A DNA stretch of 36,192 nucleotides from Spirochaetota bacterium (GTDB taxonomy: Bacteria; Spirochaetota; UBA4802; JAFGJZ01), in contig JAKPJF010000085.1 of NCBI GenBank assembly GCA_029554345.1, positions 1 through 36,192 on the forward strand, read 5' to 3'. Shown piece by piece: positions 1 to 36,192 of this stretch (position 1 is its first letter; every line of letters starts with the position of its first letter). The notes beneath the pieces were generated by a model. The model was not told the DNA's origin. It searched no databases and saw nothing but the letters and a program-made list of their open reading frames with translations. Made by a program: the position numbers and the translations under genes.

Positions 1-80
1 TTACTGCTTCCGACTCCGCTCAGCTGTCCGCCCTTGTTATATCCGTATGTTACAATCTCACCGTCAGGAAGTTTCAAGTT
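1..80 (-). pseudogene. RHS/YD-repeat protein remnant (C-terminal side piece, cut by window edge)
   Basis: Read on the minus strand, bases 80 to 1 give an open frame containing LPDGEIVTYGYNKGGQLSGV, a textbook YD repeat (xxxxGxxxxYxYDxxGxL) of RHS/YD-repeat proteins. Upstream the same frame runs through the palindromic stretch as unrelated sequence and meets a stop near 150-152, so no start or intact N-terminus exists. RHS proteins are large surface or secreted beta-cage proteins, often carrying toxins. Only about one repeat is visible and the frame continues off the left edge. Together with the piece at 501-671 in the same orientation it looks like a decayed RHS gene. The assignment to the family is firm; that it is dead rather than the end of a live downstream gene is inference, because the left side is not seen. 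Confidence 0.6.
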
Positions 81-105
81 TCCGCATGGAGGCGGAAACA
101 TTGCC

Positions 106-141
106 CGCGAAGTGGTCGAAGACCACAGCGGGAAAACGCAA
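106..141 (+). repeat. 36-bp direct repeat, copy 1
   Basis: Matches 337-372 at 34 of 36 positions; it differs at the sixth base (A versus G) and near base 26 (G versus T). The core is the hairpin GTGGTC-GAA-GACCAC followed by GAAAACGCAA. Confidence 0.85.
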
Positions 142-265
142 GCTTTACCTCATAGTTTGAGGTGTGACATCAACATTATGCTGCATACGGAGCGAACAGG
201 AAGTTCGCGAAGAAAATGCAAGAATATTGAGACATCAATATAAATTCGAACGGAGGCGGAAACTG

Positions 266-313
266 ACGAGACGCTTTCGTTGCGACGTCGTGTCGCATAT
301 AGAAGCGTCTCGT
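266..313. repeat. Nested palindrome (cruciform-forming)
   Basis: The outer arms ACGAGACGCTT (266-276) and AAGCGTCTCGT (303-313) are perfect 11-bp reverse complements. Inside them TGCGAC (281-286) and GTCGCA (292-297) form a second perfect stem. There is no T-run on either side, so it does not look like an intrinsic terminator. Confidence 0.8.
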
Positions 314-336
314 TTATCGGACTCGTTCCGACTGGT

Positions 337-372
337 CGCGAGGTGGTCGAAGACCACAGCGTGAAAACGCAA
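337..372 (+). repeat. 36-bp direct repeat, copy 2
   Basis: Second copy of the unit at 106-141 with 34 of 36 bases identical, including the whole GTGGTC-GAA-GACCAC hairpin. The flanks differ: copy 1 is preceded closely by GGAGGCGGAAAC, while here that box sits 73 bases further upstream with the nested palindrome between. Confidence 0.85.
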
Positions 373-500
373 AAAGAACCTCAGTGACGGGCACATAAAT
401 AATGCTGATATCAACTTGTCGAAACGGATCAGGATGTCCGTTGAGATTAAACAATATAACATTTACTTCCGTAATATTCACCCAAATGTCAAGAATACTT

Positions 501-671
501 TCAAAGGCTTCGCCTTTTATATTCCGTTTTCTTCCCGTCAAGTCCCTTTATTGTACGTTTATGCCTGATTACATTTCCCATCCAGTCATAGCCGTACTCG
601 TCCACGCAGTTGCCGCTTTCCGTCTTCACCAGTCTTGCAGAGTTTCTGTTATATTTCTTAAATACTATTTA
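501..671 (-). pseudogene. RHS/YD-repeat protein remnant (upstream piece)
   Basis: The minus-strand frame from about 669 to 501 reads KKYNRNSARLVKTESGN and then DEYGYDWMGNVIRHKRTIKG, followed by a TGA at 503-501. The YGYDWMGNV core is a YD repeat. A stop (TAA) also lies immediately upstream at about 672, and there is no start codon with a ribosome site, so this is a fragment bounded by stops on both sides. A small hairpin AAAGGC-TTC-GCCTTT (503-517) sits at its 3' end. The orientation and order fit the piece at 1-80 as parts of one former gene. Confidence 0.65.
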
Positions 672-777
672 AATACACTTAAATAAATCTTCAAAAATCA
701 TGAAAAAGGTCAATGGTTATGTTTTAATATGCAGTATACCATCAGGACAAATCATAATATACAATATAATAATTTTC

Positions 778-806
778 TTGACTTTCGCATTCCAAACTTG
801 TATAAA
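778..806 (+). promoter_or_regulatory. Sigma70-type promoter of spoVG
   Basis: TTGACT at 778-783 and TATAAA at 801-806 are separated by 17 bases. Transcription would begin near 813 and give a leader of about 25 nt containing the AAGGGG ribosome site (821-826) of spoVG. Confidence 0.75.
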
Positions 807-836
807 CAATCAATACACTTAAGGGGTTTTTTACTT

Positions 837-1103
837 ATGGAGAACATCATCACTGAAGTAAGAATCTTTCCAAAGGATAACCTTGGCAAAACATTGGCTT
901 TCGCGAACGTGACTATCATGAATCAGTTTGTGGTAAAAAACCTTCGCGTAGTTAAAGGAGACAAAGGAATATTCATTGGTATGCCTTCGAACAAAAAGAA
1001 AACCGGAGAGTATGTCGACGTATTTTTTCCGATCACACAAGAAGCCAGAGACAAAATCACCGATCTTATTGTAGACGAATACAATAAGGTAAAAGAAAAC
1101 TAA
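837..1103 (+). CDS. spoVG: SpoVG family nucleic-acid-binding regulator
   Basis: An 88-residue protein beginning MENIITEVRIFP, with the family core FANVTIMNQFVVKNLRVVKG followed by a GIFIGMPS segment and YVDVFFPIT. It is the usual SpoVG length (about 85-100). SpoVG proteins bind DNA or RNA and adjust gene expression; in Firmicutes they affect division and sporulation, and in Borrelia they are DNA/RNA-binding regulators. The ATG at 837 is chosen over an upstream in-frame ATG at 729 because AAGGGG lies 10 nt before it and the promoter at 778-806 lies between the two. The gene is alone on its strand and ends just before a bidirectional hairpin. The identification is strong; the targets in this organism are unknown. 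Confidence 0.93.
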   Translation: MENIITEVRIFPKDNLGKTLAFANVTIMNQFVVKNLRVVKGDKGIFIGMPSNKKKTGEYVDVFFPITQEARDKITDLIVDEYNKVKEN

Positions 1104-1106
1104 ACC

Positions 1107-1124
1107 AAGGGGATTACTCCCCTT
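1107..1124. terminator. Hairpin shared by converging spoVG and membrane-protein gene
   Basis: AAGGGGA (1107-1113) and TCCCCTT (1118-1124) form a 7-bp stem with loop TTAC. It is followed on the plus strand by TTAAGTTT and on the minus strand by GGTTTAGTTTTCTTTT. The tail is modest on both sides. It overlaps the stop of the minus-strand gene and could act in both directions. Confidence 0.6.
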
Positions 1125-1428
1125 TAAGTTTAGAAATAAGACCTCTGACAATATCGCTCATTCTCGCGATTAGAAGAGCGCTTATAATTGTATCAGCCAT
1201 TCCAGTTATTTTAATCCCTGATTCTTTAAATATCCTGATTTCAGGAACAACAAAACAGAAGAAAAACGCAGCAAGAAAGGTAATGGCTTCTCTCATGCTT
1301 TTCATTAAAACTTTACGCTCATGTTCTTTAACCGCAGTTATGGAAAAAAGAGCCGATACTGCAGTTTCAATTACAATTGCAACGACAAAGAGACTGAAAA
1401 TATTAGAAATAATAACATTCGACTTCAT
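1114..1428 (-). CDS. Small membrane protein of unknown family
   Basis: A protein of about 104 residues with three hydrophobic stretches: an N-terminal one ending near AVSALFSI, a middle one (ITFLAAFFFCFVVPEI), and a weaker one near the C-terminus (DTIISALLIARMSDIVRGL). No family is recognised. ATG 1428 is preferred over an in-frame TTG at 1434 because GAGAGAGG lies about 8 nt upstream of it, within the last codons of lnt. The gene follows the lnt stop by only 2 nt, so it is very probably cotranscribed with lnt and the uracil-DNA glycosylase gene. The charged C-terminus (SKLKGE) would face the cytoplasm if the positive-inside rule holds. Confidence 0.7.
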   Translation of the reverse strand: MKSNVIISNIFSLFVVAIVIETAVSALFSITAVKEHERKVLMKSMREAITFLAAFFFCFVVPEIRIFKESGIKITGMADTIISALLIARMSDIVRGLISKLKGE

Positions 1429-1430
1429 AA

Positions 1431-3062
1431 TCAACGACCTCTCTCCGCAAGTTTTGTTTTAATAAGTGAAAAAATCAATAACATTATGCACGCAAAGAAA
1501 TATAAAAACAAAAATGAATCTCCGAACTTCGAATATAATGTTTTTCTGTTTTCAGAAAAATCAGCTGCGGCCGCAAATGATCCTCTTTTCAATATCGGCA
1601 TCTCTGCAGTTATTTTTCCCTCAGGATTAATCAAGGCGCTTTTGCCGCTGTTGCCCGCCCTCACATACCAAAGCCCTGTTTCAACCGCTCTAAAAACCGA
1701 TGATGAAAAATGCTGATAATGCCCCTGATACGAGTCGCTCCATCCGTCATTAGTAATTACTACCGCAAAATCAGCTCCTTCAAGCGGGAACTTTCTGTTT
1801 ATTCCTGCAAAAATACTTTCATAGCAAATTGCAGTAAAAAAAGAATAATCTCCTGCCTTAAAAATCTTCATAGATTTACCGGGTGTGAAATCCGAAGACC
1901 CCATAGAATAAAGATACTCCTGAAAAGAAGGAAACCATTTCGCATATGGAAACCATTCTCCTACAGGAGCAAGATGTGTTTTATAATGATATCCCGCAAG
2001 CGTCCCATCCGGAGCTATTAGGCATGCACTGTTATACCATTCTGTTTCTCCGACAGATGGTCTTTCCTTTCCGATTTCACCGGTAAGAATATATTTGCTT
2101 TGCTGTCTTGCATAATCAGAAATCATCTGAACAAATTTCGAATGCTGACCGTTTCTCAACTGATAACTGACCGGCTCAAGTGTAGCAGACTCACTCCATA
2201 CGATCATGTCCGTATCCGGGTTTTCTTCAATTACCCTTTGAGAAAAATTCAAATGATCATTAAGATATTGATATCTGTATTTGATCCAGTTATCCCACGG
2301 ATTTTGACAGTTTTGTACTATCGCGAATTTCATTTTCTTCTGAGATGCTTCTTCTTTAGGCAGATTTAACCTGACAATTCCAAAAAGTATAATTACACAG
2401 TTAAGCACAATAACCGGTCTGATTTTTTTTAAAATTGAAATCAATATATCTTTTGATTTCAGACTCGATAACATCGAACGTTTTAGCATCAAATCAGTAA
2501 AAATTATATTTGAAAATAACACTGCGAATGTTACCGCATAAACTCCGCCTATGGATGCCGTCTGAATATAGGACGTAAGAGGATATTGGGAATATCCGAG
2601 GAAATTCCACGGAAAAGCAATGAATCCGAGATTTGATATAAAATCAAAAAAAAGCCAAACTCCCGGGAAAATTATTAAGCGGAAGCGCTCATTATAAGAA
2701 GCAAGTTTTTCGGTGATTGCGCATTTAAGAGCAAACTGGGCTGAAAGAGCCGGTATCAGAGCAAGTAGTATAACCGCTTCTCCGCCGGAAGCGCCTGCAC
2801 CGAATTTTCTCATCCAGGAATTAAGCAATAAAAAAGAAATAACTCCCGTCGAAAAGCAAATAATCAAATTTTTCCGAAAACCGTTTCCTCTCATTTTAGA
2901 AAAAAGAGGAATGAATGCAAAATGTGCAAACAATGGAAACAAAGGGAAATTTTCACTGAACGGAAATGATAGAAACAATAAAAATGGCGTCAGAAAATAA
3001 TAATGATTCAAAACAATTTTTTTAAATTTCATAAGGACTGTGGCAACTTTTAATTTCATCAT
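1431..3062 (-). CDS. lnt: Apolipoprotein N-acyltransferase
   Basis: A 543-residue inner-membrane enzyme that transfers the third acyl chain from phospholipid to the N-terminal cysteine of lipoproteins. The N-terminal half (about residues 15-235) is a string of membrane helices, including FPWNFLGYSQ. The C-terminal half is a nitrilase-like periplasmic domain. The catalytic triad is visible: E291 in MIVWSESA, K361 in HYKTHLAPVGEWFPY, and C413 in AICYES, with the downstream ITNDGW and RAVETG motifs. A last hydrophobic helix anchors the end (FLFLYFFACIMLLIF). The length is near the family norm (about 510). No strong ribosome site precedes the start ATG; an internal ATG about ten codons in is an alternative. 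It lies 20 nt after the UDG gene and 2 nt before the small membrane protein. Its presence implies a lipoprotein-rich diderm envelope. Confidence 0.95.
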   Translation of the reverse strand: MMKLKVATVLMKFKKIVLNHYYFLTPFLLFLSFPFSENFPLFPLFAHFAFIPLFSKMRGNGFRKNLIICFSTGVISFLLLNSWMRKFGAGASGGEAVILLALIPALSAQFALKCAITEKLASYNERFRLIIFPGVWLFFDFISNLGFIAFPWNFLGYSQYPLTSYIQTASIGGVYAVTFAVLFSNIIFTDLMLKRSMLSSLKSKDILISILKKIRPVIVLNCVIILFGIVRLNLPKEEASQKKMKFAIVQNCQNPWDNWIKYRYQYLNDHLNFSQRVIEENPDTDMIVWSESATLEPVSYQLRNGQHSKFVQMISDYARQQSKYILTGEIGKERPSVGETEWYNSACLIAPDGTLAGYHYKTHLAPVGEWFPYAKWFPSFQEYLYSMGSSDFTPGKSMKIFKAGDYSFFTAICYESIFAGINRKFPLEGADFAVVITNDGWSDSYQGHYQHFSSSVFRAVETGLWYVRAGNSGKSALINPEGKITAEMPILKRGSFAAAADFSENRKTLYSKFGDSFLFLYFFACIMLLIFSLIKTKLAERGR

Positions 3063-3082
3063 TTTACCGTATTTTTTTATTA

Positions 3083-3685
3083 CTATACTTCTATCGAAAT
3101 CCCGAGTCGCTCCATGACAAGCTTAATATCATTCCATACATCCTTTTTTAGAGGAGATTTTTCACCTCCGTTTCTTATAACATAAGAAGGATGAAAAGTC
3201 GGCATTACCGGAATTCCCATATATTCGCCCCACTTGCCCCGGAGAGATGTGATTCCTTCCTTTGTATTGAGAATATATTTTGTTGCAGGCGAACCAAGGG
3301 TCACTATTACTTCTGGTTTAATAATTTCAATCTGCTTTTTCAGATACTTTGAACACTCTGCAAGTTCATCATCTGCCGGAGGTCTGTCCTTTATCATTTT
3401 AAGATCTACTGTAGGTCGGCATTTCACAAGATTGCAGATATAAACAGAATTTCTCGGAATTCTGATTCCTTTTTCAATAATGGATGTTAAAAGTGCTCCG
3501 GCTTTTCCGCAAAATGGAATTCCCTGAATATCCTCATTCTTTCCGGGTCCCTCGCCGATAAACATTATTTTCGCTTCAGCCGATCCTTCACCGAATACCG
3601 TTTTTGACCGTGTGGAGTGAAGCCTGCATGCAGTACATTTTTCTACTTGTTTTGAAAGTTGAATCAAATCATCAGTTTTTGTCAT
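3083..3685 (-). CDS. Uracil-DNA glycosylase, family 4 (4Fe-4S)
   Basis: A 200-residue enzyme that removes uracil from DNA to start base-excision repair. The cluster cysteines are C17 and C20 (CTAC), C89 (NLVKCRP) and C111 (AECSKYL); the spacing between the last two is a little longer than usual because of an insertion (VDLKMIKDRPPADDE). The motifs GEGPGKNED (from residue 44) and PTFHPSY (H165) are the active-site and DNA-binding signatures of family 4. The adjacent GIPFCGKAG segment is also typical. The start ATG has GGA about 6 nt upstream, and a TATAAT box lies at 3711-3706. It heads the small operon with lnt. The family call is very secure. Confidence 0.94.
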   Translation of the reverse strand: MTKTDDLIQLSKQVEKCTACRLHSTRSKTVFGEGSAEAKIMFIGEGPGKNEDIQGIPFCGKAGALLTSIIEKGIRIPRNSVYICNLVKCRPTVDLKMIKDRPPADDELAECSKYLKKQIEIIKPEVIVTLGSPATKYILNTKEGITSLRGKWGEYMGIPVMPTFHPSYVIRNGGEKSPLKKDVWNDIKLVMERLGISIEV

Positions 3686-3705
3686 AATATTCCATTTTCT
3701 CCGCT

Positions 3706-3711
3706 ATTATA
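3706..3711 (-). promoter_or_regulatory. Candidate -10 box for the UDG-lnt operon
   Basis: On the minus strand this reads TATAAT, about 20 nt before the UDG start codon. No convincing -35 box is visible 16-18 nt upstream, so it is a partial prediction. Confidence 0.4.
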
Positions 3712-3756
3712 TAGATCGGCTTATTCATCTGTTTTTTTACAAAGTGTTAATTTTTG

Positions 3757-3783
3757 TTGACACATTAAGCACATGTGTAAATC
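3757..3783 (+). promoter_or_regulatory. Candidate promoter of the two tRNA genes
   Basis: A perfect TTGACA lies at 3757-3762. The best -10 candidate is TAAATC at 3778-3783 with a short 15-base spacer. The tRNA begins at 3795, about 11 nt after it. The -35 box is clear and the -10 box is weak. Confidence 0.45.
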
Positions 3784-3794
3784 TGTCCTTACAC

Positions 3795-3867
3795 CGCGCG
3801 GTGGAGCAGTTGGCAGCTCGTTGGGCTCATAACCCAAAGGTCACAGGTTCGAGTCCTGTCCGCGCTA
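3795..3867 (+). tRNA. Initiator tRNA-fMet (CAT)
   Basis: A cloverleaf of 73 nt with acceptor CGCGCGG/CCGCGCT, an anticodon stem carrying three G-C pairs (TTGGG CTCATAA CCCAA) and a GGTTCGAGTCC T-arm. Position 1 (C) does not pair with position 72 (T), and the GGG/CCC anticodon stem is present; both are initiator hallmarks. The discriminator is A73. The CCA end is not encoded, so a CCA-adding enzyme is required. The next tRNA begins 4 nt later, so the two are one transcript. Confidence 0.93.
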
Positions 3868-3871
3868 AATC

Positions 3872-3945
3872 GGCGAAGTAGCTCAGTAGGTTAGAGCACA
3901 CGGCTCATATCCGTGGTGTGGGGGGTTCGAGTCCCTCCTTCGCTA
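3872..3945 (+). tRNA. tRNA with CAT anticodon (elongator Met or Ile2)
   Basis: A 74-nt cloverleaf: acceptor GGCGAAG/CTTCGCT (G1-T72 wobble), D-arm GCTCAGTAGGTTAGAGC, anticodon stem CACGG/CCGTG with loop CTCATAT, and T-arm GGGGGTTCGAGTCCCTC. The CAT anticodon could belong to elongator methionine or to the lysidine-modified isoleucine tRNA; the sequence alone does not settle it. CCA is not encoded. The last three bases (CTA) are, on the minus strand, the TAG stop of the converging gene, a 3-nt overlap. Confidence 0.92.
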
Positions 3946-5106
3946 ATAAATCTCCTCAGCCTGAACGTACATTACTTTATCTTTCCCTATCGCATTTACA
4001 AAAGTACCCTTCACTTCAACTAGCTGCCCGTTTGAAAGATCTTTTTCAAACGGCGCAAATATTTCGAACTTATCCGTATCAGAAATAAGAGAAAAACTTA
4101 TTTTGCCGTTTTTATTCCTATAGTTGCCGACCTTTCCTTTCCATCTAACAGTGAATCCCGCGTATAACTCCGGAGTCTTCGATACTTCACTATATGAAAC
4201 TTCGCTTGAAGGCTTGTCTTCAATGCCTGCAATATATTTGATGAGATATAATGCTTTTTCTTTTATACGTATGTTCGAATTGCTGTTTATGATGCGGTTT
4301 AGAGAAAAGAGCGCATTGTTATAATTGCCTTTTTTCATATCATTGCGGGCAGAATTAAACTCTTTTCGTACTTCTTCATCAGAAGAATAAGAAACTAAAG
4401 GCTTAACTTTTGTCGCCTTATCAATCAGAGGATACATCATTGATGAAATATCGGTCTCTGTTGCCTTTTCGTTTTCTCCAATAAACGAGAAACTTATAAT
4501 TTTATCTGAAAAAATACCTTTCAAGTACGAAAAGTTAACAATTATTAAAACAGCAGAAATAAGAAATATCAACGACATTACGAGTAAGCGCAAAGAAGGA
4601 GCTCTTAAAGTCTTCCTTAATCCATGTCTGCGCATAGGAATTTTAACTATGGTTTTATGTCTCGGTTTACTGAAACTATGTCCGGGAATATCAACCGCAT
4701 CAAAAATAGAAATTTTCTTCTGCAGTTTTTCAAATGATTTTGTTTTTTCAACCTGCGACAGAAGCTGTTTTGTTTTTTTATCAAACGGATATTTTTCTCT
4801 CGTTTCCGCAAGACGCAGAAGAACGCTTTCTACCGAACTCGCTCCTTTAATAAACAAAAAATTTTCGAGTTGGCTTCCTGCAGGAGAATCCGGATACTTT
4901 CTTTTTATCGAAGCTATTATTCCTTCTGCGATAATAAAATTATCCGTTATAATAGAACAGAGTGCTGACATCACGGAATTAAAAAGAGTCGGCGAAATTG
5001 AATTTGCTTTATCAAAAATAAAGGAAGCCTCTTTATATCTTCTTTTTTTAAAGAGATACATGGCTTCCTTTGATAAAATATTTTCAGAAACTGTGTTTTT
5101 AATCAT
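3943..5106 (-). CDS. Single-pass membrane protein with TPR-like arms and C-terminal OB-fold-like domain
   Basis: About 387 residues, no named family recognised. Residues 10-120 look like TPR helices (KEAMYLFKKRRYKEASFIFDKA). A basic linker (KIPMRRHGLRKTLR) precedes one strong transmembrane helix at about 172-195. A second TPR-like segment follows (residues 250-295, MKKGNYNNALFSLNRII). The end (about 315-387) is a small beta domain (GFTVRWKGKVGNYR and then GQLVEVKGTFV) resembling nucleic-acid or ligand-binding OB folds. The topology would place the second half outside the cytoplasm. The start ATG at 5106 overlaps the upstream stop as ATGATTAA; an ATG at 5136 is possible but lies inside the previous gene. 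The TAG stop shares three bases with the tRNA at 3872-3945. It is the last gene of the EamA-pepQ-efp operon. Confidence 0.75.
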   Translation of the reverse strand: MIKNTVSENILSKEAMYLFKKRRYKEASFIFDKANSISPTLFNSVMSALCSIITDNFIIAEGIIASIKRKYPDSPAGSQLENFLFIKGASSVESVLLRLAETREKYPFDKKTKQLLSQVEKTKSFEKLQKKISIFDAVDIPGHSFSKPRHKTIVKIPMRRHGLRKTLRAPSLRLLVMSLIFLISAVLIIVNFSYLKGIFSDKIISFSFIGENEKATETDISSMMYPLIDKATKVKPLVSYSSDEEVRKEFNSARNDMKKGNYNNALFSLNRIINSNSNIRIKEKALYLIKYIAGIEDKPSSEVSYSEVSKTPELYAGFTVRWKGKVGNYRNKNGKISFSLISDTDKFEIFAPFEKDLSNGQLVEVKGTFVNAIGKDKVMYVQAEEIY

Positions 5107-5326
5107 CTTCTCTTCTGAAAATTCTCTTAACCGCATCGATTAATGAAATATTTTCATCGAACGATTTTCCGATAATATATCCCACGAACATAAGCGAAAG
5201 AATAAGCACCATCTTCCACAACCCGAAAAGAAAAAAGAACACACCGAACAAAAGACCGGCAAGTATTCCTAAAACCTTGCCGGGATTATCATTTATCCAT
5301 TTTCTAAAATCATCCGAAAGAGGCAA
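5099..5326 (-). CDS. DUF2273-like small membrane protein
   Basis: About 75 residues. A short polar N-terminus (PLSDDFRKWINDNPGKV) is followed by two hydrophobic helices, ILAGLLFGVFFFLFGLW and then LILSLMFVGYIIG, and a charged tail (DAVKRIFRREDD). This pattern matches the DUF2273 small integral membrane family as I know it. The start is taken as the TTG at 5326 because AGGAGG (5337-5332) lies exactly 5 nt before it and overlaps the efp stop; the longer frame to 5380 would have no ribosome site. The function is unknown. It sits between efp and the TPR/OB-fold membrane protein, overlapping the latter by 8 nt. Confidence 0.75.
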   Translation of the reverse strand: MPLSDDFRKWINDNPGKVLGILAGLLFGVFFFLFGLWKMVLILSLMFVGYIIGKSFDENISLIDAVKRIFRREDD

Positions 5327-5336
5327 CTCTTCCTCC

Positions 5337-5900
5337 TTACTGCTTAACACGCTCGACGTAATCGCCTGTGCGGGTATCAATTTTTATCATATCATCCTGA
5401 TTTACAAAAATCGGAACGTTTATTTCTGCGCCAGTTTCAACTTTTACTTTCTTTGTAACATTTGTTGCGGTATCTCCGCGAACTCCAGGCTCCGCGTATA
5501 CAACTTTAAGATTTACAAATGTAGGAGGAATGATAGTTATCGGTTTTTCATCATACATAACTGCTTCAATGACATCATTTTCTTTTACGTAAAGAAGAAG
5601 ATCGCCAATCATATCTTTCGATACAGAAATCTGGTCATAGCTTTCGGTATCCATTAACTCGATCGAATCTGCCTCGCTGTAAAGATACTGCATAGGTCTG
5701 TTTTCAACTCTTATGTCTTCAACTTTCTCACCGGCTCTGAAAGTCTTGTCTATAACTGTTCCTTTGTTGAGATTTTTAAGTTTTGTTCTTACGAACGCTC
5801 CGCCCTTGCCCGGTTTTACGTGCTGAAAATCAACGACGATGAAAAGATTACCGTCAACCTTAATAGCCGTGCCTTTTTTAAAATCATTGCTCGAAATCAT
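5337..5900 (-). CDS. efp: Translation elongation factor P
   Basis: A 187-residue, three-domain protein that enters the ribosomal E site and relieves stalling at consecutive prolines. The N-terminal KOW-like domain carries the loop HVKPGKGGAFVRT, whose lysine (K32 here) is the modification site in the EpmA/lysyl type of EF-P. The OB domains follow, with the family end DTRTGDYVERV. The length matches the family (about 185-190). ATG 5900 is favoured over the TTG one codon earlier because GGAG lies 6 nt upstream. It follows the Xaa-Pro peptidase by 11 nt; pepQ/yqhT-efp adjacency is common in bacteria. No modification enzyme is seen in this window. Confidence 0.97.
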   Translation of the reverse strand: MISSNDFKKGTAIKVDGNLFIVVDFQHVKPGKGGAFVRTKLKNLNKGTVIDKTFRAGEKVEDIRVENRPMQYLYSEADSIELMDTESYDQISVSKDMIGDLLLYVKENDVIEAVMYDEKPITIIPPTFVNLKVVYAEPGVRGDTATNVTKKVKVETGAEINVPIFVNQDDMIKIDTRTGDYVERVKQ

Positions 5901-5911
5901 CAAATTCTCCG

Positions 5912-6976
5912 TTAAATTATTATTATATCTTTATCCGCGGATGTCAAGATCTCAGCGCCTTCTTCACGGATAAGAATTACATCTTCAATTCTTACACCGC
6001 CGCATCCCTGCACATATATTCCGGGCTCAACCGTAATAACCATGCCGGATCTCAGTATCATTTCCCCTCCGCCTTTTACAGCAGGAGCTTCATGAACATC
6101 TAGTCCAACACCATGACCGAGAGAATGTCCGAAATTTGAACCGAAACCGTTTTGAGAAATATAATCCCTTGCAACAGCATCAAGCTCTCCCGCAGTCATT
6201 CCCGGCTTTGCCGCAGAAATGGCTTTTCTCTGAGATTCGAGAACAACAGAATAAATTTTTCTCAGCTCATCCGGTATTTCTCCGAGAAATACCGTTCTTG
6301 TCAAGTCTGAATTATATCCTTCAAACTCACAGCCCATGTCTATGAGAACATTTTCACCATTTTGCAGTTTTTTTGACTGTGACGGAAAATAATGAGGCAT
6401 TGATGAATTTTTTCCGGAAGCTGCAATCGTGTCAAAAGCCATGCGCCTGGCGGATTTCATCTTGGAAAATATTTCCGCCTCCATAACAATATCCCATTCC
6501 GTTATCCCAGGGCGGATTGTAGACAGAAGATGAGAAAAACATTCGTCAGTGATCTTGACAGCTTTTTTTATTTTCTCAATTTCATCAGCGTTTTTAACAG
6601 CACGAAGTTCGTTTACTATGCTTCCGCCGCTTTCGATTTTCAATAAAGGAAATTTCTTTGTTAATTCATTGTAATTCGAAAATGATGCTGAATGTTCTTC
6701 AAGATAAAGATGTTTATCGCCTTCGGAAATAATCTTAGAAAGAGTATCATAAAATGACTTTTCCTGAAGCACAAATTCATATTCTTTAGAAAGAATGCCT
6801 CCGGCATATTCCTCATAACGCGAATCTGTTATAAAAAATGCCTTATCGGGATAAATTAAAAGAAAGGCATTGGAGCCTTCAAATCCGGTCAGATACCGTA
6901 TATTTTTTAAATCAAAAATCAAATACGGATATACATCCCTTCCCGAAGCTATTTCCCTGAATCTTTTTAGTTTCAT
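5912..6976 (-). CDS. M24 family Xaa-Pro aminopeptidase/dipeptidase
   Basis: A 354-residue cytosolic metallopeptidase that cleaves before or after proline in short peptides. The N-terminal creatinase-like domain (1-120) is followed by the pita-bread catalytic domain. The five metal ligands are visible: D213 (LIDMG), D224 (GYNSDLTRT), H288 (LGHGVGLDVHE), E317 (ITVEPGIY) and E331 (VRIEDV). The spacing equals that of characterised prolidases. Whether it acts as an aminopeptidase P or a prolidase cannot be decided from sequence. GAGGA 5 nt before the ATG supports the start. It is 6 nt downstream of the EamA transporter and 11 nt upstream of efp. Confidence 0.93.
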   Translation of the reverse strand: MKLKRFREIASGRDVYPYLIFDLKNIRYLTGFEGSNAFLLIYPDKAFFITDSRYEEYAGGILSKEYEFVLQEKSFYDTLSKIISEGDKHLYLEEHSASFSNYNELTKKFPLLKIESGGSIVNELRAVKNADEIEKIKKAVKITDECFSHLLSTIRPGITEWDIVMEAEIFSKMKSARRMAFDTIAASGKNSSMPHYFPSQSKKLQNGENVLIDMGCEFEGYNSDLTRTVFLGEIPDELRKIYSVVLESQRKAISAAKPGMTAGELDAVARDYISQNGFGSNFGHSLGHGVGLDVHEAPAVKGGGEMILRSGMVITVEPGIYVQGCGGVRIEDVILIREEGAEILTSADKDIIII

Positions 6977-6982
6977 ATATCC

Positions 6983-7867
6983 TCACATCAGAAAAAGAAT
7001 TATCACGCCTGAAACAGCAAGAATAATTCCTAAAATTTCAGCAATGCGTACTTTCTTTTTTTCAAAAACAAAAGAAACAGGTATCAAAAGAACCGGAACG
7101 ATCGACATAATCGCCGATGCCACACCGACTTCAGTTTTAGATATTGCATACATTGAAAGACTTACTCCTGCAAACGGTCCGAGAAAAGAACCCATTGAAG
7201 CATATAGTAAACCTGACTGATTTCTGTAGGACAAAACAGATTTTTTCAGCCTTCCTGAAAAAATAAGTACAAGAGTAAATGATATAAATCCTGCGATTAC
7301 ACGGCATTGTGTCACATTCACAGCATTTATATTATTCATTCCTATTTTAGCGAGAATAAGCCCCGCACCCTGCGAACATGCTCCGATAACAGCAAATATT
7401 ATTCCGCCGAGAGGATGATGAATTTTAATTCTCTCTCCGTTTTTTTTGGTTAATACCGCAAGCGATATTCCTATAATAATTATGAGAACTGCAAGTATAT
7501 CCGTAATAGATAAAATTTCATCAAGAACTAAGTAACCTATAAAAGCAGATATTACCGGAGCGAGACTCATTATTAGCATTGATATCCGCGATCCGATTAT
7601 TTCAAAGGCCTTAAAAAGGAAATAATCACCGATGAAAAAACCGACAAACCCTGAAAGGGAGAGCCACATCCACGAAGAAGCTTCAACACCTACAGGAAAA
7701 GGATTTCCATATACAAAAAATGAAAATACTGACAGAAAACAAAATGCCATCAGAAGACGAAGAGGATTGAGTGCAAGCGAACCGAATATTTTAGCAGCTC
7801 TCTCAAACATCAATGCTGTGAATGTCCACACAATGGCAACTAAAAGCGAGGCCGTTTCACCCGACAT
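6983..7867 (-). CDS. EamA/DMT-superfamily transporter
   Basis: About 294 residues with ten hydrophobic helices arranged as two EamA repeats. The first repeat ends with SLAPVISAFIGYLVLDEILSI, and the second with SIVPVLLIPVSFVFEKKKV. The P-rich motif near the fourth helix of each half and the acidic residue after it are typical of drug/metabolite transporters. The substrate is unknown. The start at 7867 is chosen over 7900 because GGGGAG lies 5 nt before this ATG. First gene of the operon leading through the peptidase and efp, and divergent from the kinase gene at 7979. Confidence 0.9.
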   Translation of the reverse strand: MSGETASLLVAIVWTFTALMFERAAKIFGSLALNPLRLLMAFCFLSVFSFFVYGNPFPVGVEASSWMWLSLSGFVGFFIGDYFLFKAFEIIGSRISMLIMSLAPVISAFIGYLVLDEILSITDILAVLIIIIGISLAVLTKKNGERIKIHHPLGGIIFAVIGACSQGAGLILAKIGMNNINAVNVTQCRVIAGFISFTLVLIFSGRLKKSVLSYRNQSGLLYASMGSFLGPFAGVSLSMYAISKTEVGVASAIMSIVPVLLIPVSFVFEKKKVRIAEILGIILAVSGVIILFLM

Positions 7868-7934
7868 ATATACTCCCCAAAAGCTCTTTCTGCTTGCCAT
7901 TATTCGAAGGATGATAACAATTAGTAAAGTTTTT

Positions 7935-7946
7935 AAACTTAAGTTT
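7935..7946. promoter_or_regulatory. 12-bp perfect palindrome between divergent genes
   Basis: AAACTTAAGTTT is perfectly symmetric and lies in the 111-bp space between the EamA operon and srkA. A TATAAA box overlaps its right edge (7946-7951). It could be an operator, but AT-rich chance symmetry is possible. Confidence 0.3.
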
Positions 7947-7978
7947 ATAAAATAAAAAACTGTACCGAACGGAGAAAA

Positions 7979-8983
7979 ATGTCCGACAATTACTACTCTT
8001 TAAAACCTGAAACAATTCTTAAAGCGGCGGAAAAACTCAATCTGAATCCTACAGGACATATTCTTCAGCTCAATTCACTCGAAAACAGGGTTTATTCGCT
8101 ATATCTTGAAGACTCATCACAGGTTGTAATAAAAATTTACCGTCCTGGCAGGTGGAATGAAAACCAGATTCTCGAAGAACATTCATTCCTCAATGAACTC
8201 AAGGATGATGATATTCCCGTTTGTGCACCTTTAACATTTGAAGGAAAAACTCTACATTTCATTGATGATTTTATTTACACGGTTTTCCCGAAAAACGGCG
8301 GACGGATTCCGGATGAATTTTCTGATGATGATTTAATGATGATAGGACGGCTGATTGCACGTATTCACAATACTGGCAGACGGAAAAATGCAGTTCACAG
8401 AATAAAAATATGCCCTGAAACTTTTGTCAGAGCAAATCTTGATTTTATGGCACAAAAACAGCTGTTGCCTCAAAGATATCTTTCTGTTTATCATAGGCTT
8501 GCTGAAAAAATTACAACTGCCTTTGATGAAGCTTCAACTGACATGCCTTTTCACAGAATCCACGGAGATTTTCACTGGGGCAATTTGCTGAAAAGGGACA
8601 GCAGTTTTATCGTACTGGATTTTGACGATTTTGTTACGGGTCCGGCTGTTCAGGATATATGGATGCTTGCACCGGCAAGCGATGCCGAAGGACAGCGTAA
8701 AAGAGAAGCACTTCTCGAAGGCTACCGTGAATTCGCTGAATTCGACCGCACATGGCTGAATCTTGCTCCCGTACTCAAAGCTATGAGATTCATAAATTAT
8801 GCCTGCTGGATTGGAAAAAGATATGATGACCCGGCTTTCAAAAACGCTTTTCCTCACTACGGAACTGATAATTACTGGGAAAGTGAAATAAAGGATATTG
8901 AAGCAATACTTCTTGAAAGCGGGATTGAACCGGAATCTAAAAGCGAACTTCTTGAAAATAAGGAGTACTTTTTTGACATGTGA
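7979..8983 (+). CDS. srkA: SrkA-like stress response Ser/Thr kinase (YihE/RdoA)
   Basis: A 334-residue kinase of the APH/choline-kinase fold. The ATP-binding lysine is in VVIKIYRPGRW (K52). The catalytic loop is HRIHGDFHWGNLL (D197, N202), and the metal-binding motif is VLDFDDF (D214-D217). The RPGRW segment and the IWMLAPASD and YACWIGKR regions are specific to SrkA rather than to general APH enzymes. E. coli SrkA (328 aa) counters programmed death under stress; its substrates are poorly known. CGGAG lies 5 nt before the ATG. Divergent from the EamA operon; the HD phosphohydrolase follows 120 nt later. Confidence 0.93.
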   Translation: MSDNYYSLKPETILKAAEKLNLNPTGHILQLNSLENRVYSLYLEDSSQVVIKIYRPGRWNENQILEEHSFLNELKDDDIPVCAPLTFEGKTLHFIDDFIYTVFPKNGGRIPDEFSDDDLMMIGRLIARIHNTGRRKNAVHRIKICPETFVRANLDFMAQKQLLPQRYLSVYHRLAEKITTAFDEASTDMPFHRIHGDFHWGNLLKRDSSFIVLDFDDFVTGPAVQDIWMLAPASDAEGQRKREALLEGYREFAEFDRTWLNLAPVLKAMRFINYACWIGKRYDDPAFKNAFPHYGTDNYWESEIKDIEAILLESGIEPESKSELLENKEYFFDM

Positions 8984-9103
8984 AACTTTATCCCATTTGC
9001 TTTAGCACTAAAGATTACATAATTTATTCCTTGCTATTTTTTATACGTCAACTATTAGTGGAAATATCATCTGCAAATGATCTATTTTATAAGCGGAGGA
9101 ATC

Positions 9104-10024
9104 ATGGCAAATATAAGCAATCCCCAGCTTTGCACTCTAGTCGATCATACTTCTCCTGAAGCAGTTTTTGAAGAAGTAAAGGAAATTTTCTCTTACCATT
9201 ACGATCTGAAAACGTTTCAAATTGTTGAACGTTCTTTTGAAATATTGAAATCCCTTTTCAAAGGAGAGTTTGACGGTTATCAGAAGTGCAATACGGAGTA
9301 TCACGACCTGAACCATACTCTTGACGCTCTGCTCGCCTCCGCACGCCTTATGGACGGATTTAATATCTCCTCAGAATCAATTCTTTCTGAAGAAAGTGCG
9401 GTAGCTCTTCTTTTAGCTGTAACTTATCATGATTCAGGCTATATTCAAAAGTCAGACGACATAGACGGAACAGGTGCGAAATATACAAAGAATCACGTCG
9501 AAAGAAGCACTATTTTTGTAACTGCAAATAAAGATAAAATCGGAATAACTGCTCTAATGTCGGATGTAATATCCTCCTTGATAAGGTGGACCGGCCTCAG
9601 AAGCGATATGCCAGGCGAATCCGTTATGGGAAAAGATTACACTATTGCAGGATCAATCATCGGCACAGCAGATCTGCTTGGACAGATGTCTGACCGGGCA
9701 TATCTTGAAAAACTTCTTTTTCTTTACTACGAATTCAAAGAAGCCGGAATCGAAGGTTTTAATACGGAATTCGACATATTAAGAAAAACTCTGTCTTTTT
9801 ATTCAACTACTCAGGATAGACTGGACAGACAGCTCGGCAAGGTCTATGATTTAGCAAAAGTTCATTTTAACAAGCGTTTTGGAATACCATTCAATCTTTA
9901 CATGGAAGCTATTGATAAACAGATGCAGTATCTGAAAAAAGTTATTGATGATGAAAGCGTAAATTTCAGGCATAAGCTGAAAAGAATGGATATTGAAACA
10001 ATCGAACAGCATTATCTTTATTAA
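9104..10024 (+). CDS. HD-domain phosphohydrolase resembling class I cyclic nucleotide phosphodiesterases
   Basis: About 306 residues. The metal-binding histidines and aspartate are arranged as EYHDLNHTLDAL (H67, H71), AVTYHDSGY (H109-D110) and a further H131 in TKNHVERS. The YHxxxH motif followed about 40 residues later by HD resembles class I cyclic nucleotide phosphodiesterases more than plain HD proteins. The ATG at 9104 is chosen over 9077 because GGAGGAATC directly precedes it. No sensory domain is fused. The substrate is not known; cyclic nucleotide hydrolysis is only an inference from motif layout. A strong terminator follows at 10069. Confidence 0.8.
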   Translation: MANISNPQLCTLVDHTSPEAVFEEVKEIFSYHYDLKTFQIVERSFEILKSLFKGEFDGYQKCNTEYHDLNHTLDALLASARLMDGFNISSESILSEESAVALLLAVTYHDSGYIQKSDDIDGTGAKYTKNHVERSTIFVTANKDKIGITALMSDVISSLIRWTGLRSDMPGESVMGKDYTIAGSIIGTADLLGQMSDRAYLEKLLFLYYEFKEAGIEGFNTEFDILRKTLSFYSTTQDRLDRQLGKVYDLAKVHFNKRFGIPFNLYMEAIDKQMQYLKKVIDDESVNFRHKLKRMDIETIEQHYLY

Positions 10025-10068
10025 TCCAGTCTCTTATCTGATAATCTCTTTCCAGTTTAAACTCAATT

Positions 10069-10115
10069 CGAATAACTGAAATATATTCGTGTTGATTCAG
10101 TTATTCGTTTTTTTT
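10069..10115 (+). terminator. Strong intrinsic terminator after the HD gene
   Basis: CGAATAACTGAA (10069-10080) and TTCAGTTATTCG (10096-10107) form a perfect 12-bp stem with a 15-base loop, followed by eight T residues (10108-10115). Confidence 0.93.
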
Positions 10116-10186
10116 CATTTTAAATACTTCTTTACTTTTTGATGCAATATGATATCCGAAGGAAAACACTAATTCCGGAGGTCGTG

Positions 10187-12292
10187 ATGGTAAAGGAATA
10201 TTCTTCAGGCGATATCAGAAATATCGCAATCGTAGGTCATGCAGGTACTGGAAAATCTACTTTGTTCGATTCCCTTCTCTTCAATGGCGGAAAAATACAA
10301 AAAATAGGAAGTCATAATGATGATTCTCTTGTTTCCGATTTTGATATTGAAGAAAAGAAAAAAAAGATGTCAATCCACACATCTCTGGGATTCATTGAAG
10401 TTGACGGAATTAAGTTCAATATAGTTGACTGCCCCGGTCACGCGGATTTGATAGGAGAAAGGCGTGCAGCCATTCTTGCCTGCCAGGCTGCTATTATCGT
10501 CGTAGATTCCGTTGACGGTGTTCAAGTCGGAACAGAAAAAGTCTGGCGTTTTCTTGACGAGGAGAAAATTCCACGTATAATATTTATAAATAAAATGGAT
10601 CAGGACAGGGCCTCTTATTCGAAAATTATAGAAGAATTGAAAACCGAACTGCATGCAAATCTTGTTTCATTATGCATTCCTATTGGAGAAGGAAATTCTC
10701 TAAAAGGTGTTGTAGATATCATAAAAATGAAATCGCTGATACCGAAAGAAAACGGAAGCAGAGAAACTATAACCGGAGACATCCCGTCAGAATATTCAGC
10801 TGCCGTAAATGATGAACGTAAACACGGAGTTGAAATTGCAGCCGAAGGCGATGATGAATTGATAGAATTATTTCTTGAAGGAAAGGAATTTGACGAAGAA
10901 CTTCTAAAACGCGGCATAAAGGAACAGATAATCGACAACAAGCTTTTCCCTGCTATTTGCGGAAGCGCGATGAAGTCGATAGGTATCACAAGTCTCATAA
11001 GCCTAATTAAAAATTTCATGCCTTCTCCTGCAGAAAATTCAGAAACAAAAGCACTGGATCTTTCAAAAAATGCCGAAGAAATAAACATCAAAACTAATCC
11101 CAAAGAAAAATTCTCAGCTGTTGTATGGAAAACATACATTGACCAGTATGCCGGAAAATACAGCTTTGTCAGAGTAATATCCGGAGAACTGCTTCCCGAC
11201 AGTGAAGTCCTCAATACAGATTTTAATGAAATAGAAAGAATCGGAAAAATCTACACTATGATCGGAAAGGATATTCATGAAGTACCGAAACTTTCAACCG
11301 GAGATATCGGTGTGCTTCAGAAACTTGATAAAACTATTACTGCAAACACTCTGTGCGATCCGTCAAGACCTCTAAAAATACCGATGATTAAACTTCCTAG
11401 GCCGGTTTTCTCGTATGCTATTAAAACAAAGGATAAAAAAGACGAAGATAAACTTTCACAGATACTTACTAAATATGACGAACAATATCCGACTATAGAA
11501 TATTCTTACAATCCCGAAACAAAGGAAAGCGTGATTTCGGGAATGGGACAGCTTCATGTCGATTTAACTCTCGAAGAAGTGAAAGATAAATACAAAATTG
11601 ATTTTATCATCTCTCCGCCGCGTATAGCGTATAGAGAAACAATTACAAAACAGTCTGAAGCGCAATATAAGCACAAAAAACAAAGCGGCGGTCATGGTCA
11701 ATACGCTGAAGTATTCTTAAGAATTTCACCGATTGAACGAAGCAAAGGCTTTGAATTCAAGGAATCTATCGTCGGCGGAGCAATTCCGAAACAATATATT
11801 CCAGGTGTTGAAAAAGGAATCAAAGAAGCAATGGAAAGCGGAGTAATCGCCAAATATCCCGTAGTAGACATAAAAGCGGAACTATATGACGGATCATTTC
11901 ACGCAGTAGATTCGAGCGAACTTGCGTTTAAACTCGCGTCAGCAAGCGCTTTAAAAATGGCAATGCAGATTGCAAACCCTGTTCTTCTTGAACCGGTGAT
12001 GAACGTCAGGATTTATGTTGACAAACAATACATGGGTGATGTCATGAACGACATTACCGCACGTCGCGGAAAAGTTCTCAAAATGGAAGGAAAAGACGAA
12101 AACAGGGATTCGGGAATAAATGTTATTTCCGCCCAGATTCCTTCAGCGGAGCTTGTCAGGTACAGCATCGATCTTACGACTCTAACACAGAATAAGGCGA
12201 TGTTTGAAATGAGTTTTTCGCATTACGAACCAGTAACCGGGAAAATAGCCGAAAAGGTAATTGAAGAACGTAAAAAATATTTGGAAGAATGA
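10187..12292 (+). CDS. EF-G-like GTPase (secondary elongation factor G paralogue)
   Basis: A 701-residue translational GTPase with all five EF-G domains. G1 is GHAGTGKS (17-24), G3 DCPGHAD (81-87) and G4 NKMD (135-138). The canonical EF-G motifs GHIDHGKT and DTPGHVDF are replaced here, and the switch I region reads SDFDIEEKKKKMSIHTS instead of the usual AGITI-containing sequence. These traits mark the EF-G-2 type paralogue, not the main FusA. Domain IV keeps KQSGGHGQYAEVFL. Paralogues of this kind can have reduced or specialised ribosome function; its role here is not known. ATG 10187 has GGAGG 5 nt upstream, and the frame extends uselessly to 10139. It heads a three-gene operon with overlapping junctions. 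Confidence 0.9.
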   Translation: MVKEYSSGDIRNIAIVGHAGTGKSTLFDSLLFNGGKIQKIGSHNDDSLVSDFDIEEKKKKMSIHTSLGFIEVDGIKFNIVDCPGHADLIGERRAAILACQAAIIVVDSVDGVQVGTEKVWRFLDEEKIPRIIFINKMDQDRASYSKIIEELKTELHANLVSLCIPIGEGNSLKGVVDIIKMKSLIPKENGSRETITGDIPSEYSAAVNDERKHGVEIAAEGDDELIELFLEGKEFDEELLKRGIKEQIIDNKLFPAICGSAMKSIGITSLISLIKNFMPSPAENSETKALDLSKNAEEINIKTNPKEKFSAVVWKTYIDQYAGKYSFVRVISGELLPDSEVLNTDFNEIERIGKIYTMIGKDIHEVPKLSTGDIGVLQKLDKTITANTLCDPSRPLKIPMIKLPRPVFSYAIKTKDKKDEDKLSQILTKYDEQYPTIEYSYNPETKESVISGMGQLHVDLTLEEVKDKYKIDFIISPPRIAYRETITKQSEAQYKHKKQSGGHGQYAEVFLRISPIERSKGFEFKESIVGGAIPKQYIPGVEKGIKEAMESGVIAKYPVVDIKAELYDGSFHAVDSSELAFKLASASALKMAMQIANPVLLEPVMNVRIYVDKQYMGDVMNDITARRGKVLKMEGKDENRDSGINVISAQIPSAELVRYSIDLTTLTQNKAMFEMSFSHYEPVTGKIAEKVIEERKKYLEE

Positions 12293-13524
12293 TGCCTTTT
12301 AATATTCTCATAGCAGATTTTAACAAAGAAAATTATTATCCGCTTTCTCTCACGCGTCCCTTGTGGACGCTGAGGAGCGGATGCTTTGAACAGCACGAAA
12401 GATTCAGAAAACTTTTTCAGGACGATAAAAGGCTCACTTTTCTTGCCTCTGAAGAAATGTGTTCACTCTACAGCGATATCCGTACAACTTCAACTCTTCC
12501 TGCTGGAGAAGATATTCTCATAATCAATTCCCTTATGAATATTATTCCGGATATATCCGATTTAAACAAATCAGAAGTTTTTTACAACAGAAATGTTTTA
12601 GCATATGCATTCATTAAAAAAGATGATTTAATCAAAATCTCGGTTTCTAACGGATGCATCGAAAGTTTAACCGGTTTTTCTAAAAACATAACTGATATCA
12701 TTTTTCCAAAATATATCTGGGAAATACCTCTGATGAACGGAGAAATAATTAAAAATGATTTTAAATTTTTCTCTGAGAAATCAAACTGTAAAATAACAGT
12801 TTCCGGTCCTGAAAAATTATTCTATTGCTCAGATTCAGCCGAAATAGAACCATTCGTTTCGGTTTCAACTAAAAAAGGTCCTGTAATAATTGATGAGAAC
12901 GCAGAAATATCATCATTTTCAAGAATCGAAGGTCCGGCTTATATAGGCAAAAATACATGTATTTTCAGAGCAAATATAAGGGAAGGATCATCATTCGGAA
13001 TTTCCTGCAGAATCGGTGGAGAAGTTGAAGATTCCGTATTCAATTCATTTTCCAACAAATATCATGACGGTTTTATAGGTCATGCATATATTGGTTCGTG
13101 GGTAAACCTAGGAGCCATGACAACTAACAGCGATTTGAAAAATGATTACACAAATGTAAAAGTCAATTTAGATGGGAAACTACATGACAGTGAAAGCCCG
13201 AAAGTCGGCGCTGTTGTCGGTGATTTTGTAAAAACAAGCATAGGAACTCTAATCAATACCGGATCGGTAATAGGTTCGTGCTCAATGACTGTTTTTTCCG
13301 GCAGAATGACGCCTGATTTCATTCCACCTTTTTCGCTTTTTATCAAAAATAAACTCCGTAGTGCAAAATCATTTGATTCTGTTATTTCAACAATAAAAAC
13401 ACAAATGAGCCGCAGGGGATGTAACTTAAGCCCGGAACATAAGTCTATACTTAGAAATCTCTACGAAAAAACACTGAAGGATAATCTTCGGATATTTGAA
13501 GAATGGAACAAAAAACTGAATTAA
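12289..13524 (+). CDS. Alternative GlmU-like sugar-1-phosphate nucleotidyl/acetyltransferase
   Basis: About 411 residues matching the layout of the alternate bacterial GlmU family (TIGR03991 type). The N-terminal half begins FNILIADFNKENYYPLSLTRP and is a weak nucleotidyltransferase-like domain. The C-terminal half is a left-handed beta-helix with hexapeptide repeats and the hallmark HDGFIGHAYIGSWVNLGA and then TNSDLKNDYTNVKV. The likely role is UDP-GlcNAc (or related sugar nucleotide) supply for the envelope. The ATG overlaps the EF-G stop (ATGATGA); the second ATG at 12292 has better spacing to GGAAG. The gene overlaps the TonB-like gene by 22 nt. The function is assigned by family likeness, and the exact sugar is uncertain. 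Confidence 0.82.
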   Translation: MMPFNILIADFNKENYYPLSLTRPLWTLRSGCFEQHERFRKLFQDDKRLTFLASEEMCSLYSDIRTTSTLPAGEDILIINSLMNIIPDISDLNKSEVFYNRNVLAYAFIKKDDLIKISVSNGCIESLTGFSKNITDIIFPKYIWEIPLMNGEIIKNDFKFFSEKSNCKITVSGPEKLFYCSDSAEIEPFVSVSTKKGPVIIDENAEISSFSRIEGPAYIGKNTCIFRANIREGSSFGISCRIGGEVEDSVFNSFSNKYHDGFIGHAYIGSWVNLGAMTTNSDLKNDYTNVKVNLDGKLHDSESPKVGAVVGDFVKTSIGTLINTGSVIGSCSMTVFSGRMTPDFIPPFSLFIKNKLRSAKSFDSVISTIKTQMSRRGCNLSPEHKSILRNLYEKTLKDNLRIFEEWNKKLN

Positions 13525-14372
13525 ACTTAATAATACCGATAGCCATCTCTGCCGCGTTTCACGCTCTTGTAATCATTCTTTTTCTATACAATGGAATTGA
13601 CAGTGAACAAGGCCTTTTTGAAAAGATGCTTGCTGGTCAAAAATCCGGTGAAATGCGCGATGTTATAGTAAATATGAATCAGGATAATATCCTGAAACAG
13701 AATTATACTTTTCTATCAGATAAAGATTCGGCTGCAAAGGGCCATGTTACAAAAACAAAAGGCGATACATGGCTAAATAATTCAACTGATTTTAAAATTA
13801 GAGGAAAAGCCTATGCAGGACAGAGCCTTTCTGAACAATCAGAGGAAATTCTATCCGGAAATGATATATCAATAGGCATAATTCATAAAACGGCAGCACT
13901 TAGAGAAAATAATCAAAATCATACATCCGCTGAATTCGGCAACAGTGAGTGGACAAGAATACCAGATGCAAAGGGAATGAACAAATACAATTCTCTTTTC
14001 TTCAGCAATACCGGTCAATTTTCTTACAGCACCAAAAAATTCAAAAATTTTGAGTTTTTCAACAGAATGAAAAATAAAATCGCTTCAAACTGGTATCCTC
14101 CTTCTTTCGCGAATGCCGTAATAGGAAGAAACTCCGCAACAGGAAGAATACGACTCGGTCTTATTCCGTCACAGGAAGTTAAACTTTATTTTACACTTAA
14201 CCGTAACGGAGATGTTCTTGATGTAAAGGTAGTCGAATCAATGGGTAATTATTCTCTCGACGAATCCTGTACTGATTCGATTAGACTGTCAGGAAATTTC
14301 GGACAAGTTCCAGCAGATATTGAAGGGGAAATTATCGTTATCCCCTTCATCTTCGGTTACTATGTAAGATAA
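13503..14372 (+). CDS. TonB-like envelope protein
   Basis: 289 residues. A single N-terminal membrane anchor (LIIPIAISAAFHALVIILFL, about 9-28) is followed by a low-complexity periplasmic linker. A C-terminal domain (about 185-289) contains MKNKIASNWYPP, LYFTLNRNGDVLDVKVVESM and then LDESCTDSIRL, the pattern of TonB C-terminal domains. TonB proteins transmit proton-motive energy to outer-membrane receptors. Here the usual Pro-Lys/Pro-Glu-rich linker is missing, and no ExbB/ExbD lies nearby, so energy transduction is not assured. Starts inside the GlmU-like gene (22-nt overlap). Its TAA stop directly abuts the stop of the converging YihY gene. Confidence 0.75.
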   Translation: MEQKTELNLIIPIAISAAFHALVIILFLYNGIDSEQGLFEKMLAGQKSGEMRDVIVNMNQDNILKQNYTFLSDKDSAAKGHVTKTKGDTWLNNSTDFKIRGKAYAGQSLSEQSEEILSGNDISIGIIHKTAALRENNQNHTSAEFGNSEWTRIPDAKGMNKYNSLFFSNTGQFSYSTKKFKNFEFFNRMKNKIASNWYPPSFANAVIGRNSATGRIRLGLIPSQEVKLYFTLNRNGDVLDVKVVESMGNYSLDESCTDSIRLSGNFGQVPADIEGEIIVIPFIFGYYVR

Positions 14373-16658
14373 TTATCTGTTCGACAGAATTGTCTCAAGT
14401 GTTTCCTTACCGATAATACTGTCTCTTGAATCTTTTAGAGCCGAAAATTTATCTGAAAGATATTTTCCGAGGTCAGTATTTATTGCGTTTTGCGGCACAT
14501 TAAGATTGGCGTCAAAAAGAACATCAATTATAGCCGATACCGTTACTTTTCTTGAAGACGTTGCCGGAATAAAACATCCTTTTTCAGAAAGCATTATCAA
14601 TTTAGCCTTTAAAAAAATATCAGTCAGATCATTAACTTCATCAAGACTGTTCCCAGTGTTCTTTGCAAGATATTTCAATGAAGTATCGCCCTCTCCTCCC
14701 TCAAATCTTCCGAATATAAGAACTAAAAGTTTTATTCCATTGAATATTTTTACATGAGAATCCCGTTTACGCAGAAGTCTGACATTCTGATAAGATTCAG
14801 GATTCATCAAAGTATACGAAACCTGTGCTCCGAATAATAGAATAAGAGTCGATGAATATATTATAAGCAGAAATAATGGAATAGCTGCCAATGCTCCATA
14901 AATAGCAAACGTGCTGTTTGCAAAGGCTTTTACGTACACAATAAAAAGATAAATGAAAGCGACCCAGACCGCGCCGGTAAATGATGCTCCAATTGCAGCT
15001 GCTTTAAACGGAACATAGACATTAGGAATTACTTTATAAGCAAAAAGGAAAAATATCCAGATGAAAAGAAAAGGACCGAAAAACTTCAGAAGATAAATTA
15101 TAAAACTTGTACCTTTCGCTCCCTTCCATGTTCTTCCCGAGTCATCAGACCATACAAGTGAGCCCAGATCTCCAACCGCCCATAATCTTCCGTTGATATC
15201 CAGAAGAGAATTTATCTTATTCGTTCCTATAGAATTTTTTTTCCAAGTAGATCCTTTATTGTCGGAATAAAGAAGTATTCCTTTTTCTCCTGAAACAAAG
15301 ACTTCGGAAGAATCTTTTACAAGAATTGAACTGTAGTCATGTTTTTTAAACGATTTATCAGTCCATTTTTTTCCAAGATCATCAGAATACATGATTGTTC
15401 CCTGATTTCCAGCGATAAATGATGCAGCAGAAGAAAGCAATATCTTGTTCAAATTTGCCGGTTTTTTCAGTTTGGCTTTATTAACTTGTTCGGTTATCCA
15501 TGTTTTCCCGGCATCATCTGTAGACAATATATAACCGTTATCACATACTGCAGCTCCGCGTTCACCGTAAAATGAAATTGAATTTACATTATAATGAAAA
15601 TCAGCATTTGAAACCGTTATAAAGGTTTTCCATGCATCTTCAGTTCTAAAAATGTAACCCGAATCCGCGGCAATAAATCCCTTTTGCGAATCAATCATAA
15701 CTATTTCATTCAAATTTATTTTACCGAGACTTATGATATGCCAAGATAAGCCTGAATCATTTGTTTCAAGAATAATTCCGTCACGGCCGACAATCCATCC
15801 GGAAGTACCCTGAAACTCTATGTCATTATAATATTTCGTATCAAAATCAATACTAAGAACAGGTTCCTCTGACTCTTCCAACACACCTGAAACAGGATTA
15901 ACTTTATATAATCTTTGATTGTCAAAATCTATTGATTCCAAAGACAAATCAAAAAAAGAAGTTCCCCCCATGTTTGTAGCTATCTTTGATTTATCACCGA
16001 CTATCCAGATATCCGTTATATTTTTTGCATATATTGATTTATAGCTGGGATAAGTAAAAGCGGAAGAAATCTGAGTAGCAAGAGTCGTTCCTGATATAAG
16101 CAATATCGGCCCCAAAGTAAGTACAGCCCAATAATATATTATCTGCGTAATCAATGAACGCTGTTTATGCACGTTCCATATAGCGTTTAATGCCTTATCA
16201 AGAGTTCGAAGAACGGCTGTCGCAGAAAAAATCATAAAAACAGCACCGACACCCCCGATGCTTGCGGCATTGTCCACAATCTGACTGATTGCATTTAAAA
16301 GCGGATCAATATTAAGCTTCTGAAGATTATGATCAGAAAGAAAAACATTAATATCTTTGAACAGCTCATCCTTTTTTCCGCTTCCGATGTATGCAACAAA
16401 AGTTAAAGCCACCGTCAATGTCGGAATAAGAGAAACAAGAGTTGTGTATGCTATTGCGGAAGCATGGGTAAAACAGTCATCAGTAAAGAATTTATTTGTA
16501 GAAGAAACAAATATACGGACGGAATTTATAAGCTTTTTTTTAATTTTTCCGTTAAAAGAATCTATATCCATCATATTCTGTTCGCCGATAAATAGCGCAA
16601 TAAACGACTGGATTCGTTCTTTTACAGATTTTTTTTCCGTTTCCTGTTTTGACCTCAT
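14373..16658 (-). CDS. YihY/BrkB family membrane protein with inserted YCF48/BNR beta-propeller
   Basis: About 761 residues, compared with 280-450 for ordinary YihY proteins. The N-terminal half of the YihY core (about 60-200) has FTHASAIAYTTLVSLIPTL and then MIFSATAVLRTLDKALNAIW. The second half (about 518-625) has IPNVYVPFKAAAIGA and FAIYGALAAIPLFLLIIYSS. Between them, at about residues 208-515, lies a foreign domain with repeated Asp-box motifs: ETNDSGLSW, STDDAGKTW, YSDDLGKKW, YSDNKGSTW and WSDDSGRTW, plus WIVG/WAVGD strands, as in YCF48/HCF136 propellers. The C-terminal ~130 residues look like a winged-helix domain, known in long YihY proteins. With the N-terminus inside, the insert follows the third helix and would be extracytoplasmic. 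The frame is uninterrupted. ATG 16658 has GGAG 5 nt upstream; a GTG at 16664 is an alternative. The function is unknown. Confidence 0.85.
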   Translation of the reverse strand: MRSKQETEKKSVKERIQSFIALFIGEQNMMDIDSFNGKIKKKLINSVRIFVSSTNKFFTDDCFTHASAIAYTTLVSLIPTLTVALTFVAYIGSGKKDELFKDINVFLSDHNLQKLNIDPLLNAISQIVDNAASIGGVGAVFMIFSATAVLRTLDKALNAIWNVHKQRSLITQIIYYWAVLTLGPILLISGTTLATQISSAFTYPSYKSIYAKNITDIWIVGDKSKIATNMGGTSFFDLSLESIDFDNQRLYKVNPVSGVLEESEEPVLSIDFDTKYYNDIEFQGTSGWIVGRDGIILETNDSGLSWHIISLGKINLNEIVMIDSQKGFIAADSGYIFRTEDAWKTFITVSNADFHYNVNSISFYGERGAAVCDNGYILSTDDAGKTWITEQVNKAKLKKPANLNKILLSSAASFIAGNQGTIMYSDDLGKKWTDKSFKKHDYSSILVKDSSEVFVSGEKGILLYSDNKGSTWKKNSIGTNKINSLLDINGRLWAVGDLGSLVWSDDSGRTWKGAKGTSFIIYLLKFFGPFLFIWIFFLFAYKVIPNVYVPFKAAAIGASFTGAVWVAFIYLFIVYVKAFANSTFAIYGALAAIPLFLLIIYSSTLILLFGAQVSYTLMNPESYQNVRLLRKRDSHVKIFNGIKLLVLIFGRFEGGEGDTSLKYLAKNTGNSLDEVNDLTDIFLKAKLIMLSEKGCFIPATSSRKVTVSAIIDVLFDANLNVPQNAINTDLGKYLSDKFSALKDSRDSIIGKETLETILSNR
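15120..16043 (-). other. YCF48/BNR propeller insert within the YihY gene
   Basis: This is the DNA encoding the inserted domain (about residues 208-515 of the host protein). Five clear SxDxGxxW Asp-boxes and one degenerate one (RTEDAWKTF) recur at about 40-residue spacing, except for a longer first blade. The flanking YihY helices resume directly after WSDDSGRTWKG. The boundaries are approximate. Confidence 0.75.
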
Positions 16659-16729
16659 AAACACTCCGTATTATTGTAAATAATTATACTGAATAATTAA
16701 ATCAGAATTAAGCAAAAGATCTGATACAT

Positions 16730-18139
16730 TTATATATTAAATGAATTTATTACTGATTCAACTTTTTTTCTTATCTCCGATGCGTCAAATGAATAAATCG
16801 CAGGCAGAGCATTATTCATAAAATCTTCAAGCTGAGTAAAATCATAATTTTTAACAGCCGTCATTGATTTAATTTTCGGATTTTTTGTATCTTGTATTTC
16901 TTCAAAATCATAATTAAGTTTTTCTTCAAGCTTTTCGCCTTTTCTAAGACCCGTATATTTTATTTCAATTTCTTTATCCGTTAATAATGAAATCATTTTT
17001 CTTGCAATATCATTAATATAATACTGCTGACCCATTTCAAGCATGAATATTTCTCCGCCTGAAGAGTAAGCCGAAGCGTTTATAACCAAAAGCGCCGCCT
17101 CAGGAATTGACATAAAGTAACGTTTCATTTGCTTATCCGTTACTGTAACAGGTCCGCCGTTTTGTATCTGTTCTTTAAACAAGCGTATTACCGAACCGCG
17201 GCTTCCGAGAACATTACCAAAGCGTACAGCTGAAACATTCAAATTGAATTTTTTGTTATAATAAAGAGCAAGCATTTCGCACATACGCTTGGTCGAACCC
17301 ATAAAACTCAAAGGATATACAGCCTTGTCAGTTGATACGAGAATAAACTTTGCGCTAATGTCACGACAGGCATCCAATACATTGCGTGTGCCGCCTATGT
17401 TATTGGCACATGCCTCAGCCTCATTAATTTCCATAATCGGAACATGTTTATGAGCAGCCGCATGAAAAACTATATCGGGCTTATAAAGATTAAAAAGACT
17501 TTTAAGATAATCATAATTCCGCACATCACAAATACGGTAAATTATTTCTGCGGAAGAATCTGCACTTGTGTTCTTTAAAATATTTTCAAGTTCATAAATC
17601 GAATTTTCTCCTCTTCCGATGCAGATAATTTTTTTTACAGAAAACCGGAGCAGATTCTTGCAAATCTCAGAACCGATGGATCCGCCTGCTCCCGTAACGA
17701 GAACCGTTTTGCCGCTGATTTCCGAATTCATGGATTCGATATCCAACTGAACCTCTTCTCTTCCTGTAATATCCGCAAAACTTACCTCGCTTAAGTCCGA
17801 CAATAATCCCGAATCAAAATATTTTGCCGATGAGGGAAGAACGGATATTTTAATCGCTGATTTTTTTAATATACTAGAAATAATCCGTTCAATTTTTTCA
17901 GCTGAAGCAGAGGGAATTGTTATAATAACTTCATCAATTGACTGTTCTTCAATAATTTTTTCAGCATCATCAGTTGAAGCCAGAACAGGCTTTCCTGAAA
18001 TCAGAGTCCCTATTTTTCTAATATCGTCATCAAGAAAACCTGCAATACGATCATCTTTGGAGCGCTTCGAGAATTCAGAAAGAATAAGAGTTCCGGCTTC
18101 ACCGGCACCTATAAGCAGAATACGATTAGGTTCTTTCAT
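16730..18139 (-). CDS. Soluble NDP-sugar 4,6-dehydratase (FlaA1/CapD/PglF family)
   Basis: 469 residues. Residues 1-120 form a CoA-binding-like Rossmann domain (RILLIGAGEAG, FLDDDIRKIG). From about residue 140 comes the extended SDR domain with the cofactor motif VLVTGAGGSIGSE and the catalytic segment STDKAVYPLSFMGSTKR, where Met280 replaces the usual Tyr and K284 is kept, a signature of the WbpM/PglF UDP-GlcNAc 4,6-dehydratases. The four transmembrane helices that most members carry at the N-terminus are absent, so this form is probably cytosolic or recruited to a partner. The start ATG overlaps the aminotransferase stop (ATGA). The two together would make a 4-amino-4,6-dideoxy sugar for glycans or glycoproteins. 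The exact sugar and stereochemistry are not known. Confidence 0.88.
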   Translation of the reverse strand: MKEPNRILLIGAGEAGTLILSEFSKRSKDDRIAGFLDDDIRKIGTLISGKPVLASTDDAEKIIEEQSIDEVIITIPSASAEKIERIISSILKKSAIKISVLPSSAKYFDSGLLSDLSEVSFADITGREEVQLDIESMNSEISGKTVLVTGAGGSIGSEICKNLLRFSVKKIICIGRGENSIYELENILKNTSADSSAEIIYRICDVRNYDYLKSLFNLYKPDIVFHAAAHKHVPIMEINEAEACANNIGGTRNVLDACRDISAKFILVSTDKAVYPLSFMGSTKRMCEMLALYYNKKFNLNVSAVRFGNVLGSRGSVIRLFKEQIQNGGPVTVTDKQMKRYFMSIPEAALLVINASAYSSGGEIFMLEMGQQYYINDIARKMISLLTDKEIEIKYTGLRKGEKLEEKLNYDFEEIQDTKNPKIKSMTAVKNYDFTQLEDFMNNALPAIYSFDASEIRKKVESVINSFNI

Positions 18140-19320
18140 TTTGATTTCTCCGATAATATGCTTATTAAATTATCTGCAACATATTCAGATTCTTCTTCTG
18201 TCATTGAAGGATAGAGAGGAAGAGTAATTTCTCTTTCAAAAATGTATTCGGAGTTAGGATAATTGTGAAAATCATTTTTTCTGCCGATTGATCCATAGAA
18301 GTCTTTATAATAAGAGAATCTGTAAAGAGGAATGAAATGCATAGATGCAGATATGCCGCGTTTTTTAAGTTCTTCAATTACATAATCACGGCTTACAGAA
18401 ATAGACTCAAGTTTCAATTTAACAGGATAAATATAATTGGAGGATTCTCTACCTTCCTTTGAAGGATATAAATCAAACAAATCCGTTGAAGAAAAAAAAG
18501 CATCATACCTGCGGCAGATATCTTTGCGAAGACGTGTCATATAATCAGATTTTTTTAACTGTTCAATTCCGATAGCACTAGAAATATCTGTCGGATTATA
18601 TTTATACCCCAGTTCGGTAACATCATACATCCACGATCCGTCATGCGAATATCGTTTCCATGCATCCCGGTCAATTCCGTGAAGACGCATTTTTCTTGCT
18701 TTTTCAGCCATTGCATCATCAGAAAGCGTAAGCATTCCGCCTTCGCCGGTTGTTATTGTTTTATTGGCATAAAAACTGAAAACCGAAGGCGATTCAAATG
18801 AACCTATCGGTTTATTATTATAAAATGAAGGAAAAGCATGAGCAGAATCTTCAATAAGAAACAGACCGTTCTCTCTGCATATTTGAAAAAGCGGATCCAG
18901 ATCAGCAGGAAGTCCGGAATAATGAACAGGTATTATCCCTTTTGTTTTACCCGTAATAAGATGTTTAACCGACTCAACTGAAATGTTATGCGTATCACGT
19001 TCTACATCCGCAAAAACAGGAACAGCTCCGAAATATCTTACAGTTTCCGCTGTTGCAACAAAAGTAACTGCCGGAACAATTATTTCATCTCCCGGCTTTA
19101 TATCATGCAATGCTAACGCTATGTGAAGTGCGGACGTTGCTGAATTAAAAGCTATGGCATGACGGGCTGAAACTTTTTCGGCGAACATTGCCTCAAATTC
19201 GAAAGTTTTCCCTCCCATTGTAAGCCAACCGCTTCTTAACACATTAGAGACTGCCTCAATTTCATTATCATTAATAAATGGTTTGTGAAATGGAATCTTC
19301 ATTTGTTTGTTCATGCGCAT
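18136..19320 (-). CDS. DegT/DnrJ/EryC1 family sugar aminotransferase
   Basis: A 394-residue PLP enzyme that aminates keto-sugar nucleotides. The N-terminal signature is MKIPFHKPFINDNEI and then VLRSGWLTMG. The PLP lysine is K187 in FSFYANKTITTGEGG, and D158 in FLIEDSAHAF holds the pyridine nitrogen. The HYSGLPADLDP and LHGIDRDAWKRY segments are typical of PseC/ArnB-like members. The start is uncertain: ATGs at residues 1, 3 and 7 are in frame and none has a clear ribosome site; the third (MKIPFHKP) best matches the family start. It precedes the 4,6-dehydratase with a 4-nt overlap, so the two are translationally coupled. Confidence 0.92.
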   Translation of the reverse strand: MRMNKQMKIPFHKPFINDNEIEAVSNVLRSGWLTMGGKTFEFEAMFAEKVSARHAIAFNSATSALHIALALHDIKPGDEIIVPAVTFVATAETVRYFGAVPVFADVERDTHNISVESVKHLITGKTKGIIPVHYSGLPADLDPLFQICRENGLFLIEDSAHAFPSFYNNKPIGSFESPSVFSFYANKTITTGEGGMLTLSDDAMAEKARKMRLHGIDRDAWKRYSHDGSWMYDVTELGYKYNPTDISSAIGIEQLKKSDYMTRLRKDICRRYDAFFSSTDLFDLYPSKEGRESSNYIYPVKLKLESISVSRDYVIEELKKRGISASMHFIPLYRFSYYKDFYGSIGRKNDFHNYPNSEYIFEREITLPLYPSMTEEESEYVADNLISILSEKSK

Positions 19321-19428
19321 TATCTGAAACCTGTATTAGAATATGACAATCAAAAATTATTCAGTTGATTAGAACATCATGGATTTATTGCGCTTCAAAA
19401 AAACAATTTTAACCAATTCGACAATATA

Positions 19429-19456
19429 TTGACAAATAAATCGCTTATATTATCAA
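19429..19456 (+). promoter_or_regulatory. Candidate promoter for the small membrane protein
   Basis: A perfect TTGACA (19429-19434) is followed 16 bases later by TATCAA (19451-19456). The -35 box is clear, the -10 box is mediocre, and other AT-rich hexamers nearby are possible. Confidence 0.45.
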
Positions 19457-19483
19457 TAATAGCGTATCAATACCGGAGGCTGC

Positions 19484-19954
19484 ATGCTTGGAAATACCGA
19501 TTTTTCATTTAAATGCTATTTTAAAAAATTGTGGCTCCGTATTGCTATTTTCACTTTTGCAGGAATGGGCTGGGACGTACTTATGACAACGTCACAGCAG
19601 ATAATAGCCGGCACTCTTACACTTGACGCACTCAATACCGCATCTACATGGATGTATATTCCCTATTCACTAATGCCTTTCTATTTTTATCCTGCTGATA
19701 TCCTAATGAATAAGCTTAAGATGAAGTACTGGATGCGAGTCATTCCCATGCTTTCGGTATTTTACATTGCTGAACTTACATTCGGAAGCATAATGCTTTA
19801 TTTTGGAATTGAACCATGGAATTACAACTGGTACATACAGCCCGAATGGAATTACAAAGGCATAATATCTTTTTATCCGGTCATAGTTATTCTTTGGGGT
19901 ATTTTTGTAGTTCTTTCAGATTTTCTTGACGGATATCTCAGATCAGATAAATAA
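19484..19954 (+). CDS. Four-helix membrane protein (possibly PF06541-like)
   Basis: 156 residues with about four hydrophobic helices and many aromatic residues. Features include MGWDVLMTTSQQ, MYIPYSLMPFYFYPAD and FYIAELTFGSIMLYFGIEPWNY, then a final helix VIVILWGIFVVLSDFLDGYL. The E-L-(T/F)-G...W-(D/N)-Y pattern recalls the PF06541 family (putative ABC-transporter type IV, CmpB), but I hold this only weakly. GGAGG lies 4 nt before the ATG. It is a stand-alone plus-strand gene that stops 2 nt before the converging pdxA stop. Confidence 0.7.
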   Translation: MLGNTDFSFKCYFKKLWLRIAIFTFAGMGWDVLMTTSQQIIAGTLTLDALNTASTWMYIPYSLMPFYFYPADILMNKLKMKYWMRVIPMLSVFYIAELTFGSIMLYFGIEPWNYNWYIQPEWNYKGIISFYPVIVILWGIFVVLSDFLDGYLRSDK

Positions 19955-19956
19955 CA

Positions 19957-20946
19957 TCATCTTCCGCGGACAAGCAATGCGGCAAGATCAACAGCTTCAA
20001 CCATGCTTTGGAAGCCTGCTGTATTTTTTCCAGCTATATCATAAGCAGTTCCATGGTCAACCGATGTCCTGACCAGCGAAAGGCCAAGCGTAACATTTAC
20101 GCCTTTATCAAAAGCAAGTATCTTAAAAGGTATCAAACCCTGATCATGATAATGAGCAATTGCTGCATCATATTGTTCCCATTTGCTCTTCATAAAAAGA
20201 GTGTCGGCAGAATAAGGACCTGAAACATCTATTTCACTTTTGAGCTTTTCGACAACTCGCGCCGAAACTTCCGTATCAAATGTTCCAATTGCTCCGTTAT
20301 CGCCGCAATGAGGATCAAGCCCCGCAAGCGCAATCTTCGGCTTTCTTCCGCGAATTTTTCTTAAAGCTTCGTCTGCAGTCCTGATTGTACTTTCGATTTT
20401 CTCAGCCGTAACAAGTTTAGGGATATCCGCAATTTTGTAATGAGTTGTTACAAGTACTACTGCGAGTTTTTCTGAATACATCATCATTACAGGATCCGGT
20501 TCATTTATCTTTTCCGCAAAATATTCAGTATGCCCCATAAACTTTAAACCCGATTTTTCAATAAGCCCCTTGTGTATAGGAGCCGTTACAACTGCATCAA
20601 TCAAACCCCGCTTCCAGAGTTCAATGGAAGCATCAATATACGAAATAGATTCACTTGCCGTATCAAGATTTCCCTTCCCTAATTCCGGAATAGGAAAACC
20701 TGATTCAATATTATAAAATGAAACAGGGGCCTCTGTAGGATTATCATCATTAAAAAAAGGAATGCTCAATTCAGACATAAAAGACGGATAATGCCTGTCG
20801 AGAACAGATTTGCGGCCGATCAAAATAACAGAAATTCCGCTCTCGATGTGAGGAAGCGCCTTTAAAGTTACTTCCCCGCCCACTCCGGCTGGACAACCGA
20901 GAGTAATACCTATTCTAACGTTTTGGAGATGATTTTCTGTTTTCAA
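19957..20946 (-). CDS. pdxA: 4-hydroxythreonine-4-phosphate dehydrogenase
   Basis: A 329-residue enzyme of the DXP-independent-input branch of vitamin B6 synthesis, oxidising 4-phosphohydroxythreonine. The metal-binding histidines are H169 (TTHYKIAD), H213 (GLDPHCGDNG) and H267 (AHYHDQGLIPFK). The substrate loop VTAPIHKG and then MGHTEYFAE is conserved. The N-terminal motif is TLGCPAGVGGE, whereas most PdxA proteins have a GDPAGIGPE-type sequence, so an Asp and a Pro are replaced. The start is a TTG (20946) within the last codons of bactofilin, with GGAAGAA about 4 nt upstream; no ATG is available before the conserved region. The 32-nt overlap suggests coupling to bactofilin translation. Confidence 0.93.
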   Translation of the reverse strand: MKTENHLQNVRIGITLGCPAGVGGEVTLKALPHIESGISVILIGRKSVLDRHYPSFMSELSIPFFNDDNPTEAPVSFYNIESGFPIPELGKGNLDTASESISYIDASIELWKRGLIDAVVTAPIHKGLIEKSGLKFMGHTEYFAEKINEPDPVMMMYSEKLAVVLVTTHYKIADIPKLVTAEKIESTIRTADEALRKIRGRKPKIALAGLDPHCGDNGAIGTFDTEVSARVVEKLKSEIDVSGPYSADTLFMKSKWEQYDAAIAHYHDQGLIPFKILAFDKGVNVTLGLSLVRTSVDHGTAYDIAGKNTAGFQSMVEAVDLAALLVRGR

Positions 20947-21358
20947 GAAATTCTTCCGGAATTATTCTGTTTTTGTTATATTCTGCGTCTATAAGATCTT
21001 TTGATGATACTTTCAAATCATTTGAAATTGTACAACGTCCTTCCAGAATAACACCGTTTTGTATAATGAGCTCGGGGGTTTTAATGTCTCCGAGTATTTT
21101 GGCAGTCGGCATAAGCATCACACGTCCGCTTGCCGAGATATTTCCGACAACGAGACCTTCAACAATAACACTGACAGCTTCGATATTTGTTTTCATTTTG
21201 CCGTTCGGTCCAATATAAAGCTGTTCTGCCTGAAGGGATTTTCCTTCAAATCTGCCGTCGATTCTCAACGAACCGTTTATATTGAATTTTCCGGTAAAAT
21301 ATGAATTTTCACCGATCAAGTTGTTTACAACGTCACTTCCGGTTTTAGCCAATGCCAT
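20915..21358 (-). CDS. Bactofilin
   Basis: A 147-residue bactofilin (BacA/CcmA family) that polymerises into cytoskeletal filaments shaping the cell wall. The central domain (about 15-115) is a right-handed beta-helix with the family sequence GSLRIDGRFEGK, then LYIGPNGKMKTNI and VIVEGLVVGNI. A short polar C-terminal tail follows (residues 118-147). AGAGG precedes the ATG. The gene is divergent from a LysM/M23 peptidase, the same partnership seen in Helicobacter (CcmA with Csd peptidases) and other bacteria where bactofilins position endopeptidases. Confidence 0.93.
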   Translation of the reverse strand: MALAKTGSDVVNNLIGENSYFTGKFNINGSLRIDGRFEGKSLQAEQLYIGPNGKMKTNIEAVSVIVEGLVVGNISASGRVMLMPTAKILGDIKTPELIIQNGVILEGRCTISNDLKVSSKDLIDAEYNKNRIIPEEFLENRKSSPKR

Positions 21359-21389
21359 AATAACCTCTTTGAAAATAGGATAACTGCAG

Positions 21390-21416
21390 AAATAACTCTA
21401 AAGCAAATAGTGTCAA
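21390..21416 (-). promoter_or_regulatory. Candidate promoter of the bactofilin-pdxA operon
   Basis: On the minus strand TTGACA (21416-21411) is followed after 15 bases by TTATTT (21395-21390). The -35 box is perfect and the -10 box is weak. Confidence 0.45.
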
Positions 21417-21482
21417 TTACAAATTATCAATGAGAAAAATCTGACAAAATTCAACTCAAATCACTTATTTCACTTAACTATT

Positions 21483-21511
21483 TTGTAATTTTTCCGATAA
21501 AATACTATACG
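21483..21511 (+). promoter_or_regulatory. Candidate promoter of the M23 peptidase, very close to its start codon
   Basis: TTGTAA (21483-21488), a 17-base spacer and TATACG (21506-21511). The expected transcription start near 21518 is only about 4 nt before the ATG at 21522, and no Shine-Dalgarno sequence is visible. Confidence 0.45.
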
Positions 21512-21521
21512 ACATAATGCA

Positions 21522-22412
21522 ATGAAAAAGTTATTTATTATATTATCAGCATGTTTCATAAATATTCAAGCCGAGGAAGTCTTAAAGCTTGAAAGTCTGG
21601 ACAGGCATTCTCCGCAGATTAAAGGCATTCGCCAGGATGCCATGAAGACCATTAGAACCATCAAAAGCCTCCGTTCGCCGGATGAATTACCTGAATTAAA
21701 ATTTTTTGAATATACGATAAAACAGAAAGATGATTTTTTTAGTATTATTGCGTCTACCGGAACGGATCTTGATACTGTAGTTTCCGTAAATAAGCTTAAC
21801 GGACCCAAGGAAAATTCAGGCAAGACAATTTTTATACCTAATATGCGCGGCGTCATTCATCATGTTAAAAACGGAGAAAGTATTGATTCGATTTCATCAT
21901 TTCACGGTGTACCGAAACAATACATTCTTAAAGTAAATAAGATCACAACTTTATCGAAAACAGATTTGTTTATTCCAATGGGGAAAATATCATCATCAGA
22001 CCGGCAGAAATTTCTAAACGCAGGTTTCACTCCGCCAATTGCTTCAAAACAAACAAGGCTGACATCCAGTTTCGGAACAAGAAAAGATCCTTTTACCGGT
22101 GAACATGAGTTTCATGAAGGAATAGATTTAGCATGTCCACTTGGAACTCCTGTCAGAACAGCCAGAGACGGGATTATAGTCGTTGCCGGAAATGAAGGCG
22201 GTTACGGCAACCTTGTGGTAGTCAGACATTCAAATGGTTACGAAACATATTACGGGCATCTTTCTAAGTTTCTTGTTAAAGAAGGCCAGAGAGTCAAAAA
22301 AGGCGACATTGTAGCTTTGTCAGGAAATACCGGAAGAACAACCGGTCCTCATCTTCATTATGAAATAAGAAAAAACGGGAAAGCGCTTAATCCGAAATAT
22401 TTCGCTAAGTAA
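21522..22412 (+). CDS. Secreted LysM/M23 peptidoglycan endopeptidase
   Basis: 296 residues. A short signal peptide (MKKLFIILSACFINIQA, about 1-17) is followed by two LysM-like segments (about 62-107 with FEYTIKQKDDFFSI, and 111-153 with HHVKNGESIDSIS). A C-terminal lysostaphin-type M23 domain (about 180-296) follows. The zinc ligands are H198 and D202 (FHEGIDLA) and H279 in GPHLHYE; H246 (YYGHLS) and H277 complete the active site. All are present, so the enzyme should cleave cross-links. It is divergent from bactofilin, which suggests a shared cell-shape task. Its TAA stop abuts that of the converging GAF/GGDEF-like gene. No ribosome site is visible. Confidence 0.92.
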   Translation: MKKLFIILSACFINIQAEEVLKLESLDRHSPQIKGIRQDAMKTIRTIKSLRSPDELPELKFFEYTIKQKDDFFSIIASTGTDLDTVVSVNKLNGPKENSGKTIFIPNMRGVIHHVKNGESIDSISSFHGVPKQYILKVNKITTLSKTDLFIPMGKISSSDRQKFLNAGFTPPIASKQTRLTSSFGTRKDPFTGEHEFHEGIDLACPLGTPVRTARDGIIVVAGNEGGYGNLVVVRHSNGYETYYGHLSKFLVKEGQRVKKGDIVALSGNTGRTTGPHLHYEIRKNGKALNPKYFAK

Positions 22413-24254
22413 TTATTCTACAATAGACAGGATTTCATCAAGAGTCTTCGCTTCGTCAGGATATTCACATGTTAAAAAATTAATCATTACAGGCACATCA
22501 TATTTTCTGAATTTTTCGGTAACATCATTTTTTATCAGATTTGCCGCTACAGCTACACTCTTTTTCTGCTTGCCTGGAAAAACCGCAATAATTGAATTTC
22601 TGGAATACCTTACAGCAAAATCCGTTTCCGACAGGCGTTTTGAAATAGCTTCAGAAAGAGAAAGCAATATAGCATCTGCCTGTTTTTCTCCATAAACCGT
22701 AACAAGACGTTTCATATTCTTGATGCAAAAACCTGAAAATGTCAGCGGAATATTCATTTCATCAGCATGTCTAATTTCATCTGACAGTTTCTTCAAATAT
22801 GACGAAAGCAGATCGTAATATTTTGATGTAAATATCTCGATGCTTCTGCTGTTTTGGAAAAAAGAAAAAACTACTTTTGAAAGTCTGTTTATCTGAACAA
22901 GATTTGACGGCAGATGTTCAATATCCGCCCTGAGTATGAGAGCAAAACCGGTAAGCCTTCCTCGGATTACATAAGGCATTGAAACGAATATATTCATTCT
23001 TGCCAGCATTTCTTCATCAAAAATACGGTGAAGTATTTCATTGTTGATCGGGTTTTCAATTACAGCATAACCGTTTATTGAGAACAAATATGCAGTAAAA
23101 GCATTATCAAGAGAAATGGAAAATGATTTCTTCTGGAAATTCAGAGAATCCTTTTCTTCGCTGTATTTGAGCTTAAAAACATCATCCTTATCATCTCTTT
23201 CAAAAAATGCAAATGATGAGACTCCGTTATTTGCCATTTCTCCTCTGATATAATTTTCAATATCAGAATCAGCAGCGCTCTTTCTAATTCTTTCTTCGTA
23301 TGTATCTATATCTATAAGTTTTCTTGAATTCTCGAGTAGTGTCAAATTCTGAATCTTCAGCCTGTCGCTTTCAAGACAACTTCCTGCAGAAAGAGACATG
23401 AATTCTGATAGCTCGCGAATGAATCTTTTTTCAGCATCAGAAAACATTTCTCCGTTAATTTTTGAGCATACGGAAATAAGAATTACAGGTTTATTATTAT
23501 CCGTGATTGAAATTAAAATTTTAGATCCAATTGATTTAAATTTCAAGTATTCTTCTGATGAAGAATTGGCATATTCAGATATATCAAAGATGATTCCTTT
23601 TTCAAAGACATCACTAAAAATGAAATCTGAAGAATTAAAGGTAATTCTTTTACTTTTAATTTTTACGCCCTTGGAATCAGAAAGAATCCACTTATCCGAT
23701 TCGTCTGACTCAGGCGATATAACAGAAACGCCTTCGACTGAAAGATAACTCATTATCGAGAATATTGCCGTTTCTTTTAAGTGATTAACAGAAGATGATT
23801 TCATTATTTCTTTTGCTATTTCAATCAAAAGAAGATTGTCATTATGCGATAATTTCATATCATCAGCAGAAACATCAGCACTTTCTGCTGTATTTATTTC
23901 ATCTTCAGAAAAATCTGATTGATTATCATCCAAACTGACATCTTTAGAGTCTTTGTTTGCAGTAATTTCAAAAGCATCGTTTGAATTAGTTATATTATCT
24001 TCAGTAAAAAAGGGTTCTGGAATTTCATCAATAATCATATTTGAAATATCGGTTTCTGATAAATCGGTTTCAACATCGTCAAACTTAAAGTCTCCACCGA
24101 ACTCATCTTCAATTTCAACAGATTCAGCAGGAAGGTTTTTATTTTCAATTAAAACAGAATCGTCATCATAAATTATTTCGGGTTCAATTTCCGGATATTT
24201 TTCAGATGAAAATTTACCACGCAAAATTCTTTCGGCTTTTTCACGCAATCCCAT
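22413..24254 (-). CDS. GAF-domain protein with degenerate GGDEF domain
   Basis: 613 residues. After an amphipathic start (MGLREKAERILRGKF), residues 25-135 are acidic and disordered. Two GAF-like sensory regions follow (about 138-290 and 308-470, with LISVCSKINGEMFSDAEKRFI and FALILRADIEHLPSNLVQINR). The last 130 residues have the fold pattern of a GGDEF domain (KNMKRLVTVYGEKQADAILL), but where RYGGDEF should stand the sequence reads RYSRNSIIAVFPG, so di-GMP synthesis is not expected. It may be a scaffold or a ligand sensor. The start lies 2 nt after the stop of the acidic 446-residue protein, and the GGAGTG ribosome site overlaps that gene's end. The GAF calls are moderate; the GGDEF-like call rests on the pattern. 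Confidence 0.72.
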   Translation of the reverse strand: MGLREKAERILRGKFSSEKYPEIEPEIIYDDDSVLIENKNLPAESVEIEDEFGGDFKFDDVETDLSETDISNMIIDEIPEPFFTEDNITNSNDAFEITANKDSKDVSLDDNQSDFSEDEINTAESADVSADDMKLSHNDNLLLIEIAKEIMKSSSVNHLKETAIFSIMSYLSVEGVSVISPESDESDKWILSDSKGVKIKSKRITFNSSDFIFSDVFEKGIIFDISEYANSSSEEYLKFKSIGSKILISITDNNKPVILISVCSKINGEMFSDAEKRFIRELSEFMSLSAGSCLESDRLKIQNLTLLENSRKLIDIDTYEERIRKSAADSDIENYIRGEMANNGVSSFAFFERDDKDDVFKLKYSEEKDSLNFQKKSFSISLDNAFTAYLFSINGYAVIENPINNEILHRIFDEEMLARMNIFVSMPYVIRGRLTGFALILRADIEHLPSNLVQINRLSKVVFSFFQNSRSIEIFTSKYYDLLSSYLKKLSDEIRHADEMNIPLTFSGFCIKNMKRLVTVYGEKQADAILLSLSEAISKRLSETDFAVRYSRNSIIAVFPGKQKKSVAVAANLIKNDVTEKFRKYDVPVMINFLTCEYPDEAKTLDEILSIVE

Positions 24255-24256
24255 AA

Positions 24257-25597
24257 TTACACTCCAAGATCATTAAGAACCTTGATGTAAAGATCAAAGT
24301 ATTCACTGCCGGCGAATTTTTTAACCGTATCTTCTGGAAGTTTTTCAAAAAGACCGTCGAGATATGCCAAAAGTTTTTTCATATCTGCACTTTTCTTTTC
24401 TCCCATACCCGATAAAATTCCGTTTAACGAATTCTCATCATCCAAGAATACAATTCTATCTGTAATATCAGCAATTTCTTCTTCGGAATTTTTTTTATCG
24501 GAAAGATCCATTGCAACGAGTTCGGTTTTTATATCCTCTATGTTTTCTTCGATAATAACTGATTTAGTAGATGAAATGTCATTTTCTATTTCTTCAAATT
24601 CTGCATTTGAAAGCTGATTCAGATCAGAAAATATTTCCGAACGTAGTTTTTTCTTTCCTTCACTTAAACGGTTTTCCGAAGTTAATTCATCAAGAGGAGT
24701 CAAATCCATCTGCTCAAGCTCTTCAATCAAATCCTCTTCAGATAATAGAAAAATATCCTCTCTTGCGATCTTTTCTGCTTCCGCAAGATCAATCGGTTCA
24801 ATTAAAAGCTGGGACGGCATTTCTTTGATTTGATCTGATATTTTATCAGCGAATTTTCGGGCTTCATTTACCGCTGAAACTTCTGTTTCTATTTCTTTCG
24901 AAGATTCGAGCTTCATATCCTCGATTATTTCAGATTCGGAAATTTTCTTTTTTTTGCTTCCTGTATAAAAACCGCTGGAAGGAACCCCGAACAAAAGATC
25001 TAGATCGATAAAATGTTCACTTCCTGTTTCGATTTTATGATACTTGTCATCATCAAGAACAGCCGTTTTTTGCTTATTACTTTTTGCCGGATCTTCGGGA
25101 TAAAATCTTTTTATATACTCTTCTTCAGACATATCTGAAATATTAATTACATTATATCCGATATCATCGATACTTGAAGCAGCTGATTTTGAATCCTTTG
25201 CAACAGAAGGCTTAATATCAACATCTTCTTTTCTGCTGCTATCATGAGTTTCGTTTCTGTTCTTTATCAGATCAATGAGATTGGACGGGTTGGCATCTTT
25301 TATTCCGCCAACAACCTTTATGATGAAATCCCTGCTGATATTTATTATTTCATTGCGTATAAAATCAGTATCAATATCCAATATCTCGGGGATATCTATA
25401 ACTTCATCTTTTCCCGAATCCATAAAAGATTTATCTTCTATTTCAGAAACATATTTGTCTATGTCGCGAAATGTTTTTTTATGAGCATTATCCGGAAGAG
25501 GCGCTAAGGGCAAGACCTGACCCACTCTGCTTGTTGAAGAAGCGAATTCGCTGATTTCGTTAAAGTATTCTTCAATATTTGTTTTTTTGCCGCTCAT
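24257..25597 (-). CDS. Long acidic protein, unknown function
   Basis: 446 residues, rich in Asp, Glu, Ser and Lys, with no transmembrane segment or signal peptide and no family recognised. Much of it (about 130-390) looks disordered or loosely helical, with acidic repeats such as SEEDLIEELEQMDLTPLDEL. The last 45 residues form a compact, probably helical tail (MKKLLAYLDGLFEKLPEDTV and then KFAGSEYFDLYIKVLNDLGV), which looks like the ordered, functional part. It precedes the GAF/GGDEF-like gene with a 2-nt gap; both have acidic low-complexity regions, so the pair may act together. A promoter with CTGACA and TATATT is placed upstream. Confidence 0.65.
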   Translation of the reverse strand: MSGKKTNIEEYFNEISEFASSTSRVGQVLPLAPLPDNAHKKTFRDIDKYVSEIEDKSFMDSGKDEVIDIPEILDIDTDFIRNEIINISRDFIIKVVGGIKDANPSNLIDLIKNRNETHDSSRKEDVDIKPSVAKDSKSAASSIDDIGYNVINISDMSEEEYIKRFYPEDPAKSNKQKTAVLDDDKYHKIETGSEHFIDLDLLFGVPSSGFYTGSKKKKISESEIIEDMKLESSKEIETEVSAVNEARKFADKISDQIKEMPSQLLIEPIDLAEAEKIAREDIFLLSEEDLIEELEQMDLTPLDELTSENRLSEGKKKLRSEIFSDLNQLSNAEFEEIENDISSTKSVIIEENIEDIKTELVAMDLSDKKNSEEEIADITDRIVFLDDENSLNGILSGMGEKKSADMKKLLAYLDGLFEKLPEDTVKKFAGSEYFDLYIKVLNDLGV

Positions 25598-25657
25598 AAA
25601 TATTCGCTTAATAAAAATATGTCTGCTAAACAGACCCTCTCACATTCATTTTCGGCA

Positions 25658-25685
25658 AATATAAATCAAATATTAAATTTGTCAG
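25658..25685 (-). promoter_or_regulatory. Promoter of the acidic protein/GAF operon
   Basis: On the minus strand CTGACA (25685-25680), a 16-base spacer and TATATT (25663-25658). A small hairpin (GTCTG/CAGAC, 25621-25635) lies in the leader. Confidence 0.55.
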
Positions 25686-25710
25686 CCTGCTTAAAAAAAC
25701 AAACTGACAT

Positions 25711-25750
25711 TTATAATAAAAAAGAAATTCTGCGGTTAAAACCGCGGAAT
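25711..25750 (-). terminator. Intrinsic terminator of the V-ATPase operon
   Basis: The stem GCGGTT/AACCGC (25732-25745) is extended by TTC/GAA across one mismatch. On the minus strand it is followed by TTTCTTTTTTATT. It begins right after the atpK stop. Confidence 0.85.
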
Positions 25751-25753
25751 TAA

Positions 25754-26179
25754 TTATCTGCTTGTTAGAACTATTCCGCCAATCATGGCAAAAAGAGCAA
25801 AAGACTCGATGATTCCGGGAGAAATGAATGATTTTCCCGCCATAGAAGCCTTTTTTGAAACACCGAGAATCGCGGAACTGCAGGCTTTTCCCTGATAAAT
25901 CGCGCTAGCCATAAGCCCCAAACCGCATAATAGACCTATGCCGAATAATGATAATCCGGATATTTTAGACGGATCAACCTGGCTGAATAGAATCATTAAT
26001 ACAAATCCGTAAATTGTCTGGGAAGCCGGCATCGCCGAAAGACCGATCAAAAGACCATGTCCCTCGTCAGTTTTTGACATAACCCCGTGACAAGTCATAC
26101 CCGCGATTCCGCATCCGATAGAACTCCCCACAGCCCCTAGACCGAGAGGTAATATTGCTCCGAAAAGACTCAAATCCAT
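25754..26179 (-). CDS. atpK: V-type ATPase subunit K (proteolipid ring)
   Basis: A 141-residue double-hairpin proteolipid with four membrane helices that forms the rotor ring. The ion-binding glutamate is E125 (SPGIIESFALF) in the last helix; the first hairpin has no equivalent glutamate. SAMPASQTIYGF (S53, Q54) and IYQGKA (Q96) occupy the positions that, with the Glu, bind Na+ in Enterococcus NtpK (T64, Q65, Q110, E139), so Na+ coupling is likely. The start at 26179 is preferred over 26206 because GAGGTG lies 5-6 nt before it and the longer frame runs into atpI. Last gene of the operon, followed by the terminator. Confidence 0.94.
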   Translation of the reverse strand: MDLSLFGAILPLGLGAVGSSIGCGIAGMTCHGVMSKTDEGHGLLIGLSAMPASQTIYGFVLMILFSQVDPSKISGLSLFGIGLLCGLGLMASAIYQGKACSSAILGVSKKASMAGKSFISPGIIESFALFAMIGGIVLTSR

Positions 26180-26195
26180 TTTTTCACCTCGTTTT

Positions 26196-28028
26196 TTATT
26201 GCTCAAGCAGAGATTTTAACGGTTTATACGGCTTTCCGCCTCCGTCAAAACTCCACCTGTAATATTCCAGATAATTAAGCCTCAATCCGTGAATTACGGC
26301 ACTCATTATCGAAAGACCTAAATTTAATAGATGCCCTAGTATTGAAACAATAACAGCCAGCGCGACATAAAAACTACCCAAATCGGCCATTGAAGAAGCA
26401 ATGCCGTTAAAAGTCTGGGCAATAAGAGCACCGGAAAGACCAAGAGCGAATATTCGAAGATAGCTTAAAATATCCGAGAAAAACTGAACTCCGTTATAAA
26501 GTCCAAGAAGTCCGCCTGCAAAAATCTTTAAAGGATTTAATGATCCTGAACTCGTCAGAAAAACTACTCCGCCGCAGCAATATAGAATATATTTCTGAAT
26601 ATCCTGACCGGATTCTATGCCTGCGAATGAATTTCCGTAAAAGAAAAAATATGTCCATATTGCGACAATCCAAGCGATATTGGATAACGGAACAATAAAT
26701 GATTTCTCGCTGAAAATAAGCCTTAATGTTTTTAGAAAAAGTGAGAGCGAAATGTGAATCATTCCTATGATAATGGAAACTCTCATTGTATTATCAAGTG
26801 TCTCTTTATCAACACTTCCTGAATTAAAAAGCTTAAACTGAAGAAGTTTGCCGAATACCGGATTTGATTCAGTAACGCTGAAAAAGCTTCCTGTCATTAC
26901 ACCGTATGCAATCGTCGCTGTACTTAGAATAAACGCCATAGCAAGCATACGTTTAGCTTTAACACCGGGCTTCTTAACCTTGATAGCTGCATAAAGCGTT
27001 ACAAGAAAAAGAACTATTCCGTATCCGCCGTCACCCATAATCATTGCAAAAAATATAATGAATGAAAGAAAAACAAATGAAGAAGGATCCCAGTCTTTAT
27101 ATGACGGAGTGTCATAAAATTCGACCAGCTCCTGACCAACTCCCGAAAACTTTTTGTTTTTGATAAATGTCGGCGGAACTTCATCCGGCTCAGGCTCGAC
27201 AGAGCTTATAGAAACGGGATCTGATGCGACTGATTTTTCTAAAACAGAAAGCTCTTTCTCGGGAACCCACCCCTGATAAACAAAAACATCCCCCAAAGCC
27301 TCGACTGAAGAATAATATGCTTTTTCAAAATTATATCTGTCAAGTGCTGCGATATAAGCCTTGTAAATATCATTTTTAACTGAAGAAAATGATTTTATTT
27401 TTGAAAGAAGTTCAAAGGAATGTTTTTTGAGATATTCTATTTCTGATTCAATTTGAATTAAATCTTTTTCTATTTTTTGTTCAAGACAATTATCCAGATG
27501 GAGCTTCGACTTAGAAAAAGTCACAAAATAATGCCTCATAGCTTCATGCTTTATTTCAAAAACTTCGGCAGCACCGGAGAAATCAACCGTGTCTGCGAAT
27601 TTTGCCGGCACTTCCCAGAACTGGATAAAAACACCGCTTTTATTCTCGATATCTCTTATGTCATCTATCGAAAATTTTCCCCATACAGAAAGATCTTCCT
27701 TTTCATTAATGAGAACTTGAAGCTTTTCAGTCGAAGAAATAAAATCTTCATCAAGAGTCTTCAGTATAGAAATACCTTCTTCTATTGTTGAAAAAGAAAC
27801 TCCGGAAGGAATAATTTCTTTTTTTTCTTCTTCAATTCTGCATACCAGCTTATACAAAGAAAGGATCGATTCAGCTTCTGCGATATCGCTTTTATCAGTC
27901 TGTTTTTTCAGAATTGATCCTTTATAAGGTTCTATATGCAAAACGCCGGTTTTCTGAATCTTTTTTATAATTTCTTCTTTGGACTTTTCAGCACCAATAA
28001 GAAGAATTTTTTTCATCCGGTTGATCAT
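26196..28028 (-). CDS. atpI: V-type ATPase subunit I (stator, membrane a-subunit)
   Basis: 610 residues. The cytosolic N-terminal half (about 1-310) includes coiled-coil stretches such as EKDLIQIESEIEYLKKH. The C-terminal half has about seven to eight membrane helices. The essential arginine facing the rotor ring is R525 in DILSYLRIFALGLSG, and a second conserved basic segment is IHGLRLNYLEYYRW (R583). It forms the ion half-channels and links the stators to the ring. The ATG follows the atpD stop directly, with GGAGG 8 nt upstream. Confidence 0.95.
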   Translation of the reverse strand: MINRMKKILLIGAEKSKEEIIKKIQKTGVLHIEPYKGSILKKQTDKSDIAEAESILSLYKLVCRIEEEKKEIIPSGVSFSTIEEGISILKTLDEDFISSTEKLQVLINEKEDLSVWGKFSIDDIRDIENKSGVFIQFWEVPAKFADTVDFSGAAEVFEIKHEAMRHYFVTFSKSKLHLDNCLEQKIEKDLIQIESEIEYLKKHSFELLSKIKSFSSVKNDIYKAYIAALDRYNFEKAYYSSVEALGDVFVYQGWVPEKELSVLEKSVASDPVSISSVEPEPDEVPPTFIKNKKFSGVGQELVEFYDTPSYKDWDPSSFVFLSFIIFFAMIMGDGGYGIVLFLVTLYAAIKVKKPGVKAKRMLAMAFILSTATIAYGVMTGSFFSVTESNPVFGKLLQFKLFNSGSVDKETLDNTMRVSIIIGMIHISLSLFLKTLRLIFSEKSFIVPLSNIAWIVAIWTYFFFYGNSFAGIESGQDIQKYILYCCGGVVFLTSSGSLNPLKIFAGGLLGLYNGVQFFSDILSYLRIFALGLSGALIAQTFNGIASSMADLGSFYVALAVIVSILGHLLNLGLSIMSAVIHGLRLNYLEYYRWSFDGGGKPYKPLKSLLEQ

Positions 28029-28646
28029 TTATACCGCCTCCGGAAGATCTTTCTTCTCAAGCTTGTCTTTCGCAATTTTGGCATTACATATCGCTGCGAT
28101 TTCCTGATCTCCGAGAAATATCTTAATCTTTCTGATATTCTCCTTGCATTCTGGAATCATGCGCTTTTCAAAAAGATTAACCTTAATATTGGTCTGACGG
28201 AGCTCTTCTTCAAGCAGGGAAAGTTTTTCTTTGATAATCTTATATTTTTCGCGCAATGTGATCAGATCCTTAAATTCAACAACAGCTCGATCAAGCCAAA
28301 CCGGCGTAAAAAGATATGAATAATCAAGAATAGAAAAAGAAATGCTTTCAAACAGAGGAACCTCAACACCGGCAATGTTTTCCGATGTTTTTACTACTTC
28401 TTTTACTTTCACAATCGATGAAACAGAAAAAGGCAACGGTTGTGACAGCAATGCGCTCCATGAGCTCATGCTGTCGCAGACTTTCTGCATCTCTTTCATA
28501 ATGTCTTCAGCGCCCGTACGAACACCGTCAACTTCAACCTGAAGCTGCTGTTTTTTTAACTGCAAGGTCGGCAGATATTTAGTAAGCTGACCAAGAAGAT
28601 TCTTCTGTTTTTTTTGTTCAGTCTTGTTAAGCTTTATTTCAGCCAT
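28029..28646 (-). CDS. atpD: V-type ATPase subunit D (central stalk)
   Basis: 205 residues, almost entirely helical, with the family start (KLNKTEQKKQKNLLGQLTKYL) and a long antiparallel coiled coil formed by the two ends. It is the rotor shaft connecting the A/B head to the K ring. The length is normal. A GTGGAAG ribosome site overlaps the end of atpB, and the stop is followed immediately by the atpI start. The only central-stalk gene seen, because no F subunit gene is present. Confidence 0.93.
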   Translation of the reverse strand: MAEIKLNKTEQKKQKNLLGQLTKYLPTLQLKKQQLQVEVDGVRTGAEDIMKEMQKVCDSMSSWSALLSQPLPFSVSSIVKVKEVVKTSENIAGVEVPLFESISFSILDYSYLFTPVWLDRAVVEFKDLITLREKYKIIKEKLSLLEEELRQTNIKVNLFEKRMIPECKENIRKIKIFLGDQEIAAICNAKIAKDKLEKKDLPEAV

Positions 28647-28649
28647 ACA

Positions 28650-29951
28650 CTACTTCCACTTGCCGTACTTTTCTATCCACTCGGCCTTGAGACCAACTTC
28701 ATTTTTCGCAAAACATTCAGAAAGAATCTTCCAACCCAAATCAAGCTGTTCTTCTATATCAAGATTCACCGAAAGATCCATAAGATCGCGCTCGAACATT
28801 ACCGCATATTTAATGAGCTTTCTATCCCATTCACTGAGACGGAATCCCATCGATTCACGGTCTTTTGCTTTCTTTGCGTCAGCATAGAGTCTGATCATCG
28901 CATTTGCAAGGTCTCCGTGATCTTTTCGAGTAACTTTTCCCATTACCTGCTGTTTCAAACGCGAAAGAGAACCGAACGGATCAATTGCCCCGTTATGAAG
29001 ATAAAACTGACCCTCGGTGATGTATCCGGTATTATCGGGAACAGGATGTGTAACGTCATCTCCCGGCATTGTAGTAACCGCGATTACGGTAATCGAACCG
29101 GAACCGTCAATATCAACAGCCTTCTCATATCTCGATGCGAGATCCGAATACAATGATCCGGGATAACCGCGGTTTGAAGGAACCATTTCCATCGAAATCG
29201 AAATTTCCTTCTGGGCATCCGCGAAGGAAGTCATATCAGTTAAAAGAACCAGAACGTTTTTGTCTTTTACAGCAAACTGTTCAGCTACGGCAAGAGCCAT
29301 GTCCGGAACAAGAATACACTCAACAACCGGATCCGACGCGGTATGAATAAACATGGTCGTCTTTTCCATCGCACCGGTCTTTGTAAAATATCTATAGAAG
29401 AATTCATAATCGTCAAATTTAAGCCCCATACCTCCGAGAACGATAACGTCGGCGTCGGTCTGACTCGCGATACGCGCGAGAAGTTCATTATAAGGTTCGC
29501 CCGGAATTGAAAAAATAGGAATCTTCTGGCTTCTAACCAATGTATTGAACATGTCAATCATCGGAATATTCGTCTTAATCATTCGTTTCGGAACAATACG
29601 CTTCGATGGATTGAAAGAAGGTCCTCCGATTTCTACTTTCTCTTCCGCAACCTGAGCTCCGCCGTCAACAGGTTCACCGGCACCGTTAAACACTCGTCCG
29701 AGAAGAGAATCTCCGAAGGCTACCTGCATAGGCTTTGAAAGAAAACGCGTCTGATCACCGGTCGACACACCTCGTGTTCCGCGGTAAATCTGGAGATTAA
29801 CCTTATCTCCGCTGAAACTGATTACTTCCGCAAGAGTACTTCTTCCGTCTCTGAGCTTAATCTCCGCAAGCTCGCCGAGCTTAACGCCTTCCGCGCGTAC
29901 CTGAGCGATGCTTCCTTTAACTTTTTCTATGCTGTTATATGTCTTAATCAT
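28650..29951 (-). CDS. atpB: V-type ATPase subunit B (regulatory head subunit)
   Basis: 433 residues. The non-catalytic B subunit keeps the beta-barrel N-terminus ([19 protein letters not shown]) and the nucleotide-like central domain, where the P-loop is replaced by [18 protein letters not shown]. The segments [18 protein letters not shown] and [18 protein letters not shown] are typical. With A it builds the hexameric ATPase head. It is separated from atpA by one nucleotide. Confidence 0.96.
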
Positions 29952-29952
29952 A

Positions 29953-31707
29953 TTAAGCTCCTCTCACAGTAGCAAGAATGGACTCACGTTTGCGTTTATA
30001 ATCGTCAGTTTCTTTTGCAATATAGTTCAGCTGAATCAGATCATCCGAAAGCGAAAGAAAAAACTTTCTGGCATCTTCTTTAGACTGAAAGCTGAATTTT
30101 TTTCTGAGAACTTCTCCGACAACTTCAAGCTGTTCATTCTGGCGTTTTCTATCAGAAGACGTGTCAATGCTGTCAAAGGCATTCTGCTGTAGAAAAACCG
30201 AATCGTAAAACTCGCCTTTAAGAAAAACTACCATATCATCGATGCTGACGCCTTCTTCGCCGACAACGCTCATCTTCTTTCCGATTTCGTCGCCTTCAAG
30301 AATCATCGACTGCGCAAGACGTACCACATCTATACGAGCCTTAGTTTCGGAATCGGCTTCATCATAAAAGCGGTCAAGATACTTCGACCATGAAATCAAA
30401 GGATCAATCGCCGGGAATCTTCTCGCATCTGAACGTTCACGCGACAGACCAAGGAAACATCCGACAACCGCAAGAGTTGACTGGGTTACCGGTTCTTCGA
30501 AATTTCCGCCCGCAGGAGAAACGGCACCGCCTATTGTAAGTGAACCGGTATCACCGGCAGGATTTTTCAATACGCCCGCTCTTTCATAAAATTCCGCGAT
30601 CCGGCTCGCGAGATACGCAGGGAAAGCTTCTTCGCCCGGAATTTCCTCAAGACGTCCGCTCATCTCACGAAGAGCCTGAGCCCAGCGGCTTGTAGAATCC
30701 GCAAGAAGAAGAGTATCGACTCCCATCTGTCTATAATATTCCGCAATCGTTGTTCCAACGTAAATAGAACTTTCGCGCGCCGCAACCGGCATCGACGAAG
30801 TATTACAAATGATACAGGTTCTATCCATGAGCTTTTTGCCTGTCTGCGGGTCATCAAGATGAGGGAATTCTTTTAGAATTTCAACGACCTCACCTGCACG
30901 CTCACCGCACGCAACGACTATAACTACCTGAGTTTCTGCATATTTGGATATCTGGTGCTGAAGTACCGTTTTGCCGGCACCGAAAGGTCCAGGAGTACAG
31001 AATGTTCCGCCCTTCGCAACCGGAAAAGGTCCGTCAACAATTCGGCATTTCGTAAAAAGCTGTTTATCAGGGAAAAGTCTTGTTCCGACTTTAATTGGAA
31101 ATTTCGCCGGCCATTTCTGAACCATCGTCACTTCTGTTATCTTCCCGGATTCATCCTGAAGCTTAGCTATAACTTCATTTATGGTATAGCTTCCGGCAGG
31201 TTTAATTTCTATTACTTTTGCATTGCCGTTAAAACCGAACGGCACCATTATTTTGTGATCTATAACCGCTTCAGGAACACGCCCGAGATATGACGCGGCG
31301 GATACAGTGTCGCCGGTTTTTGCTATCGGGGTAAAATCCCATTTTTTTGACTGATCAAGAGGTGCGAGATAAACACCGCGGGGGAGGAAATATCCGTTTT
31401 CTTCTGCTATCTTTTCAAGTGGATTCTGAAGTCCGTCATATACATTCTGCAAAAGACCGGGCCCGAGTTCTACCGAAAGAAGTTCAGAAGTAAATTCAAC
31501 TGCGTCACCGCATTTTACTCCTCTTGTAGGCTCGAATATCTGAACCTTGGCTTTTCTGCCGTCGATTTCGATTACTTCACCTTTGAGATTTTTACCTCCC
31601 GTAGAAAGGTAGACAACCTCATTTTGTCTTATAATTCCTTCGAACTCAACCGTCATCAGGTTTCCCTGTGCTCCGGCAATAATTCCCTTTGCTTTTTCTG
31701 AACTCAT
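29953..31707 (-). CDS. atpA: V-type ATPase subunit A (catalytic)
   Basis: 584 residues. The Walker A is GPFGAGKT (240-247), preceded by the A-specific non-homologous insert (about 100-195, [14 protein letters not shown]). [20 protein letters not shown] holds the catalytic glutamate region, and [20 protein letters not shown] is the Walker B-adjacent signature. This is the ATP-hydrolysing or ATP-synthesising subunit. It begins 15 nt after the DUF2764 gene, and all expected catalytic residues are present. Confidence 0.97.
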
Positions 31708-31722
31708 TACAGAATCTCCTGT

Positions 31723-32520
31723 TTATCCTTTGATAATATCATCAAGGAATTTCCTTCCCTTTTCTTCGTTAAGGTAGTTCCATCTGTCTTTTACAAAAAG
31801 CCCGATCAGATAATTATAAATAATATGTTCTCCGAAAGGCGACTCCTGACCTACGTTTCCGACCAGATCAAAATGAACTCTGTCAAAACGCTTTTCAAGC
31901 TCAGCAGGTTCCAGATTGAACATGTCGATTAATTCCGTTATCTCGTATATCTCGGATTTTAATCCGAGATCGGGAGAAGTCCTGTTTTCAATAATCGTTT
32001 TAACAATATCTGGATCTCCTTTCAGGTTTCCCTCAAGAGGTATTGAAAGCTTTATAAGACGGTATGCAGCAATAGCAGTTCTGAAAATGCCGGCTATTCT
32101 TCCGTAATATCTAAAAAACGGCATTTCATCTGCGTGCAAATAGGCAAAATATCTTACATATAATTCTTCTATATTTGCATAACGGTCGGAATCTTCCTTG
32201 AAATCTTCAAAGAAATCCGTCATAAACTGCGGAAAATGATCCGGCTGAAAAATCACCGGATTATCGAGAAAACGCTCGAATTCAGGTCTTGTCATTATTG
32301 AAGGAGTAAAAAAATCGCCAGCCGGATTTCCGGAAATCCTTTCAGAAAGCAACAGTTCCGCGTTCATAATTTCATTATGAAGAAGAATCTTCGCTATACC
32401 TTCGGAATAAGGCTCAAAAATATTTGAATTGGCTTCAAGAAATTCCGCCATCGTTTCCGGCTGCGGAGAATCCCAAGAAATTTCGGGAAGCCATCCTACT
32501 ACAAAATTATTATAGCTCAT
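31723..32520 (-). CDS. DUF2764 protein of the V-ATPase operon
   Basis: 265 residues starting MSYNNFVVGWLPEISWDSPQ. It matches the DUF2764 family, which sits between the E and A genes in V-ATPase operons of spirochaetes, Chlamydiae and Bacteroidetes. It is soluble and mainly helical, with many aromatic residues and no membrane segment. Its end (FVKDRWNYLNEEKGRKFLDDII) contains an RWxxL segment suggestive of a protein contact. As the operon lacks a recognisable C subunit, which bridges stalk and ring, DUF2764 is a candidate replacement; that is inference. It overlaps nothing and is one nucleotide from atpE. Confidence 0.88.
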   Translation of the reverse strand: MSYNNFVVGWLPEISWDSPQPETMAEFLEANSNIFEPYSEGIAKILLHNEIMNAELLLSERISGNPAGDFFTPSIMTRPEFERFLDNPVIFQPDHFPQFMTDFFEDFKEDSDRYANIEELYVRYFAYLHADEMPFFRYYGRIAGIFRTAIAAYRLIKLSIPLEGNLKGDPDIVKTIIENRTSPDLGLKSEIYEITELIDMFNLEPAELEKRFDRVHFDLVGNVGQESPFGEHIIYNYLIGLFVKDRWNYLNEEKGRKFLDDIIKG

Positions 32521-32521
32521 T

Positions 32522-33157
32522 TTAATTACCGAAAAGATATTTTCTCATCTCAGAACGAAGCTGATCAGAGAGAAGAGACGCTACCGATTCATCAGAGAAT
32601 TCGAGTGAAAGTTTTTTATCCTTAAGGTAAAGAGAAAATCCGCCCGAAATTTTCGAATCGGACAATGAAAGTTTTTTTTCGGCTGATTTAGCTATTTCGC
32701 TTTTCACAAAATCAGAAAGAGATTTTTTTAGATCATCAGATAAAACTATCTCCGCTTCATCCTTGTTGCCGGAAGAAACATACGCCTTTATCAATTCGGA
32801 TACAAGAGGTTTTATTACATCAGCGGAAGACAGAGCGGATTTTACGGAAAGATCTGCCGCGTTTTTTAAAAGTTCATTTTCAATCGCCGATTTCAGAACA
32901 TCAAGCGCCTTTTTTGAAGCAATTCTTAAAGCGGATTCCAATGTCGCTTCTTCATGCTTTGCCTTTACCTTTGCGTCATCCAAAAGTTTCGCTGCTTCGG
33001 CACGCGCATCTGCAATAATTTTATCGGCATCGGCTTTAGCGGAAGCGATAATGGCGGCTTTTTCGCTTTCTGCCGGATTTATCACACTTGATTTGAGATA
33101 ATCGGATATATTTTTTATTTTGTCCTCGAAAGAACCTGAAAGAGAGACAGAACTCAT
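32522..33157 (-). CDS. atpE: V-type ATPase subunit E (peripheral stalk)
   Basis: 211 residues. The N-terminal half is an Ala/Lys/Glu-rich long helix (AKADADKIIADARAEAAKLL, about 40-100), as in peripheral-stalk E subunits. The C-terminal half is a small alpha/beta domain (IVLSDDLKKSLSDFVKSEI and ISGGFSLYLKDKKLSLEFSD) that caps the head. First gene of the operon, with AAGGAG upstream of the ATG and a promoter at 33213-33185. No separate G/H partner gene is seen. Confidence 0.88.
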   Translation of the reverse strand: MSSVSLSGSFEDKIKNISDYLKSSVINPAESEKAAIIASAKADADKIIADARAEAAKLLDDAKVKAKHEEATLESALRIASKKALDVLKSAIENELLKNAADLSVKSALSSADVIKPLVSELIKAYVSSGNKDEAEIVLSDDLKKSLSDFVKSEIAKSAEKKLSLSDSKISGGFSLYLKDKKLSLEFSDESVASLLSDQLRSEMRKYLFGN

Positions 33158-33184
33158 ACTTTTCTCCTTTTATTTATCTGAGAC

Positions 33185-33213
33185 ATAATAAAGCAAAAAC
33201 TTCAAAAAGGCAA
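33185..33213 (-). promoter_or_regulatory. Promoter of the V-ATPase operon
   Basis: On the minus strand TTGCCT (33213-33208), a 17-base spacer and TATTAT (33190-33185). The transcript would carry the AAGGAG of atpE about 20 nt downstream. Confidence 0.6.
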
Positions 33214-33321
33214 AAAACAGTCTAGTTGTTCTGTAAAGAGAACATGCCGAACGATTTAAGTCAATTAAAATTATTGAAAAAATAATTTTACATTCCCGAA
33301 ATCATTAATTCAAGAAAATCA

Positions 33322-33334
33322 CGGAAATATTCCG
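33322..33334. promoter_or_regulatory. Inverted repeat before the HicB-like gene
   Basis: CGGAA-ATA-TTCCG is a perfect 5-bp inverted repeat, followed at once by a GATACTTTATATG stretch that can hold the -10 region. HicB proteins often repress their own promoter, so it may be an operator. This rests on position only. Confidence 0.35.
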
Positions 33335-33370
33335 ATACTTTATATGCATACAGACAAGAGGTACACACTT

Positions 33371-33622
33371 ATGAAAGTTTCTGTCAGATTATTTGAGATA
33401 GAGGATCGCTTTATTGCCTCTTGTCCTGAACTTGAAATCAACTGCTACGGCTCGGACAAAGCCGAAGCGGCGCGAAGAATTAATGATGTTTTGAACTTTT
33501 ACTTAAAATCTGCAGAAGAACTCGGTCTTGATGTTGAAAAATTTGACAACATATCAATCGACGGACTGGACTTTCCTTTTATAAACAGAGAATATCACAG
33601 CGCTCCAGCTACAATTAATTAA
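33371..33622 (+). CDS. Orphan HicB-like protein
   Basis: 83 residues with the HicB/UPF0150 beta-alpha-beta-beta-alpha pattern: KVSVRLFEIEDRFIASCPEL, INCYGSDKAEAARRINDVLN, then FYLKSAEELGL. HicB antitoxins mimic the HicA toxin's RNA target fold; this one has no DNA-binding extension and no hicA gene within view. It may be a solitary regulator or a relic of a lost toxin-antitoxin pair. The ATG at 33371 (AGAGGT 8 nt upstream) is preferred over 33344, which has no ribosome site. Its stop overlaps that of the converging rsmE by 4 nt. Confidence 0.75.
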   Translation: MKVSVRLFEIEDRFIASCPELEINCYGSDKAEAARRINDVLNFYLKSAEELGLDVEKFDNISIDGLDFPFINREYHSAPATIN

Positions 33623-34323
33623 TTATAACTTAAAACGACAGATGGGATTACCGCAGCGGCTGTTTCCGCTCTAAAAACCCTGCTGCCGCATGAAAACGAA
33701 AGAGCGCCCGAGTTTTCAGCAAGGGCGATCTCGGAAGCGGAAAACCCGCCTTCAGGCCCGATAAACAACGATAAGCATTCTGCATTTGAAAAATCAATAT
33801 CTGAAATTTTTCTTTCGGAAAACGGATGAGCGATAAGTATTAATCCCTGCGCAGTTTTCAATGAAGCAACAAAAGAACTGATTTCATCAACTAGAGGAAT
33901 TCGGGGAGCATATGACTGCTTTGCCGATTCAAGAGCGATCTTTCTCCATCTTTCAAGCTTGCTGTCTTTTTTTGATGAAACATCAACAATGCTTCTTTCG
34001 CTGTTTACCGGTATTATCCTGGTTGCGCCGGCCTCAACTGCATGCTGGATTGATTCTTCGAACGCATTTGTTTTTATCAGTGATATGTATACGCGCAAAT
34101 CTATTTCGCTTTTTGGCGGAGTAGATGAAAGACAAATTGCGGTCAATTCTTCTTTATTTATTTCAACAATTTCAGCTCTGTGAAGAAAGCCGGCAGAATC
34201 ACGAACATCGATATCACCGCCTGTTCGTACGCGGCGTACTTTAGTCAGATGATGAAAATCTTCTTTTGCCAGAGAAAACATGTCTCCGGCTGAAATCGTG
34301 CTGTCTACAAAATACTGAGGCAT
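33619..34323 (-). CDS. rsmE: 16S rRNA m3U1498 methyltransferase
   Basis: 234 residues. The N-terminal PUA-like domain (FHHLTKVRRVRTGGDIDVRD) is followed by a SPOUT-class knotted methyltransferase domain. The SAM-binding knot motifs LSLFIGPEGGFSASE (G189-F194) and SRVFRAETA (R218-A222) are exactly those of RsmE. It methylates U1498 of helix 44 in 16S rRNA using SAM. AGAGG precedes the ATG. Probably a monocistronic gene, with the DEAD-box terminator upstream of it. Confidence 0.95.
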   Translation of the reverse strand: MPQYFVDSTISAGDMFSLAKEDFHHLTKVRRVRTGGDIDVRDSAGFLHRAEIVEINKEELTAICLSSTPPKSEIDLRVYISLIKTNAFEESIQHAVEAGATRIIPVNSERSIVDVSSKKDSKLERWRKIALESAKQSYAPRIPLVDEISSFVASLKTAQGLILIAHPFSERKISDIDFSNAECLSLFIGPEGGFSASEIALAENSGALSFSCGSRVFRAETAAAVIPSVVLSYN

Positions 34324-34431
34324 TTGATTTCCTCTTTACGATATTCGATGTCATTTATAATCAAACAATCGTTCTTCAGTTTAATGATAAAAATCAATAT
34401 TTATACGGGCAATAATTTATTTCTTTTGATA

Positions 34432-34458
34432 CAAAAAAAGACCGGATTAACCGGTCTT
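34432..34458 (-). terminator. Intrinsic terminator of the DEAD-box helicase gene
   Basis: The perfect 8-bp stem AAGACCGG/CCGGTCTT (34438-34445 and 34451-34458), loop ATTAA, is followed on the minus strand by TTTTTTT. It lies 8 nt after the helicase stop. Confidence 0.92.
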
Positions 34459-34465
34459 AAATATA

Positions 34466-36079
34466 TTAAACATCTTTTTTAAAACTTTTCTTTTTGCCGA
34501 AAGAAGGTTTTGATTTTCCGAAACTTCTTCCTCCGCCGCTGCTGCCGGTTGAAGAATCTTTTCTCGGACGGTCATCCCTATCGAATTTAGGCCGTTCTTC
34601 TCTGCCGTATTTAGGGCGGTCGTCTTTTGCCGGTCTTGAACGGTCATCCCTTCCGAATTTACGTGAAGATGAATCGAATTTCTTCTTTCCGCCGTCAAAG
34701 TCCCTTCTGCCTCTATACTCGCCGGAACCATGAGATCTGCCTCTTCCTTCGTAAGAAGATGATTCATCAATAGCGGCATACTTTGTCTTATCGAGCTCGT
34801 TTCCGCAGAAAGTCTGAAGAAGCGCTGCCACAACTGTTTCAGCGGAATCTGACTCAAGAAGCGTTGACGCCATTTTATTGAATTTGGAATAAGAATTTGC
34901 TTCAATCGTCTTTTTGATTTTATCAGTAATTCTTCCGGATTTTGAAAGAATGATTTCTTCAGGAGTCGGAATTTCCATTCTGACAAATTTTTTGCCGACA
35001 AGGCGCTCGAGTTTCGGAAGAAGCCTGAGTTCGCCGTGGCTTAAAAATGATATTGATTTGCCGAGTTCACCCGCACGGCCTGTTCTGCCGGAACGGTGGA
35101 CATAAGTTTCAAAATCCTGTGAAGGTGAATAATTTATTACATGTGTAAGATTTTTTACGTCAATTCCTCTTGCCGCAACATCTGTAGCTACGAGAATATT
35201 GCTCTTTTTCTGTCTGAAACGAAGAAGGAATTTTTCTCTCTGCGCCTGCGAAACATCCCCGTGTATCGCTTCTACATGATAGCCTGCCTGTGAAAGCTTT
35301 GATGAAAGCTCATCGACATTGACTTTCGTTTTGCAGAAAATGAGTCCGTAAAAATCGGATTCTTTATCCAGTATTCTGCACAATGCGTCGAATCTGTTCT
35401 TAGAAGAAACTTCACAATAAAGATGCTCGATCAAAGCATGAGCTTCTTTAGAAGATTCATCTTCTATAACGGAATATTCATTCATGTAGCGTTTTGCTAT
35501 TTTAAGAATGTGATCAGGCATTGTAGCCGAAAAAAGAAGAGTCTTTTTGTCGGGATTGGATTCTGCAAGAATGGTCTCCATGTCTTCTACAAAACCCATG
35601 TTAAGCATTTCATCCGCTTCATCCAGAACCGCAAAGCTTATCTTGGAAATATCAAGCGTTTTGCGCTCAAGATGATCGATAATTCTGCCGGGAGTTCCGA
35701 TAACAACCGAAACCTTCCCTTTCAGAGCTCTGATCTGCTCGGAAATGGACTGGCCGCCGTAAATGGCAACTGCTTTGAATTTTCCGCCGTCAACAAACGA
35801 TGAAAACTCAGTGGCAACCTGAATCGCAAGTTCCCTGGTAGGAACAAGCACAAGCGCCTGAATATGATGAAGCGATTCGTCAAGCTGTTCTATAATAGGA
35901 AGCGCAAAAGCCGCTGTTTTGCCGGTTCCTGTTTTAGCTTTGGCGATCAAATCGCCTTTTTCACGCAATAGATGCGGGATTGTCTTTTTTTGAATCGCCG
36001 AAGGAGCCTTAAACCCCTTTTCTTTGATTTTTTCTAACGTTCTCGATAGTCCGAGTTCGCTGAAGTTCTTAATGGTCAA
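34466..36079 (-). CDS. DEAD-box RNA helicase with RGG/RDDR-rich tail
   Basis: A 537-residue CsdA/DeaD-like helicase. The Q motif region is GFKAPSAIQKKTIP, motif I AKTGTGKT (48-55), motif II DEAD (153-156), motif III SAT (184-186) and motif VI HRSGRTGRAG. After the helicase core, a moderate linker (380-444) leads to a basic, low-complexity tail (445-537) rich in RGR, RDDR, KDDRP and GKSK units, probably an unstructured RNA-binding extension. The start is TTG at 36079 with GGAG 6 nt upstream; no ATG lies before the Q motif. It likely unwinds rRNA or mRNA, perhaps in ribosome assembly or the cold. The exact subfamily (DeaD, CshA or RhlE) is not certain. Confidence 0.94.
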   Translation of the reverse strand: MTIKNFSELGLSRTLEKIKEKGFKAPSAIQKKTIPHLLREKGDLIAKAKTGTGKTAAFALPIIEQLDESLHHIQALVLVPTRELAIQVATEFSSFVDGGKFKAVAIYGGQSISEQIRALKGKVSVVIGTPGRIIDHLERKTLDISKISFAVLDEADEMLNMGFVEDMETILAESNPDKKTLLFSATMPDHILKIAKRYMNEYSVIEDESSKEAHALIEHLYCEVSSKNRFDALCRILDKESDFYGLIFCKTKVNVDELSSKLSQAGYHVEAIHGDVSQAQREKFLLRFRQKKSNILVATDVAARGIDVKNLTHVINYSPSQDFETYVHRSGRTGRAGELGKSISFLSHGELRLLPKLERLVGKKFVRMEIPTPEEIILSKSGRITDKIKKTIEANSYSKFNKMASTLLESDSAETVVAALLQTFCGNELDKTKYAAIDESSSYEGRGRSHGSGEYRGRRDFDGGKKKFDSSSRKFGRDDRSRPAKDDRPKYGREERPKFDRDDRPRKDSSTGSSGGGRSFGKSKPSFGKKKSFKKDV

Positions 36080-36110
36080 AATTGTCTCCAGAAATTTATT
36101 TTGATGATGA

Positions 36111-36116
36111 ATTATA
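36111..36116 (-). promoter_or_regulatory. Candidate -10 box of the helicase gene
   Basis: On the minus strand this reads TATAAT, about 32 nt before the TTG start. The -35 region 17 nt upstream (TTTCGG) is weak. Confidence 0.4.
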
Positions 36117-36192
36117 CATTGTTATAGAGGAATCCGAAAGATATAAAACATAACCTTACGGTCATTTTAAAAAGACTGTTAAAAATGTCTAT

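Follow-up and report, generated by a model that had tools for sequence, protein, structure and literature searches.

A BrkB/YihY protein interrupted by a propeller

The 36,192-nucleotide stretch of Spirochaetota DNA analyzed here (the window) encodes a BrkB/YihY membrane protein whose six-helix core is split after the third transmembrane (TM) helix by a YCF48-like propeller, predicted to have seven blades and to lie in the periplasm. The gene is a single uninterrupted frame on the minus strand, with an ATG at 16658 and a GGAG ~6 bases upstream; an in-frame GTG at 16664 falls within the GGAG region. It is single-copy in its genome (G000). An earlier sequence-only reading had proposed the same uninterrupted frame and the same split of the core after the third helix. 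The start site bears out its coordinates, and Pfam and AlphaFold2 agree on the split. That reading overlooked the C-terminal winged-helix domain. The features are as follows:

14373..16658 (-): whole gene, 761 aa; BrkB/YihY core, putative periplasmic seven-bladed propeller, and C-terminal winged helix
16059..16526 (-): N-terminal half of the BrkB core, residues 45-200 (TM1-TM3); PF03631 stretch 60-202
15105..16058 (-): inserted YCF48-like seven-bladed propeller, residues 201-518; PF14870, AlphaFold2, and Foldseek
14805..15104 (-): C-terminal half of the BrkB core, residues 519-618 (TM4-TM6); second PF03631 stretch
14388..14759 (-): C-terminal winged-helix domain, about residues 634-757, presumably cytoplasmic; profile match and model
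13503..14372 (+): convergent neighbor, membrane-anchored, with a TonB C-terminal-like domain; TonB_C E 2.3e-4, just below the Pfam cut-off

Pfam searches matched BrkB (PF03631) in two stretches (E=1.6e-44; 153 bits against a cut-off of 33.7) and YCF48 (PF14870) in four (E=6.2e-23; 81.9 bits against a cut-off of 27). The score for TIGR00765 was also above its cut-off (108 versus 73.15 bits). Hydropathy and AlphaFold2 both give three hydrophobic helices upstream of the insert and three downstream, for six TM helices. Six Asp-box motifs, with first residues 299, 339, 380, 425, 465, and 504, span positions 299-511.

Predicted structure and topology

The AlphaFold2 model used here was built from a 103-sequence alignment of fused and unfused BrkB proteins (mean pLDDT 89.5, pTM 0.77). 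It supersedes an earlier model from 23 orthologues, in which the propeller was confident and the core poor. Helices at residues 62-91, 118-160, and 169-201 precede the propeller, and helices at 519-543, 551-581, and 588-618 follow it. The prediction, which could have shown no propeller, yielded one of seven blades at residues 206-514 with pLDDT mostly 92-98. Five to six Asp-box repeats had been counted from the sequence alone; six are present, but the blades number seven, since blade 1 lacks the motif. Linkers of about four residues join the end of TM3 (201) to the first strand (206) and the last strand (514) to TM4 (519) in the model, and their shortness suggests that the propeller is probably mounted rigidly on the TM helices. 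The best PDB match of the propeller was YCF48, both by sequence and by Foldseek (5ojr, E 5.8e-16, target TM 0.74-0.75), and VIA-align gave Z of about 27-28 against many seven-bladed propellers.

The N-terminal tail carries a net charge of +10 on average across the order, and the TM2-TM3 loop, the TM4-TM5 loop, and the C-terminal tail are positively charged. By the positive-inside rule, this distribution points to a propeller outside the cytoplasm, in the periplasm, which is where the sequence-only reading had put it.

The winged helix occupies about residues 634-760 in the model (pLDDT mostly 79-96). Its profile matched the Rrf2-family chain 4cic_A (E 1.7e-4), and the window protein has no Pfam Rrf2 match. 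The predicted recognition helix has a mean net charge of -2.3 over 23 sequences; given this acidity, the domain is less likely to bind DNA than to make protein contacts. Several propeller-less BrkB proteins have a C-terminal domain that matches the same Rrf2-like profile, and the winged helix was therefore not acquired together with the propeller.

Distribution and evolutionary history

Matches to the protein were found in 49 of 59 relatives, and 30 full-length orthologues, the window's own counted in, were retrieved throughout its order of Spirochaetota. Identity to the window protein is 38-43% among 22 aligned orthologues, and named records sharing these contigs belong to Spirochaetes/Spirochaetota MAGs. 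A survey of 393 genomes of the phylum identified full-length fusions in five families outside the order (f11, f22, f38, f41, and f34). In f34 the propeller match is weak, BNR/YCF48 hits are present, and the insert is 358-419 residues long. One fused BrkB gene (L033 in G039, near 7204-9836) is broken into three frames, either as a pseudogene or through sequencing errors. An assembly chimera or annotation artefact has a negligible probability: dozens of relatives, from independent assemblies of many genera, carry the identical fusion and insertion point, and the architecture is neither unique nor an artefact. A viral origin was also considered and set aside, as a scan of viral contigs for close relatives returned none. 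No account of the fusion, or of YihY in Spirochaetes, was found in the literature searched, and the fused architecture is apparently new to it.

Searches with a fused profile gave no joined core-propeller match in 198 Bacteroidota and 200 Pseudomonadota genomes, where core or propeller matches were separate only; this negative covers the two sampled phyla, and others could still carry fusions. Absence was judged from these fused-profile surveys and not from the PF03631 surveys, in which all of the matches listed were uninterrupted and split matches are possible among the unlisted ones. The sample drawn for the phylum of G394 duplicated the one for G395, and the two were treated as one phylum.

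Outside Spirochaetota, the BrkB core halves (TM3 and TM4) are separated by 14-35 residues, compared to ~316 inserted in the window protein. The earlier claim that a large inserted domain is not normal for YihY proteins thus holds for every non-spirochaete relative measured. Within Spirochaetota, Brachyspira-type BrkB proteins (574 aa, L178:6966-8690 in G130, a genome we take to be Brachyspira; likewise L179 and L180) also have a large extracytoplasmic insert together with an Rrf2-like C-terminus. Their insert differs in length (~150 residues) and position (between TM5 and TM6) and gives no propeller match. It appears to be a second case in which a loop outside the cytoplasm was enlarged, independent of the first.

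On a tree of 99 sequences constructed from the membrane core alone, the fused state requires 2 changes, compared to 32.6 in shuffles. The simplest reading is that the phylum gained the propeller once, anciently, and that one lineage later lost it; Brachyspira and f34 sit on long branches of this tree, and their positions are unsure. The loss is seen in G031, where an intact frame of 468 aa lacks the propeller alone and joins TM3 almost directly to TM4, with the locus and neighbors unchanged. This is a clean propeller loss with the frame preserved. Pairwise distances of core and insert are correlated across all fused proteins (r=0.93) and within the order (r=0.78; 0 of 2000 permutations within the order as high). 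Core and propeller have therefore descended together vertically, without exchange of propellers between cores.

Sequence conservation

Mean column identity is 0.74 in the N-terminal core half, 0.78 in the C-terminal core half, and 0.54 in the propeller, where the invariant positions are mostly structural (Gly, Trp, and Asp-box residues). An arginine patch of Ycf48 contacts D1; the orthologue alignment contains no invariant arginine in the propeller, and no patch conserved for other than structural reasons was found there. The BC and CD loops, the most conserved, were considered as a functional face, but both house structural glycines and Asp boxes, and nothing was concluded from them. A blade 1 motif around D244, N247, and Q248 is nearly invariant and may, as a guess, be a candidate functional site.

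Comparison with known proteins

The window protein has in common with the YihY/BrkB family (E. coli YihY and YhjD, Bordetella BrkB) a six-helix core matched in two stretches, and a C-terminal extension is found in many relatives too. Cut-offs of the equivalogs PRK01637 and PRK04214 are not reached, nor is that of E. coli YhjD (TIGR00766; 29.8 bits versus 213.65). The channel-like core suggested by the sequence-only reading is unsupported here. YCF48/HCF136 (PF14870; PDB 2xbg, 5ojr, and 8am5) likewise has a seven-bladed Asp-box propeller. YCF48 is a separate lumenal lipoprotein (PMC8038367), whereas the window propeller lies between membrane helices. The relation to YCF48/HCF136 proposed earlier stands as kinship of fold and sequence, but the protein scores 80.3 bits against a cut-off of 326 for the Ycf48 equivalog NF010237, and any photosystem link would be that kinship only.

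E. coli YhjD is reported to bind LPS, to co-purify with LptB, and to interact genetically with lptBCFG (PMC3219608). Neither LpxC nor LptF/G was detected in the window's genome, an absence that is strong but not absolute at 96% completeness, and the same was true of 17 of the 21 further members of the order that were examined. Both are present in 4 of the 22 members examined (G004, G007, G011, and G016), and LPS genes seem patchy within this one order. Fused relatives outside the order have LpxC and LptF/G.

Possible functions

Of the genomes sampled, 358 of 395 from Bacteroidota and 323 of 398 from Pseudomonadota encode BrkB/YihY proteins, a very widespread family whose function is unsettled. 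For the fused protein, we tentatively favor an LPS-independent envelope role in which the propeller would form a rigid docking platform or cap above the periplasmic side of the core and bind a periplasmic partner or client. The more conserved core would do the membrane work, most likely by acting on a lipid, or on a substrate linked to one, other than LPS. Such a substrate is suggested by analogy with a distant paralogue: YhjD, the best-studied member, reportedly binds LPS and has genetic links to lipid A transport (PMC3219608). We infer independence from LPS because the fused protein persists without LpxC and LptF/G, and its occurrence in genomes where these are undetectable argues against an LPS-only role of the BrkB family. 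More broadly, the fusion could represent an envelope system of Spirochaetota with a periplasmic partner built into a membrane protein, in which BrkB has an LPS-independent function, for example with another envelope lipid, and the propeller is the docking site; this we regard as rather doubtful.

Two alternatives had been raised by the sequence-only reading, an assembly factor and an envelope receptor. As an assembly factor, the protein would work like YCF48: in the periplasm its propeller would bind membrane proteins that are nascent or not yet assembled and so promote the building of an envelope complex, and the BrkB core would anchor it in the membrane. Propellers often bind peptides, and the closest solved relatives of this one are structures of YCF48, one of them with a D1 peptide. 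A mere anchor would not be expected to be conserved more than the propeller, however, and G031 dropped the propeller and kept the core; together with the missed Ycf48 cut-off and a window in which no photosynthesis gene was noticed, these observations make an assembly factor somewhat unlikely. A transmembrane receptor, in which ligand sensing by the propeller in the periplasm is relayed by the cytoplasmic winged helix, possibly to DNA, would fit a single chain with an extracytoplasmic ligand-type domain and a cytoplasmic Rrf2-like domain. It is improbable given the acidity of the recognition helix, the Rrf2-like C-terminus of several propeller-less BrkB proteins, which was not acquired with the propeller, and linkers short enough to suggest a cap and not a tethered sensor. 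An accessory role in LPS export, as reported for YhjD with its LPS binding and LptB co-purification (PMC3219608), is compatible with the LpxC and LptF/G of fused relatives outside the order. Given the lack of detectable LpxC and LptF/G in the window's genome and in most fused-protein genomes of the order, a YhjD-like role is very improbable in this organism. The built-in propeller offers a soluble handle for fishing out a partner, and G031 is a natural propeller-less relative ready for comparison.

Genomic neighborhood

The TonB_C-like gene adjoins the BrkB gene across families f1-f7 of the order and is retained in G005 and G035 despite not adjoining it. Its product is a possible partner of the fused BrkB, for which this pattern is suggestive only. 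Both genes are absent from G007, G033, G041, G032, and G044; co-loss was not taken as a link, because the genes are usually adjacent and not all of the assemblies are complete. The contig of G022 ends at the TonB_C-like gene, on the very side where BrkB would come next, and the absence of BrkB there is probably due to the contig break. The recurrent context within the order is limited to this convergent block, in which NTP_transf_4 and an EF-G-like gene come after the TonB_C-like gene. Neighbors in other families include methyltransferases, a pseudouridine synthase, SecA, and others. Synteny pointed to no operon partner: neighbors outside the order vary by family and indicate no common pathway.

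Within the window, the stop codons of the BrkB and TonB_C-like genes abut at 14370-14375 with zero bases between them, and no terminator-like site was found at this junction. The EF-G-like GTPase of the conserved block (10139-12292, 717 aa) is possibly a second EF-G paralogue. A run of V-type ATP synthase-like genes, judged by eye from translations, extends over 25754-33157 on the minus strand.
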